NCBI RefSeq assembly: GCF_900094935.1
Contig: NZ_FMBA01000001.1
Coordinates: forward strand, 1-64,000
Direction of reading: 5' to 3'
DNA: 64,000 bases
Source: Gilliamella intestini
GTDB taxonomy: Bacteria; Pseudomonadota; Gammaproteobacteria; Enterobacterales; Orbaceae
Part shown: positions 1 through 64,000 of the stretch, piece by piece
Layout: every line of letters begins with the position of its first letter
Numbering within the stretch: position 1 is the stretch's first letter
Notes under the pieces: generated by a model
Seen by the model: the letters and a program-made list of their open reading frames with translations, nothing else
What the model was told of the DNA's origin: nothing
Database searches by the model: none
Translations under genes and position numbers: made by a program

Positions 1-306
1 TACACAGAAAGTCATCACACGCCATATCTGGGAAGTAGATAAAGAGAAAGCCAACGAGATTCGTTTAAGCCAGTGGGGTAAAAAAGTCTATGCTCGGCGA
101 AAACAGACTATAGACCGCAGGTTCAAATGCAGTGTTTATTGGCTGCAACGGCTCAAAATATCAAGAAAATAGCGATAAAGCTATTTTTGTTACGTTTTTT
201 TAAGCTATTTTTTAATTTATTTAATAAAATCCAAATTAAAAATCCTATTTATGGTTTAAATAAAAAAATAAACCCCGAATTATATCGAGGTTTGTCATCA
301 ATCTGA
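1..306 (+). pseudogene. IS1182-like transposase, C-terminal remnant with frame-disrupting deletion
   Basis: Reading from base 2, the first 40 or so codons resemble the C-terminal part of IS1182-family DDE transposases (HIWEVDKEKANEIRL, then GKKVYARRKQTIDR). The frame then runs into unrelated residues and stops at 170-172. From about base 118 a different frame carries the expected last part of the same family (QMQCLLAATAQNIKKIA) and stays open to a TGA at 304-306. The block normally lying between these parts (RSFADAK...GHRYARFRG-like) is missing, so an out-of-frame internal deletion is the simplest reading. The 5' part lies outside the window. The family assignment rests on remembered motifs. 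Confidence 0.7.
263..292 (-). terminator. Probable rho-independent terminator of asmA
   Basis: On the minus strand, AAACCTCGA and TCGGGGTTT form an imperfect hairpin around ATATAAT, followed by ATTTTTTT. It lies just past the asmA stop and would end the dcd-asmA transcript. Confidence 0.55.
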
Positions 307-331
307 GGTGAGTCAAACTCACCTTTTTATT
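307..331 (+). terminator. Hairpin with T-tract between transposase remnant and asmA
   Basis: GGTGAGT and ACTCACC form a 7-bp stem with a 3-nt loop, followed on the plus strand by TTTTTATT. It would stop transcripts leaving the transposase remnant before they run into asmA. Confidence 0.55.
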
Positions 332-332
332 G

Positions 333-2219
333 CTATTTTCTTAGCAACCCACCTAAGATATCGGCTGCTTTTGATTTAGATTTTGAATGATCTTTCGAAT
401 TATGATTGTCTAATTTGTCACGGAGTTTTTCTAAACGTTCTTGTAATTTATCACTTATAACATCGGTAAGTAATTTACTCATATCAATTTGGTAATGAAG
501 TTTAGTAAATTGACCATAAATACGTAGTGGTATTGTCAACTTTTGTAGTTTTGCAATCGTTTCATTTTTAGCGTTCCAACCACCTAACATTTTCAAGTTC
601 AAATTAATATCCAAATCTTGTTTTAAGATTCCAACTTGTCCTGAACCATTAATAACATCAAGTATTTCAGAATTAGCATTTAATGTTGAAAACTCCAAGT
701 TACCTTGTTTCAAATAGCCATTAACCGTAATTTTATGAAATTCGGTATATTTTTTTTGATTTTCTGGTGTTGTGGCTTCTTTAGAATATTTAGCTGCTGC
801 ATGTTGGATGATGCTTTGAATATTTAAATTATTGAGTCTTGCATTAGTCACAACAATAGCAAGATTACCTTTTAAGCTAGCTAAAAGTGTTGAACCAACT
901 AAACTATTACTTTCTAAATCCCCTGTAGCGTTAAATAAACCTTCAAGATCATGAGCTATATCTATTTGATTAAAAAATGAATTTAAATCAATATTAGTTA
1001 TTTTAGTATTAAGCTTCATTAGGGTATTTTTTTGTTTGCCATTTGCTAAACCTGTTGCAACTATACGACCTTTGGCAAAATCAAAACTAATATTTTTAAA
1101 TATTGCAATACCGTCATTATTAGTAATATCAACATCAATATTATTTAATCTTATTTTGTTAGCATTGAGCTGTTTAATACTTAACTTAGCTTTAGCATCA
1201 AAAGTATTTAAAAAACTTAATTCATTATTGGTTTTTGTGATATTTGATACCACCGGTGATGTTTGTTGAGTTGGTACCTTTTTATTTGATTTTTCATCTA
1301 TTTTTAAAAATGAATAAAGATCAATTTTATCTGAATTTACCTGAAAATCTATATATGGTTTACTGGCTAAATCAGCATTGATATAGCCAGTAAAATAATT
1401 TCCATTAACTGAAAAAGATAAATTTTGGCTTTTTAACGACCTTGCGGCCTGTTGATAGTTAAATACGCCATTTATATTGCCTTTAAGTTCTTTGGCCGAG
1501 TTAGCAATCCCTTTATATGTGAAATCAAACTTTTTTAAGTCAATTATTGCTTGTTCCGGAAATTGATTTAGATCGACATTAGCAAGTGCTATATATGATA
1601 AATTTTGTTGATTTTTATCTATATTACCACTTAAATTAATGGAAATATTTTTATTATTATTTTGTTCTATTATCAAATTAATATTTCTAAAATTAATTAA
1701 ATCGTTTTTATGTTTGAACACCACTGTACTATCAATAACTTCAAATTTATTTAAACTAAATTGCCAATTAGATGATTTTTTTGAATCTTTCGAGTTAGTT
1801 GATTCATTAGCAGCAGCGGTAGAATTAGATGGTGTTTTCACCTCATTTTTCGCAACAGATCCTTTACTTTCATCGGTAATGTTGATGATTGCTGATTTTA
1901 TAAATATGTTTTTAACTGATAATTTTTTTGAGAAAAGAGGAAGTAACTCAACATCAAGCCTCATATTATCTGCTGTTAAAATAGGTTTGGCGGCATCAGT
2001 CTCAGATAGTTTTACTGAATCGGTTAAAATACTCACTTGTGGCCATATATGCCAACGCAAATTACCATCAATAGATAATTCATAACCTGTTTTATCTTTC
2101 ACTGTATCTGAAATAAATCCGCGAAAGTTGTTAGGATCTACAAAAATAATAAGTGAAAAAATGCTAATTAAAATAGCTAGAATTAAGGTAAATAGAATAA
2201 TCAATATTTTTTTGATCAT
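333..2219 (-). CDS. asmA: AsmA family protein (outer-membrane biogenesis)
   Basis: Protein of 628 residues with one N-terminal membrane segment (about residues 4-26), followed by a long periplasmic beta-rich region typical of AsmA. A Ser/Asn/Lys-rich linker lies near residues 120-150, and the C-terminus ends in a highly charged Lys/Asp-rich tail. AsmA-family proteins are inner-membrane anchored and influence outer-membrane assembly, probably through lipid transport; the exact role is unresolved. The start ATG follows AAAGGAAC. It lies 33 bp downstream of dcd on the same strand, the E. coli dcd-asmA order, so the two are probably co-transcribed. Confidence 0.88.
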   Translation of the reverse strand: MIKKILIILFTLILAILISIFSLIIFVDPNNFRGFISDTVKDKTGYELSIDGNLRWHIWPQVSILTDSVKLSETDAAKPILTADNMRLDVELLPLFSKKLSVKNIFIKSAIINITDESKGSVAKNEVKTPSNSTAAANESTNSKDSKKSSNWQFSLNKFEVIDSTVVFKHKNDLINFRNINLIIEQNNNKNISINLSGNIDKNQQNLSYIALANVDLNQFPEQAIIDLKKFDFTYKGIANSAKELKGNINGVFNYQQAARSLKSQNLSFSVNGNYFTGYINADLASKPYIDFQVNSDKIDLYSFLKIDEKSNKKVPTQQTSPVVSNITKTNNELSFLNTFDAKAKLSIKQLNANKIRLNNIDVDITNNDGIAIFKNISFDFAKGRIVATGLANGKQKNTLMKLNTKITNIDLNSFFNQIDIAHDLEGLFNATGDLESNSLVGSTLLASLKGNLAIVVTNARLNNLNIQSIIQHAAAKYSKEATTPENQKKYTEFHKITVNGYLKQGNLEFSTLNANSEILDVINGSGQVGILKQDLDINLNLKMLGGWNAKNETIAKLQKLTIPLRIYGQFTKLHYQIDMSKLLTDVISDKLQERLEKLRDKLDNHNSKDHSKSKSKAADILGGLLRK

Positions 2220-2252
2220 ATTAAAGTTCCTTTATTAAGGCATATAAAATGC

Positions 2253-2834
2253 TTAGTCTTTATCAATACGACTGGCAACTGCTCCATGTTGGTCTTTATA
2301 TTTTGCATCTTGCCTTCGATTATATGGTCTTGCAGCAGATCCTGTTAGTGTTTCAAAACTGAGTGCTCCGATTGTCATGCCAGGTCTAAGTGCTAATGGA
2401 ATTTTTCCTGAATTGTAAAATTCTAACACAATCTGCCCCTGCCAACCAGGATCGATACGATGAGCTGTAACGTGAACCATAAGCCCTAGTCTGGCAAGCG
2501 ATGAACGGCCATCTAACCAACCAACCAAATCATCAGGAATAGTGACTGATTCTAATGTTACCGCTAATGCTAATTCACCAGGATGAAGGTAAAAGGCATC
2601 TCCTTCTGATAATACTATTTCTTCACTCATTACTCGTTCTAGCACTGCTGACACTTCTTCTTTAGGCCCACTTAAATCTATATAGGGCGTTGTATGTTCG
2701 CGAAAAGTTCGAAATTGATTGCTCAATCTAACATCAACCGTTGCACCATTGATACAACTTGCTGCGGGTTGTGGTATTATTTTTAATTTACCATTTTGTA
2801 AATATGCTTCGATATCTCTGTCACATAATCTCAT
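2253..2834 (-). CDS. dcd: dCTP deaminase
   Basis: Protein of 193 residues, the standard length of bacterial Dcd. It deaminates dCTP to dUTP, feeding dTMP synthesis through dUTPase. The family motif RSSLAR is at residues 110-115, and the catalytic glutamate falls at E138 in [13 protein letters not shown], the same number as in the E. coli enzyme. The C-terminal arm (about residues 165-193) that covers the active site in the trimer is present. A good ribosome site (AAGGATAA) precedes the ATG. First gene of a probable dcd-asmA unit. Confidence 0.96.
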
Positions 2835-2905
2835 GAGTTATCCTTAATTCAAGCCTATATTACTTTATTCTAACAGTTTCTTTTAATGGCGTCGATGTTA
2901 GTTGT

Positions 2906-4003
2906 TTAAGGTTTTAGTACCCATGCACGTCCATAATGGTTATAGTATCCCGCTAATTTTCCTGGTTTATCACCAACTCCTAAATAAAGGTCAAAATGCT
3001 GACCTTTTATAGCTCCACCAACATCAAGAGCAACCATAAGTCGAGTTTCTCGTCTACCTCGATATTGGCCATCATCATCAAGAAGTGGTACATCAACTAA
3101 TACTACAGCTCCTATAGGAATTATAGACTTATCTGAAGCAACCGATGCGTTCGCCACTAAAGGTACTTCAGCAGCACCTATGACCTCGGCATTATATTGT
3201 GGTTCGAAAAAAACAAATGAACGGTTTTGAATTAATAAAGATTTAAGTTGTTCTTCTTTTTGATTTTCTGCCCAATCTTTAATTGATTGTATAGACATAT
3301 TTTCTTTTGTTATTTCACCTTGCTCAACTAATAATCTTCCTATACTTGAATAACTATGATTATTTTTACCTCCATAGCAAAAAAAGACTAAAGGTGAACC
3401 ATCTTCAAAATCAATATAAGCACTACCTTGCACTTCCATAATAAAGTTATCCATTAAAGAGTTACTATAAGCGATTTCAAGATCCTTTCCTGCTAATGCA
3501 CCATTATAAATTTGCTCACGATTGGGTAATTGCTCTCCACTACTAGTGGGCATTTTGTAGATAGGATATTTAAATTCTGCTGTTGGTTGATGTCTTGCTT
3601 TGATTATTGGCGTGTAATAACCCGTTAAATGTACATTACCGTATCCATCTTGTCCAACCATTTCATAACTATTAAGTCCAACTTTATAAAATTCATCAGT
3701 TTTTAAAGAATGATTAATCCATTCATTTATAGCTTTATATATATGTTCATTTTTACGATACAAAGCAGGAGATGACGATTTAATTTTTTCAACTTGAATA
3801 ATATAGTCTGATATATTGATGGGAGTATTTAATCGAGGATAATTTATATTAAGTGGTAAAGATAATTGCCCATCTTTATATTGCTGGCCTTGATTAGTTG
3901 GTTTATTTGAATTTTTTAGAATAGTTATTAAAAAAAATAAAATAAATAAAGCACATAAAATACATAAAAAATAAAAACAATAATAACGAATGTTTTGTTT
4001 CAT
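2906..4003 (-). CDS. mltA: Membrane-bound lytic murein transglycosylase A
   Basis: Protein of 365 residues. MltA cleaves the MurNAc-GlcNAc bond of peptidoglycan, producing 1,6-anhydro-muropeptides. The C-terminal 3D-type domain ends with DVGGAIKG, HFDLYLGVGD and YGRAWVLKP; D327 in DVGGAIKG corresponds to the catalytic aspartate of E. coli MltA. E. coli MltA is an outer-membrane lipoprotein. Here the N-terminus is a long hydrophobic stretch (about residues 8-29) with two cysteines but no convincing lipobox (the residues before each Cys are Phe-Leu and Ile-Leu). It may therefore be anchored in the inner membrane. Transcribed alone. Confidence 0.92.
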   Translation of the reverse strand: MKQNIRYYCFYFLCILCALFILFFLITILKNSNKPTNQGQQYKDGQLSLPLNINYPRLNTPINISDYIIQVEKIKSSSPALYRKNEHIYKAINEWINHSLKTDEFYKVGLNSYEMVGQDGYGNVHLTGYYTPIIKARHQPTAEFKYPIYKMPTSSGEQLPNREQIYNGALAGKDLEIAYSNSLMDNFIMEVQGSAYIDFEDGSPLVFFCYGGKNNHSYSSIGRLLVEQGEITKENMSIQSIKDWAENQKEEQLKSLLIQNRSFVFFEPQYNAEVIGAAEVPLVANASVASDKSIIPIGAVVLVDVPLLDDDGQYRGRRETRLMVALDVGGAIKGQHFDLYLGVGDKPGKLAGYYNHYGRAWVLKP

Positions 4004-4204
4004 CTGGGTAAATAATTATAATAAGTTAAAGAATATAGCTATTTATGCTACACAATTCTATTATAAGAAACTACCAATAAATATAATATAGTTATAAAAA
4101 TTTTTCATAACAATTAGGCTTGCGATTTTATTCTATAGACTTTATAGTCCTAAATTCTTATTTAGAAAATTGAAAATTTGTGAATATAAAAGGAAATAAT
4201 AGCG

Positions 4205-5578
4205 ATGAGCATTACATCCTCAAAGCATGATCTAAAGAGAAACCTTTCTAACCGTCATATTCAATTAATCGCAATTAGTGGAGCAATTGGTACTGGCTTA
4301 TTTATGGGGTCAGGAAAGACTATTAGCCTTGCCGGACCTTCTATTATTTTTGTCTATATGATTATTGGTTTTATCCTTTTTTTTGTTATGCGTGCAATGG
4401 GGGAAATTCTTCTTTCTAATTTGAAGTATAAGTCGTTTAGTGATTTTGCCAATGAGCTTTTAGGTCCTTGGGCTGGATTTTTTACAGGTTGGACTTATTG
4501 GTTTTGCTGGGTTGTTACAGGGATCGCCGACGTTGTTGCAATTGCTGGATATGCACAACATTGGTTTCCCGAGTTACAATCCTGGATACCAATGTTGTTG
4601 ACAGTTGTTTTATTATTAACTTTAAACTTATTAACAGTAAAAATGTTTGGTGAGACAGAGTTTTGGTTTTCAATGATTAAGATTGTTGCAATTTTAGCGC
4701 TCATTGGTATTGGACTAGTACTGATTTTAACTGCGTTTCATTCCGAGCAAACAAATACCACCGCTGCATTCTCTAATCTATGGAAATATGGTGGTTTTTT
4801 CCCTCATGGTACTATGGGTTTTTTTGCAGGATTCCAGATTGCTATTTTTGCTTTTGTGGGAATTGAATTAGTTGGTACAACGGCAGCTGAAACCGTTGAC
4901 CCAAGTAAAAACTTGCCTCGTGCTATTAATTCAGTACCTGCACGAATTATCTTTTTTTATGTTTTTGCTTTAATCATTATTATGAGTGTAACACCGTGGG
5001 GATTTATTTCGCCAAATAAAAGTCCTTTTGTTGAGTTATTTACCTTAATTGGTCTGCCTGCTGCAGCAAGCATCATTAATTTTGTCGTACTAACATCTGC
5101 AGCATCTTCAGCTAATAGTGGTATCTACTCAACAAGTAGAATGTTATTTGGACTAGCTAAAAAACAAGATGCTCCAGAACCCTTTGGTAAGTTATCAAGC
5201 CGTTCGGTGCCAGCAAATGGTTTATTATTTTCGTGTAGTTGTTTATTTAGCGGCGTTGTATTGATTTACTTAGTACCTAATGTAATGGAAGCTTTTACCA
5301 TAGTCACTACAATTTCAGCTATTTTATTTATGTTCATTTGGTCGATGATTCTTATTTCTTATATTGCTTATCGTCGTAAAAAAGATAATTTGCATCAGCA
5401 ATCTCAATTTAAAATGCCAGGTGGAATTTTGATGAGTTATGTTTGTTTAGTTTTTTTTGCTTTTATGATTGTGTTACTTAGTTTTGAGGCTGATACTCGT
5501 CAAGCGTTAGTGGCTACACCTATTTGGTTTATTATTTTAGGGATCAGTTATTATATTCGCTCTTTAAAACGTACTTAA
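4205..5578 (+). CDS. cycA: D-serine/D-alanine/glycine:H+ symporter
   Basis: Protein of 457 residues with about 12 membrane segments, in the amino acid-polyamine-organocation superfamily. It is near-identical in many stretches to E. coli CycA: NRHIQLIAISGAIGTGLFMG, SGKTISLAGPSIIFVYMI, GFFAGFQIAIFAFVGIELVG and TSAASSANSGIYSTSRMLFG. It imports glycine, D-alanine and D-serine (and L-alanine) across the inner membrane. The ATG follows AAAGGAAATAATAGCG. It is convergent with the TerC-family gene and separated from it by a small hairpin. Confidence 0.94.
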   Translation: MSITSSKHDLKRNLSNRHIQLIAISGAIGTGLFMGSGKTISLAGPSIIFVYMIIGFILFFVMRAMGEILLSNLKYKSFSDFANELLGPWAGFFTGWTYWFCWVVTGIADVVAIAGYAQHWFPELQSWIPMLLTVVLLLTLNLLTVKMFGETEFWFSMIKIVAILALIGIGLVLILTAFHSEQTNTTAAFSNLWKYGGFFPHGTMGFFAGFQIAIFAFVGIELVGTTAAETVDPSKNLPRAINSVPARIIFFYVFALIIIMSVTPWGFISPNKSPFVELFTLIGLPAAASIINFVVLTSAASSANSGIYSTSRMLFGLAKKQDAPEPFGKLSSRSVPANGLLFSCSCLFSGVVLIYLVPNVMEAFTIVTTISAILFMFIWSMILISYIAYRRKKDNLHQQSQFKMPGGILMSYVCLVFFAFMIVLLSFEADTRQALVATPIWFIILGISYYIRSLKRT

Positions 5579-5589
5579 CTCTAATAAAT

Positions 5590-5605
5590 GGCAGGGGGAC
5601 CTGCC
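5590..5605. terminator. Hairpin between convergent cycA and TerC-family gene
   Basis: GGCAGG and CCTGCC form a 6-bp stem around GGGA just after the cycA stop. The downstream T-tract is poor, so it is a weak terminator at best. Confidence 0.4.
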
Positions 5606-5627
5606 TATGATTTATATAACATTAATT

Positions 5628-6644
5628 TTAATCTTTTTCTGGCCAAATAATACTGGCAATGACACCTAAAGCAAGTATACCTAAAATGATATAAAGACTT
5701 GTAGTTGCATCTATATCAATACCATACCCAAATAGGTGATTACTTGCATTTAAAGCTAATTTTCCTGCAATAAAAAAAAGTAAACAGGTAACCGCTTTAC
5801 CAATGTGAACTAAATATTGCTTCATTGCTTGTAAAATAAAATACATTGTTCTAAGGCCTAAAATGGCAAAAATCATGGCACTATAAACGATTAACGGTTC
5901 TTGACTAACAGCGATCACAGCAGGAACTGAATCAAATGCAAACATGACATCACTAAGTTCAATTACAACAATACATAAAAATAGTGGTGTAGCATAAAAA
6001 AAACTTTTAGGTATTTTACCAACTAAATTACTATTTTCAGGTTTTGTAAGTTCTGCATCAAGTTGCTTTTGTGATAATAAAAAACGATGGCCAACAATTT
6101 TGGGATAAGATGGAAAAATACGTTTGGCGATGCGGAAAGCAAAGTGATTTGAGTAATCTTTTATATTTTGTTCATTGTCTTGATTTCTCAACATCATTAC
6201 TCCTGTGCAAGCAACCAAAATTGAAAACACAAATTCCATCCAAGGACCTAAATATAGCAATCCTGTACCAAGGATAACAAATATGGCACGAAATATAATA
6301 GCACCAATAACTCCCCAATAAAGTAATCGATGACGATAATTATTTGGTACTGAAAACCATGAAAAAATAGCCATAATTACAAACAAATTATCGACTGATA
6401 AAGCTTTCTCAAGAACGTAACCAGTAATAAATAAACTAGCCACCTCTCGGCCATGATGGATGTATAAAAATAGAGCAAATGCTAATGCAACTATTACCCA
6501 AAATACTGACCAGATAATAGCATTGTTTAAACTGATAGATTTATCGCTATGATGGGCATATAAATCAATAATAATTGCAGCCAAGGCTAGTCCAATAAAT
6601 ACCAACATCGTTTCTATTGGAAAACCTAATGAATGTTGAATCAT
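5628..6644 (-). CDS. TerC/Alx family integral membrane protein
   Basis: Protein of 338 residues with about 9 membrane segments. The TerC-family acidic motifs EKALSVDNLFV and ELSDVMFAFDSVPAV are both present. The closest enteric relative is Alx, a pH-responsive protein implicated in manganese export; the metal here is inferred from the family. I place the start at the ATG at 6644 (MIQHSLGF) because an AGG lies about 10 nt upstream; the frame extends to a TTG at 6665, which lacks a better ribosome site. No alx-type riboswitch was recognised upstream. Confidence 0.85.
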   Translation of the reverse strand: MIQHSLGFPIETMLVFIGLALAAIIIDLYAHHSDKSISLNNAIIWSVFWVIVALAFALFLYIHHGREVASLFITGYVLEKALSVDNLFVIMAIFSWFSVPNNYRHRLLYWGVIGAIIFRAIFVILGTGLLYLGPWMEFVFSILVACTGVMMLRNQDNEQNIKDYSNHFAFRIAKRIFPSYPKIVGHRFLLSQKQLDAELTKPENSNLVGKIPKSFFYATPLFLCIVVIELSDVMFAFDSVPAVIAVSQEPLIVYSAMIFAILGLRTMYFILQAMKQYLVHIGKAVTCLLFFIAGKLALNASNHLFGYGIDIDATTSLYIILGILALGVIASIIWPEKD

Positions 6645-6825
6645 AATTATATTACCTAGTTTCAAAAGTTATATGGGGTTAATTTTGCTTTTTGTTATGT
6701 TGCATTTTTCAATCGTACATAATTATAAAAGTGCTTGAGTATATATTGCTAGCTAAATCAAAAAAAGTTATATTTGCAACTCATATTTAACTGTTTTTAT
6801 TTAATAACATTTTGAGCCAATATTC

Positions 6826-8262
6826 ATGATAAAATTCAAGGTAATTATTTTTTTCCTTTTCTCTTTTTTTTCTGGATTATTAAATGCACAACCAGTAGAA
6901 CCTTATCTATCTTCTTTACCTAAAGGAAGTGATTTATCAATTTTGGTTCAATCGGTGGGGACTAAACCTAAGACAATAGCAAAATATAAAAGTGATCAAT
7001 TTAAACAACCAGCAAGTACTCAAAAGCTCATAACTGCTTTAGCCGCTCAACTTGAGCTAGGCAGTGATTTTCGATTTATAACTCGTATACAAACCAATGG
7101 TTCAATAAGTAAAAAGCAGTTAAATGGTGATCTAATTATTCAATTAAGTGGTGATCCAACGTTTACTCGAGCTCAATTAAAAAATATGATTGCTACTTTA
7201 CGTCAGAAAGGTATTGAAAAAATTGTAGGAAATATAATTTTAGATACTTCAATTTTTACAAGCCATGACAAAGCTCAAGGGTGGTCATGGAATAATTTAA
7301 CAGCTTGTTATAATGCCTCTCCATCGGCAGCAATTATTGATGATAACTGTTTTTATGCAACAGTGACACCAGGTAAAGTAGGCGAAAAGGCCTCTATTTC
7401 TGGACCGACTAATATTCCAGTTGTAGTTATAGGTAGTGTAAAAACTATTGCAAAAAATAGCAAAGATATCAATGATAGGTATTGTGAATTAGATGTTACT
7501 TATTCATATAAAAATCGATATTATCTATCAGGCTGTATTGACGCAGGTTCAGATAAAATACCATTAAAATTTGCGGTGGTTGATGGTGTTGAGTATTTTT
7601 CTACTATTTTAAAAAATGAACTTAAATTACAAAAGATAACTTACACAGGATCGAGCATTGAAATCAATCAAAGGACTAACTCAAAGTTAACTTTATTAGC
7701 ATCTAATCAATCAGCGCCACTTTCTGATTTATTAACTGTAATGCTCAAAAAATCAAAGAATCTGTATGCCGATGTTATTTTTAGAACTTTAGGTGCACAT
7801 TATTATAATGTCCAAGGTACATGGCGTAATGGTGGTGATGCAGTTAAACAAATTTTACGCAAAAAAGCAGGTATTGATCTTGAAAACTTAGTGATTGCTG
7901 ATGGTTCTGGTTTATCTCGATTAAACTTGGTAAGTGCAGACAAATTAATGGAAGTTTTACAATATATTGCAGCCCATGATGAACAATTAAGAATTATTGA
8001 GAAACTACCAATTGCTGGGGTTGATGGAACTTTACAAAATCGCAAGAGTTTTAACCAAGCACCTTTTAAGGATTCGATACGTGCTAAAACTGGTTATATT
8101 CAAGGATGCTATAATTTAGCTGGATTTATACAAAAATCTGATGGTAAATATATGGCTTTTGTGCAGTTATTATCAGGTTACCATGCGGATAATCAAAGCG
8201 GTTCTAAAAATAGTGCAATTATGCGCTTTGAATCAGAGTTTTATAAAAAATTTATTAACTGA
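6826..8262 (+). CDS. dacB: D-alanyl-D-alanine carboxypeptidase/endopeptidase (PBP4)
   Basis: Protein of 478 residues with an N-terminal signal peptide (about residues 1-21, ending LLNAQ). It belongs to the S13 penicillin-binding proteins, which trim and cleave peptidoglycan cross-links in the periplasm. All three active-site motifs are present: S64-T-Q-K67, S310-K-N312 and K421-T-G423. The extra domains between the first two motifs (about residues 90-300) are typical of DacB and contain several cysteines. Transcribed alone and convergent with the ABC exporter. Confidence 0.94.
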   Translation: MIKFKVIIFFLFSFFSGLLNAQPVEPYLSSLPKGSDLSILVQSVGTKPKTIAKYKSDQFKQPASTQKLITALAAQLELGSDFRFITRIQTNGSISKKQLNGDLIIQLSGDPTFTRAQLKNMIATLRQKGIEKIVGNIILDTSIFTSHDKAQGWSWNNLTACYNASPSAAIIDDNCFYATVTPGKVGEKASISGPTNIPVVVIGSVKTIAKNSKDINDRYCELDVTYSYKNRYYLSGCIDAGSDKIPLKFAVVDGVEYFSTILKNELKLQKITYTGSSIEINQRTNSKLTLLASNQSAPLSDLLTVMLKKSKNLYADVIFRTLGAHYYNVQGTWRNGGDAVKQILRKKAGIDLENLVIADGSGLSRLNLVSADKLMEVLQYIAAHDEQLRIIEKLPIAGVDGTLQNRKSFNQAPFKDSIRAKTGYIQGCYNLAGFIQKSDGKYMAFVQLLSGYHADNQSGSKNSAIMRFESEFYKKFIN

Positions 8263-8270
8263 TTGGTGAA

Positions 8271-8320
8271 AGGACACATAGTTGTTATATGAAAATAACA
8301 ATGTGTCCTAATTTATTTGT
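8271..8320. terminator. Terminator hairpin between convergent dacB and ABC exporter
   Basis: AGGACACA (8271-8278) pairs with TGTGTCCT (8302-8309), continued inward by TTGTTAT/ATAACAA after a short bulge. AATTTATTTG follows. It sits between the two converging stops and probably serves dacB. Confidence 0.6.
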
Positions 8321-8335
8321 TAGTAAAGTATAAAA

Positions 8336-10171
8336 TCAAACACTCTGCCCTAAGAACCCACCGCTTTGATGTTTCCAAAGTTGTGCGTATAATCCATTTT
8401 TCTTAAGCAATTCTTGGTGAGTTCCTTGTTCAATAATTTTACCTTGATCGAGTACAACTAATCTATCCATTGCCGCAATGGTTGATAAACGGTGAGCAAT
8501 AGCGATCACCGTTTTCCCTTCCATTAATGTGTATAGGCTTTCTTGAATTGCTTGTTCAATTTCAGAATCTAGCGCACTTGTTGCTTCATCTAATAATAAA
8601 ATAGGCGCATTTTTAAGAATGACGCGTGCAATGGCAATTCGTTGTCTTTGGCCACCCGATAATTTTATCCCTCGTTCACCAACAAATGCGTCATACCCAA
8701 CTCTACCATTTGCGTCAACTAATGCTTGAATAAAGTTATCAGCGTGTGCTTTTTGGGCCGCGATAATCATTTGGTCTTCAGTCGCTTGATTGTTACCATA
8801 GAGCAAGTTTTCTCGAACTGTTCGATGTAGTAATGACGTATCTTGTGTAACCATACCAATTTGAGATCGTAGGCTTTCTTGGGTGACAGTTGTAATATCT
8901 TGTCCATCAATTATAATTTTGCCACTTTGTAAATCATAAAAACGGAGTAACAAATTGATAAGTGATGATTTTCCTGCTCCTGAACGACCAACTAAACCAA
9001 TTTTTTCACCTGGTTTTATCGTTAGATCTAAATTTTTAATTATTGAACTTTGTTTTTTTTCATCATAGCTGAAATTAATATGTTTAAACTCGATTTTTCC
9101 TTCAGTTACATTAAGTTTAGAAGCATTAGGCTGATCGACAACACTTTTAGTTATAGAAAAAGTATTAATACCATCTTTCACAACACCAATATTTTCAAAT
9201 AGGGCTGTCATTTCCCACATGATCCAGTGTGAAAAACCATTTAATCGAAGCGCTACAGCTGTTGTTGTTGCAATTGCTCCAACACCAATTAATTGATTTG
9301 TCCATAGCCATAAGGCAACGCCTGTTGTGCTTAATACTAACAAAACAGATAATAAATGATTAACAATTTCAAAACTACTGACTAAGCGCATTTGCTTATT
9401 AACAGTAACTAAAAACTCATCCATTGATTCTTGAGCATATTTTGCCTCATTACCAGAGTGAGAAAATAGTTTGACTGTCATAATATTGGTATAGGCATCT
9501 GTTACACGCCCTGTCATCGTAGAACGAGCATTAGCTTGCATACTAGCGACTTTACTTAAGCGGGGAATAAAATAATACGTGGATATACCATAGATTAGAC
9601 ACCAAGATACAAATGGTATTAATAACCAAATATTTAACTGCCCGATAATAGTTGCCATAGTAATAAACGAAATCAAAACATAGATAAAAATATCTGTCAC
9701 TAAAAAGCAAGTATCACGAACCGCAAGTGCTGTTTGCATGACTTTTGCTGATATTCTTCCTGCAAATTCGTCTTGAAAAAAACGCATACTTTGATTTAGC
9801 ACTAATCGATGTAGGTTCCAGCGCATTCGCATTGGAAAATTTCCAGCAAGGCATTGATGTTTAATAATGGTTTGTAGTCCAATAATAATGGTGCTTGCTA
9901 AAGTGATTAAGGCTAACAGCATTAATGTTGTTTTTTCTTGTTGCCAAAATTTGTTAGGCTCAACAGCAGCAAGCCAATCAATAACTTTACCTAGAGCCGC
10001 ATATAAAAAAGCTTCAAAAGCTCCAGCTAATGCACTAAAAATAATTAATAATAGTAAAAATAATCGAGTTCCTTTAGTTGATTGCCAAATGAAACTAAAA
10101 AAATTTTTAGCCATAGGTTTAGGTTCATCTTTTGGATAAGATGACACCAATTTTTCAAAAAATTGATACAT
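8336..10171 (-). CDS. ABC exporter half-transporter (membrane domain fused to ATPase)
   Basis: Protein of 611 residues from the ATG at 10171 (MYQFFEKL, AGG about 9 nt upstream). A TTG 72 bp further upstream is in frame but has no supporting ribosome site. An N-terminal six-helix ABC transmembrane domain (about residues 40-340) is followed by an ATPase domain. The ATPase shows Walker A GLVGRSGAGKSS near residue 395, signature LSGGQRQR near 505 and Walker B ILLLDEATSALD. It should act as a homodimer exporting a lipid or drug-like compound; the substrate cannot be told from sequence. It resembles multidrug/lipid exporters of the MsbA fold but lacks MsbA context. Confidence 0.85.
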   Translation of the reverse strand: MYQFFEKLVSSYPKDEPKPMAKNFFSFIWQSTKGTRLFLLLLIIFSALAGAFEAFLYAALGKVIDWLAAVEPNKFWQQEKTTLMLLALITLASTIIIGLQTIIKHQCLAGNFPMRMRWNLHRLVLNQSMRFFQDEFAGRISAKVMQTALAVRDTCFLVTDIFIYVLISFITMATIIGQLNIWLLIPFVSWCLIYGISTYYFIPRLSKVASMQANARSTMTGRVTDAYTNIMTVKLFSHSGNEAKYAQESMDEFLVTVNKQMRLVSSFEIVNHLLSVLLVLSTTGVALWLWTNQLIGVGAIATTTAVALRLNGFSHWIMWEMTALFENIGVVKDGINTFSITKSVVDQPNASKLNVTEGKIEFKHINFSYDEKKQSSIIKNLDLTIKPGEKIGLVGRSGAGKSSLINLLLRFYDLQSGKIIIDGQDITTVTQESLRSQIGMVTQDTSLLHRTVRENLLYGNNQATEDQMIIAAQKAHADNFIQALVDANGRVGYDAFVGERGIKLSGGQRQRIAIARVILKNAPILLLDEATSALDSEIEQAIQESLYTLMEGKTVIAIAHRLSTIAAMDRLVVLDQGKIIEQGTHQELLKKNGLYAQLWKHQSGGFLGQSV

Positions 10172-10243
10172 ATCAGGCCTAATTGATAATAAAAATTTTA
10201 ACAGTGATATTGTCAATAATATAGAAAAATACAAGGGTAGCAA

Positions 10244-10560
10244 ATAGATGTAAATACATTTTCATTAAAGTTTTATGCAATATCTTAAATAAAAAGTGAA
10301 AAATTATATAATTGTGAATGCAGATATTAAAAATAATAAATAACTTATGAGCAAATAAATTTTAAATATTTCCTCAATTTTATATTATGTGTAGCAATTG
10401 CTCGTGTTATTTACAAAAATTTGAAAAATAACTGTTACTAATTTGGCTAAGCGCGTTATGGTTTCCCGACCATTTATAACGTGATAAATAAGGTTCGATT
10501 AGAATTTTTGTCCCTTTTTGTTGGAAAAATGAACGTTATAAACCCATCAGTTAGGTATTA
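10244..10560. other. Gene-free AT-rich stretch
   Basis: No open frame with a plausible start or family resemblance was found. It contains the upstream region of the ABC exporter and merges into the decayed IS481-like segment. Confidence 0.5.
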
Positions 10561-10569
10561 ACTGTTTGT

Positions 10570-11041
10570 TTAAAAATCGAAAAATCCATTGAAAATAAAT
10601 TAAGACGACAAGCTAAAGGCGATAACAAAACTTATCCTAGATAAATGCGACAGGCTGATACCTAAGGTTTTCCTTTACTGAAAAATCAAACAAAGCAGCA
10701 GACTAGAGAATATTTGCTTTTACATATCCATTTGATTTTATTAATTTTTATACATAAACGTAGCACGCTCCTGAAACTTTTTAACAGAATTATAATCCCT
10801 TGATTTATTTAGATGAACTGTGTGATAACCGGTATGTCAAGCAAAAATCACCTGCCCACAAATGAATGGAAAAGCTGAAATAGTGATACATACGTTAATG
10901 GGAAGTTATAGCATCAGCCAATATTTAACGACTCAAAAAAGAAAACAAAGGCTCAAACGCTTGATTAATTTTTATAGTGCCGTTAAACCTTATAAAGCAA
11001 TGTTAGGAAAACACCTTAGCTTTTTTAAAGGATTATTTTAA
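10570..11041 (+). pseudogene. Decayed IS481-family transposase remnant
   Basis: The last 60 codons (from an ATG at 10862 to TAA at 11039-11041) read MNGKAEIVIHTLMGSY, then RKQRLKRLINFYSAVKPYKA, matching the C-terminal catalytic part of IS481-type integrases (NGKAERVIRTLM ... RFVNFYNTVKPHKG). Upstream, the matching segments lie in other frames and are broken by stops: FPLLKNQTKQQTREYLLL resembles the REYLFVAID region, and LDELCDNRYVKQKSPAHK resembles the segment just before NGKAE. Several frameshifts and stops make it non-functional. A sequence related to the intergenic repeat family lies inside it at 10744-10786. Confidence 0.7.
10744..10786 (-). repeat. Dispersed intergenic repeat, copy 1 (inverted)
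   Basis: Minus strand TGTTAAAAAGTTTCAGGA, then a short divergent stretch, then ACGTTTATGTATAAAAAT. It matches the copy at 31990-32033 at 17 of 18 positions in the first block and nearly all of the second. Confidence 0.6.
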
Positions 11042-11085
11042 CCATGAAGTATAAACAACTTGGCGTTTTCCTACAATTAAGAGTA

Positions 11086-11781
11086 TTAAAAAATATCTTT
11101 AATAATTAGTACAACGCGCCCAACAATATGATATTTATGAAAATCATTCTTGGGTACTTCAATGGTAGGGTGTTGACTATTATTACAAATTAGCAACCAT
11201 CCATCGAGAGTTAAGCGTACCTTTCTTAAAAAAGTTATATCTTCATATTCAATTAGGTAGATAGCCCCATCAACAATATCATTTATTTCAGTGTTAAGAA
11301 TTAGACCATTATTGTTTTCTATATCTGGCGACATTAAATCACCTTTAGCCCAGTATATGATTAACCTTTTAGCATCTAAACCACGATGTTTGACCCACCC
11401 CTCAATAATGGGATAGTTCATTACAGGAGGTGTTTCTCTAATAAAACGTTCCTTTTGTGCCTCTTCTTTAGTTGGTAATTGTTTTTTATAGACAGGAATT
11501 CGATAAATATTTTCGTTGTAAACATCTTCTTCGTCTTTCGAATCCACAAATTCTTGTCTATGGCCGGTGGCAAGCCAATTGAAAGATACATTACATTTTT
11601 CAGCAATAACTTCTAGACGAATAAGTGACGGGTAGGTTTTACCCGATAAATAATCTCTAATGACTGTTTCAGACATATCGCATTTTTTCGCGAAGGCGGA
11701 AATAGATAAGCCCTGCATTGAGCTGTGTAATCTGTCTTTAAATGTTTTGACATTATTATTTTTAGTTACTTTCATCTTCAT
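11086..11781 (-). CDS. Phage repressor-like XRE/S24 regulator, protease site apparently lost
   Basis: Protein of 231 residues. An N-terminal XRE helix-turn-helix (about residues 15-75, with ISAFAKKCDMSETVIRDYLSG) is followed by a LexA/CI-type S24 domain (about 125-231). In active S24 repressors the serine sits in a GDSM motif and the lysine in VKR; here the corresponding positions read GDLM and LRK. Both catalytic residues therefore seem replaced, which would make a non-cleavable repressor not directly inducible by RecA. It stands alone beside an IS remnant with no other phage genes. A promoter (TTTAAA 11833-11838, TATAAT at 11811-11816, minus strand) and a large dyad at 11859-11901 precede it, so autoregulation is likely. 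A second in-frame ATG lies 6 bp downstream. Confidence 0.82.
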   Translation of the reverse strand: MKMKVTKNNNVKTFKDRLHSSMQGLSISAFAKKCDMSETVIRDYLSGKTYPSLIRLEVIAEKCNVSFNWLATGHRQEFVDSKDEEDVYNENIYRIPVYKKQLPTKEEAQKERFIRETPPVMNYPIIEGWVKHRGLDAKRLIIYWAKGDLMSPDIENNNGLILNTEINDIVDGAIYLIEYEDITFLRKVRLTLDGWLLICNNSQHPTIEVPKNDFHKYHIVGRVVLIIKDIF

Positions 11782-11810
11782 CTCATTATTTTTCCAGTGT
11801 AATTTTATTA

Positions 11811-11838
11811 ATTATAATGTATTTTTTGCGATTTTAAA
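11811..11838 (-). promoter_or_regulatory. Putative promoter of the S24-type repressor
   Basis: On the minus strand TATAAT (11811-11816) is preceded by TTTAAA (11833-11838) with a 16-bp spacer. The -35 is weak. It lies 30 bp upstream of the repressor start. Confidence 0.45.
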
Positions 11839-11858
11839 CAGCAAATAGTGTGAAAAGT

Positions 11859-11901
11859 TAACCAAAAAACAAATTTTCTTACTTAATTTGCTTTTTGGTT
11901 A
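11859..11901. promoter_or_regulatory. Large operator-like inverted repeat
   Basis: TAACCAAAAAACAAATT (11859-11875) and AATTTGCTTTTTGGTTA (11885-11901) are inverted copies matching at 16 of 17 positions, 9 bp apart. No T-tract follows and no coding frame overlaps. The position, upstream of the repressor promoter in a divergent gap, fits a regulator-binding site. Confidence 0.55.
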
Positions 11902-12138
11902 TTTATACTTTTACTTTCTATTTTTTTCTGTATTTTACTTTTTAAGTAGTGATATTTTTAGGAAATAAAGAGGTTTTTTTTCTATTTTATCTTTCGTGTT
12001 TTTCTGTTAAAAAAAATATTTAAATGATAACAATCTCTTTTTTTAAATGTTTTTGATATTAATCAAATGCATCCTAAATAGTCATCTATTATTAATTTAT
12101 TGTTTTTATTTATTTTATTCTTTTGGGTTAATAATTGA

Positions 12139-12170
12139 ACAAATAAAAACAAATAAAAAACAAATAAAAA
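12139..12170 (+). repeat. Three tandem ACAAATAAAA iterons
   Basis: ACAAATAAAA begins at 12139, 12149 and 12160, i.e. 10 and 11 bp apart, in phase with the helix. They lie directly upstream of a -35 box at 12173 and could act as an UP-type A-tract element or as protein sites. Confidence 0.5.
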
Positions 12171-12172
12171 TA

Positions 12173-12200
12173 TTGACTCAAGCGAAAAAAAATGGATAAT
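12173..12200 (+). promoter_or_regulatory. Strong sigma70-type promoter of candidate small RNA
   Basis: TTGACT (12173-12178) and GATAAT (12195-12200) are separated by 16 bp, with an A-rich region upstream. Predicted transcription start is near 12207. Confidence 0.6.
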
Positions 12201-12206
12201 AAGCAG

Positions 12207-12293
12207 GGTAAGGATTTTTCATTGTTTTCTTTCCTTATATTCCTTATATTTCATGTTGGCCTGTATAGTTTTATACAGGTCTTTTTTTATTTT
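12207..12293 (+). ncRNA. Candidate small RNA (promoter-terminator unit without ORF)
   Basis: A transcript of about 85 nt would run from the promoter at 12173-12200 to an intrinsic terminator. It has no start codon followed by a meaningful frame. It is U-rich in its middle, with two copies of TTCCTTATA, and CCTT segments like these can pair with Shine-Dalgarno sequences. The terminator stem and U-tract would suit Hfq binding. It resembles no small RNA I know. It could instead be a leader attenuated before tatA, which starts about 110 bp further on. Confidence 0.5.
12258..12293 (+). terminator. Intrinsic terminator of candidate small RNA
   Basis: GGCCTGTATA (12258-12267) pairs with TATACAGGTC (12272-12281), one G-U pair included, around GTTT. 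It is followed by TTTTTTTATTTTT. Confidence 0.8.
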
Positions 12294-12401
12294 TGAACTA
12301 TTCATGAAATCCCTTCATAAAAAGAGTATAATCAGTATTCTATAAAACTTGCTTTAAAGCTTATCCTAACAGAGCGTTATATTTATTGAGAGGATTTGAT
12401 T

Positions 12402-12581
12402 ATGTCTTTTAGTATTCCACATCTTTTAGTGTTTCTTGCCGTGGTGATTTTATTATTTGGCACTAAGAAGTTACGTAATTTAGGTTCGGATCTTGGTTTA
12501 GCGCTGAAGGGTTTTAAAAAAGCGATGAATGATGACGAAGTTGAATCAAAAAGTGATAATAAGTTAGATGATAATAAATAG
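12402..12581 (+). CDS. tatA: TatA/TatE-type twin-arginine translocase subunit
   Basis: Protein of 59 residues from the ATG at 12402, which has GAGAGG 8 nt upstream. A short N-terminal membrane helix ([16 protein letters not shown], residues 4-19) is followed by the amphipathic helix [20 protein letters not shown] and an acidic tail, the TatA layout. TatA oligomers form the export path for folded proteins in the inner membrane. No tatB or tatC is adjacent; the next gene is ubiI. It is shorter than E. coli TatA (89 residues) and close to TatE (67), so the symbol is provisional. Confidence 0.85.
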
Positions 12582-12596
12582 TTGCATTTATTTAGT

Positions 12597-13781
12597 ATGA
12601 ATTTACAATTTGACGTAGTAATTGTTGGTGGTGGATTAGTTGGTTTAGCCACTGCTTGTGCACTTAGCCAATGTGATTTAAACATTGCGATTATAGATAC
12701 TAAACTTTGTCAGCATGAATTCTTGCCTCATGCTGAAATAAGTATTAGAGCTTCTGCTATTAATGGCGCTAGCCAGCGCTACTTTTCAAAAATTGGTATA
12801 TGGGATGATTTATGTAATAGCAAGCGTGTACAGGAATTTACTGAGATAGGTGTATGGGAAAAAAATGGTCAAGCTCATTTGTCTGCCCAAGCCAAAGATT
12901 ACGGTTATTCTAATCTTGGATACATAATTGAAAATAATGTCATTTCTCATTATCTTTACCAGTTTGCCTTAAACTGTTCGAATATTAAAATTTATAGCCA
13001 TGAAGCAGTTGATTGTACATTTAATGATGATTTTGTCTTTTTGACACTTGCAAATAAAGCTGTTTTACAAGCTAAATTAATGATAGGGGCTGATGGTGCT
13101 CATTCTTGGGTGCGTAGGAGTGAAAATATTTCTGTTCTTGAGCGTGATTATCTTCATCATGCTGTGATTACAACTGTTCAAACTGAATATCCTCATCAAT
13201 CCTGTGCTAGGCAAGTGTTTTATCCCAATGGAATTATTGCTTTTCTTCCTCTTTGGAATGTAAATAAAAGTTGTTTAGTTTGGTCGACAAAACCAGATAA
13301 TGCGTCTACTTTAACTTCACTTTCTGAATCAGAATTTTCGAACGAATTATTTCGGTTGACTGGTGATAAAGTCGGTAAATGCCAGTTAATTAACCCTAGA
13401 ATGGTATTCCCATTAAAAGCGCGATTTGCTAAACAATTTATTAAGCATCGGTTAGTACTTATTGGCGATGCTGCTCATACTATTCACCCTTTAGCAGGAC
13501 AAGGGGTAAATTTAGGTTTTCAAGATTCTGCTTTATTAGTTTCAACCATTAAACAATTAATTGAAACTAATAAAGATATTGGGCTTGTAAAAAATTTAAA
13601 ATCATTTGAGTTTAATCGTCGCAAAGATGCGTTAGTTATGCTCACGGCCATGCAAACTATTCAAGATATGTTTAATGGTGATAATTTGTTGAAAAAGACG
13701 TTAAGAACAATTGGTATGAATGTTATTGATAATAGTCAGCTATTAAAAAAGCAACTGATTAAATATGCTATGCATATTTAA
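12597..13781 (+). CDS. ubiI: FAD-dependent ubiquinone hydroxylase UbiI
   Basis: Protein of about 394 residues from the ATG at 12597 (MNLQFDVVIVGGG); a TTG at 12582 is in frame. It is a flavin monooxygenase with the Rossmann motif VVIVGGGLVGLATACAL near the N-terminus, the middle motif GADGAHSWVR and GDAAHTIHPLAGQGVNLGF near residue 295. UbiF, UbiH and UbiI are paralogues; YSNLGYIIEN, HHAVITTVQTE and CARQVF fit UbiI (C5 hydroxylation of the ubiquinone ring) best. It starts 15 bp after tatA and is probably co-transcribed with it. The ribosome site is weak, suggesting coupling. Confidence 0.85.
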   Translation: MNLQFDVVIVGGGLVGLATACALSQCDLNIAIIDTKLCQHEFLPHAEISIRASAINGASQRYFSKIGIWDDLCNSKRVQEFTEIGVWEKNGQAHLSAQAKDYGYSNLGYIIENNVISHYLYQFALNCSNIKIYSHEAVDCTFNDDFVFLTLANKAVLQAKLMIGADGAHSWVRRSENISVLERDYLHHAVITTVQTEYPHQSCARQVFYPNGIIAFLPLWNVNKSCLVWSTKPDNASTLTSLSESEFSNELFRLTGDKVGKCQLINPRMVFPLKARFAKQFIKHRLVLIGDAAHTIHPLAGQGVNLGFQDSALLVSTIKQLIETNKDIGLVKNLKSFEFNRRKDALVMLTAMQTIQDMFNGDNLLKKTLRTIGMNVIDNSQLLKKQLIKYAMHI

Positions 13782-13810
13782 TTTAAACCTATATCTAGTT
13801 ATTATTGTGG

Positions 13811-13856
13811 CTGTCAAAAACTTTCAGGTAAGTATGTGTTTCAGTATAAAAAATAA
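13811..13856 (+). repeat. Dispersed intergenic repeat, copy 2
   Basis: CTGTCAAAAACTTTCAGGTA, then AGTATGTGTTTCAGTATAAA. It lies in the gap after ubiI and matches the copies at 31990 and 42238. Confidence 0.7.
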
Positions 13857-13984
13857 ATTATGATACTTAATAGATTAAGAATCTATTTCAGAAATAACAA
13901 TCCAACCATAAAATAAGTAAACTGAACTAAAGCCGCATGATCTAATGTGCTTAGCAAATTATAGTTAAACAAGAATAATAATGA

Positions 13985-14000
13985 TGCACTAAAAAGTGCA
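13985..14000. terminator. Weak hairpin after mutY
   Basis: TGCACT and AGTGCA form a 6-bp stem around AAAA, 24 bp beyond the mutY stop. The following sequence on the minus strand (TCATTATTATT) is only moderately T-rich. Confidence 0.35.
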
Positions 14001-14023
14001 CCAATATTGATAATAAATCGTGA

Positions 14024-15070
14024 CTAAATTGTTTGTTTTAATAAGTTATAAACAGGGGTAGCAAGACCTATTTTTGCGTTGTTAGATTTTAGTTTATACC
14101 AATAGCCACTATGTTCATTAAAACATTTTGTATACTTGGTAATGACACAATAAATAGGAAAGATATCTAAGTGAAAATGACTAAATGTGTGGCGAAATGC
14201 AACAAGTTGCTTTGGTGCTGTTGTTTCGATACCTTGTTTTTTTAACCAGTCAGTTATTGCTTGTTTACTTGAAAATTGAGGAAAACAATACAATCCTCCC
14301 CAAATACCAGACGGAGGCCTTTTTTCAAGCCAAATTGTATGATCATATTCCAGCATTAAAAAATAGGCTGTCTTTTTGGGAATGGCATTTTTAGTTTTTT
14401 TTGTGGGATAGAGTTGCCAGCTTTCGGTTTTATATGCTAGACAATGGGTTTGCAATGGACATAAGGAGCATTTAGGTTTAGTGCGTGTGCAAACCATAGC
14501 CCCAATATCCATCATAGCTTGATTAAATTTTGCTACCTTATGTTTCGGTGTGACTTGTGCACTTAATTGCCAAAGTTTATTTTCGACAGTTTTAATACCC
14601 GGCCAACCTTCAACAGCAAAATATCGGGTTAAAACACGTTTTACGTTGCCATCTAAAATTGGATAATGTTGATTTTGTGCAAGAGATAAAATTGCACCAG
14701 CTGTTGAGCGTCCTATGCCTGGAAGTACGACGACATCATCGAACTTTGTAGGGAACATGCCATTAAATTTATCCACAATTAATTGTGCTGCTTTATGTAA
14801 ATTACGTGCTCTTGCATAATAACCAAGTCCTGTCCAAAGATGCAATACATCATCAATTGGCGCTTTTGCTAAATCTGTTATTTGTGGGAAGTGCTCAATA
14901 AAACGGTTAAAGTAAGGAATAACCGTTGCAACTTGGGTTTGCTGTAGCATCACTTCAGACAACCAAACATGATAAGAGCTTTTTTCGACCTGCCATGGTA
15001 GCGATTTTCTGCCATATTGTTCATACCACGTCAGGACAGCTTGCGGAAAGTATTGTATTGTCATAGCCAT
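14024..15070 (-). CDS. mutY: A/G-specific adenine DNA glycosylase
   Basis: Protein of 348 residues. MutY removes adenine mispaired with 8-oxoguanine. The helix-hairpin-helix-GPD core shows E39 (in [13 protein letters not shown]) and D140 (in [13 protein letters not shown]), matching the E. coli catalytic pair E37/D138. The [4Fe-4S] ligands are C194, C201, C204 and C210. The C-terminal NUDIX-like domain that reads 8-oxoG (about 225-345) is present. Its ATG shares one base with the pheA stop (TAATG), implying translational coupling. A second ATG lies 6 bp downstream. Confidence 0.95.
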
Positions 15071-16221
15071 TACATTGCAGCAACAATAGAATCACTAGGA
15101 TAGCAACCTAGTACCTTAGTATATAAAGTCATTGATGCCAATTCTTTGAGAGCTGTTTGCATTTCATAAGAATGAATGTTACCTTGCAAATCGATATAAA
15201 ACATCTCTTCCCAAGGCGTACCATGAATTGGACGTGATTCAAGTTTAGTCATAACAATGTTATGGTTACGTAATACCGATAGCGCATCAACTAAAGCACC
15301 TGCTTGCTGACCTGTTTTCATGAGAATTGTGGTTTTAGCCGGGATTTGATCAGATACTTCTATCGGCTGACGAGCTAACACAATAAAACGAGTAATGTTT
15401 TCTTTTTGGTTAGCAAAATTATGTTCAAGGACTTGTAGTCCATATAATTCACCACCATCTTTATTACCCATAGCTGCAACATTAGGTTGATTCAATTTAG
15501 CTACAGTTTCCATTGCTGATGAAGTACTATCGCAGTATATGATTTTCCAATGAGGATAGTTCTCTAAGAAATTACTACATTGCTGGAATGGTTGTGGATG
15601 GCTATAAATAGTATCGATTTGCTCTAGCTGTGAATTTTGTATAGCAAGAACACAATGATCAATAGGTAAAGAGAGCTCACCAATAATATGCAGATTAGTT
15701 TTTTGCAATAAATCATAAACTTCATTAATTGAGCCAGAACTTGAATTTTCTATTGGTAAAATTCCATAATCTACGGCACTATTTTCGACTTGTTCAAAAA
15801 TCTCTTTAAAGGTTGAACAGCTTAATTCAATCATTTCATCTAAGTGAGTGCTAGCATAGCGGCGAGCAGCAGAATGCGAATAAGATCCTTTGGGGCCTAA
15901 AAAGGCAACTTTGGCTGTGGTGATTGTGCTGAGATTAAGCTTTTCTTGCAAGATTTTTTGTTGTAATAGTACAGAATCTTCAATAATTAATTGATATAAG
16001 CGTTTAATGAAAATATCATCAAGATGATAGTCTTTGCCTTCATTGATTAAGGTTCTGATAAGTGAACGTTCACGATCAATATCACGCACAGGAATGTTTG
16101 CTTCAATTTTCGTATGAATTACTTGCGTTGAAAGTTGGCGCCTCTGGGCAATAAGCTCTAACAATGTTTTATCTAATTTATTAATTTTATCTCGCAAAGA
16201 TAATAAAGGATTTGTAGCCAT
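15070..16221 (-). CDS. pheA: Bifunctional chorismate mutase/prephenate dehydratase
   Basis: Protein of 383 residues making phenylpyruvate from chorismate. Domains in order: chorismate mutase (about 1-90, [20 protein letters not shown]), prephenate dehydratase (about 105-285, with [15 protein letters not shown] and the [11 protein letters not shown] region) and a C-terminal ACT domain (about 298-375). The phenylalanine-binding motif ESRP is present in [17 protein letters not shown], so feedback inhibition is expected. It lies downstream of raiA as in E. coli, but I see no Phe-rich leader peptide or attenuator between them. Confidence 0.96.
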
Positions 16222-16253
16222 TTTTTATTAGTTATTTAAAAAAGATAGTTTGT

Positions 16254-16262
16254 ATTATAACA
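16254..16262 (-). promoter_or_regulatory. Putative extended -10 promoter of pheA
   Basis: Minus strand TGTTATAAT carries TATAAT (16254-16259) with an upstream TG. It lies between the raiA terminator and the pheA ATG. No well-spaced -35 was seen. Confidence 0.4.
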
Positions 16263-16275
16263 AGCAAAAAAATAA

Positions 16276-16305
16276 AGGCACCATCAAAGTGCCTTTTTAT
16301 TCAAT
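16276..16305. terminator. Terminator after raiA
   Basis: AGGCAC and GTGCCT flank a short loop. A T-tract follows on both strands (TTTTTA on plus, TTTATTTTTTT on minus). It should end the minus-strand raiA transcript upstream of pheA. Confidence 0.75.
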
Positions 16306-16321
16306 CAAGAAAATTAACAAA

Positions 16322-16654
16322 TTAAATTTCTTCTTCTAATACTGCGTCTTTTATGCTGTTAACCGCACGCCGAGATTCATTTTTGTGTTGTAGTTTATTA
16401 AGTTGTTTTTCAAGCTTATCAATAAGGTCATTTATTGCAGCATACATATCAATATGTTTGGCAGAGGCAACTAATGAAGTTCCTTTGGTAGCAATTGTTG
16501 CATCAACAATAAATCCATCTGGTTCTTTCGATAAAATAAAATGAGGGTTGATTAACAGTGCTCTCCATTTATCTAACTTCGAAAATTTATCTTCTAGATA
16601 GCTACGAATAGCAGGGGTAACTTCCATTTGTTTACTGGTAATACTTAAAGTCAT
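16322..16654 (-). CDS. raiA: Ribosome-associated inhibitor RaiA (HPF/YfiA family)
   Basis: Protein of 110 residues from the ATG at 16654, which has a strong AGGAGG 7 nt upstream; a longer frame to 16681 has no such site. It reads [31 protein letters not shown] and [20 protein letters not shown], almost the E. coli RaiA sequence. RaiA binds the 30S subunit in cold or stationary phase, blocks translation and stabilises 70S particles. Single gene upstream of pheA. Confidence 0.95.
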
Positions 16655-16911
16655 AATTGACCTCCTCTTTTTTATCAACAAAGTTAATTTTAATGTTGTT
16701 ATTACATTGGCAAATTATTTTAGTCTCGTTAATAAGATTTTTGTTTTTGCCTGATTTTTATTAGTTTAATTTTAAAATAGATTTCATTGACTAAATATTG
16801 CATAACATGTGGACGGGATGAAACTGATTTTACCATGGTTTTAATATATACTGTATTAATAATTATTTAGTTTATCCTATGTTATAGGTAATTTTCAATA
16901 ATGAGGACAAT

Positions 16912-17658
16912 GTGAGTTATTTAGATAATGTGAAGATTGTTTTGGTTGAAACGTCTCATACAGGCAATATGGGCTCTGCTGCGAGAGCAATGAAAACTAT
17001 GGGATTAACTAACCTTTGTTTAGTTAATCCGATCATAAAACCTGATTCTCAATCGATTTCGTTAGCTGCAGGTGCCCGTGATATTATAAAAAATGCACAA
17101 ATCTTTTCTTCACTTGAACAAGCCATTGCTGATTGTACTTTAGTGATTGGTACTAGTGCGCGTTCTCGTAGTTTACAGTGGCCATATTTAACTCCCAAAA
17201 AGTGTGGCGATAAGATTATTCAAGAAGCCTCAAATCTCCATACTCAAGTCGCTTTGGTATTTGGGCGTGAGCGTGTTGGTTTAACTAATGAAGAATTGCA
17301 AAAGTGTCATTACCATGTTGGAATTCCAGCTAACCCTAGTTATAGTTCTTTAAATCTTGCTATGTCGGTACAGGTTTTGTGTTATGAAATTCGTATGTCA
17401 ATGCTCAATCTTGAAGATAAGCAATCTGAGAGGGAAAATGAGAATATGGCTGAAACTGAGTTTCCTATAGATGCTGATATAGAGCGCTTTTACCAACATT
17501 TAGAACAAACTTTATTACAGACAGGCTTTATTAATGCCAATCATCCAGGGCAAATTATGGGGCGTTTGCGTCGATTATTTACACGTGCACGTATTGAACA
17601 ACAGGAACTAAATATTTTGCGAGGCATTTTAACTTCGATTAATAAAATTTTGCATTGA
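16912..17658 (+). CDS. trmJ: tRNA (cytidine/uridine-2'-O)-methyltransferase TrmJ
   Basis: Protein of 248 residues in the SPOUT (SpoU) family. It methylates the 2'-OH of residue 32 in the anticodon loop. Family motifs present: [33 protein letters not shown] and [16 protein letters not shown] (knot region), followed by the helical C-terminal extension typical of TrmJ (about 165-248). The start is a GTG preceded by GAGGACAAT. No iscR is adjacent, unlike E. coli. A strong terminator follows. Confidence 0.94.
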
Positions 17659-17669
17659 TGACACATAGA

Positions 17670-17700
17670 AACACCCACAGATTTGTGGGTGTTATTTTAA
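17670..17700 (+). terminator. Intrinsic terminator of trmJ
   Basis: AACACCCACA (17670-17679) and TGTGGGTGTT (17684-17693) form a perfect 10-bp stem around GATT, followed by ATTTTAA. Confidence 0.85.
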
Positions 17701-17774
17701 GGTTGATACTGTTTAATATAGTACCTTATCTAATATATTACCTTATCTATTAATCAAAATATCAATTCTAAGTA

Positions 17775-19172
17775 TTAGCTATTAGCTTTTTTACGCCATG
17801 TTGTGCCGTTTGCACTGTCTTCAAGGACAATATTCATTGCATTTAATTTGTCACGAGCCTCATCGGCCTGCGACCAATTTTTGCTTGCTCTTGCTTCGTT
17901 ACGTTGTTTTATTAATGCTTCAACTAATGCAACATCAACATCATCTTGCTTATCGCCCTGTAAAAATTTAACAGGATCTTGCTCTAATAATCCAAGTACT
18001 GCTGATAAATAACGTAATTCAGCTGCTAATTCATTTGCGAGGAGCATATTATTATCGGCTTTGGCTTTGTTTATTTCACGAGCCAGATCAAAAAGCGTTG
18101 AATAAGCTTCTGGTGTATTAAAGTCGTCATCCATTGCATTACAAAACTGGCGATAATAATTACTGTCAGGTGTTGTATGTGGATGATTCGCATCAGTATC
18201 ACGCAAGGCTGTATATAGTCGCTCAAGTGCTATTCTTGCTTGTTTTAAATTATCTTCACTATAATTTAATTGGCTACGGTAATGACCAGATAATAAAAAA
18301 TAACGTACTGTTTCAGCATCATAATGCTTTAATACATCACGAATAGTGAAAAAATTATTGAGTGATTTTGACATTTTTTCTTGATCGATCATCACCATAC
18401 CCGAGTGCATCCAATAATTGACATATTGCCCATCATGAGCACAAGTTGATTGGGCAATTTCGTTTTCGTGATGTGGAAACATTAAATCTGAACCACCACC
18501 GTGAATATCAAAGTGATTACCTAATTGATAGCTGTTCATTGCTGAACATTCAATATGCCAACCAGGGCGCCCTTTACCCCATGGGGAATCCCAACTTGGT
18601 TCGTTAGGTTTTGACATTTTCCATAATACAAAATCCATTGGATTACGTTTAACATCAACCACATCAACACGAGCACCAGCTTGTAGCTGCTCTAAATTTT
18701 GGCGAGATAACATACCGTAATTCGGATCGCTGTCTACCGAAAACATGACATCACCATTATTGGCAATATATGCATGTTTTTTTTCGAGAAGCTCTTCAAC
18801 TAATTTGATAATTTGTGGCATATGATGAGTTGCACGAGGCTCTATATCAGGCCGACGAATATTTAGTGCATCAAAATCGGTATACATTTCTTGTAGCATT
18901 CTATCTGTAAGTTGCTCACAGGTTTCACCATTTTCGAACGCACGTCTAATTATTTTGTCATCAACATCAGTAATATTACGAACATAAGTTAAATCGTAAC
19001 CTAAAAAACGTAAATAACGTGCGACAACATCGAAAGCAACGAAAGTACGTCCGTGACCAATATGACAAAGATCGTAAATTGTCACTCCACAAACATAGAG
19101 TCCAACTTTATTAGGGGTAATAGGTTGGAATATTTCTTTCTCGCGTGTTAATGTATTGAATATTTTTAGCAT
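17775..19172 (-). CDS. cysS: Cysteinyl-tRNA synthetase
   Basis: Protein of 465 residues, a class I synthetase close to the E. coli length (461). The HIGH box is HIGH in [13 protein letters not shown] (about residues 34-37) and the KMSKS box is in [12 protein letters not shown]. Zinc ligands are supplied by C28 and by the GWHIECSAM and HHENEIAQS segments. The C-terminal DALR-type domain is present. It charges tRNA-Cys with cysteine. Transcribed alone and convergent with trmJ. Confidence 0.97.
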
Positions 19173-19285
19173 TATAATTACTATTTATTAATAAGTGATT
19201 TTTAAATATTAATATAACAAAAATCTAGATACGGCGAAATTACTTATTAACATCTTTACAACAAAAATGAAAGGAAATATTGGTT

Positions 19286-19618
19286 ATGCTATTTGATATT
19301 TTTGATGTCATAAGGGTAGGTTTGGAAGCTACAGGTATTGCTCTTGATGCTAAACCTAAAAATAAAGTTATGAAAATTTTATATTGGTTAGTATTAATTG
19401 CTATAACAATAGTTTTTTTTATATTTATTAATACTATAACAAAAATAGATATTATTTACTTTATACCAGTACTTTTCGTCTGTTTTATTTTTGCATTAAT
19501 TACATTTGGCATTTTATGTTTAATGATATTTTTTTTCTTATGTTTAGGCTATGTTTGTTTTTGGATATTAAAAAAATTGTTTGAATTGATGGCAAAAATA
19601 ATTTCTTTGCTTATATAA
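19286..19618 (+). CDS. Small integral membrane protein, unknown function
   Basis: Protein of 110 residues from the ATG at 19286; a TTG at 19280 lies closer to the AAAGGA ribosome site and may be the real start. Three hydrophobic segments (about residues 30-50, 55-75 and 75-100) are joined by very short loops, so most of the protein is in the membrane. It is very rich in Ile, Phe and Leu. I recognise no family. It stands alone between cysS and the ymgE-like gene. Confidence 0.6.
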   Translation: MLFDIFDVIRVGLEATGIALDAKPKNKVMKILYWLVLIAITIVFFIFINTITKIDIIYFIPVLFVCFIFALITFGILCLMIFFFLCLGYVCFWILKKLFELMAKIISLLI

Positions 19619-19654
19619 ATCAAACTTGGCGGAAGAACTCAACCAAGTTTGATT
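19618..19654. terminator. 12-bp inverted repeat between converging genes
   Basis: AATCAAACTTGG (19618-19629) and CCAAGTTTGATT (19643-19654) are perfect inverted copies with a 13-nt loop. The T-tract is poor (GAGACATAATTTTATTTT), so it is a loose terminator for the membrane protein gene. Confidence 0.5.
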
Positions 19655-19665
19655 GAGACATAATT

Positions 19666-19908
19666 TTATTTTAAAAGACGATAAAGATATATCAGTAAAA
19701 TAGCACCCAAAACAGAAATAAATAAACTTGGGAAATTAAATCCTGTCACACTACCCCAACCAAAGAAGGTGCTAATATACCCACCCACTAAGGCCCCAGC
19801 TACACCTAATAAAATAGTTTTAATCACTCCTACACGTCCAAGTGGCATAAAAAACTTCGCAATCCAGCCGGCAATTAATCCTAGAACTATCCAACTAATG
19901 ATACCCAT
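19666..19908 (-). CDS. GlsB/YeaQ/YmgE family stress-linked membrane protein
   Basis: Protein of 80 residues, mostly membrane (about three helices), with the family signature IVLGLIAGWIAKF at the N-terminus and GALVGGYIS in the middle. In databases the family is called transglycosylase-associated, but enzymatic activity is not established; members are often general stress genes. Start ATG at 19908 with AAAAGGAAAT upstream. Monocistronic. Confidence 0.85.
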   Translation of the reverse strand: MGIISWIVLGLIAGWIAKFFMPLGRVGVIKTILLGVAGALVGGYISTFFGWGSVTGFNFPSLFISVLGAILLIYLYRLLK

Positions 19909-20122
19909 GATTATTTCCTTTTGTTATTGAAATTAAAGTTAGTTTACTCAAATATATTAAAAAATCTAACAGATGCTGATGTTCAATGTAATAGTTTTAA
20001 CCGATTGTTCAAAAGTCAGAAATGATATGTAAAATATAAAGATTATTAATTTTAATATTCGGTGTGTTTTCATTTTTTAACGAGGTTATAATAAAAACAA
20101 GTAAATATTAGTAATGAAATAT

Positions 20123-20143
20123 AAGGGAGATTTAATCCCCCTT
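20123..20143 (-). terminator. Possible terminator of lysC
   Basis: Minus strand AAGGGGGA and TCTCCCTT pair with one mismatch around a 5-nt loop, followed by ATATTTCATT. Weak T-tract. Confidence 0.4.
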
Positions 20144-20149
20144 TTAATC

Positions 20150-21514
20150 TTATTGTTCGAAAATTGTTTTATGTAGAATTTTAATAATTGACTCGGCATC
20201 ATTGCTTTTTGCTAATAAGCAAAGATTGTGTGTACTTGCTCCATAACAGCAAAGCCTAATAATAAACTCATCTAATACACCAAACACTTCTTTTGGTATG
20301 CCTCGTGTTGAGGTTAAGTTATTGCCTATGATCGCAATTAGTGCTAAGTCTTCCTCTACAGTTACATTACAAACTGTTGATAGTTCATTAAATAATTCTT
20401 TTGTTAATAAACTGTTACCGTTGGTGTTAGTACCTGTGGTATCAATAGTTAATGCGACACTTACTTCTGATGTAGTAACTAAATCAACAGAAATATTATG
20501 CTTGGCTAATATCGTAAACACATTTGCAAGAAAACCTTGCGCATGTAACATATTTAAACTGGTTAGGGTTAGTAAAGTTTGTTTACGGCGTAATGCTAAA
20601 GCTCTAAATACGGGTAATTTAGATGTAATGCTGTTTGTGTTGTAAACAATTGTTCCTCCTTCTTGAGGCGCTTTGCTTGAACCAACAAAAACTGGGATAT
20701 TGCTACGCACAGCGGGTACTAATGTTGCAGGGTGCAACACTTTTGCACCAAATGTTGCCATTTCTGTTGCTTCGGCAAAAGATATTTCATCAATACGTTT
20801 AGCCGCTGGAGTAATGCGCGGATCGTTAGTATAAATTCCTGCCACATCAGTCCAAATGTCAATTTGAGTTGCATTTAATGCTTCACCTAATAAAGCAGCG
20901 GTATAGTCGCTACCACCGCGCCCTAAGGTTGTAGTTTTTCCTGAACTTTCACTACCTATAAATCCTTGTGTTACTATGATATTTTGATTGTTTAGTGATT
21001 TTAAATGTGCACAGCAAAGTTGTTTAATATCTTCAATTTTAGGTGTGGCTTTACCAAATTTATTATCAGTGCGCAATACTTTACGTACATCAAACCATGT
21101 AGTATTTTTTTGCTTTTCTTTTAATATCTCCACAAAGAGTTTGGAAGACATTATTTCACCGTGACTAACAAGTTCATCAGTTAATGCTGGCGATGTAGCT
21201 AAACTTGCCGCTTCTGACAATGAGGCTATATTAGCAATGATTTGGTCTATTTCATTTCGGAGTTCGGGGTTTTCAGGTAGCTGTTCTAAGATGTTGTATT
21301 GGATAGATTGAATTTTTGCAATATGTTGAGAGCGAACATCGGTATCACGACCTTCTGCTAATGCAACTAACAAATTGGTCACGCCGGCAGATGCCGATAA
21401 CACTACAACTTTAACATTAGGATTAGCGATTACAATATTGGCACTATTTACCATTGCTGGATAATCGGCAACACTAGTACCACCAAATTTAGCAATTACA
21501 AATGATGTTTCCAT
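20150..21514 (-). CDS. lysC: Lysine-sensitive aspartate kinase III
   Basis: Protein of 454 residues (E. coli LysC 449). It phosphorylates aspartate, the first step to lysine, threonine, methionine and diaminopimelate. The kinase domain (about 1-290) shows KFGGTSVADY at residues 8-17 and TLGRGGSDYTAALL near 200. Two ACT domains follow (about 310-454), the usual site for lysine inhibition, with VDLVTTSEVSVALTID. The lysine riboswitch in the 5' leader gives a second layer of control. Start ATG follows GAGGAATCC. Confidence 0.95.
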   Translation of the reverse strand: METSFVIAKFGGTSVADYPAMVNSANIVIANPNVKVVVLSASAGVTNLLVALAEGRDTDVRSQHIAKIQSIQYNILEQLPENPELRNEIDQIIANIASLSEAASLATSPALTDELVSHGEIMSSKLFVEILKEKQKNTTWFDVRKVLRTDNKFGKATPKIEDIKQLCCAHLKSLNNQNIIVTQGFIGSESSGKTTTLGRGGSDYTAALLGEALNATQIDIWTDVAGIYTNDPRITPAAKRIDEISFAEATEMATFGAKVLHPATLVPAVRSNIPVFVGSSKAPQEGGTIVYNTNSITSKLPVFRALALRRKQTLLTLTSLNMLHAQGFLANVFTILAKHNISVDLVTTSEVSVALTIDTTGTNTNGNSLLTKELFNELSTVCNVTVEEDLALIAIIGNNLTSTRGIPKEVFGVLDEFIIRLCCYGASTHNLCLLAKSNDAESIIKILHKTIFEQ

Positions 21515-21589
21515 GGATTCCTCATATTAAAAATTTTTATTTTTAACAGAGTTAGAGCGGGCATGTTCTATTTATAATTAAAAAGTACA

Positions 21590-21770
21590 AACCATGAAGC
21601 GCTCCACCTGTTAAGGTGACAACCCAAGGGATTCAGCCCTTGCAGTCGATTTGATTACTTCTGGATGGGTAATCAAACCTCGGCATTACGTCCCCTCGAT
21701 CATTTATTAGTGGTTCCAGGCCCTAAAATGACTTACCTGAGTAATGCGCCTCTTCGTTTTGCAACTTCTG
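21590..21770 (-). ncRNA. Lysine riboswitch (L box) of lysC
   Basis: The minus-strand leader of lysC carries the conserved lysine aptamer core. In order: GAAGAGGCGCATTACTCAGG, GAGGGGACGTAATGCCGAGG, GGGCTGAATCCCTTGGGTTG, TCACC. These match the E. coli lysC element (AGAAGAGGCGCG, CGCCGAGGUGAU, GGGGCUGAAUCCCCUGGGUUGUCACC). Lysine binding is expected to repress. No terminator hairpin with a T-tract lies between the aptamer and the ATG, so control is probably at translation start, as in E. coli. Boundaries are approximate. Confidence 0.93.
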
Positions 21771-21870
21771 TTACGAAATCAGCACTATATAGGATTAACG
21801 ATTTTATCAATTGTGTCAATAGTTTAAATACCAAAAATTATTTGGTTGTAATATAGTGAAATTGAAAGAT

Positions 21871-22329
21871 TTATAGCTCTCGTTCAAACAATTCAATAAT
21901 GGTTTGATATAATTTTTTTACTGTACATTCTTTAGTTGGTGTACTAAAGATTGTATCATCACCCGCAATTGAACCTAAAATACCTTCTGATTTACCAATT
22001 GAATCTAGTAATCGAGCAATGAGTTGGGCGGCACCAGGGCTAGTACGTATCACTACCATTGAACTATTGAAATCAATATCAATCACTAAGTTTTTTAATG
22101 GACTACTAGTTGTTGGTACGCTTATTTCTGCAGGTAAACAGTAGACCATTTCGGATTTTGCATTCCTGGTTCTCACCGCACCAAATTTGGTTAGCATACG
22201 TGAAACTTTTGATTGATTAATGTTATCAAACCCTTGTTCTTGTAACGCTTGTACGATTTCTATTTGTGAACTAAACTTCTCTTGACGAAGCATCTCTTTA
22301 AATGTTTTTGTGAGATTAGCTTGTTTCAT
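21871..22329 (-). CDS. argR: Arginine repressor
   Basis: Protein of 152 residues. It is the hexameric, arginine-dependent repressor of arginine biosynthesis and a cofactor of Xer recombination. The winged helix (about 1-72) includes [21 protein letters not shown]. The C-terminal domain carries [12 protein letters not shown] with the paired aspartates that bind arginine. Its upstream region has a dyad resembling an ARG box (22404-22419), fitting autoregulation. Confidence 0.94.
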
Positions 22330-22403
22330 AATGTTCCTTGGCGTCTAATTTGTTACTCTTTACTGCTAATAAATGTAGTTATAAGGCTCATAATAAAGTC
22401 TAA

Positions 22404-22419
22404 TTGATATTTAAATCAA
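22404..22419. promoter_or_regulatory. ARG box-like dyad upstream of argR
   Basis: TTGATATTTAAATCAA has inverted arms TTGAT/ATCAA around six A/T bases. The E. coli ARG box half-sites are TGAAT/ATTCA, so this is only an approximate match. Confidence 0.3.
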
Positions 22420-22492
22420 AATAACTACTACCAATTTTAATGTATCAGTAGTAATTATTATATACATAATTATGCGTTAAATATGCATAAAA

Positions 22493-23071
22493 TTAAAGCG
22501 TTGATTTAATCGCACCCTTCGGTCTATAAGATTTTACTATTTGGTCATAGGTTTCAATATAAGGTCCTTCTAGTAGTTGTATACAATAAGGGATACTAGC
22601 AAATATGCCACTGACAATAACATTACCTTGATCATCTTTAATACCCTCAAGTGTTTCTTTAATTGATTTTGGTCTACCTGGTAGGTTGATGATTAGACAT
22701 TTTTTGCGAATAACACCAACTTGCCTAGATAAAATAGCAGTTGGTACAAAATGTAAACTGATCTGACGCATCTGTTCACCATAACCAGGCATTACACGAT
22801 CGGCGATTGCTAATGTTGCATCAGGGGTTACGTCTCTAGTTGCAGGACCTGTGCCACCAGTAGTTAAGATTAAATGGCAATGTTGATTATCAACAAGTTC
22901 GCATAATGTTTGTTCAATAACAACTTGTTCATCTGGAATAATATGGTTTTTGGTTGTAAATGGTGTTTTCAGTGCTGTTTGTAACCATGATATTAATGAT
23001 GGTATGCCTTCATCTTGGTAAACGCCACTTGAGGCCCTATCTGACACTGAAACTAATCCAATCTTAAACAT
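22493..23071 (-). CDS. mog: Molybdopterin adenylyltransferase
   Basis: Protein of 192 residues, the usual MogA size. It adenylylates molybdopterin before molybdenum insertion. Signature motifs: LVSVSDRASSGVYQDEG near the N-terminus, LILTTGGTGPATRDVTPDAT (about 80-100), PGYGEQMRQIS and INLPGRPKSIKETL. No other molybdenum cofactor genes are in the window. It precedes argR on the same strand with a 163-bp gap, so an operon is doubtful. Confidence 0.94.
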   Translation of the reverse strand: MFKIGLVSVSDRASSGVYQDEGIPSLISWLQTALKTPFTTKNHIIPDEQVVIEQTLCELVDNQHCHLILTTGGTGPATRDVTPDATLAIADRVMPGYGEQMRQISLHFVPTAILSRQVGVIRKKCLIINLPGRPKSIKETLEGIKDDQGNVIVSGIFASIPYCIQLLEGPYIETYDQIVKSYRPKGAIKSTL

Positions 23072-23301
23072 GATACTTATACCTTAAACAATAAATTAGA
23101 CGCAGATTGATAATTAAAGATACGTTATTAGTATTTAATTAATAATATATGTTTTATTTTAGAAATTATAATTTATTTATATTGATATAAATAAAACTAA
23201 ACTAAACTAAAACACTCTTTACAATGATTGATTATATTGTCGATTCATTTAACATGATATCATATTATTAAAATAACAATTGATTCACTTAGGATATATT
23301 C

Positions 23302-24246
23302 ATGCCATCAATTCCTGCACTTGAGTTAATCTCACTCAAAAAAATCTATAAAAATGGTATAGAAGCATTAAAAGGTATCGATTTAACTGTACAAGCTGGT
23401 GATTTTTATGCCTTGCTAGGGCCAAATGGTGCTGGTAAATCAACAACTATAGGTATTATTAGTTCATTAGTAACTAAAACTTGTGGGCAAGTGAAAATTT
23501 TTGGTTATGACTTAGATACCGATATTGTAAATGCCAAAAGACAATTAGGGATTGTACCGCAAGAATTCAATTTTAACCAATTTGAAGAAGTGTTACAAAT
23601 AGTCACTAATCAAGGTGGTTATTATGGATTGCCCCGAAAAATAGCATTAGAGCGTGCGGAAAAATATTTGCGAGTTTTAGATTTGTGGGATAAACGCCAT
23701 AGTCGAGCTAATATGTTATCAGGTGGAATGAAAAGGCGATTAATGATAGCCAGAGCTCTCATACATGAACCTAAATTATTAATTCTTGATGAACCGACTG
23801 CAGGTGTTGATATTGAATTACGCCGTTCTATGTGGGATTTTTTACGTGAAATCAATCGTCAAGGTATCACAATTATTTTAACCACACATTATTTAGAAGA
23901 GGCAGAAATGCTCTGTAGAAATATTGGTATTATTCAGAGCGGCAAATTGATAGCAAACTCATCAATGCGTGAGCTATTGGCGAAAAGCCAATCTGAAACA
24001 ATTGTTATTGATTATGTGGCGACGCCTAAGCAGATTGAGTTAAATGGCTATAATTATTCCGATGTTGAGCCTGGGATGTTGGAAGTGAAAGTAGATAAAC
24101 AAAATGGATTAAATCAATTATTTGAACAATTAAATAAACAAAATATTAAAGTTATCAGCGTACGAAATAAAGCGAATCGATTAGAAGAGTTATTTGTTGA
24201 GCTGTTGCATAGTGATACTAAACAAAAAGGTGGCATTAATGAATAA
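23302..24246 (+). CDS. yadG: ABC-2 type exporter ATP-binding protein
   Basis: Protein of 314 residues. Walker A LGPNGAGKSTT (about 45-55), signature MLSGGMKRRLMIARALIH and Walker B LLILDEPTAGVD are intact. The C-terminal extension (about 225-314) is typical of YadG. Start ATG has AGGA 9 nt upstream. The stop overlaps the next gene by 8 bp, so the ATPase and permease are made together. The exported substrate of YadGH is not established. Confidence 0.9.
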   Translation: MPSIPALELISLKKIYKNGIEALKGIDLTVQAGDFYALLGPNGAGKSTTIGIISSLVTKTCGQVKIFGYDLDTDIVNAKRQLGIVPQEFNFNQFEEVLQIVTNQGGYYGLPRKIALERAEKYLRVLDLWDKRHSRANMLSGGMKRRLMIARALIHEPKLLILDEPTAGVDIELRRSMWDFLREINRQGITIILTTHYLEEAEMLCRNIGIIQSGKLIANSSMRELLAKSQSETIVIDYVATPKQIELNGYNYSDVEPGMLEVKVDKQNGLNQLFEQLNKQNIKVISVRNKANRLEELFVELLHSDTKQKGGINE

Positions 24247-25009
24247 TTTATATTGGATTGCCTTAAAAAGTATTTGGCGTAAAGAAGTAACCCGATTTTT
24301 AAGAATTTGGATTCAAACCTTAATTCCACCTGTTATTACCATGTCGCTTTATTTTATTATCTTTGGTAATTTAATTGGTTCTCGTGTTGGCGACATGGGC
24401 GGTTTTAGCTATATGGAATTTATTGTGCCAGGCTTAATAATGATGTCAGTAATTACTAATTCCTACACCAATGTTTGTTCATCTTTTTTTAGTGCTAAAT
24501 TTCAACGTAATATTGAAGAAATATTGGTGGCACCGGTACCAACAAATATTCTTATTCTAGGATATGTAGGTGGTGGTGTGATGCGCGGTATTTTAACGGG
24601 TATTTTGGTTACTATCGTATCGCTATTTTTTGTCCGTTTTGATGTACATTCTTGGTTGTTTGTTATTTTTACATTGCTACTGACCTCGATTTTATTTTCA
24701 TTAGCAGGCCTACTCAATGCTGTATTTGCTAAGACGTTTGATGATATAAGCATTATTCCAACATTTGTGTTAACACCATTAACTTACCTAGGTGGCGTTT
24801 TTTATTCAATTTCTATGTTACCAACTTTTTGGCAATGGATATCGAAAATTAATCCCATTGTTTATATGATTAATGGTTTTCGTTATGGATTTTTAGGCGT
24901 GTCAGATGTGCCATTATGGATCACATTTTCAATGCTTATTTTATTTGTAACTGTACTTTATGTAATTGCATGGCGACTGATTGATAGTGGACTAGGATTG
25001 AGAAGTTAA
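24239..25009 (+). CDS. yadH: ABC-2 type exporter permease
   Basis: Protein of 256 residues from the ATG at 24239 (MNNLYWIALKSIWRKEVTRF), exactly the size of E. coli YadH and very similar to it. Six membrane segments; motifs SYMEFIVPGLIMMSVI, AKFQRNIEEILVAPVP and PLTYLGGVFYSISMLP are characteristic. It forms the channel for the adjacent ATPase. A longer frame to 24194 lies inside yadG and is not needed. Confidence 0.9.
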   Translation: MNNLYWIALKSIWRKEVTRFLRIWIQTLIPPVITMSLYFIIFGNLIGSRVGDMGGFSYMEFIVPGLIMMSVITNSYTNVCSSFFSAKFQRNIEEILVAPVPTNILILGYVGGGVMRGILTGILVTIVSLFFVRFDVHSWLFVIFTLLLTSILFSLAGLLNAVFAKTFDDISIIPTFVLTPLTYLGGVFYSISMLPTFWQWISKINPIVYMINGFRYGFLGVSDVPLWITFSMLILFVTVLYVIAWRLIDSGLGLRS

Positions 25010-25032
25010 TTAAAGCTAGGAAATAGTAATAG

Positions 25033-25052
25033 CCGCCGATATTGATCGGCGG
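25033..25052. terminator. Hairpin between convergent yadH and eda
   Basis: CCGCCGAT (25033-25040) and ATCGGCGG (25045-25052) form a perfect 8-bp GC-rich stem around ATTG. Neither strand has a good T-tract. It could stop convergent transcripts or protect 3' ends. Confidence 0.5.
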
Positions 25053-25064
25053 AATAATAATTAG

Positions 25065-25703
25065 CTACTGTGCACCAACAACAGCTTCCTTAGCCATCTC
25101 AGTGATTTTAGTAAAATCACCTTTTGCTATGGCATCCGTTGGAATAAACCAAGTTCCACCAACACATAATACATTATTAAGTGCCAAATAATCACGGTAG
25201 TTTTTAGGGTTTACACCGCCCGTAGGGCAAAACTTCATGTATCCACAAGGGCCAGCAAATGCTTTTAATGCTGCAACTCCGCCATTGATTTCAGCTGGGA
25301 AGAATTTTAATGCAGTTAAACCATATTCTTGGGCTTTTAATAATTCAGAAATAGTTGCAATACCAGGAATAACAGGGATAGGACCTGCAACTGCAGCTTC
25401 TAAAATAGCATCGGTAATTCCTGGTGTAATAACAAACTCTACACCAGCTTCAGTAACCTGTTTTAGTTGTTCAACACTAGTTACTGTTCCTGCTCCTACA
25501 ATTGCTTCAGGAACTTCTTTGATGATTTTCTTAATTGCTTCAATCGCACAAGCTGTTCTTAATGTTACTTCCAGTACCTTCACTCCGCCAGCAATAAGAG
25601 CTTTAGCCAGCGGTACAGCATCCTCAATTCGTTCAATAACGATAACCGGAACCACTGGTCCCATAGTTAAAATTTCTTCAGCACTTCGTTTCCATTTTTT
25701 CAT
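25065..25703 (-). CDS. eda: KDPG/KHG aldolase (Entner-Doudoroff)
   Basis: Protein of 212 residues, class I aldolase. It splits 2-keto-3-deoxy-6-phosphogluconate into pyruvate and glyceraldehyde-3-phosphate. The Schiff-base lysine lies in TALKFFPAE (about residue 133). [12 protein letters not shown] carries the catalytic glutamate, and GGVNPKNY and GGTWFIP form the phosphate-binding end. No edd is in the window, so the feeder pathway (gluconate or hexuronate) cannot be decided. Monocistronic. Confidence 0.95.
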
Positions 25704-25771
25704 TTGTTTCTACCCATATCTTATTGATACTTAAATAAAGCAATAATCCCTAATAAATAGGGATTATTTTG

Positions 25772-27118
25772 TTATTCATAAATACCTAATTTCTTTTCTA
25801 AATAATGAATATTTGTGCCACCTTTTTGGAAACCTTTATCGTTCATAATATCAATATGAAGATCAATATTGGTTTTGATTCCATCAATAACCAGTTCTGC
25901 TAATGCATTTTTCATACGTGCTATAGCGACTTCACGTGTTTCACCATAAGCAATTAATTTACCAATCATTGAGTCATAGTAAGGTGGGACACTGTAACCA
26001 GCATAAATATGCGATTCCCAACGAATGCCAAAGCCACCTGGGGCATGGAAGCGAGTGATTTTCCCTGGTGATGGCATAAAAGATTTAGGATCTTCAGCAT
26101 TAATTCTACATTCAATCGCATGGCCTTTAATTTCAATATCACTTTGTTTAATTGAAAGCGGCTTACCGGCTGCAATTAAAATTTGTTCCCTAATTAGATC
26201 AACACCGGTTATCATTTCAGTAACTGGATGTTCTACTTGAATACGGGTATTCATTTCAATGAAATAAAATTCGCCATTTTCAAATAAAAATTCGAATGTG
26301 CCAGCACCTCGATAGCCAATCTCGATACATGCATTAACGCAACGCTCACCGATAAATTTACGCATTTTAGGTGTAATACCAACAGCAGGAGCTTCTTCAA
26401 CAACTTTCTGATGCCGTCTTTGCATTGAGCAGTCTCGTTCACCTAAATAAACAGCATTTCCTTGACCATCAGAAAGTACTTGAATTTCAATATGACGAGG
26501 ATTTTCAAGGAATTTTTCCATGTAAACCATATCATTATTGAAAGCAGTTTTGGCCTCTAACTTGGTCATTTTGATAGATTGTTCAAGATCATTTTCTTCA
26601 CGAACAATACGCATGCCTCGTCCGCCACCACCACCAGAAGCTTTAATAATAACAGGATAGCCAATTTGCTTAGCAATTTGTTTATTAATTTCAATATCAC
26701 TACTTAGAGGACCATCTGAACCAGGTACACAAGGAACCCCTGCTTTTTTCATGGCGTGAATTGCTGATACTTTATCCCCCATAAGTCGAATAGTATCTGG
26801 TGTAGGACCAACAAAAATAAAACCAGATCGCTCAACTTGTTCAGCAAAATCTGCATTCTCAGATAAGAAACCATAACCAGGATGAATAGCAGCTGATCCA
26901 GTTACTTCCGCAGCTGAAATTAATGCGGGAACGTTAAGGTAACTTTTTACCGATGCTGCTGAGCCAATACAGACGGTTTCGTCTGCAAGTAATACATGTT
27001 TTAAGTCTTTATCTGCCGTAGAATGAACGGCGACAGTTTTTATTCCAAGTTCTTTACATGCTCGTAAGATGCGTAGAGCTATTTCTCCACGATTCGCAAT
27101 AAGAATTTTATCAAGCAT
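25772..27118 (-). CDS. accC: Acetyl-CoA carboxylase, biotin carboxylase subunit
   Basis: Protein of 448 residues from the ATG at 27118 ([18 protein letters not shown]); the frame extends two codons to a TTG. E. coli AccC is 449 residues. It carboxylates the biotin on AccB using ATP and bicarbonate. The ATP-grasp glycine loop [11 protein letters not shown] (about 163-173), [17 protein letters not shown] and [18 protein letters not shown] are all present. Starts 39 bp after accB; co-transcribed. Confidence 0.97.
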
Positions 27119-27157
27119 ATTCAATCTCTTAATCGTATTGTCAATAATAAATTCAGA

Positions 27158-27613
27158 TTATTCAATAATGAATAGTGGCTGATCAAATTCAACTGGTTGA
27201 CCATTTTCAACCAATATGGCTTTTATTGTACCAGCTTTTTCTGATTCGATTTGGTTCATCATTTTCATCGCTTCAACGATGCAAAGCACATCGCCAACAT
27301 TTACTGTTTGACCAATTTCAACAAAAGCTTTTGATTCAGGGCTCGGTGTACGATAAAAAGTTCCAACCATTGGGGATTTAATTGTTGTACCATCAGTTAC
27401 CACATTATCTGTTACAACTTCTGTTTGAACGGTTGGAGCTACAACAACAGGAGCTGGTTGAGGAATTTGAATATTTTGTACTGGCGCCGAATAGTTTGTA
27501 GTATGAGCAGCACGACTAATACGAACTGATTCCTCACCTTCAGAAATTTCAAGCTCTGAAATACCTGACTCTTCAACTAATTCAATTAATTTTTTAATTT
27601 TGCGTATATCCAT
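27158..27613 (-). CDS. accB: Biotin carboxyl carrier protein of acetyl-CoA carboxylase
   Basis: Protein of 151 residues (E. coli 156). The N-terminal segment reads [20 protein letters not shown], followed by a Pro/Val/Thr-rich linker (about 40-75). The C-terminal biotinyl domain has the biotin site lysine in [13 protein letters not shown] and the thumb region characteristic of AccB. It carries CO2 between AccC and the carboxyltransferase. A 15-bp-arm imperfect dyad lies in its leader at 27664-27701. Confidence 0.96.
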
Positions 27614-27663
27614 GAATTACACCGTGTTTATTTGACATAAGTAACAATTATTTAAATGCATCC

Positions 27664-27701
27664 TTATTATCGGCTAAAGGTGTTTTTTTAGTCGGTAATA
27701 A
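27664..27701. promoter_or_regulatory. Imperfect palindrome in the accB upstream region
   Basis: TTATTATCGGCTAAA (27664-27678) and TTTAGTCGGTAATAA (27687-27701) are inverted copies with 13 of 15 positions matching. It lies about 50-90 bp upstream of the accB start in the divergent accB/mreB gap, as a leader hairpin or protein site. Confidence 0.4.
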
Positions 27702-29031
<1,330 letters not shown>

Positions 29032-29100
29032 CTTAATAAGTTATTGTTAATTAGTTTCATGTTGATAAAACAATAGTTATGCATGCATCTCATATTTTTT

Positions 29101-29124
29101 TCCGCCGACAATTGTGTCGGCGGA
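29101..29124 (+). other. GC-rich hairpin between mreB and mreC
   Basis: TCCGCCGACA (29101-29110) and TGTCGGCGGA (29115-29124) form a perfect 10-bp stem around ATTG. A T-run precedes rather than follows it on the plus strand, so it is not a standard terminator. It could hinder 3' exonucleases or partially attenuate mreCD. Confidence 0.5.
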
Positions 29125-29176
29125 GTCATATTTTGAAATAATTAGATCTTGAGCTTTAAGCAGGTAAGTACTGGCA

Positions 29177-30019
29177 ATGAAATTACTTTTTTCTAAACGC
29201 TCCCCTCTTAGTGTACAATTATTTACTTCTTTGGCGTTAGCCTTGGTTCTAATTGTATTAGATGTCAATTATCGCCCATTTAAAGAAATTCGTTATTATT
29301 TAGATACCCTTATTTCTCCTCTATATTATGTTTCAAATGCACCAAAGTCGTCGTTTGATTCTCTTTACGAGATGTCCAAAACACGAGAAACATTAATAAA
29401 TGAAAATACAAATTTACATGCAGACTTATTACAACAAAAAAACGATCTATTATTACTTGAGCATTTAAAACATGAAAATGATAGACTCCGTGAATTGTTA
29501 GGTTCTCCTTTAAGGCATGATGAACAGAAGATGGCTGCACAAGTATTACTTACAGACACTGATCCTTATGTTTATCAATTTGTTGTAAATAAAGGTAAAC
29601 AAGATGGTGTTTATGTAGGACAACCTGTTGTGGATGAAAAAGGAATTGTAGGGCAAATTTATCAAACAGCTCAATCAACTAGTCGTGCAATTTTGTTATG
29701 CGATTATCAACACGCAATACCCGTACAAGTATTAAGAAATGATATTGGTATGATTGCTGTGGGAAATGGATGTAGTAATGATTTAACATTAGAATTTATG
29801 CCTAATAACGTCGATATAAAAGTCGGTGATGTTTTAGTTACTTCAGGACTTGATGGTCGTTTCCCTGAAGGATATCCGGTAGCTGTAGTTAGTTCAGTAA
29901 AACTTGATATTACAGATTCAACCCCAATTATTTCAGCAACACCGACAGCGGATTTGAAACGTTTACGTTATTTATTGTTATTGTGGGGAAATCAAGGAGT
30001 AAAACATGATGGATCGTAA
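29177..30019 (+). CDS. mreC: Rod shape-determining protein MreC
   Basis: Protein of 280 residues. One N-terminal membrane segment (about 13-32), a coiled coil (about 60-100, rich in Glu/Leu/Asn) and a periplasmic beta-barrel domain. Motifs ENDRLRELLGSP, VVDEKGIVGQI and GDVLVTSGLDGRFPEGYPVA are characteristic. It links MreB to the periplasmic PBP2 machinery. Shorter than E. coli MreC (367) because the variable C-terminal tail is missing. Overlaps mreD by 14 bp. Confidence 0.95.
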   Translation: MKLLFSKRSPLSVQLFTSLALALVLIVLDVNYRPFKEIRYYLDTLISPLYYVSNAPKSSFDSLYEMSKTRETLINENTNLHADLLQQKNDLLLLEHLKHENDRLRELLGSPLRHDEQKMAAQVLLTDTDPYVYQFVVNKGKQDGVYVGQPVVDEKGIVGQIYQTAQSTSRAILLCDYQHAIPVQVLRNDIGMIAVGNGCSNDLTLEFMPNNVDIKVGDVLVTSGLDGRFPEGYPVAVVSSVKLDITDSTPIISATPTADLKRLRYLLLLWGNQGVKHDGS

Positions 30020-30491
30020 TCGAATAATGATTATTTGGATAACGCTATTAATTGGCTTATGTTTACAAATCATTCCGTGGTCTCCATCATATAGCATATT
30101 TAAGCCACATATATTGATTTTAATTTTTTCTTATTGGTTGATTGCGCTTCCTCATCGAGTTGGGATTGGTACCGCTTTTGTATTTGGAATTATAATGGAT
30201 CTATGCACTGGTTCTATTTTGGGAATTCATGCTTTTATTTATTCATTTATTGCTTATTTGCTTGTTTTTAAATTTCAATTAATACGTAATTTAGCGTTAT
30301 GGCAACAGTCGTTTATCATCTTTGGGGTATCGGTATGCTATAATTTACTGGTATTTTTATTTCAAATCTGTATTTATCATACTATAACAATATCATCATT
30401 GATTTTTATATCAAGCTGTATTGATGGTTTATTATGGATTGCCATCTATCTATTTTTGCGACTAATAAGACGAAGCTTTGCTATCGATTAA
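30006..30491 (+). CDS. mreD: Rod shape-determining protein MreD
   Basis: Protein of 161 residues with about five membrane segments. It contains the family stretch IPWSPSYSIFKPHILILIFSYW and GFIMDLCTGSILGIHAF-like residues (about 55-75). Inner-membrane partner of MreC in the elongasome. AAGGAG lies 6 nt before the first of two adjacent ATGs. Rng follows after 11 bp. Confidence 0.93.
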   Translation: MMDRNRIMIIWITLLIGLCLQIIPWSPSYSIFKPHILILIFSYWLIALPHRVGIGTAFVFGIIMDLCTGSILGIHAFIYSFIAYLLVFKFQLIRNLALWQQSFIIFGVSVCYNLLVFLFQICIYHTITISSLIFISSCIDGLLWIAIYLFLRLIRRSFAID

Positions 30492-30502
30492 AAGGGAATC
30501 TT

Positions 30503-31978
30503 ATGTCTGTTGAATTATTAATGAATGTAACGCCATCTGAAACTCGAGTTGCTTATATCGAAGATGGTGTATTGCAAGAAATCCATGTTGATCGTGAGTC
30601 TAGACGCGGTATTGTTGGAAATATTTATAAAGGTAAGATAATTCGTATTTTACCTGGTATGCAAGCCGCTTTTGTAGACATTGGTCTTGATAAAGCTGCC
30701 TTTTTACATGCATCAGATATTATGCCTCATACTGAGTGTGTATCAGATACAGAGCAAGAACAATTTCAAGTAAAAGATATCTCTGAACTTGTTCGCCAAG
30801 GACAGGACTTAATGGTACAAGTGGTTAAAGATCCATTGGGAACTAAAGGGGCTAGGCTTACAACCGATATTACTTTGCCATCACGTTATTTGGTATTAAT
30901 GCCAGGATCAAATTCTGCGCATGTAGCTACATCGCAACGCATAGAAAGTGAACAAGAACGTGAAAGGTTAAAAAATATTGTAGAGCAATATGTGACAACA
31001 GAGGCTGGTTTTATCGTTAGAACGGCTGCAGAAGGTGCAAGTGCGCATGAGTTAGAACAAGATGCTAATTTTTTAAAACGACTTTGGGCTAAAATTCAAG
31101 AACGCATGGCTCGCCCAGTAAGTAAGAATTTAGTTTATGGGGAGTTGGCATTATCACAACGAGTATTGCGTGATTTTGTTGGTGATCCAATTGAGCGAAT
31201 TTTAGTGGATTCGAAATTAACTTATGATTTATTAGTTGAATTTACGCAAGAATTTATGCCCGAAGTAACCAATAAATTATCTCTTTATCGTGGTAATATA
31301 CCTATTTTCGATCTTTATGATACCGAAAATGAGATTCAAAGAGCATTAGAACGTAAAGTCAAATTAAAGTCTGGCGGATATTTAATTATTGATCAAACTG
31401 AAGCCATGACTACTATTGATATCAATACTGGTGCATTTGTAGGTCATCGAAATTTAGAAGAGACGATTTTTAATACAAATATAGAAGCAACAATAGCTAT
31501 TGCACGGCAATTACGTTTACGTAATTTAGGGGGTATTATTATTATTGATTTTATCGACATGCAAGAAGAACTGCATCGTGAACGGGTGTTACAATCGCTC
31601 CATGATTCTTTATCTAAAGATAGGGCTAGGACAACTGTTAATTTATTTTCGAGTTTAGGGTTGGTTGAAATGACTCGCAAGCGAACACGTGAAAGTATAG
31701 GGCATATTCTCTGTGAAGAATGTCCAGCATGTAAAGGGCGTGGTATGGTCAAATCGGTAGAAACAGTTTGCAACGAAATATTACGAGATATAGTTCGTGT
31801 TTATAAAGCGCATCATTCAGAATACTTTTTGGTCTATGCCTCGGCTGCTGTGGCTAATGCTTTAACTAATGATGAGTCTCATGCTTTAGCTGAAGTTGAG
31901 GTATTTGTGGGTAAACATGTTGAAGTAAAAGTTGAACCACTTTATATTCAAGAACAATATGATGTTGTATTAATGTAG
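30503..31978 (+). CDS. rng: Ribonuclease G
   Basis: Protein of 491 residues from the ATG at 30503 (MSVELLMNVTPSETRVAYIE), with AAGGGAA upstream. It is an RNase E/G family endoribonuclease maturing the 5' end of 16S rRNA and decaying some mRNAs. The S1 domain (about 35-120), the catalytic DNase I-like region with metal aspartates (TTIDINTGAFVG and IIIIDFIDMQ) and the zinc-link cysteines CEECPACKGRG are all present. It lacks the RNase E scaffold tail. E. coli has maf between mreD and rng; here they are adjacent. Confidence 0.96.
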   Translation: MSVELLMNVTPSETRVAYIEDGVLQEIHVDRESRRGIVGNIYKGKIIRILPGMQAAFVDIGLDKAAFLHASDIMPHTECVSDTEQEQFQVKDISELVRQGQDLMVQVVKDPLGTKGARLTTDITLPSRYLVLMPGSNSAHVATSQRIESEQERERLKNIVEQYVTTEAGFIVRTAAEGASAHELEQDANFLKRLWAKIQERMARPVSKNLVYGELALSQRVLRDFVGDPIERILVDSKLTYDLLVEFTQEFMPEVTNKLSLYRGNIPIFDLYDTENEIQRALERKVKLKSGGYLIIDQTEAMTTIDINTGAFVGHRNLEETIFNTNIEATIAIARQLRLRNLGGIIIIDFIDMQEELHRERVLQSLHDSLSKDRARTTVNLFSSLGLVEMTRKRTRESIGHILCEECPACKGRGMVKSVETVCNEILRDIVRVYKAHHSEYFLVYASAAVANALTNDESHALAEVEVFVGKHVEVKVEPLYIQEQYDVVLM

Positions 31979-31989
31979 AAGCAATGTCT

Positions 31990-32033
31990 TGTAAAAAAGT
32001 TTCAGGAAACTATACGTTTCAGTATAAAAATAA
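31990..32033 (+). repeat. Dispersed intergenic repeat, copy 3
   Basis: TGTAAAAAAGTTTCAGGAAA then CTATACGTTTCAGTATAAAA, between rng and tldD. Matches the copies at 13811 and 42238, and the inverted copy at 10744. Confidence 0.7.
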
Positions 32034-32115
32034 TGAAAGTTAAATAATTGTTATGATCAACTAGTTATAATCGATTATCAAAAACTTCTATTAACAATTA
32101 GAATTTAAGGAATTT

Positions 32116-33573
32116 ATGATAGTAACTCAAGTGAGTGAACGACTACTCAACCCAAACAATCTAAGCCAACAAGATCTTTTGCATTTGCTTGATATGCTGA
32201 GCTCAAGGAAAATTGATTTTGGTGATTTGTATTTTTTGTCTGGCTATTATGAAAACTGGTTACTTGAAGATGGTATTATAAAAAATGCCTCATTTCACCG
32301 TGACCAAGGTGTTGGCGTTAGAGCCGTTGTTGGTGAAAAAACCGGATTTGCTTATACTGATCAACTTTCATTAGCTCGGTTAGAACAAAGTATATTAGCA
32401 GCCAATTCAATTACTAAAATACAAACACCTATCAAAGTGACGCCTTTTAAATCTGCTCAAGCAGTATCTATATACTCGTCAATCAATCCGATCAATTTTT
32501 TTTCTAAAGAACAGAAAATTGAATTGTTGCAACAAATTGACCACTTAGCACGTTCAATCGATCCTAGCGTTATTGAAGTTTCAGCCAGTTTAACAGGAAG
32601 TTATGAAGATATTTTAATAGTAGCAACAGACGGTACATTAAAAGCTGACACCCGTCCTTTGGTGCGTTTATCCGTTTCAGTTTTGGTTGAAAAAGAGGGG
32701 AGACGTGAGCGAGGAAGTAGTGGGGGTGGCGGTCGATTTGGGTATGAATATTTTTTAACAATCAACCCAAAAACATCAGAAAGTTATGCTGACAGCTATG
32801 CGCGAGAAGCCGTGCGTCAAGCACTTGTTTCTCTTTCTGCTAAAGCCGCACCAGCAGGAACAATGCCTGTTGTTTTAGGTGCTGGTTGGCCTGGCGTTTT
32901 GTTACATGAGGCTGTAGGTCATGGCTTAGAAGGCGATTTTAATCGTAAAAACAGTTCAGTTTTTTCTGGAAAAATTGGTGAACAAGTTACTTCAGAAGTT
33001 TGTACTATTGTTGATGATGGCACGATTGAAAATCGCCGTGGCTCACTATCTATTGATGACGAAGGTACTCCAAGTCAAAAAACAGTGCTTATTGAAAATG
33101 GTATTTTAAAAGGCTATATGTTTGATAAGATTAACGCAAAATTGATGAATACATGTTCAACTGGTAATGGTCGTCGTGAAGGATATGCATACTTACCTAT
33201 GCCAAGAATGACCAATACCTATATGTTGGCAGGAAATTCTTCTTTTGACGATATCATTAGTAGCGTCGATTATGGTCTTTATGCACCTAATTTTGCTGGT
33301 GGACAAGTAGATATCACCTCTGGTAAGTTTGTGTTTTCAACTTCAGAAGCTTACTTAATTGAAAAGGGAAAAATAACAACTCCAGTTAAAGGTGCCACAT
33401 TAATCGGTTCAGGTATAGAAACTATGCAGCAAATATCTATGGTAGGTAATGATTTAGCATTAGATTCTGGTGTAGGTGTTTGTGGTAAAGCAGGGCAGAG
33501 CGTACCTGTTGGGGTTGGGCAACCCACTTTAAAAGTGGATAATTTAACCGTTGGTGGTACCATTAACCACTAA
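32116..33573 (+). CDS. tldD: Metalloprotease TldD
   Basis: Protein of 485 residues (E. coli 481). TldD with TldE processes microcin B17 and degrades unfolded peptides. The zinc motif HExxxH is HEAVGH in [17 protein letters not shown] (about residues 262-267), with a downstream cysteine region near CSTGNGRRE. The family fold is complete through VGGTINH. In E. coli yhdP lies between rng and tldD; it is absent here. Confidence 0.95.
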
Positions 33574-33603
33574 TAATAATACATCAATGGGATTTAAAAA
33601 TAG

Positions 33604-34299
33604 ATGGAAACAATAATTACACTTTATCATGCGTTTGTTAATTTGGACATTGCAACGCTTTCAAACCCTAATGTGCTATGGACACTATATGGGATGTTGT
33701 TTGTCATTATTCTTTTAGAAAATGGCGTTTTACCAGCGGCTTTTTTACCTGGAGACAGTCTATTATTCTTAACTGGTGTGTTAATTAGCCAAAATGTATT
33801 CCATTTTGGTTTAATTAATTTTATTTTAATTGCTGGCGCTGCTTTAGGTACTTGGTTAGGTTATGCTCAAGGACTTTGGCTTGGTAATACTAAGCTTGTC
33901 CAAGGTTGGATGGCACATATACCTGAAAAATATCATCATAAATCTGAAGTATTATTCCATAAGTACGGATTACAAGCGCTATTTATTGGGAGATTTATTG
34001 CTTTTGTACGTACATTATTACCGATGATGGCTGGATTATCAGGACTACACAGTCGAAAATTCCATATTTATAATATAATCAGTGCTACATTATGGATTTT
34101 CTTGATTGTGACATTAGGTTACCTATTTGGATTATCACCAGTTTTCAAAGAGTATGAAAAGCAGATCATGTCTTTATTAATGCTAATACCTGTTTTGTTG
34201 TTGGTGTTAGGGTTAATTTTTTCAATTTTTCTCGCTGTTAAGCGCTCTTTAAGCAATAAAAAGCAATCTAAAATTGGATTAAACGATAACAAGAAGTAG
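33604..34299 (+). CDS. yqjA: DedA family membrane protein (YqjA/YghB type)
   Basis: Protein of 231 residues with about five membrane segments. It carries the DedA signatures LENGVLPAAFLPGDSLLFLT (about 37-56) and GRFIAFVRTLLPMMAGLSGL. Enteric YqjA and YghB are needed for envelope integrity, growth at raised pH and proton-dependent drug resistance; the family also includes undecaprenyl phosphate flippases. The text is slightly closer to YqjA than to YghB, so the symbol is provisional. Starts 30 bp after tldD. Confidence 0.85.
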   Translation: METIITLYHAFVNLDIATLSNPNVLWTLYGMLFVIILLENGVLPAAFLPGDSLLFLTGVLISQNVFHFGLINFILIAGAALGTWLGYAQGLWLGNTKLVQGWMAHIPEKYHHKSEVLFHKYGLQALFIGRFIAFVRTLLPMMAGLSGLHSRKFHIYNIISATLWIFLIVTLGYLFGLSPVFKEYEKQIMSLLMLIPVLLLVLGLIFSIFLAVKRSLSNKKQSKIGLNDNKK

Positions 34300-34300
34300 A

Positions 34301-34679
34301 AAGTGAAATTAACCGATAAGCCGGGTTCTGTCGTGGACAATCATTCCTCTAGGCTAATACTCACGCATTAGCTCAAGCAGTCTACCCGGATTCAACGCGG
34401 GCCACGCCAATGAATCCCTATTTGACCTTGCTCCGAGTGGAGTTTACCGTGCCACAACTGTTACCAGTTGCGCGGTGTGCTCTTACCACGCCCTTTCACC
34501 CTTACCTGATCTTATAAAATAAGCCATCGGCGGTTTACTCTCTGTTGCACTAGTCGTGAATTTTAGCTCTCGCCAAAACTCCCCAGGTGTTACCTGGCAC
34601 TCTGCCCTATGGAGCCCGGACTTTCCTCCCCTTTGTTTCTTTATAAAAACAACAAAGCAGCGATTGTCTGGTTAATTTC
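34301..34679 (-). ncRNA. rnpB: RNase P RNA component
   Basis: About 379 nt, class A, close to the E. coli length of 377. The 5' end GAAATTAACCAGACAATCGC parallels E. coli GAAGCUGACCAGACAGUCGC. Conserved blocks include GGGGAGGAAAGTCCGGGCTC, GGGTGAAAGGGCGTGGTAAG and GACAGAACCCGGCTTATCGG. The 3' end pairs with the 5' end (P1: GAAATTAACC/GGTTAATTTC). It forms the catalytic core that matures tRNA 5' ends. The promoter is directly upstream. Confidence 0.98.
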
Positions 34680-34686
34680 ATGGACG

Positions 34687-34714
34687 AGTATAACCTAAAG
34701 TGCAATTTTGTCCA
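34687..34714 (-). promoter_or_regulatory. rnpB promoter
   Basis: Minus strand TGGACA (34709-34714), 16 bp, TATACT (34687-34692), 7 bp upstream of the predicted RNase P RNA 5' end. Confidence 0.75.
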
Positions 34715-34807
34715 GAGATGTCTTTTCTTTAGGAAATAGATGACTGAAATTTAAACATGAGTAAAGTAATGTAATGTAATTCCATAGGATTGAAATAACA
34801 AATTCTT

Positions 34808-34828
34808 AGCACATCTTGTTGATGTGCT
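34808..34828. terminator. Hairpin after BamE-like lipoprotein gene
   Basis: AGCACATC (34808-34815) and GATGTGCT (34821-34828) form a perfect 8-bp stem around TTGTT. The T-tract on the minus strand is poor (AAGAATTTG). Confidence 0.4.
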
Positions 34829-34846
34829 ATAAAACAAGATAATTTA

Positions 34847-35209
34847 TTACCATTTTTTCTGTCGTTGGTTTTCATCATAATTGAACCATGTTACTACCCC
34901 TTTAGACATAATAATATCAAGCTTTCCTTCAATAATATTGTATTGCGTTTCACCAATTAACATATGACTTGTTGAGCTCTTTTTAGTGTATTGATATGTC
35001 CACTGTGTTTCGTTGCTATTAAGAATTGTTTTGTTTATTGGTTCACCAAATATAGATAGAATTTGGGATTCAGTTGTCGAACCTTCGACGATATTTCTTA
35101 CTTTTTCCTTACTTAGAGGAGTTCCATGCTCTACAAAGTTCTTTTGTGAACAACTTGATAATATTATGATTAAAAATAACGTGATAAGGTATTTTGTTAT
35201 ATTTTTCAT
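34847..35209 (-). CDS. Small BamE/SmpA-like lipoprotein
   Basis: Protein of 120 residues from the ATG at 35209 (MKNITKYLITLFLIIILSSCS). The signal peptide ends in a lipobox (LSSC), so it should be lipidated. The rest (TESQILSIFGEPINKT, QWTYQYTKKSS) resembles the short BamE/SmpA-OmlA domain found in several outer-membrane lipoproteins, but it is not BamE by context. Function is unknown. The upstream extension to 35275 is not supported by a ribosome site. Confidence 0.65.
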   Translation of the reverse strand: MKNITKYLITLFLIIILSSCSQKNFVEHGTPLSKEKVRNIVEGSTTESQILSIFGEPINKTILNSNETQWTYQYTKKSSTSHMLIGETQYNIIEGKLDIIMSKGVVTWFNYDENQRQKKW

Positions 35210-35349
35210 TATATTGTTGCCTAAGGTGATTAATGTTTTTATTGGTAATTGACAATAATAGCATATGTTGGGCAACGTTTAAAATAAGAGAAATTTTATA
35301 TTTTTAGAAAAAGTAATTAATATTCAATTAGATCATAACTATTACTAAG

Positions 35350-35391
35350 ATAGAAACATGGAAACACTTTTATGTTTCTATATGTTTCTAT
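35350..35391. repeat. Direct and inverted 10-bp repeats (ATGTTTCTAT)
   Basis: ATAGAAACAT (35350-35359) is inverted relative to ATGTTTCTAT at 35372-35381 and at 35382-35391, the last two being tandem. It lies past the end of the Ner-like gene. Either a regulator cluster or a 10-bp-stem transcription stop; TTTTC follows on the plus strand. Confidence 0.5.
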
Positions 35392-35444
35392 ATTTTCTTC
35401 AAGGTTGTTGTTATTCATTTTTTATCTACAGGCTATTTTAAAAT

Positions 35445-35708
35445 TTATTCTTTGCTCTGCCGTAGAACACGTTTTATTGGTTGCTTTGTTTTTGAATTAA
35501 TATAACGACTGGGCCAAATTTGGTGGGGTTCTAAATTTAATGCTTTGGCAATAATAATTTCTCCTTTTGTCCATGGGCGAACTAATGCATTGCTAAGTGT
35601 TGATGAACTTAAGCCTGATTGGCGAGATAGATTTGCAAGTGTTGTACCCTTCTTTTTTAGGGCAGCAATAATATCCGCAGGATGCCAATCATTAAACTTT
35701 ATTTTCAT
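35445..35708 (-). CDS. Ner/SfsB-like DNA-binding protein
   Basis: Protein of 87 residues. WHPADIIAALKKKGTTLANL, then LSSSTLSNALVRPWTKGE and LEPHQIWPSRY, match the Mu Ner / E. coli SfsB (Nlp) helix-turn-helix family. Ner proteins repress early phage transcription; SfsB affects sugar gene expression. Here it is transcribed away from a Mu-type DNA-binding gene, as Ner is near the Mu repressor. AGGAGG is 10 nt upstream of the ATG. Confidence 0.85.
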   Translation of the reverse strand: MKIKFNDWHPADIIAALKKKGTTLANLSRQSGLSSSTLSNALVRPWTKGEIIIAKALNLEPHQIWPSRYINSKTKQPIKRVLRQSKE

Positions 35709-35827
35709 TTTTTATTTCCTCCTAGTTTATAACCTTATATATCTATGTTATGCTCTAAAATTACTAAAACAAGTAAGTTTATAATTGAATTTAAATTATC
35801 AATAATAAGGTGTTTCTTATTTATTGT

Positions 35828-35844
35828 ATCAAAGTTTCTTTGAT
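35828..35844. promoter_or_regulatory. 17-bp palindrome in the divergent control region
   Basis: ATCAAAG TTT CTTTGAT, a perfect 7-bp-arm palindrome, 26 bp upstream of a possible -10 (TAAAAT, 35870-35875) of the Mu-type regulator. Likely operator for one of the two flanking DNA-binding proteins. Confidence 0.5.
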
Positions 35845-35887
35845 TTCTATAATTTTTTCTTAATTGTGTTAAAATGGGATAGTGAAA

Positions 35888-36244
35888 ATGAAAGAGTGGT
35901 TCTCATCAAAAGAGCTATCAAGTGTTGCAGGGATGCCGTCAACGATACAAGGTGTTAATCGTAAAGCAAGAACTGAAAACTGGACAGCTAGAAAAAGGAC
36001 TGGTGTTCGAGGTAAAGCCCTAGAATATCATATTGGTAGCTTGCCACTTAACGTTAAAAAAGCATTATATAGTGAAGAAGAAAGTGCTAACTATATCATT
36101 TCGCCAATTGAGCCTTTACAACTTTGGATCACTGCATTTGAACAATTATCTACAGATGAACAATCTATTGTATCTTCATGGCTGATGCGAAATGGTATTA
36201 AAGATTTTATTACTTTTATTAATAAACAGAAAAAAGATGATTAG
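35888..36244 (+). CDS. Mu-type HTH DNA-binding protein (MuA/Mu repressor N-domain like)
   Basis: Protein of 118 residues. The N-terminal half (EWFSSKELSSVAGMPSTIQG, ENWTARKRTGVRGKALEYHI, SLPLNVKKAL) matches the winged DNA-binding domain shared by Mu transposase and Mu repressor. The C-terminal half is a short unrecognised helical region (about 72-115). No transposase or other phage genes surround it. It has ATG at 35888 with GGGAT upstream; a GTG at 35882 is in frame. The possible -10 at 35870-35875 leaves a very short leader. It probably regulates itself and the divergent Ner-like gene. Confidence 0.8.
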   Translation: MKEWFSSKELSSVAGMPSTIQGVNRKARTENWTARKRTGVRGKALEYHIGSLPLNVKKALYSEEESANYIISPIEPLQLWITAFEQLSTDEQSIVSSWLMRNGIKDFITFINKQKKDD

Positions 36245-36307
36245 TGTTATTGTATAAGCTGCGATATACTTTAACGTCCCTGAAATTTAGTTACTATGGA
36301 ATAAACA

Positions 36308-36865
36308 ATGGAAAGTCAGTTTCAATTAACAAATAGTAAAGAGATTATTGCTTATTTAGCTCAACAATTCCCGAATTGCTTTACCCTTCAAGGTGAGGCT
36401 AAACCATTAAAAATTGGAATTTTTCAAGATATTCTTTCTTGTTTAGATAATGGTGAAATACTTAGTAAAACTAAACTTCGAGCCGCTCTGCGTGCATACA
36501 CAATGAGTTGGCGCTATTTGTATAGTATAAAAGAAGGGACTAATCGTGTTGATTTATATGGTAATCCTCATGACGTCATTAATCAAGAGCAAATGGAGCA
36601 TGCACAACAACAATTAAAAGAGAGTAAAGAAAAGGCTAAAATACGCTTTAAAGAACGAGCAAAAGAAAAACGTAAAAATAAGCATACGAATTTTAAAAAG
36701 TTTAAAAAATCTAACAATTTAAAAATTGGTGATTTTGTTAAAGTTGTAGTAGGTAATAAACCTATAAAAGTACAAATCATCAATATTGAAAAAGAGCATA
36801 TTAAAGTCAAGGTTGGTGTAGGCATGGAATTAACGGTTAAACCTGAACATATTATTAATAAGTAG
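36308..36865 (+). CDS. proQ: RNA chaperone ProQ
   Basis: Protein of 185 residues. The N-terminal FinO-type RNA-binding domain (about 5-110: AYLAQQFPNCF, PLKIGIFQDIL, LRAALRAYTMSWRYL, RVDLYGNP) is followed by a Lys-rich linker (about 100-140) and a C-terminal Tudor-like domain (IGDFVKVVVGN, ELTVKPEHI). It binds many small RNAs and mRNA 3' ends. It is shorter than E. coli ProQ (232) through a compressed linker. Prc follows after 9 bp, as in E. coli. Confidence 0.93.
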   Translation: MESQFQLTNSKEIIAYLAQQFPNCFTLQGEAKPLKIGIFQDILSCLDNGEILSKTKLRAALRAYTMSWRYLYSIKEGTNRVDLYGNPHDVINQEQMEHAQQQLKESKEKAKIRFKERAKEKRKNKHTNFKKFKKSNNLKIGDFVKVVVGNKPIKVQIINIEKEHIKVKVGVGMELTVKPEHIINK

Positions 36866-36874
36866 AGAGTTTGA

Positions 36875-38953
36875 ATGAATAAATTACTGAAAGTTATCAC
36901 GCTTAGCCTTATTTTGAGTATTGTTAGTCAAAACGTTCAGGCAAAATCGCAGGCTAAAGAACAAATTCCTGTTTTGAAGCAAGATGAAATTCACCAAGTT
37001 GTTGCTAAACGTGTAACGAATTTTTTTACTCAATCACATTACCGTAATTTTGCTTTAAATGGTGCTTTTTCTGCTCAAATTTTTGACCGTTATTTCAAAT
37101 TATTAGATGGAAACAAATCAATATTTATTCAAAGTGATGTTGATAGCTTTCGAGATAGACAAGAGTCATTAGGTCAGGAATTAATTAATGGTAATTTAAA
37201 TACAGCTTATGACATCTATAATCGTTTTTTATTAAAACGTTATAACCGTTATCAATATGCTCTTGAAGTTTTACAGCGGCCTATGGATTTTTCTGCTAAT
37301 GATGAGGTCGATTTCAATCGTGAAGAAATTGCATGGCCGACTTCTGAAAGTGAACTTGATGCCTATTGGGATAAACGCGTTAAATATGACGAACTCAGTT
37401 TATCTTTATCTGGGAAAAATGAAAAAGAGATTCGCGAGGTATTAGCTAAACGTTATAATCGCGTTCTAAAGACGATCATACAATCAAATAATGAAGATGC
37501 TTTTCAAGTATTTATGAACGCATTTGCAAGAGAAATCGATCCCCACACTAGCTATTTAGCACCACGTAAAAAACGAGATTTTGACTCAGAGATGAGTTTA
37601 TCTTTCGAAGGAATTGGAGCAACATTAAGCCAGCAAGATGATTATACCACAATAATGTCTTTTGTGACGGGTGGGCCAGCGGAAAAAAGTAAGCTACTTA
37701 GCATCGGGGATAAAATTATTGGTGTAGGTCAAAAAGATTCTGCAATTGAAGATGTTATTGGTTGGCGTTTAGATGATATAGTCGATAAAATTCGCGGTCC
37801 TAAAGGCACTGTTGTGAAATTAGAAATTTTACCTGTGGGTAATAATAGTAAGGCAAAAGTAATTGAACTTACTCGTGATAAAATTCGTTTTGAAGATCGT
37901 GAAGCGAAATTAAAGATCGTTGATAATCAGCGTGGTAGAGTAGGCGTTATTGAAATACCTAGTTTCTATATGGGACTAACTGAAAAAGTTGAAAGTCTTT
38001 TATTAACAGCAAACAAAGAAAATTTGCAAGGTTTGATTATTGATTTACGCGATAATGGTGGAGGCTCATTAGCTGAAGTTATTACTTTAACCGGTTTGTT
38101 TATTGATAGTGGGCCCGTTGTTCAGGTTCGTGATAATTTACAAAAGGTTATTACTTATGATGACCGAAATAAAGGTATTGAATATACTGGACCACTTGTT
38201 GTAATGATTAATCGCTACAGTGCTTCAGCATCAGAAATATTTTCTGCGGCTATGCAAGATTATGGCCGCGCATTAATAGTAGGTGAAACAACTTATGGTA
38301 AGGGAACCGTCCAAACTTCTCGTAATATTTCTTATCCAGTTGACGCAAGACTACATCCAAATTGGCCTGAGCTAGGCGGTGCACAGTACACAATACAAAA
38401 GTTTTATCGTATCAACGGTGGCAGTACACAACTAAAAGGTGTTGAACCAGATATTGAAATGAATAAAGTAAAATACGTTGATGAGACAGGTGAACGATTC
38501 TTAGATAACGCATTACCTTGGGATAAAATTCCTTCGGCTGATTATTTAACTCTTGCTAATATTAAGCCATTGCTACCTAATTTAGAATCACAACATTTGG
38601 CTAGAATTTCAAAGAATTCTGAGTTTATCTATATTGATGAAGATATTAAAAGATTTAATGATAAAAAAGGTCGTCAATATATTGTTTCGCTTAATAAGAA
38701 AAAGCGAGAATTAGAGCAGAAAGCTAATGATGAGCGTGATTTAACAAGGATGAATGAGCGTTTGAAAAAAGCAGGCTTGCCATCAATTACTAAATTAGAT
38801 GATGTACCTAAAGATTATAAACAACCCGATCCTTACTTAGATGAATCGATTGAGATACTCCTAGATTTTGCACCTAATTATCCGAAAATTGAAAGCAATA
38901 AATCTATTAGTGAAATTATTTCGTTCGACTCACCAATCGAAAAAGCTAACTAA
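36875..38953 (+). CDS. prc: Tail-specific periplasmic protease Prc
   Basis: Protein of 692 residues (E. coli 682). Signal peptide about 1-23. The PDZ domain (about 235-320: FEGIGATLSQQDDYTTIMSF, GDKIIGVGQ) precedes the S41 protease core. The Ser/Lys dyad is S451 (NRYSASASEIFSAAM) and K476 (TTYGKGTVQ), 25 residues apart as in E. coli (452/477). It processes FtsI and degrades periplasmic proteins, working with NlpI, whose gene is also in this window. Co-transcribed with proQ. Confidence 0.96.
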   Translation: MNKLLKVITLSLILSIVSQNVQAKSQAKEQIPVLKQDEIHQVVAKRVTNFFTQSHYRNFALNGAFSAQIFDRYFKLLDGNKSIFIQSDVDSFRDRQESLGQELINGNLNTAYDIYNRFLLKRYNRYQYALEVLQRPMDFSANDEVDFNREEIAWPTSESELDAYWDKRVKYDELSLSLSGKNEKEIREVLAKRYNRVLKTIIQSNNEDAFQVFMNAFAREIDPHTSYLAPRKKRDFDSEMSLSFEGIGATLSQQDDYTTIMSFVTGGPAEKSKLLSIGDKIIGVGQKDSAIEDVIGWRLDDIVDKIRGPKGTVVKLEILPVGNNSKAKVIELTRDKIRFEDREAKLKIVDNQRGRVGVIEIPSFYMGLTEKVESLLLTANKENLQGLIIDLRDNGGGSLAEVITLTGLFIDSGPVVQVRDNLQKVITYDDRNKGIEYTGPLVVMINRYSASASEIFSAAMQDYGRALIVGETTYGKGTVQTSRNISYPVDARLHPNWPELGGAQYTIQKFYRINGGSTQLKGVEPDIEMNKVKYVDETGERFLDNALPWDKIPSADYLTLANIKPLLPNLESQHLARISKNSEFIYIDEDIKRFNDKKGRQYIVSLNKKKRELEQKANDERDLTRMNERLKKAGLPSITKLDDVPKDYKQPDPYLDESIEILLDFAPNYPKIESNKSISEIISFDSPIEKAN

Positions 38954-38978
38954 TAACAAAATAATTGGAGATAATAAT

Positions 38979-39068
38979 ATGTGTTCAAATTTAAAATATG
39001 CATTGATTACAACAGTTGGTATACTAGCTATTATAGCTATATTTGGTATTATTGTTTGTATGAATTAA
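38979..39068 (+). CDS. 29-residue single-helix membrane peptide
   Basis: ATG at 38979 has a strong TTGGAG site 9 nt upstream and lies 25 bp after the prc stop. The product MCSNLKYALITTVGILAIIA is followed by IFGIIVCMN: a short polar N-terminus and one hydrophobic helix, with cysteines at residues 2 and 27. No family is recognised. The ribosome site and position suggest it is translated with proQ-prc; chance cannot be excluded at this length. Confidence 0.5.
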   Translation: MCSNLKYALITTVGILAIIAIFGIIVCMN

Positions 39069-39140
39069 AAAAGCTTGATTAATTACATTGTGATTATTAT
39101 AGTATGCAGCTAGCTTTAACAAAGCAGGCTCTAATAATTA

Positions 39141-39228
39141 GGTGAGGTGTCCGAGTGGTTGAAGGAGCACGCCTGGAAAGTGTGTATACGGCAACGTATC
39201 AAGGGTTCGAATCCCTTCCTCACCGCCA
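39141..39228 (+). tRNA. serX: tRNA-Ser(GGA)
   Basis: 88 nt. The acceptor GGTGAGG pairs with CCTCACC, followed by discriminator G and an encoded CCA. The anticodon loop CTGGAAA contains GGA. The long variable arm (GTGTATACGGCAACGTATC) marks it as serine. The T-loop GGTTCGAATCC is intact. The symbol follows E. coli use for a GGA serine tRNA and is provisional. Confidence 0.97.
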
Positions 39229-39373
39229 TAACTATTTAGTCATAGCAGGAAAGAACATCTGGTTCAATGTTATTGTTAAAATGGCTATCAGAATTACTTT
39301 AACAAATCCAATTAAGATTAGCTGCTTAAAATGACAAACAATACCTTCCTCTCCTTAATCATTTGGAGCCATT

Positions 39374-40267
39374 ATGGAAAACTTACGCACAGTTCAAGAC
39401 TTTATACGTTGGACAGCATCACAACTTAGTCTATCAGATGTCTTTTTAGGTCATGGTACAGATAATCCTATTGATGAGTCTAAACAATTAATTTTAGCAA
39501 CGTTAGGATTATCGTTGTTTATTCCTGAAGAATTTTATTCCGCTAATCTAACTAATGATGAAAAAAATCAAATTATTGATATTATTCAAAAGCGAATAAA
39601 AGATCGTGTACCAACCCCTTATTTAACTAACCAAGCTTGGTTTTGTGGACATGCTTTTTATGTGGATGAGCGTGTATTAATTCCTCGTTCTCCTATTGGT
39701 GAACTAATTGATAACCATTTTGAGCAAATAATATTAACTGAACCTAAAAATATTTTAGATCTATGTACTGGTAGTGGCTGTATAGGGATTGCTTGCGCTT
39801 ATGAATTTGCTGATGCTCAAGTTGATATAACTGATATTTCATTAGAAGCATTAGATATCGCCCAAACAAATATTGAGATGCACGAAATGGATTTTCAAGT
39901 TACTCCTATTTTGTCAGATCTATTTGATGATGTGCCTGAAAAACAATACGATCTGATTGTCACTAATCCGCCTTATGTTGATAGTGAAGATATGAGTGAT
40001 TTGCCAGATGAGTTTTTATATGAACCTAAATTAGCATTAGAAGCGGGCTTTGATGGTTTAGATCTGGTAAAAAAAATTTTACGAGATGCGATAAATTATT
40101 TAACACCAGCAGGTGTATTAGTTTGTGAAGTCGGCAATAGTTGGGTTAGCCTACAACAACAATATCCCGATGTCCCTTTTAATTGGATAGAATTTGAACG
40201 TGGTGGGTTGGGTGTATTTTCTATCACACGTGAAGAACTGATTCAATATCATTACTGTTTTAAATAA
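39374..40267 (+). CDS. prmB: Ribosomal protein uL3 glutamine methyltransferase
   Basis: Protein of 297 residues. SAM-dependent N5-glutamine methyltransferase. Motif I is ILDLCTGSGCIGIACA (about 128-143) and the catalytic NPPY motif is VTNPPYVDSEDM (about 196-207). Its placement directly before aroC matches E. coli prmB, separating it from the paralogue PrmC, which sits beside prfA. It methylates the L3 protein of the large subunit. Confidence 0.94.
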   Translation: MENLRTVQDFIRWTASQLSLSDVFLGHGTDNPIDESKQLILATLGLSLFIPEEFYSANLTNDEKNQIIDIIQKRIKDRVPTPYLTNQAWFCGHAFYVDERVLIPRSPIGELIDNHFEQIILTEPKNILDLCTGSGCIGIACAYEFADAQVDITDISLEALDIAQTNIEMHEMDFQVTPILSDLFDDVPEKQYDLIVTNPPYVDSEDMSDLPDEFLYEPKLALEAGFDGLDLVKKILRDAINYLTPAGVLVCEVGNSWVSLQQQYPDVPFNWIEFERGGLGVFSITREELIQYHYCFK

Positions 40268-40297
40268 GCTGTTTTTAATCATTGGAATAAATTTATT

Positions 40298-41371
40298 ATG
40301 GCTGGAAACTCAATCGGAAAATTATTCAAAGTAACCACATTTGGTGAATCGCACGGAGTAGCATTAGGGTGTGTTGTCGATGGTGTTCCTCCTGGACTTG
40401 CGTTAACAGAATCAGACATGCAAAATGATCTTGATCGTCGTAGACCTGGCTCATCTCGTTATACAACTCAACGCCGAGAAGCAGATCAAGTCAAAATTTT
40501 GTCAGGCGTATTTGAAGGTGTTACAACTGGGACGAGTATTGGTTTACTTATTGAAAATACCGATCAACGTTCTCAAGATTATAGTAAAATTAAAGATATC
40601 TTCAGACCAAGCCATGCAGATTACACTTATCAAAATAAATATGGCATACGCGATTATCGCGGTGGCGGTCGCTCCTCTGCTCGTGAAACGGCTATGAGAG
40701 TTGCTGCCGGCGCTATTGCAAAAAAATATCTACAAGAAAAGCTTGGCATTACTATTCGTGGTTATTTGGCTCAGATGGGTGATGTAAAATGTGAATTGAA
40801 AGACTGGCAACAAGTTGAACACAATCCATTTTTTTGCGCAGATGAGAGTAAATTAGATGCACTTGAACAGCTGCTTCGGTCATTAAAAAAAGAGGGTGAC
40901 TCAATAGGTGCGAAAGTTTGCATTGTTGCTGAAAATATTCCAGTAGGACTTGGCGAACCTGTATTTGATAAACTAGATGCTGATCTTGCGCATGCACTAA
41001 TGAGTATTAATGCCGTGAAAGGTGTAGAAATTGGCGATGGTTTTGCTGTTGTGAATAAACGTGGTAGCGAAAATCGTGATGAAATAACACCTAAAGGCTT
41101 TTTATCTAATCATGCCGGTGGGATTTTAGGTGGTATTAGTTCAGGACAAACCATATCAGCTAGCATAGCTCTTAAACCCACGCCTAGTATAGAAATTCCA
41201 GGTAAATCAGTTAATATTTTGGGTGAAAGCGTTGAAGTATCTACACATGGTCGACATGATCCATGTGTTGGCATTCGAGCTGTACCAATTGCTGAAGCAA
41301 TGGTTGCTATTGTGCTGATGGATCACTACCTTCGTTATCGGGCTCAATGTGGTGATGTAAATAAATTATGA
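40298..41371 (+). CDS. aroC: Chorismate synthase
   Basis: Protein of 357 residues (E. coli 361). It needs reduced FMN and converts EPSP to chorismate, the branch point for aromatic amino acids and ubiquinone; this links to pheA and ubiI in the window. Signatures: [19 protein letters not shown] at the N-terminus, [39 protein letters not shown], and a C-terminal [17 protein letters not shown]. Its stop overlaps the next start (ATGA). Confidence 0.97.
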
Positions 41372-42120
41372 GTTATGATCTGCTTATTTTACTTTTTCTG
41401 ATTGCTGCTTTGGCCGGTTTTATTGATTCTATTGCTGGCGGAGGTGGTTTATTAACTGTCCCTGCATTACTTGCTGTTGGACTGCCACCAGCTAGTGCAT
41501 TGGCAACCAATAAATTGCAAAGTTGCGGTGGTTCGTTTTCTGCTAGCCTATATTTTATCCGGCAGCATATGGTGGATTTGAAACAACAAAAATGGGCAAT
41601 CGTTTTTGCTTTTGTTGGTTCAGCAATTGGAACATTATCTGTGATGCGTATCCAAGCTGATTTTTTAAAATTATTATTACCAATTTTAACTATTAGCGTT
41701 GGGCTCTATTTTTTACTTTCTCCAACTATTGGAGAAAACGACCGTAACAGTCGCCTTTCACTTATTCAATTCGCATTAATTCCTGCCTTTGGTATTGGTT
41801 TTTATGATGGCTTTTTTGGCCCTGGAGCTGGTTCATTTTATGCGTTAGCTTATATCACGTTAGCTGGTTTTAATTTAACTAAAGCGACTGCACATACCAA
41901 AGTACTAAACTTTACCTCAAATTTGGCCGGCTTGTTGTTTTTTATTATAGGGGGCGAAGTAATATGGTCAATTGGATTGGTTATGTTAGTTGGTCAATTT
42001 ATAGGAGCAAGGCTTGGTGCTAAAATGGTTATCGCCAAAGGTCGTAAATTAATTCGACCAATGTTAATTACAGTTTCGACCCTTATGAGTATAAAATTAA
42101 TTTACGAAAACTTTTTTTAA
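41368..42120 (+). CDS. yfcA: TauE/SafE family permease YfcA
   Basis: Protein of 250 residues with about eight membrane segments. The N-terminal [20 protein letters not shown] and [11 protein letters not shown], and the repeat half [19 protein letters not shown] with [12 protein letters not shown], are typical of the sulfite/organosulfonate exporter-like family. The substrate is not known. E. coli has mepA between aroC and yfcA; here the genes overlap by 4 bp and are translationally coupled. Confidence 0.9.
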
Positions 42121-42237
42121 TTACTTATAAGTTAAATAATTTACATTTTTCTTTATCTAAAATATCTAAAGTAATTTTATTATCAATTTTACTGCTTCTC
42201 ATTTTTGCCTTTCATAATTCATTTATATTAAAATTTT

Positions 42238-42280
42238 TGTCAAAAACTTTCCGGTAACTATATGTTTGAGTATAAAATAG
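42238..42280 (+). repeat. Dispersed intergenic repeat, copy 4
   Basis: TGTCAAAAACTTTCCGGTAA then CTATATGTTTGAGTATAAAA, between yfcA and the LysR gene. It matches the copies at 13811 and 31990. Confidence 0.7.
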
Positions 42281-42365
42281 CAACAAATATTTACTTCACT
42301 TAAATATTATATAGTATATATTTGTGTCATATAAGATAGTTTGTGTTAACTCGTCAACCGATATT

Positions 42366-43289
42366 ATGAAACTTCAACAATTACGCTACATTTTAGAAAT
42401 TGCACGTTCAGGCTCAATTAATGAAGCAGCTAAGAATTTATATATTACTCAGCCAAGCTTATCAACGGCGGTGAAAGATCTAGAAGCTGAATTTGGTATT
42501 GAGATTTTTGTGCGCAGTTCTAAAGGAGTTTCACTTTCACCTGATGGTGTTGAGTTTTTAGGTTATGCCAAACAAGTTCTAGATCAAGCTGAGCTATTGG
42601 AACAGCGCTACTCCAAAAAAGAACCCTCTAAGCAGTTATGCAGCATATCCACTCAGCATTACGCTTTTGCGGTTAATGCTTTTGTCAATTTAATTAAAAA
42701 TAATCAAACAGATGAGTATGAGTTTACGCTTAGGGAAACAAAAACACATGATATTATCACCGATGTAGCTAATTTACGTAGTGAAGTTGGTATTTTGTAT
42801 TTGAATGATTTTAATAAAAAAGTGATTTTACGGTTACTGAAAGAACATAGATTAACCTTTAACCCACTTTTTGAAGCTAATCCTCATGTATTTATCAGTA
42901 CTCATCACCCATTAGCATCCATGAAGTTATTAACTTTAGATGATTTAGAGGATTATCCTTATCTCTCTTTTGAGCAGGGAGAGTATAACTCATTTTATTT
43001 TTCCGAAGAAATTTTAAGTACGGTTTATCATAAAAAGAGTATACACGTTAGTGATAGAGCAACCTTATTTAACCTATTGCACGGACTTAATGGTTATACC
43101 ATTAGTACAGGGGTTTTAAGTGCTGACTTAAACGGATCTGATATTTTATCAATACCGTTAGATGTAGAAGAAAAAATCCTAATAGGCTGGATCACATCAC
43201 AAAAGGCTCAACTAAGCTTATCGGCTCAAAATTATATTGAGGCGCTAAAAAAACTAATTCAAGAAGAGTATGGTTTTGAGCTTAAGTAA
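42366..43289 (+). CDS. LysR family transcriptional regulator
   Basis: Protein of 307 residues from the ATG at 42366 (MKLQQLRYILEIARSGSINE). The winged helix shows EAAKNLYITQPSLSTAVKDL (about 18-37), followed by a type 2 periplasmic-binding effector domain (about 90-295). It begins a new unit after yfcA. The effector domain has no motif I can tie to a ligand, and no divergent partner gene exists. The ribosome site is weak, and the frame extends upstream to 42324 without support. Confidence 0.85.
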   Translation: MKLQQLRYILEIARSGSINEAAKNLYITQPSLSTAVKDLEAEFGIEIFVRSSKGVSLSPDGVEFLGYAKQVLDQAELLEQRYSKKEPSKQLCSISTQHYAFAVNAFVNLIKNNQTDEYEFTLRETKTHDIITDVANLRSEVGILYLNDFNKKVILRLLKEHRLTFNPLFEANPHVFISTHHPLASMKLLTLDDLEDYPYLSFEQGEYNSFYFSEEILSTVYHKKSIHVSDRATLFNLLHGLNGYTISTGVLSADLNGSDILSIPLDVEEKILIGWITSQKAQLSLSAQNYIEALKKLIQEEYGFELK

Positions 43290-43316
43290 ATATTGCTGTT
43301 AACTAAATAAATCAAA

Positions 43317-43344
43317 TTGCTATTTTTATAGATTTCAGTATAAT
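43317..43344 (+). promoter_or_regulatory. rpsO promoter
   Basis: TTGCTA (43317-43322), 16 bp, TATAAT (43339-43344). This leaves a leader of about 90 nt. Within it GGAATG (43380-43385) can pair with CATTCC (43403-43408). Confidence 0.65.
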
Positions 43345-43438
43345 TTCCTCGCTCATATATTCACTATATGGGCACCGAGGAATGTCTGAATTAGAGATCG
43401 GTCATTCCATTTTTTATATTTATTTTAAGAGGTTTATT

Positions 43439-43708
43439 ATGTCTCTAACTGTAGAAGCTAAAGCGAAAATCGTTGCCGAATATGGTCGTGGCACTAACGA
43501 CACTGGTTCAACAGAGGTTCAAGTTGCTCTTTTAACTGCACGTATTAATGATTTACAAGGTCATTTTTCTGAGCATAAAAAAGATCACCATAGCCGTCGT
43601 GGTCTATTACGTATGGTGTCTAGCCGTCGTAAATTATTAGATTATTTACGTCGTAAAGATATTGAACGTTATAACCAATTGATTAAAAAACTAGGTTTAC
43701 GTCGCTAA
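43439..43708 (+). CDS. rpsO: 30S ribosomal protein S15 (uS15)
   Basis: Protein of 89 residues from the ATG at 43439, with AAGAGG 7 nt upstream; a longer frame from 43382 would add 19 unrelated residues. [20 protein letters not shown] and [20 protein letters not shown] are the S15 signatures. S15 nucleates the platform of the 30S subunit. The E. coli rpsO-pnp order is kept. S15 may bind its own leader, as in E. coli. Confidence 0.98.
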
Positions 43709-43723
43709 TTGACAATCTACTTG

Positions 43724-43746
43724 AAAAGAGGCTTAGGCCTCTTTTT
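43724..43746 (+). terminator. rpsO terminator
   Basis: AAAAGAGGC (43724-43732) and GCCTCTTTT (43737-43745) form a 9-bp stem around TTAG with a T-run. In E. coli the matching terminator is partly read through into pnp. Confidence 0.85.
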
Positions 43747-43842
43747 CGTTGTGAAAAATCGATGCTCTGATATAATATGGAGCGTTAAAAATTATTATTT
43801 TATGTAAGCCAACAAAGTAAAGATTATATCTCATGTTTCGCG

Positions 43843-43885
43843 CGACTAATGAGAGCTCTATAATTTATAGATTTGTCATTAGTCG
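43843..43885 (+). promoter_or_regulatory. pnp leader hairpin 1 (RNase III-type processing region)
   Basis: CGACTAATGA (43843-43852) pairs with TCATTAGTCG (43876-43885), a perfect 10-bp stem, extended by neighbours. In E. coli the pnp leader forms a long duplex cut by RNase III, after which PNPase represses its own mRNA. Confidence 0.55.
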
Positions 43886-43924
43886 TGACAGTGAAATAAT
43901 CTTTTTGTTGTATATATCCCACAT

Positions 43925-43989
43925 TGTTGAAGAGAGTATCAATAAGCGTAGCGTAATGCTGCGTCCTGTCGAAATATCAAACTTCAACA
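43925..43989 (+). promoter_or_regulatory. pnp leader hairpin 2
   Basis: TGTTGAAG (43925-43932) pairs with CTTCAACA (43982-43989). An inner stem GCGTAGC/GCTGCGT (with G-U pairs) forms around GTAAT. Together with hairpin 1 it fits an autoregulated, RNase III-processed leader. Confidence 0.5.
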
Positions 43990-44014
43990 TAACAAATAAC
44001 AAGAGGACACTATT

Positions 44015-46129
44015 TTGTTTAATCCGACATGTCAAAAATTTCAATATGGTCGTCATACCGTGACTTTAGAAACTGGTATTATGGCTCGTCAAGCAACCGC
44101 AGCTGTTATGGTTAATATGGATGATACTGCTGTATTTGTCACGGTTGTTGCAAATAAAAAAGTAAAAGAAGGTCAAGACTTCTTCCCATTAACAGTTAAT
44201 TACCAAGAACGTACCTATGCTGCGGGGCGTATTCCTGGTGGATTTTTTAAACGTGAAGGTCGTCCAAGTGAAGGTGAAACTCTAATTGCACGTTTAATCG
44301 ACCGCCCGCTTCGTCCATTATTTCCTGAAGGATTTGTTAATGAAATCCAAATTATTGCAACCGTTGTTTCGGTTAATCCCGAGGTGAGCCCTGACCTAGT
44401 TGCAATGATTGGCGCTTCTGCTGCACTTTGCTTATCTGGTGTTCCATTCCACGGTCCTATTGGTGCTGCACGTGTTGGCTTTATTAATGATGAATTTGTA
44501 TTAAATCCATCAGTAAAAGAGCTTGCAGCCAGTCGTCTAGATTTAGTTGTTGCGGGCACAAAAAGTGCAGTATTAATGGTTGAATCTGAAGCTGATTTAC
44601 TCACTGAAGATCAAATGTTAGCAGCGGTAGTATTTGGTCATGAACAACAACAAGTTGTTATTGATAATATTAACGAATTTGTAGAAAAAGCCAATTGTGA
44701 AAAATGGGATTGGGTAGCACCGGCTAAAAATGAGGTGCTATATAATGCCATTGTTGAATTAGCTAAAGATCGTTTGGGCGAAGCTTATCGTATTACTGAA
44801 AAGCAAGCACGTTATGCACAAATCGATTTAATTAAAGAAGAAGTTTTAGCTGTACTAAAAGAACAAAATGACGAGCTTGATGAAAACGAAGTGATTAATA
44901 TTATTGTTGAGTTGGAAAGTCAAATTGTTCGTAAGCGTGTTATTGCTGGTGAACCGCGTATTGATGGTCGTGAAAAAGATATGATTCGTGCACTTGATAT
45001 CCGTACTAATGTCTTACCAAGAACTCATGGTAGTGCACTGTTTACACGTGGTGAAACTCAGGCACTAGTTACTGCAACATTAGGTACTGAGCGTGACGCA
45101 CAAATCATTGATGAGTTAACTGGTGAATATACCGAACGGTTCTTACTTCATTACAATTTCCCTCCATATTCTGTTGGCGAAACAGGCATGGTTGGCTCAC
45201 CAAAACGCCGAGAAATTGGTCATGGCCGCCTAGCTAAACGAGGTGTTGCGGCTGTAATGCCAAGCCGTGAAGAATTTCCATATACTGTTCGAGTAGTGTC
45301 TGAAATTACTGAGTCAAATGGTTCATCTTCAATGGCTTCTGTTTGTGGTGCTTCACTTGCTCTTATGGATGCAGGGGTACCAATCAAATCATCTGTTGCT
45401 GGTATTGCAATGGGATTAGTAAAAGAAGGTGATCAGTTTGTCGTATTGTCAGATATTCTTGGTGACGAAGACCACCTTGGTGATATGGACTTTAAAGTAG
45501 CAGGTACACGCGAAGGTGTAAGTGCATTGCAAATGGATATCAAAATTGAAGGTATAACCAAAGAAATTATGCAAGTAGCACTTAATCAAGCTAAAGGTGC
45601 TCGTTTACATATTTTAGGTGTAATGGAACAAGCAATTAATAAGCCTCGCCAAGAAATTTCAGAGTTTGCACCACGTATTTATACAATGAATGTAAATCCT
45701 GACAAAATTCGCGATATTATCGGTAAAGGTGGCGCAACAATTCGGGCTTTAACCGAAGAAACAGGAACAACTATTGAAATCACTGATGATGGTACTGTTA
45801 AGATTGCAGCTTCAGATGGCAATAAAGCCAAAGATGCTATGGCACGTATTACTAACTTAGTTGCTGATGTCGAAATTGGTAAAATTTATACAGGTAAAGT
45901 GACAAGAATCGTTGATTTTGGTGCTTTTGTATCGGTTATTGGTGGTAAAGAAGGACTTGTTCATGTGTCCCAAATTGCCGATCATCGAGTTGAAAAAGTG
46001 GCTGATTATCTAAAAGTAGGTCAAGAAGTAAATGTTAAAGTACTAGAAATTGATCGCCAAGGTAGAATCCGTTTGAGTATGAAAGATGCAGTCGAACCTA
46101 CACCAGAAGTTGCTTCAACAGCAGAATAA
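44015..46129 (+). CDS. pnp: Polynucleotide phosphorylase
   Basis: Protein of 704 residues (E. coli 711), a 3'-5' phosphorolytic exoribonuclease and degradosome partner. Start is TTG, with AAGAGGA 7 nt upstream and reading [20 protein letters not shown]; no in-frame ATG gives a full N-terminus. Two RNase PH domains (about 1-215 and 310-540; [40 protein letters not shown]) are joined by a helical linker. They are followed by KH ([19 protein letters not shown]) and S1 ([20 protein letters not shown]) domains. Confidence 0.98.
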
Positions 46130-46154
46130 AATTATTATTCATTAGGGGATAAAA

Positions 46155-47015
46155 ATGGGATTATTCAACCTGAGAACTGTATGCGGCATTTTGCTAGCTG
46201 TTATTCTTTTGTCAGGTTGTTCTAATTCTCAACCTTTGTTAGCTGTTCCTGAGCAAGTTTCATATGATGATGAGTTAAAAATTGCTCAGCTCAGCCAACA
46301 GCTATCTCAAAAAGGCCTTGATACTGGAACGCGAATGCAACTCATATTTGAGCGAGGTATCGCCTATGATTCATTGGGGTTTAAAGCCTTTGCTCAAAGC
46401 GATTTTTCCTATTTGTTGGGTTTAAATCCGGAAGTTCCTGACATTTACAACTTTTTAGGAACTTATGCATTAAGAGATGGTGATTTTGATACAGCTTTGA
46501 TGTCGTTTAATACTACATTAGAGCTTGATTCCACTTATACTTATGCATATTTAAATCGTGCTATTACGTTGTATCGTACAGGCCATTATCAGGCTGCAGA
46601 GCGTGATGCATTACGGTTTTATCAATATGATGTGAATGAACCTATTAGAATTCTATGGCTTTATTTGATTGAAAAGGAAAATGATAATAAAGCCGCCAAA
46701 AATGAGCTACAAAAACGTTATGATCTGATTAATGATAAAACGAGTTATAGTGGCAATATTATTGCATTTTATTTAGGTAAAATTAGCGAATCTAAATTAA
46801 TGCAGAACCTTCAACAAGGTGTAGAGAATAATCGACAATTAGCCGAACGCCTTTGTGAAGCCTACTTTTACTTAGGTAAATATTATCAAAGTAAAGGTGA
46901 CAACGAACGTGCCAAAATGTTATTTAAATATGCTTTAGCCAATAATATTTATAACTATGTTGAACATCAACAGGCACTTTATGAAATGAAGTTACTTGAA
47001 GAAAAAGAAGAGTAA
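46155..47015 (+). CDS. nlpI: Lipoprotein NlpI (TPR adaptor)
   Basis: Protein of 286 residues (E. coli 294). The lipobox is LLSGC (Cys about residue 22), giving outer-membrane anchoring. Tetratricopeptide repeats fill about residues 60-140 and 225-275 (FNFLGTYALRDGDFDTALM-type, YFYLGKYYQSKGDNERAKML). NlpI delivers substrates such as MepS to Prc and scaffolds endopeptidases; prc is in this window. It follows pnp by 25 bp, as in enterics. Confidence 0.94.
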   Translation: MGLFNLRTVCGILLAVILLSGCSNSQPLLAVPEQVSYDDELKIAQLSQQLSQKGLDTGTRMQLIFERGIAYDSLGFKAFAQSDFSYLLGLNPEVPDIYNFLGTYALRDGDFDTALMSFNTTLELDSTYTYAYLNRAITLYRTGHYQAAERDALRFYQYDVNEPIRILWLYLIEKENDNKAAKNELQKRYDLINDKTSYSGNIIAFYLGKISESKLMQNLQQGVENNRQLAERLCEAYFYLGKYYQSKGDNERAKMLFKYALANNIYNYVEHQQALYEMKLLEEKEE

Positions 47016-47362
47016 CAAGGGTCATGCCAGTTTTAAAAGTGAAAATATTGTTATAGCGTAGTTCTGATTTGCCAAATAATATGTTCTTAACATTAGATAA
47101 TGCGGTTAGCTTTATCTTAGATATATAAATATCAATCAACCTTAGTTTATTTTTTTAGATTCGATTTGTTGAGTTAACATAGGCAGTTAGTTATTGGGGT
47201 GAGTTGTAAATTTTCAATTTAGTGAGCTGGCATAAATTTATATCTGCTTTCTTTATTTGGTTTAAAAAAATAAGATAAAACTTATATGATATTAGTTAAT
47301 AATTATCAGGATTTTTACTAAATAAGTAAGTTTATATATTCAAAATTTATAAGCGAGTTTAC
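47016..47362. other. Long leader region of deaD
   Basis: Nothing coding is supported in these 347 bp. No strong terminator follows nlpI, so some read-through into deaD is possible. The E. coli deaD mRNA has a long cold-responsive leader, and a long 5' UTR would fit here. I found no convincing promoter pair. Confidence 0.4.
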
Positions 47363-49129
47363 ATGACAAAAGAAGTTTCTTTTATTGATCTTGGTTTATC
47401 CGAGGATATTCTTAACGCATTAAATGATCTTGGTTTTAGCAAACCATCACCAATCCAATCTGAATGTATTCCTCTATTATTAGAGGGTAATGATGTATTG
47501 GGTATGGCACAGACAGGTAGTGGCAAAACCGCTGCATTTTCAATTCCTTTCTTAATGAATATTGACGCAAACTTAAAAGCACCACAACTTTTAGTATTAG
47601 CTCCTACACGGGAATTGGCTATACAAGTTGCTGATGCTTGCTCTGAATATTCAAAATATATGAAAGGGGTTAAAGTACTAGCTTTGTATGGTGGACAGCG
47701 TTACGACGTTCAATTACGTGCCTTAAAACAAGGTCCTCAAATTGTAGTTGGTACACCAGGACGTTTGCTTGATCACTTAAATCGTAAAACTTTAGATCTC
47801 TCTAATCTTAAGGGATTAGTACTTGATGAAGCAGATGAAATGTTAAGAATGGGTTTTATTGATGATGTTGAAAGTATTATGACAACGATTCCTGATGATC
47901 ATCAAACAGCTTTATTTTCGGCAACAATGCCAGCGCCAATTCGTCGTATTACTAAACGATTTATGCAAAATCCTAAAGAAGTCCAGATCAAAGGTACCAA
48001 GCAAACAGCCCCTGATATTGACCAAAGTTATTGGCTTGTTCGGGGTGTGCGTAAAAACGAAGCTATCGTTCGCTTTCTAGAAGCAGAAGATTTTGATGCG
48101 GCTATTATTTTTGTTCGAACAAAATCAGCTACTTTAGATGTGGCGGAAGTGCTTGAAAAGCACGGTTATAGTTGTGCTGCATTAAATGGTGATATGACAC
48201 AACAATTGCGTGAACAAACATTAGATCGTTTACGAAATGGTCGTTTAGATATATTAGTTGCAACTGATGTTGCTGCTCGTGGTTTAGATGTTGAGCGTAT
48301 TAGCTTAGTTATCAATTATGATATCACTTTAGATTCTGAATCTTATGTTCATCGTATTGGACGAACAGGTCGCGCTGGTCGTGCTGGTCGAGCTATTTTA
48401 TTTGTTGATAGCCGTGAACGTCGTTTACTTAAGAATATAGAGCAAACTATCAAAAAAACAATTCCAGAAGTTGGATTGCCATCAAAAGAGCTACTTGAAC
48501 GGCGTCGTTTAGCTAAATTTACTGAGCAAGTCCAGAAACAACTTGAGAGTAGTAATTTAGATGAGTACCAAAAGTTATTAGCACAAATACAAGCTAATAG
48601 CGGAGCCGATCTTGAAACGATTGCAACCGCTTTATTAAAATTAGCACAAGGGGAACGCCCTTTAATTTTGCCACCAGATCCAGTGTTTAAACCATCGCGT
48701 GAAATGCGAGATCGGGATAACCGTAGTGGTGAGCGCCGTCTACGAGGAGATAATCGCGAAACACCAAAACGTCGTGAGCGTCGCGATGTGGGTGATATGG
48801 ATATGTACCGTATCGAACTTGGTAAAGAAAACGGTGTTGAAGTACGGCATATCGTTGGTGCAATTGCCAATGAGGCCGATATTAGTAGCCGTTATATTGG
48901 CAATATCAAACTTTATGATACTTATTCAACTGTTGAATTACCAAAAGGCATGCCAAAAGACATACTAAAACATTTTGAAAAAGTAAGAGTACTTAATCAA
49001 CCAATGAAAATGAGCTTAATCAGTGGAGCAACGTCTGATACTAAACGAGCTCGTAAAAACAATAAATCAGATACATCTGATAAAGCGTTTGTAAAAAAAC
49101 GCAGTCGCCCAACAGCACCTAAATTCTAA
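47363..49129 (+). CDS. deaD: ATP-dependent RNA helicase DeaD (CsdA)
   Basis: Protein of 588 residues. All DEAD-box motifs are present: Q motif ([13 protein letters not shown]), [49 protein letters not shown] and [11 protein letters not shown]. An Arg/Asp-rich segment (about 450-480) and the DbpA-like RNA-binding domain (about 485-560) follow, as in CsdA. It aids 50S assembly and mRNA unwinding in the cold. The basic tail ends [11 protein letters not shown]. Confidence 0.97.
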
Positions 49130-49137
49130 TGTATTGG

Positions 49138-49165
49138 CCTCTGCCATTCGGCAGAGGTATCTTTA
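49138..49165 (+). terminator. deaD terminator
   Basis: CCTCTGCC (49138-49145) and GGCAGAGG (49150-49157) form a perfect 8-bp stem around ATTC, followed by TATCTTTAATTCCTTTT. Confidence 0.65.
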
Positions 49166-49311
49166 ATTCCTTTTATCTCAACTAACAAAATAGTTTAGTG
49201 GCCACATACGGCATCATATTCAGATAGATAACAAAACAGAGTTAGCGCTTTACCCTAAGTTATGATTAAGAGTATACTATTAGAAATATTAACAGTTAAT
49301 TAGAGGTGAGC

Positions 49312-49608
49312 ATGACAGATTCTTTAAACAAATGTAAAGCAAACGAAACAGCAGCATGTTGTTGCGTGGATGTTGGTACAATAATTGACAACGAGGATTG
49401 TAGCGCTGAATATGAGCACGTTTTTGCGACAGAATCTGAAGCTCAACAAAAGTTGGCATCATTAACACAAGCTGCCAAAGATGTTGAAACTGAGCCTTGC
49501 AAAATTGAGAGTAATATTGAAAAAATTAATGATGGCTTTAAATTATCAGTAAAATTCACTTTTTGCTGTGGTGCAGAATGCATGATTTTCCAATTAAAAT
49601 TACGTTGA
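49312..49608 (+). CDS. yfcZ: YfcZ/YiiS family protein
   Basis: Protein of 98 residues from the ATG at 49312, with AGAGG 5 nt upstream (a GTG at 49306 is too close to that site). The small, cysteine-rich sequence (CKANETAACCCVDVGTI, FCCGAECMIFQLKLR) matches the DUF406 family, whose function is unknown. Nine cysteines in about 98 residues suggest metal or redox chemistry, which is inference. In E. coli yfcZ lies near sixA and fadIJ; here fadIJ is missing and sixA follows directly. Confidence 0.88.
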   Translation: MTDSLNKCKANETAACCCVDVGTIIDNEDCSAEYEHVFATESEAQQKLASLTQAAKDVETEPCKIESNIEKINDGFKLSVKFTFCCGAECMIFQLKLR

Positions 49609-49618
49609 TTGAATATCG

Positions 49619-50077
49619 ATGAAAGTTTGTATTATGAGACATGGTGAAGCAGGGTTTTCTGCTTTATCAGATTCAAGTAGAACATTAACAAATTATGGCG
49701 TTAATCAGTCAAATCTAGCTGGCAAATGGCTTAAACAGCAAAATTTTCAATTTGAAATTGGTTTAGTTAGCCCTTATTTACGAGCTCAACAAACATTGAC
49801 AGAATTATCATCACAGGTTAGTGTTAAAAGAGTTGAAACTAATCAATTTTTAGTGCCTGGCGGTAGTCCATCTCATATTGCTGACGTATTAGCAATATTG
49901 TTAAATGATGGGGTTGAAAATGCGATTATTGTATCGCATTTGCCATTAGTGGGATATTTAGTTAATGAACTATGTCCGCAAGTTTCTCCTCCTATGTTTT
50001 CTACTGCTGCAATTGCTTGTATTAGTTTATTACCAAACTCTGCAGGAAATCTTGAATGGTTTCATCAAGCGGAGTAA
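49619..50077 (+). CDS. sixA: Phosphohistidine phosphatase SixA
   Basis: Protein of 152 residues (E. coli 161). The histidine-phosphatase RHG motif is in MRHGEAGFSAL (H8), with the second active-site histidine in IIVSHLPLVGYL (about residue 107). SixA dephosphorylates HPr-like domains (ArcB HPt and the nitrogen PTS protein NPr). It starts 10 bp after yfcZ and overlaps recB by 22 bp. Confidence 0.93.
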   Translation: MKVCIMRHGEAGFSALSDSSRTLTNYGVNQSNLAGKWLKQQNFQFEIGLVSPYLRAQQTLTELSSQVSVKRVETNQFLVPGGSPSHIADVLAILLNDGVENAIIVSHLPLVGYLVNELCPQVSPPMFSTAAIACISLLPNSAGNLEWFHQAE

Positions 50078-53000
50078 AAAAACTTAATCTTTTTGATTTA
50101 CCTCTAACTGGTCGAACTTTAATTGAAGCATCGGCAGGGACTGGTAAAACTTATTCCCTTGCCTTTATTTACTTAAGGTTATTATTGGGCATTGGTCAAA
50201 ATAGTTATCCAAGGCCTTTAAATGTTAACGAAATTTTGGTTGTGACTTTTACTAAAGCAGCAACTCAAGAACTTCGATCGCGGATAAGGCAAAATATTCA
50301 AGAACTGCGAATAGGGTTATTACAAGGACATCATAAAGATCCTATTTATCAACAACTCATTGAATTAATTTATGATAGAAAATTTGCAGTACAGCAACTT
50401 ACTATTGCTCAACAGTCAATGGATGATGCGGCTATTTATACTATACATAGTTTTTGCCAACGAATACTAACTAGCCATGCATTTGAATCGGGTGTTTTAT
50501 TTGAGCAAAAGCTAATCTCAGATGAATATGAATTAAAATTAAGAGTAACCCAAGATTTTTGGCGTCACTATTTTACACCGCTTGATAAATCACTTGCTTA
50601 TTTAGTGCTTGCTACATGGCAAGATCCAACGGCATTACTAAAAGACATCACCCCATATTTAGGATTAGATCTTAACAATGCTGACAAGGTAAACCTAGAT
50701 ATAAGCACAAAAATAAAGCTTTTTTACCAGCAATGCTATGAAAAAATTGAAAATATCAAACAATCTTGGTTAGCTTTGTCTGAAAAATTAGTTGAAATCA
50801 TTACACAATCAGGTGTCAGCAAACAATCATATAGTAGTCGAAATCTACCTAATTGGGTAATTAAAGTATCGGCATGGGCTAACAGCGAAACTCGAACGTT
50901 TGAATTACCCAACGAACTTGAAAAATTTAAGCAATCAGTTTTAATCGAAAAGACGAAAGAAGGAAAAAGTGTTCCATGTCATTCGTTTTTTGAACAAATT
51001 GACGATCTATATAAACAATCTTTTGATCTACAAAGTCAAATATTAATGGATATCGTCAGCGTAATTCAAAAAGGGCTCTATAACGAAAAACTAAAAAATG
51101 GCGAGATGAGCTTTGACGATCTTATTGGGCAACTTAATCGCGCACTAAAAGCAAAAACGGGCGATCGATTGGCGCAAAGTATAGCCTCAAAATATTGTGT
51201 TGCTTTAATTGATGAATTCCAGGATACCGATCCTGCTCAGTATCAAATTTTTGATCGTATTTATGACAAGCAAAAGTTGGATCGAGGGCTACTATTTATT
51301 GGTGATCCAAAACAAGCAATTTACAGCTTTAGAGGTGCTGATATATTCACTTACTTAAAAGCTAAACAATCGACAGGGGAAAATTCTTTTACCATGGATG
51401 TAAACCATCGTTCATCTGCTTCGATGGTCAAAGCTGTTAACCAATTATTTTCTAATTGTGATAATCCATTTATATTTAATGATATTCCTTTTTTACCCAT
51501 GGAAGCGGCAAAACGGAATCAGCAAAAGTCTTTACAAGTTAACAACCAAGAAGTATCGGCATTAGCTGCTTACTTACTGCCTGATGATATTGCAACCAAT
51601 TCTGATTATCAAGAACACATGGCTAGTTGTTGTGCTACCCAAATAGTGACTTTACTGTCTAATTCGTCAATGTTAATTGATAGCGAAAACGAACAACGTC
51701 TTGTGACTACTGCAGACATTGCAATCTTAGTGCGTAATGGACGTGAAGCCGAAGTTATTCAACAAAAATTGACTCATTGCGGTGTTAAAAGTGTCTACTT
51801 GTCAAACAATAGTAGTGTGTTTTCTTCAAATGAAGCAAAAGATGTATTGAGCCTATTGCAAGCTGTTTTAATGCCAGAAAACGAAACAATGCTCAAGCTA
51901 GCATTAATGACATCGCTATTAGGTCAAACCATGACTGATCTTGAAAAAATCACTGACGATCAAGATAAATGGGAAAGTTTGGTCGAAGAATTCAAACAAT
52001 ATCAAGCAATTTGGCAATATTATGGTGTATTGGTTATGTTACGCCGAATGATGAAAAAACGACATCTAGCTGAAAACATCTTAGCTCGCCAAGATGGTGA
52101 ACGAACGTTAACCAATTTAATGCATTTAGGAGAGTTACTTCAAGAAGCATCAAATGAATTAGATAGTGCACACGCTTTAATTCGTTGGTTGACAAAACAA
52201 ATCATTAATCCAGATCCGAATTTAGAAAATCATCAGCAACGCCTTGAAAGTGATGAAAACCTTGTCAAGATTATTACTATTCATAAATCAAAGGGATTAG
52301 AGTTTCCGATTGTTTGGTTACCATTTATTTCAATATATCGTACGTCCGACAGCCAATTTTATCATGATAAAAATAATGACTATCAGCCAACATATGCATG
52401 GTTACTGTCTGATGAGATTAAAGAGCAGATAGAAAAAGAGCGACTTGCTGAAGATTTGCGGCTATTATATGTTGCAATGACTCGCTCGGTTTATCATTGC
52501 AGTATTGGACTTGCTTCATTGAAAAAAAGCCAATCGGCTATTAATCATTTATTAAAAAGTGAATTAAGATCAATTGCCAACATAGCTAATTTAATTGATG
52601 TCCAATTACCTATAGAGAGCGAACAGTATATTCCGCCAATTTTGCCAGACCAATCATTATCGGCTAATGTATTTTCGCGTAATATCTCAAACAGTTGGCG
52701 GGTCACAAGTTATACTGAATTACAAAGGCATAATCATAATGTATTGGCTTATAAGCCTGATCTTATTAATGACTGGGACGAATCCCCATACGAATCCGAT
52801 ATAGTACAATCAAACGACACACTATATGATATCCACCATTTTCCTAAAGGAGCATATGTCGGTACATTAATGCACAGCATTATGGAAGATATCACATCAG
52901 ATAATCTTGTTGAATTATGTAATCAGATGGTAAAAAAGCTCAATTTAGAAACAGAGTGGAATAGCGTAGTAACAAATTGGATGCAACAGATATTGACTAC

Positions 53001-53532
53001 AAAACTGCATGATCCAAATTTAATATTATCGCAAGTGTTAATGGGGCAACATATTAACGAATTGCAATTCTATCTCCCTATACGCAAAACAGTCACTAGT
53101 CAGCAATTAGATAGTTTATGTAAACAATATGATCATTTGTCAAGATTATGTCCCGAATTAGATTTTGAGTCGGTACAAGGTATGCTAAGAGGCTTTATCG
53201 ATTTAGTCTTCAAATTTGAAGGAAAATATTATGTGGTTGATTATAAATCTAATTGGCTAGGTGAATGTGTTGATGCTTATAGCCAAGAAGCACTTGAAAA
53301 AGTGATGTGCGATCATCGCTATGACCTACAATATCAACTTTACTGTTTAGCATTGCATCGTTTTTTAAAAGGACGTTTGTCTAATTACCAATACCAAACG
53401 CATTTTGGAGGGGTATATTATCTCTTTTTACGAGGAATGCCCGAGCAAGGCATCTTTTATCACCTACCTCAGCAAGAATTTATCGAAGAACTTGATAAGC
53501 TGTTTGATGGTGAAATGTTAAATGGAATATAA
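50056..53532 (+). CDS. recB: Exodeoxyribonuclease V subunit beta (RecB)
   Basis: Protein of 1158 residues (E. coli 1180). UvrD-type helicase: Walker A IEASAGTGKTYSLAF (about 21-35), TFTKAATQELRSRI, Walker B region LIDEFQDTDPAQYQIF, GDPKQAIYSFRGAD, ITIHKSKGLEFPIVWLP and LLYVAMTR. The C-terminal RecB nuclease domain keeps RGFIDLVFKFEGKYYVVDYK (Asp/Asp/Lys). With RecC and RecD it resects double-strand ends and loads RecA. recC and recD are not adjacent, unlike E. coli; the gene is coupled to sixA instead. Confidence 0.95.
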   Translation: MVSSSGVKKLNLFDLPLTGRTLIEASAGTGKTYSLAFIYLRLLLGIGQNSYPRPLNVNEILVVTFTKAATQELRSRIRQNIQELRIGLLQGHHKDPIYQQLIELIYDRKFAVQQLTIAQQSMDDAAIYTIHSFCQRILTSHAFESGVLFEQKLISDEYELKLRVTQDFWRHYFTPLDKSLAYLVLATWQDPTALLKDITPYLGLDLNNADKVNLDISTKIKLFYQQCYEKIENIKQSWLALSEKLVEIITQSGVSKQSYSSRNLPNWVIKVSAWANSETRTFELPNELEKFKQSVLIEKTKEGKSVPCHSFFEQIDDLYKQSFDLQSQILMDIVSVIQKGLYNEKLKNGEMSFDDLIGQLNRALKAKTGDRLAQSIASKYCVALIDEFQDTDPAQYQIFDRIYDKQKLDRGLLFIGDPKQAIYSFRGADIFTYLKAKQSTGENSFTMDVNHRSSASMVKAVNQLFSNCDNPFIFNDIPFLPMEAAKRNQQKSLQVNNQEVSALAAYLLPDDIATNSDYQEHMASCCATQIVTLLSNSSMLIDSENEQRLVTTADIAILVRNGREAEVIQQKLTHCGVKSVYLSNNSSVFSSNEAKDVLSLLQAVLMPENETMLKLALMTSLLGQTMTDLEKITDDQDKWESLVEEFKQYQAIWQYYGVLVMLRRMMKKRHLAENILARQDGERTLTNLMHLGELLQEASNELDSAHALIRWLTKQIINPDPNLENHQQRLESDENLVKIITIHKSKGLEFPIVWLPFISIYRTSDSQFYHDKNNDYQPTYAWLLSDEIKEQIEKERLAEDLRLLYVAMTRSVYHCSIGLASLKKSQSAINHLLKSELRSIANIANLIDVQLPIESEQYIPPILPDQSLSANVFSRNISNSWRVTSYTELQRHNHNVLAYKPDLINDWDESPYESDIVQSNDTLYDIHHFPKGAYVGTLMHSIMEDITSDNLVELCNQMVKKLNLETEWNSVVTNWMQQILTTKLHDPNLILSQVLMGQHINELQFYLPIRKTVTSQQLDSLCKQYDHLSRLCPELDFESVQGMLRGFIDLVFKFEGKYYVVDYKSNWLGECVDAYSQEALEKVMCDHRYDLQYQLYCLALHRFLKGRLSNYQYQTHFGGVYYLFLRGMPEQGIFYHLPQQEFIEELDKLFDGEMLNGI

Positions 53533-53576
53533 CAATTATTAAGAAATAACCATATCGAAAAATACAATTGAATAAA

Positions 53577-53609
53577 AATAAGGCACTCAAAACGGTGCCT
53601 TATTTTTAG
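53577..53609. terminator. Terminator between convergent recB and lacZ
   Basis: AATAAGGCAC (53577-53586) and GTGCCTTATT (53595-53604) form a 10-bp stem with T-rich flanks on both strands (TTTTTAG on plus, TTTTATT on minus). Confidence 0.8.
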
Positions 53610-53618
53610 ATGGCTTAT

Positions 53619-56717
<3,099 letters not shown>

Positions 56718-56754
56718 TTATTTATTGCTAATATTACTACGTCATTTATTAGTT

Positions 56755-56760
56755 ATTATA
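56755..56760 (-). promoter_or_regulatory. Putative lacZ -10 element
   Basis: Minus strand TATAAT, predicting a start near 56748. No good -35 is present, as expected for a CRP-dependent promoter. Confidence 0.5.
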
Positions 56761-56780
56761 GATAGTTTGTAACTAAATAC

Positions 56781-56796
56781 AGTGATCTAGATAACA
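56781..56796 (-). promoter_or_regulatory. CRP-like site at the lacZ promoter
   Basis: AGTGA-TCTAGA-TAACA compared with consensus TGTGA-TCTAGA-TCACA: one mismatch per half. Its centre is about 40 bp upstream of the predicted start, a class II position. Confidence 0.5.
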
Positions 56797-56800
56797 ATTA

Positions 56801-56814
56801 TGTAACCGTATACA
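56801..56814. promoter_or_regulatory. LacI/GalR-type operator upstream of lacZ
   Basis: TGTAACCGTATACA has the central CG and flanking TGTA/TACA typical of LacI-family sites. Its centre lies 19 bp beyond the CRP-like site, about -60 from the predicted start, the place of the external gal operator in E. coli. Confidence 0.55.
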
Positions 56815-56881
56815 TATTTGTTAAATCTAGTTTTGTAGGTTTTTATTGGTTCAAAAATTGTAGTAGAAATATATTCGCAAT

Positions 56882-56897
56882 ATGTTGTATACAACAT
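56882..56897. promoter_or_regulatory. Perfect 16-bp palindrome upstream of the porin gene
   Basis: ATGTTGTATACAACAT. It lacks the central CG of LacI-family sites. GTATAC-centred dyads are common for GntR-type regulators. The binding protein is unknown. Confidence 0.5.
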
Positions 56898-56909
56898 CAT
56901 AATTTTTAA

Positions 56910-56925
56910 TGTGATATTAATCACA
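56910..56925 (+). promoter_or_regulatory. CRP-cAMP site of the porin promoter
   Basis: TGTGA-TATTAA-TCACA, a perfect match to both CRP half-sites. It is centred about 60 bp upstream of the predicted start, a class I position. Confidence 0.75.
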
Positions 56926-56942
56926 ATATTAGTATTTAGCTT

Positions 56943-56970
56943 TTGAATAGTAGTTTTTATTGGTTATATT
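56943..56970 (+). promoter_or_regulatory. Porin gene promoter
   Basis: TTGAAT (56943-56948), 16 bp, TATATT (56965-56970), predicting a start near 56977. The transcript would begin just before the antiterminator site. Confidence 0.6.
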
Positions 56971-56993
56971 GAAACTACCAATTAAAAGGTGTT

Positions 56994-57025
56994 GGATTGT
57001 TACCGACTTACAGCGGGCAAAACCT
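56994..57025 (+). promoter_or_regulatory. RNA antiterminator (RAT) site for a BglG/LicT-family protein
   Basis: GGATTGTTACCGACTTACAG followed by CGGGCAAAACCT. The E. coli bgl RAT begins GGATTGTTACTG and ends GCAGGCAAAACCT, so both conserved halves (GGATTGTTAC and GGCAAAACCT) are present. Its end overlaps the first arm of the terminator by 5 nt, the hallmark of this switch: protein-bound RAT excludes the terminator. BglG-type proteins are activated when their PTS substrate is transported. Confidence 0.88.
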
Positions 57026-57061
57026 AAAGAATAGCTATGGCTATTCTTTAGGTTTTTTTTT
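57021..57061 (+). terminator. RAT-controlled terminator in the porin leader
   Basis: AACCTAAAGAATAGC (57021-57035) and GCTATTCTTTAGGTT (57040-57054) form a perfect 15-bp stem around TATG, followed by TTTTTTT. It lies about 55 bp upstream of the porin ATG and should block expression unless antiterminated. Confidence 0.9.
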
Positions 57062-57102
57062 GTCTCAAATTAAAAAATATTTATCTATTTTTTAAATAAT
57101 GA

Positions 57103-58830
<1,728 letters not shown>

Positions 58831-58862
58831 GTGTAAGGTTATAGATATAAAATAAGGCTTAT

Positions 58863-58904
58863 CATCTGAACTATATTATAGATGTAAAATATATAGTTCA
58901 GATG
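58863..58904. terminator. 14-bp inverted repeat between porin and galR-like gene
   Basis: CATCTGAACTATAT (58863-58876) and ATATAGTTCAGATG (58891-58904) are perfect inverted copies with a 14-nt loop. No T-tract follows on either strand. It lies between converging genes. Confidence 0.5.
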
Positions 58905-58942
58905 AAAAATAGATACTTTGTTGATGTATAACTACTTCATTT

Positions 58943-59950
58943 TTAACTATTAATAAAAGTTACTGAATAACGCTTAGTTAAGGTTGGTATATAGACGTTA
59001 ATCAAATTTGTTGGAATACTTTCTCCTTTTGCAAGCTTTAGTGCTAATTCAGCAGCTTGTTCAGCCATTGTCTGTAAAGGATAACGAATAGTAGTTAATT
59101 TAGGATGTAAATAATGCGATAAAACAAGATCATCAAAACCAATAATCGAAATATCGTTTGGAATTTTAATATCATTATCATAAAGCACAGACATTGCACC
59201 GGCGGCCATTGAATCGTTATAACAAGCAATTGCAGTGATATGACAGTTACGTTCAAGTAATGACATCATTGCTTGTTCGCCACCTATTTCATTAGGTAAA
59301 CCAATCGCAATAAGGTTTTCATTAACATCAATACCATGTTCTAACAATGCGTCTTTATAGCCTTGTAAACGATCAGATGAATCAGAAATATTATGATTTG
59401 AACATAAATAACCAATTCTAGTATGTCCATGTTGAATTAAATGTTTGACTGCAAGATAAGAGCCGTAACGGTCATCAAGAGCAATACAGCGTTTTTCAAA
59501 TCCTTTTACGATACGATTAATCAGAACCATACCGGGTACTTGTTGCATCAATTTTTTTAGATCGCTATCGGAGAGCATTTTGGCGTGTACAACTAACGAC
59601 GAACAGCGATGCTCAATTAATTGAGTAATCGCATTATATTCTTGTTGCTCATTATGATAGCCATTACCGATCAACAAAAAATGACCTGTTCGTGAGGCAA
59701 CTTTTTCAACGGTGCTAACCATGGCACCAAAAAATGGATCCGATACATCAGCTACAATAATACCAATAGTATTCGAATTTTGTTGTGATAAAGCGCGTGC
59801 ATTAGCATCAGGATAGTAGTTTAATTTTTCCATAGCTTTTTTTACGGTATCTCTAGTATTATCCCGAACGTTATTTGCGTTATTAATCACACGAGATACA
59901 GTTGCAACTGAAACTTTAGCTAAATGCGCAACATCTTTTATTGTCGCCAT
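58943..59950 (-). CDS. galR: GalR/GalS-like LacI family repressor
   Basis: Protein of 335 residues. The N-terminal LacI helix-turn-helix and hinge (ATIKDVAHLAKVSVATVSRV, residues 2-21; NYYPDANARAL) precede a sugar-binding domain that follows E. coli GalR/GalS: VSDPFFGAMV, FLLIGNGYHNE, IVHAKMLSDSDL, PGMVLINRIVKGF and GFDDLVLSHYL. It probably binds galactose and controls the neighbouring lacZ and alpha-galactosidase through the operators at 56801 and 62503. GalR and GalS cannot be separated here, so the symbol is provisional. A dyad lies upstream at 59985-60009. Confidence 0.87.
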   Translation of the reverse strand: MATIKDVAHLAKVSVATVSRVINNANNVRDNTRDTVKKAMEKLNYYPDANARALSQQNSNTIGIIVADVSDPFFGAMVSTVEKVASRTGHFLLIGNGYHNEQQEYNAITQLIEHRCSSLVVHAKMLSDSDLKKLMQQVPGMVLINRIVKGFEKRCIALDDRYGSYLAVKHLIQHGHTRIGYLCSNHNISDSSDRLQGYKDALLEHGIDVNENLIAIGLPNEIGGEQAMMSLLERNCHITAIACYNDSMAAGAMSVLYDNDIKIPNDISIIGFDDLVLSHYLHPKLTTIRYPLQTMAEQAAELALKLAKGESIPTNLINVYIPTLTKRYSVTFINS

Positions 59951-59984
59951 AAAAAACCTTTTAATTAATTGCTACTCATAAAGT

Positions 59985-60009
59985 ATTGATAATTATAATG
60001 TTTATCAAT
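59985..60009. promoter_or_regulatory. Dyad upstream of the galR-like gene
   Basis: ATTGATAA (59985-59992) and TTATCAAT (60002-60009) are inverted 8-bp arms with a 9-bp gap. It is not a LacI-type site. Confidence 0.35.
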
Positions 60010-60282
60010 GTAGAGTTCTATAGATTAACAATAATATAAGACAAAAGGTACTGAAAGTGAAAAGATTATCTTTTTCTTATCTTCAAATTAATTTACTTTC
60101 AATACTCTTGATATATGACTGAATTAACTGATCATAATAAGGTAAAATAAAAACTTTGCCAATAATATCATTGGTGAATTGAAAACTAGAATTGTTTCAT
60201 TAAAGATTGAATATTAAGGGGGACAGCAATTAGCAAATCCCCAGATAGTTGCTTAATAATTAATTTAGAAGTATTGATAATA
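60010..60282. other. Gap between alpha-galactosidase and galR-like gene
   Basis: No coding frame. A weak minus-strand hairpin (GGGGA/TCCCC, 60219-60242) may end the alpha-galactosidase transcript. Confidence 0.3.
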
Positions 60283-62400
60283 TTATTTAGCGGTTACTTT
60301 TATTAACATAGCAGTTGCTGGGTCAAGTACTGGTAAAGGTAAACCGACATTCATTAACCAATCACCAGATAACGTTGTTTTGTCTTTCATCCATTTAGGA
60401 AATTCTTTCATAACATGACCATTTATTTTAGGATCGATATTATCAGGCATATCTAGCACTTCAATTTGGTATTGTTTATCAGCTAACAAACCCGCCAACC
60501 TCAAATTGCCACTTAACGCATAGGTTGGTAATGTGAGTTGAGCAATAATAAATACAGCTTCTTTTTGGTCTTGACTTACAACCCCATAACTTTGCATAGC
60601 TGGGCTATCATCAACATCCAATCTTACAGAGTTACCGCTATGTAACAAAGAGCGCAGTTGTTTATGTAAATTAATATAATATGCAAAACCTTTTTGTTCT
60701 TGCTCAGACTCTTTTACTGGGTCGAGCTCGACTCCCATATGTCCAAATAAAGCGGTTAAACCACGTAAATTCATATGTAGTTCACGAAATGTGGTATGGC
60801 ATAATTTTCCACCAATATGCGCCCCCATGACTTCTGGAGGAAAGAAATAACTCATTCCGCGTTGAATTATTTGTCTATCTAATGCATCGTTAGAATCAGA
60901 AGTCCAAAAACGTTGGGTACGTTTTAAAATCTCATAATCAATTCGCCCGCCACCGGATGAACAAGATTCAATTTCAACATTAGGGAATTTTTCTTGCAAA
61001 ATATCAAGTAATCGATAAAGTGTTTTTGTTTGTCCTACAATGGAAGGATTTCCTTCATGCCCAGGCTGTACAATTTCTCGATTCATATCCCATTTAATAT
61101 AATCAATATCATGGTTACCGAGTAACCAAGTTATTCTTTCAAGCAGATATTCAAATACAGCGGGATTTTGTAGATCAAGTAAATACTGATGGCGACCTTC
61201 TGGTTGTTGATAACCCGGTAGTTCAAGTAACCAATCAGGGTGAGCACGATAAAGATCTGAGTTTTTATTAATCATTTCTGGCTCAACCCAAATACCAAAC
61301 TCCATACCAAGATCTTTAACATGTTTAATAACCGGTTCTAAACCATTGGGATATTTTCGCTCATCTAAATACCAATCACCTAATCCTTGGTAATCATCAT
61401 CACGTTTACCAAACCAACCGTCATCAATGATAAAGCGTTCAACACCAATTTGAGCTGCCTTAGTCGCCATTTTCATAATGTAATCTGGGTTATGGTCAAA
61501 AAAGATACCTTCCCATGTATTAAGATGAACAGGACGAGCTTTATTTTTGGCGAATTTAATAATATTACTACGTAAATATTGGTGGAAATGTTGACTTATT
61601 TTATTTAAGCCTTCATCGCTATAGGTAGCATATAACCAAGGCGTACTTAAAGATTCACCTTTAGCTAGAGATATTTCTCCTGCATAATACAGAGCTTCCG
61701 CTTGAATAAAACGTTTACCATTACTTTTAACTGCAACTTGAATGCGATGATTGCCACTCCATCCCAAGTGGATTCCCCAAACTTCGCCAGTTTGTTCTTT
61801 AAAACCTTCTGTTCCAACCATCATACCCGGGAAATATTCGTGTGATGTTCGTCCTCGTCGATTCTCTTGTAAATAACCACAATGTGATATTTTAGTTCGA
61901 TGAGGAAAAAATTCTTTAATCCAACGACCACTAAAAGCCATTAATTCTTGTGCCCGTTCAGGAATAGGTAACGTAATAGAAAAGCGATTAACTTGATATG
62001 GTTCATCACCTAAATTGGTTAACGTATTTTGACTCTGCAATACACCACTTTTATCTAAAATAAAATGACTAGTTAAACGCAGTTTAGCGACAGTATCTTC
62101 ACTAATAATCGTTATATCATTATCCGTTTTGATAACTTCTTTGGTTACAAAAACTGGTGACCAATCTTTACCCTCTCGGTGTCCTTCAAGCCCCGGTGTA
62201 CTAAAATTACCTAAGCCTTCTTCAGGGCAAAGGGTGAAAGGTACATTGACATCAATACGAGAATTAGCGACAGCAGGGTAAAGCATGTCAATCATTTCAG
62301 GTTGAAAGTTTTGTAATCGCTTACCAAAATAACACAATTCGGCATACGGTTCAGTACGAAAAAGGATATCTATATTGTTCTTGCTAAGACAATAATTCAT
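60283..62400 (-). CDS. rafA: Alpha-galactosidase (GH36)
   Basis: Protein of 705 residues (plasmid RafA of E. coli 708). It hydrolyses terminal alpha-1,6-galactose from melibiose, raffinose and stachyose. The nucleophile is D438 in YIKWDMNREI and the acid/base is D502 in RFWTSDSNDALDR; the CSSGGGRIDYEIL loop is also present. There is no signal peptide, so it acts in the cytoplasm. GGAG precedes the ATG. The promoter region carries a LacI-type operator and a CRP-like dyad. No raffinose or melibiose transporter is adjacent. The symbol is by similarity. Confidence 0.93.
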   Translation of the reverse strand: MNYCLSKNNIDILFRTEPYAELCYFGKRLQNFQPEMIDMLYPAVANSRIDVNVPFTLCPEEGLGNFSTPGLEGHREGKDWSPVFVTKEVIKTDNDITIISEDTVAKLRLTSHFILDKSGVLQSQNTLTNLGDEPYQVNRFSITLPIPERAQELMAFSGRWIKEFFPHRTKISHCGYLQENRRGRTSHEYFPGMMVGTEGFKEQTGEVWGIHLGWSGNHRIQVAVKSNGKRFIQAEALYYAGEISLAKGESLSTPWLYATYSDEGLNKISQHFHQYLRSNIIKFAKNKARPVHLNTWEGIFFDHNPDYIMKMATKAAQIGVERFIIDDGWFGKRDDDYQGLGDWYLDERKYPNGLEPVIKHVKDLGMEFGIWVEPEMINKNSDLYRAHPDWLLELPGYQQPEGRHQYLLDLQNPAVFEYLLERITWLLGNHDIDYIKWDMNREIVQPGHEGNPSIVGQTKTLYRLLDILQEKFPNVEIESCSSGGGRIDYEILKRTQRFWTSDSNDALDRQIIQRGMSYFFPPEVMGAHIGGKLCHTTFRELHMNLRGLTALFGHMGVELDPVKESEQEQKGFAYYINLHKQLRSLLHSGNSVRLDVDDSPAMQSYGVVSQDQKEAVFIIAQLTLPTYALSGNLRLAGLLADKQYQIEVLDMPDNIDPKINGHVMKEFPKWMKDKTTLSGDWLMNVGLPLPVLDPATAMLIKVTAK

Positions 62401-62427
62401 AATGGCTCCAAATTTGTAATATTTTAC

Positions 62428-62462
62428 TTATATAAAATAATAGCTATTTATATAAAATAATA
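62428..62462. repeat. Two direct copies of TTATATAAAATAATA
   Basis: Copies at 62428-62442 and 62448-62462, 20 bp apart (two helical turns). They overlap the predicted alpha-galactosidase -10 region. Confidence 0.5.
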
Positions 62463-62476
62463 TTTTTAATTTCATA

Positions 62477-62500
62477 TTTTGTGATTAAGATCTCACAAAA
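62477..62500. promoter_or_regulatory. CRP-like dyad upstream of the alpha-galactosidase
   Basis: TTTTGTGA (62477-62484) and TCACAAAA (62493-62500) are perfect inverted arms with an 8-bp spacer. Standard CRP sites have 6 bp between TGTGA and TCACA, so the spacing is 2 bp too wide. Confidence 0.45.
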
Positions 62501-62502
62501 TA

Positions 62503-62516
62503 TGTAAGCGATTTCA
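62503..62516. promoter_or_regulatory. LacI/GalR-type operator upstream of the alpha-galactosidase
   Basis: TGTAAGCGATTTCA fits the family pattern TGNAANCGNTTNCA at nearly every defined position. Its centre is 21 bp beyond the CRP-like dyad. Confidence 0.65.
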
Positions 62517-62631
62517 TTGTTAAAAGTCATATCTATTTTAGTTTTTAAAACTATTTATTATAAAATGAATATGCGACTTGCTATGATTTTATGTTATTAT
62601 GAAACTATTTATAGATGCTTATTGGAAATAT

Positions 62632-63246
62632 ATGAAAAAACAGAATATTATCGTACTACTTTCGTTTTTTGCGATTTCTTTTAATGGTTATGCTATAGAC
62701 AAATATGTGACTGATAATGTCGATATTTATTTACGTAGAGGCCCGGGTTCGCAATATGCGGTTTCTAATGCAGTTAAAGCTGGAGAAAAAGTTGTCGAGC
62801 TTGAAAAAAGCGCAGATGGCAAATTTACTCGCATTCAACTTAATAATGGTAGTACCGCTTGGATTGAAACAAACAAACTAAATGAACAACCTAGTTATAA
62901 AGAACGCTTTCCAGCTCTGGAAGCAAAACTAGCAGAATATCAAGATAAAGTTGATAATGCTGAGGCAAATCAACAAAAATTGTTAAGTGATTATATCCAA
63001 AAGTTGCAAACAGCTGAAAAATCGATAGAAACACTTCAAAATAAAAATGAAGCACTAGAACAACAAGTTAAAGAGCAAAATTCACGAATTGAATCAATGC
63101 TAAATCAAGTCGATGACAAACGCCGAGACCTTATTGTAACTTGGTTTACCTATGGCGGTCTTGTTGCTGGAGGCGGTCTTATTTTAGGGCTTATATTACC
63201 AATAATTATACCAGGTCGACGCAAAAAAGATCGTTGGATGAGTTAG
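62632..63246 (+). CDS. ygiM: SH3-domain membrane protein YgiM
   Basis: Protein of 204 residues from the ATG at 62632 (MKKQNIIVLLSFFAISFNGY), with TTGGAAA upstream; the frame extends 33 bp further without support. Signal sequence about 1-21, bacterial SH3 domain (about 25-90: VDIYLRRGPGSQYAV, GSTAWIETNKL), coiled coil (about 100-165) and a C-terminal membrane helix (about 172-194) with a basic tail. Function is not established; the SH3 domain suggests peptidoglycan contact. It directly precedes cca, as in E. coli. Confidence 0.9.
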   Translation: MKKQNIIVLLSFFAISFNGYAIDKYVTDNVDIYLRRGPGSQYAVSNAVKAGEKVVELEKSADGKFTRIQLNNGSTAWIETNKLNEQPSYKERFPALEAKLAEYQDKVDNAEANQQKLLSDYIQKLQTAEKSIETLQNKNEALEQQVKEQNSRIESMLNQVDDKRRDLIVTWFTYGGLVAGGGLILGLILPIIIPGRRKKDRWMS

Positions 63247-64000
63247 ATGAGTAAAATCTATCTTGTAGGAGGGAGTGTGCGTGATAAATTGTTGCACCTA
63301 CCTGTTGCTGATCATGACTGGGTAGTTGTTGGTGCTACACCAGAGGATCTTTTGGCCTTAGGTTATCAACAAGTTGGTAAAGACTTTCCGGTTTTTTTGC
63401 ACCCTAGCACTAAAGAAGAATACGCATTGGCTCGTACTGAACGCAAATCGGGTAGAGGCTATACTGGATTTATTTGTGATTTTGGTAAAGAGATCACATT
63501 AGAACAAGATCTGATTCGCCGTGATCTAACAATTAACGCCATTGCGATGGATGAAGATTGCAATATCATCGATCCATATCATGGCGTTGATGACATCAAA
63601 CATAAAATCTTACGCCATGTATCGCCAGCCTTCCGAGAAGATCCTCTACGTATTTTGCGTGTAGCACGTTTTGCTGCTCGTTTTCATCGATTGGGTTTTA
63701 CTGTAGCTCCTCAAACTCTAGAGCTAATGAAACAAATGGTATTAGCAGGTGAGGTTAGTTACTTAACACCAGAACGTGTATGGAAAGAAACCGAAAAAGC
63801 ATTGTCGACATTAAATCCACAGATCTATTTTCAAATACTAGAACAATGTGGAGCGCTTCCATTATTATTTTCATCATTAGACTTAACAGCCAATATTAGT
63901 GATGCACTAAAAAAATCTGCTCAATTAACTGATGATTTAACTATCCGTTTTGCTGTACTGTGTGCACAGTTATCTAACAAATTAGCGGTCGAAGCATTAT
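63247..64000 (+). CDS. cca: CCA-adding tRNA nucleotidyltransferase (3' end outside window)
   Basis: The first 251 codons are visible. The ATG begins right after the ygiM stop (TAGATG). The nucleotidyltransferase core shows [14 protein letters not shown] (residues 3-16) and the metal aspartates in [10 protein letters not shown] (D22, D24). [35 protein letters not shown] and [19 protein letters not shown] follow. It adds or repairs the 3' CCA of tRNAs. The tRNA-Ser in this window encodes its CCA, so Cca would act mainly in repair there. Confidence 0.95.

Follow-up and report, generated by a model that had tools for sequence, protein, structure and literature searches.

What does a short stretch of the Gilliamella intestini genome encode, when a promoter-like sequence and a terminator-like hairpin enclose about 80 nucleotides with no evident reading frame, and how could it act? 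The locus lies between a divergently transcribed regulator gene and tatA in the window, by which we mean the whole 64-kb stretch of DNA that was analysed, from a genome (G000) that is a 2.5-Mb draft. Its features, in window coordinates, are as follows.

11086-11781, minus strand: divergent HTH/Peptidase S24 regulator gene (domain matches; syntenic genus-wide)
12139-12160, plus strand: ACAAATAAAA 'iterons' 1 and 2, with the adjoining downstream bases (present; mean conservation 0.63)
12161-12172, plus strand: UP-element-like A-rich block, consensus CAAATAAAAACG (mean conservation 0.94, 34 species)
12173-12178, plus strand: -35 hexamer TTGACT (0.98 conserved, TTGAC invariant, 34 species)
12195-12200, plus strand: -10 hexamer GATAAT (6 of 6 columns invariant, 34 species)
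12206-12288, plus strand: small RNA of about 83 nt, 5' end inferred to within 2 nt either way (49 of the 50 columns 12208-12257 invariant, 34 species)
12208-12238, plus strand: predicted 5' stem-loop, GUAAGGA (12208-12214) with UCCUUAU (12232-12238), in both the MFE and the centroid structure
12231-12239, plus strand: anti-Shine-Dalgarno (anti-SD) copy 1, TTCCTTATA (invariant)
12240-12248, plus strand: anti-SD copy 2, TTCCTTATA (invariant; mostly unpaired by predicted unpaired probabilities)
12237-12254, plus strand: seed complementary to an adhesin 5'UTR, AUAUUCCUUAUAUUUCAU (18 contiguous pairs; gene start at G000:C16:3944)
12258-12281, plus strand: intrinsic terminator hairpin, 10-bp stem and 4-nt loop (compensatory changes at 3 pairs)
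12282-12288, plus strand: T7 tract, the terminator tail and a possible Hfq contact (sequence and conservation)
12396-12581, plus strand: downstream tatA (ATG at 12402), separated from the small RNA by the terminator

The element is present in 35 of the 35 Gilliamella genomes examined, all matched by a covariance model (R1), and wherever the flanks are readable it is placed between the S24-type regulator and tatA. In an alignment of 34 loci from 34 species, mean column identity is 0.60-0.63 upstream of the promoter block, 0.94 in the UP-like block, 0.98 in the -35 and 1.00 in the -10 hexamer, 0.999 in the RNA body, 0.93 in the terminator, where there are compensatory changes, and 0.74 downstream of it. 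The first-pass annotation of this DNA had proposed looking for the promoter and terminator in sister species, and both are kept in every one. The near-consensus promoter that it described, TTGACT and GATAAT with a 16-nt spacer, stands at 12173-12200. Such matches are frequent in a region this AT-rich, so that the hexamers by themselves are a weak observation, and a promoter-score scan returned 15 sites against 12.3 expected in shuffled sequence, which is unremarkable alone; we take them as real because they are kept across the 34 species, the -10 invariantly and the -35 at 98%. The iterons fared less well. Three perfect 10-bp copies of ACAAATAAAA do start at 12139, 12149 and 12160, at the 10-11 bp spacing reported for them, but the array is not conserved with the locus across the 34-species alignment: there are zero invariant columns in 12140-12160, and the first two copies are confined to this strain and a handful of its near relatives. 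The sole conserved 'iteron' is the promoter-proximal copy, joined to the -35 as the A-rich UP-like block. As judged from the alignment, the first two are strain-level decoration and not essential.

The predicted RNA is laid out as a U-rich loop, two copies of an anti-SD motif, UUCCUUAUA, a terminator and a T7 tail, and its fold is more stable than those of shuffled sequences (z = -4.8). Both anti-SD copies that had been claimed were found, at 12231-12239 and 12240-12248, and both are invariant; the predicted 5' stem partly hides the first. Nearly all columns of this stem are invariant, and for this reason it is without covariation evidence either way. The 10-bp-stem terminator with its T7 tract, also claimed earlier, was recovered at 12258-12288, with 14 cells changed on both sides of the stem versus 3.1 in shuffles (0 of 500). 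We sought a conserved open reading frame and found none with a conserved end, since C-termini and stop positions vary among relatives through the terminator loop, in agreement with the original statement that the RNA holds no ORF. A search of Rfam 15 at gathering and at relaxed thresholds placed no family above threshold for the window RNA, which had been described at the outset as matching no known small RNA. From the lack of a conserved frame end and of an Rfam family, together with the stable fold, we conclude that the locus is a self-contained sRNA gene some 83 nt long; the independent 80-90 nt sRNA with two anti-SD motifs first proposed here is supported, with its promoter and terminator conserved. 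Elsewhere in the window, a Lysine riboswitch (21589-21762), an RNase P RNA (34301-34679) and an S15 leader (43378-43495) stand above Rfam thresholds.

The upstream neighbour had been read as an orphan phage repressor. It does have HTH and Peptidase S24 domains, but the gene is syntenic throughout the genus, with orthologues 47-99% identical, which makes it a resident regulator, not the orphaned remnant of a phage; it may have a role in controlling the sRNA. On the other side, the distance from the RNA core to tatA varies from 181 to 510 nt, and tatA has a promoter-like site of its own (12304-12332). Among GTDB genomes the RNA core is matched exactly in Gilliamella or 'Orbaceae bacterium' records, bar one stray 22-mer, and the window RNA (family fam1) was not found outside Gilliamella in the genomes searched. 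The stray, an exact copy of TTTCCTTATATTCCTTATATTT at 6118-6139 of a Lachnospiraceae MAG contig (JAFLTC010000018.1, L053), is probably a chance match.

The reverse complement of the RNA resembles a translation start region. In its own genome, a 17-nt exact match spans the Shine-Dalgarno (SD) sequence of an inverse autotransporter gene (PF11924, E 2e-100) encoding an intimin/invasin-like adhesin, which we found in 34 of the 35 Gilliamella genomes. The 5'UTR retains GAAATATAAGGAATA, in which about 17 bp across the SD are complementary to the RNA and the changes are wobble-compatible: among the 30 adhesin loci read, TGAAATATAAGGAATA is largely kept, bases further upstream are scrambled, the conservation coincides with the complementary stretch (around AGGA, positions -8 to +6), and where A changes to G, at columns -7, -1 and +6, a G-U pair with the RNA can still form. 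Contiguous helices were compared, the duplexfold ranking being uninformative as it joins helices through large loops, and all helix energies given here were computed with a simplified stacking table and are meaningful only relative to one another. Over 25 distinct sequences the best contiguous helix with the adhesin averages -22.2 kcal/mol, with a median of 17 bp; 200 shuffled sRNAs give -10.3 +/- 1.4, the best of them -17.95 (0 of 200), and the control start regions of tatA and the S24 gene have helix energies at chance level. In a joint fold of sRNA and adhesin mRNA (ddG -17.1 kcal/mol), the sRNA stem, the terminator and a hairpin at the mRNA start remain intact. Fam1 was not detected in other Orbaceae genera, and the seven adhesin orthologues taken from these retain an SD without the extension, with a helix energy of -11.4. 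What speaks most strongly for a functional pairing is this co-occurrence of the extended target site and the RNA. We stress that the adhesin and loiP, considered below, were picked from matches in the window strain, so that only the other genomes are an independent test. The adhesin loci (L165-L194) also share a conserved mRNA hairpin, ATTAAGAT...ATCTTAAT, that encloses the start codon, and its sequence elements are shared by most of the orthologues seen in the other Orbaceae genera, which suggests further post-transcriptional control.

A weaker, second candidate target is the mRNA of the LoiP protease (a lipoprotein, NF052399), whose start region keeps ATATAAGGAAA in most genomes and whose helix scores -15.1 against -10.1 +/- 1.2 in shuffles (0 of 200). 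The search for targets combined BLAST and pattern matching with a 450-kb sample of stretches biased to contigs with hits; general enrichment for start-region pairing is modest in this partly selected sample. Other starts in the window genome that bear ATATAAGGAA include those of a VWA protein, two membrane proteins and an autotransporter of ESPR type ('membrane' and 'ESPR' being read from sequence), which points to envelope functions for these candidates. Two possibilities were set aside: an OprD-like porin is a weak target, its site poorly kept and equalled by 1 of 200 shuffles, and AAAACAATGAAA is unconvincing as a seed, with eight non-sRNA matches, several of them at exported-protein starts.

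The covariance model built from the alignment also retrieved a further pair of loci from the window genome; both share with the window RNA the core UUUCAUUGUUUU and UUCCU...UUCCUU, and each has a terminator of its own.

G000:C28:19954-20025, minus strand: fam2, Orbaceae-wide, invariant core UUCAUUGUUUUCCUAUUCCUUAU across three Orbaceae genera (loci L118, L106-L117, L119, L121, L123)
G000:C54, about 64405-64488: fam3 (loci L038, L120, L124, L125)

The fam2 terminator changes on both arms, genome G062 has several copies, and a search with the family's own model found it in 18 of 296 genomes, all Orbaceae, with zero in the other Enterobacterales sampled. Matches of 28-35 bits and the common core make descent of fam1 and fam2 from one ancestor likely; the relation to fam3 is weaker (24-30 bits). 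fam3, which is also present in another Orbaceae genus (L120), adjoins a response regulator of the copper/silver type (TIGR01387, above cut-off), and upstream of it in L120 lies a palindrome, ATGACAATCTTGTCAT, that resembles what we take to be a CusR box; fam3 may thus be copper-responsive. We tentatively suggest, while holding it somewhat less probable than its converse, that Orbaceae have an undescribed family of dispersed sibling sRNAs with the UUUCAUUGUUUU...UUCCUU core, which through different promoters and one anti-SD seed would jointly gate adhesins for colonisation of the bee-gut host. The fam1 promoter would then be a strong one, possibly tied to the S24 regulator, and another sibling has a copper-type two-component system next to it.

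The window RNA has its own conserved promoter and intrinsic terminator, no conserved ORF, and conserved complementarity to a distant mRNA, as a trans-acting sRNA does. We therefore consider it very probable that it is a stand-alone Gilliamella sRNA, predicted to be bound by Hfq and to pair over the adhesin SD, more weakly over those of loiP and other envelope mRNAs, and so to block ribosomes. An Hfq gene (PF17209, over cut-off) is present in its own genome and in 39 of the 39 well-assembled genomes searched. The sRNA would be transcribed from a sigma-70-type promoter and make contact with Hfq at its U-tail and U-rich body; the two would cover the SD of the adhesin mRNA, with anti-SD copy 2, largely open, as the main seed and copy 1, part-held in the 5' stem, as an alternative; ribosome binding would be blocked and less surface protein made. 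Its most likely effect is thus to shut off production of the surface adhesin by pairing at the ribosome-binding site, and other envelope proteins are probably repressed likewise, although the sRNA might instead activate, or the mRNA might titrate the sRNA.

Could the sRNA be real and act mainly on other messages, metabolic ones for instance, so that its matches to the adhesin and loiP are by-products of a general anti-SD sequence? UCCUUA complements any UAAGGA Shine-Dalgarno, the two halves of the RNA, 5' and 3', are equally invariant, and one genome (G008) keeps the RNA without an adhesin match, so that the adhesin target alone cannot explain the invariance. However, the adhesin complementarity goes with the presence of the RNA and continues for about 7 nt on the upstream side of AAGGA, and TATAAGGA, seen in just 6 of the 364 start regions sampled, is not general SD context; we regard this alternative as unlikely, though far from negligible. 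The RNA might instead be a sponge or mimic that, through its 5' GUAAGGA and anti-SD repeats, binds sibling sRNAs, other RNAs or protein rather than mRNAs. It does carry both SD-like and anti-SD motifs, and its core is common to the sibling RNAs, but the long conserved complementarity to an mRNA start, present in the genus that bears the RNA and absent from relatives in which none was detected, makes such a role quite improbable.

Three further readings were dropped. The element lies upstream of tatA throughout the genus, as a cis-acting leader or attenuator of that gene would, and the RNA contains a TTG codon with AAGGA ahead of it, as though a leader peptide (for example MFSFLIFLIFHVGLY..., initiated at TTG) were made. 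Against the former stand the strong conserved terminator, tatA's own promoter-like site, the variable distance, and loci with the same core elsewhere beside other neighbours; against the latter, the frames end at different places, shifted by loop indels, and no synonymous variation was seen. We give this pair of readings very little weight. As for replication- or plasmid-type iterons accompanied by an incidental promoter and terminator and no RNA gene, the three perfect 10-bp repeats 10-11 bp apart invite the idea, yet most relatives are without the repeats while the RNA is invariant there, and we accord it practically no credence.

We found no publications on sRNAs of Gilliamella or Orbaceae in the literature searched. 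The sRNA described here would be a first one, genus-wide and with a named, directly testable target, an intimin-like adhesin, in a dominant culturable bee-gut symbiont. It also offers an unusually clean evolutionary case: a single genus has both the sRNA and its target site, and the search of the sister genera turned up neither.

The window RNA is a new RNA family of a known type, whose predicted mode of action is closest to those of LhrC and NmsR, described below. By eye there is a loose likeness to RyhB and FnrS in a CAUUG..UUCC..AUU stretch, with no Rfam match and no Fur box seen. MicA and RybB, enterobacterial Hfq sRNAs that repress outer-membrane proteins, would act alike, by blocking ribosomes on envelope mRNAs, but they have a sigma-E promoter, whereas the promoter here is sigma-70-like by sequence, and the window RNA gives no Rfam match. 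In Listeria, the multicopy LhrC sRNAs use redundant CU-rich motifs to bind the adhesin mRNA lapB and impede its translation (PMC4132741). The window RNA likewise has repeated motifs aimed, by prediction, at an adhesin message; LhrC, in contrast, is 111-114 nt long with three CU motifs, belongs to a Gram-positive bacterium and acts on lapB independently of Hfq, and against the LhrC family model (RF01457, rli22) the window RNA scores 24.3 bits, below the gathering score of 80. The Neisseria sRNAs NmsRA and NmsRB (NgncR_162/163) are siblings with two UC-rich alpha-SD regions, fully conserved, that down-regulate their targets at the SD (PMC5362039). Compared by description, they are a tandem pair acting on TCA-cycle mRNAs, whereas in Gilliamella the loci are dispersed and the best target is an adhesin.
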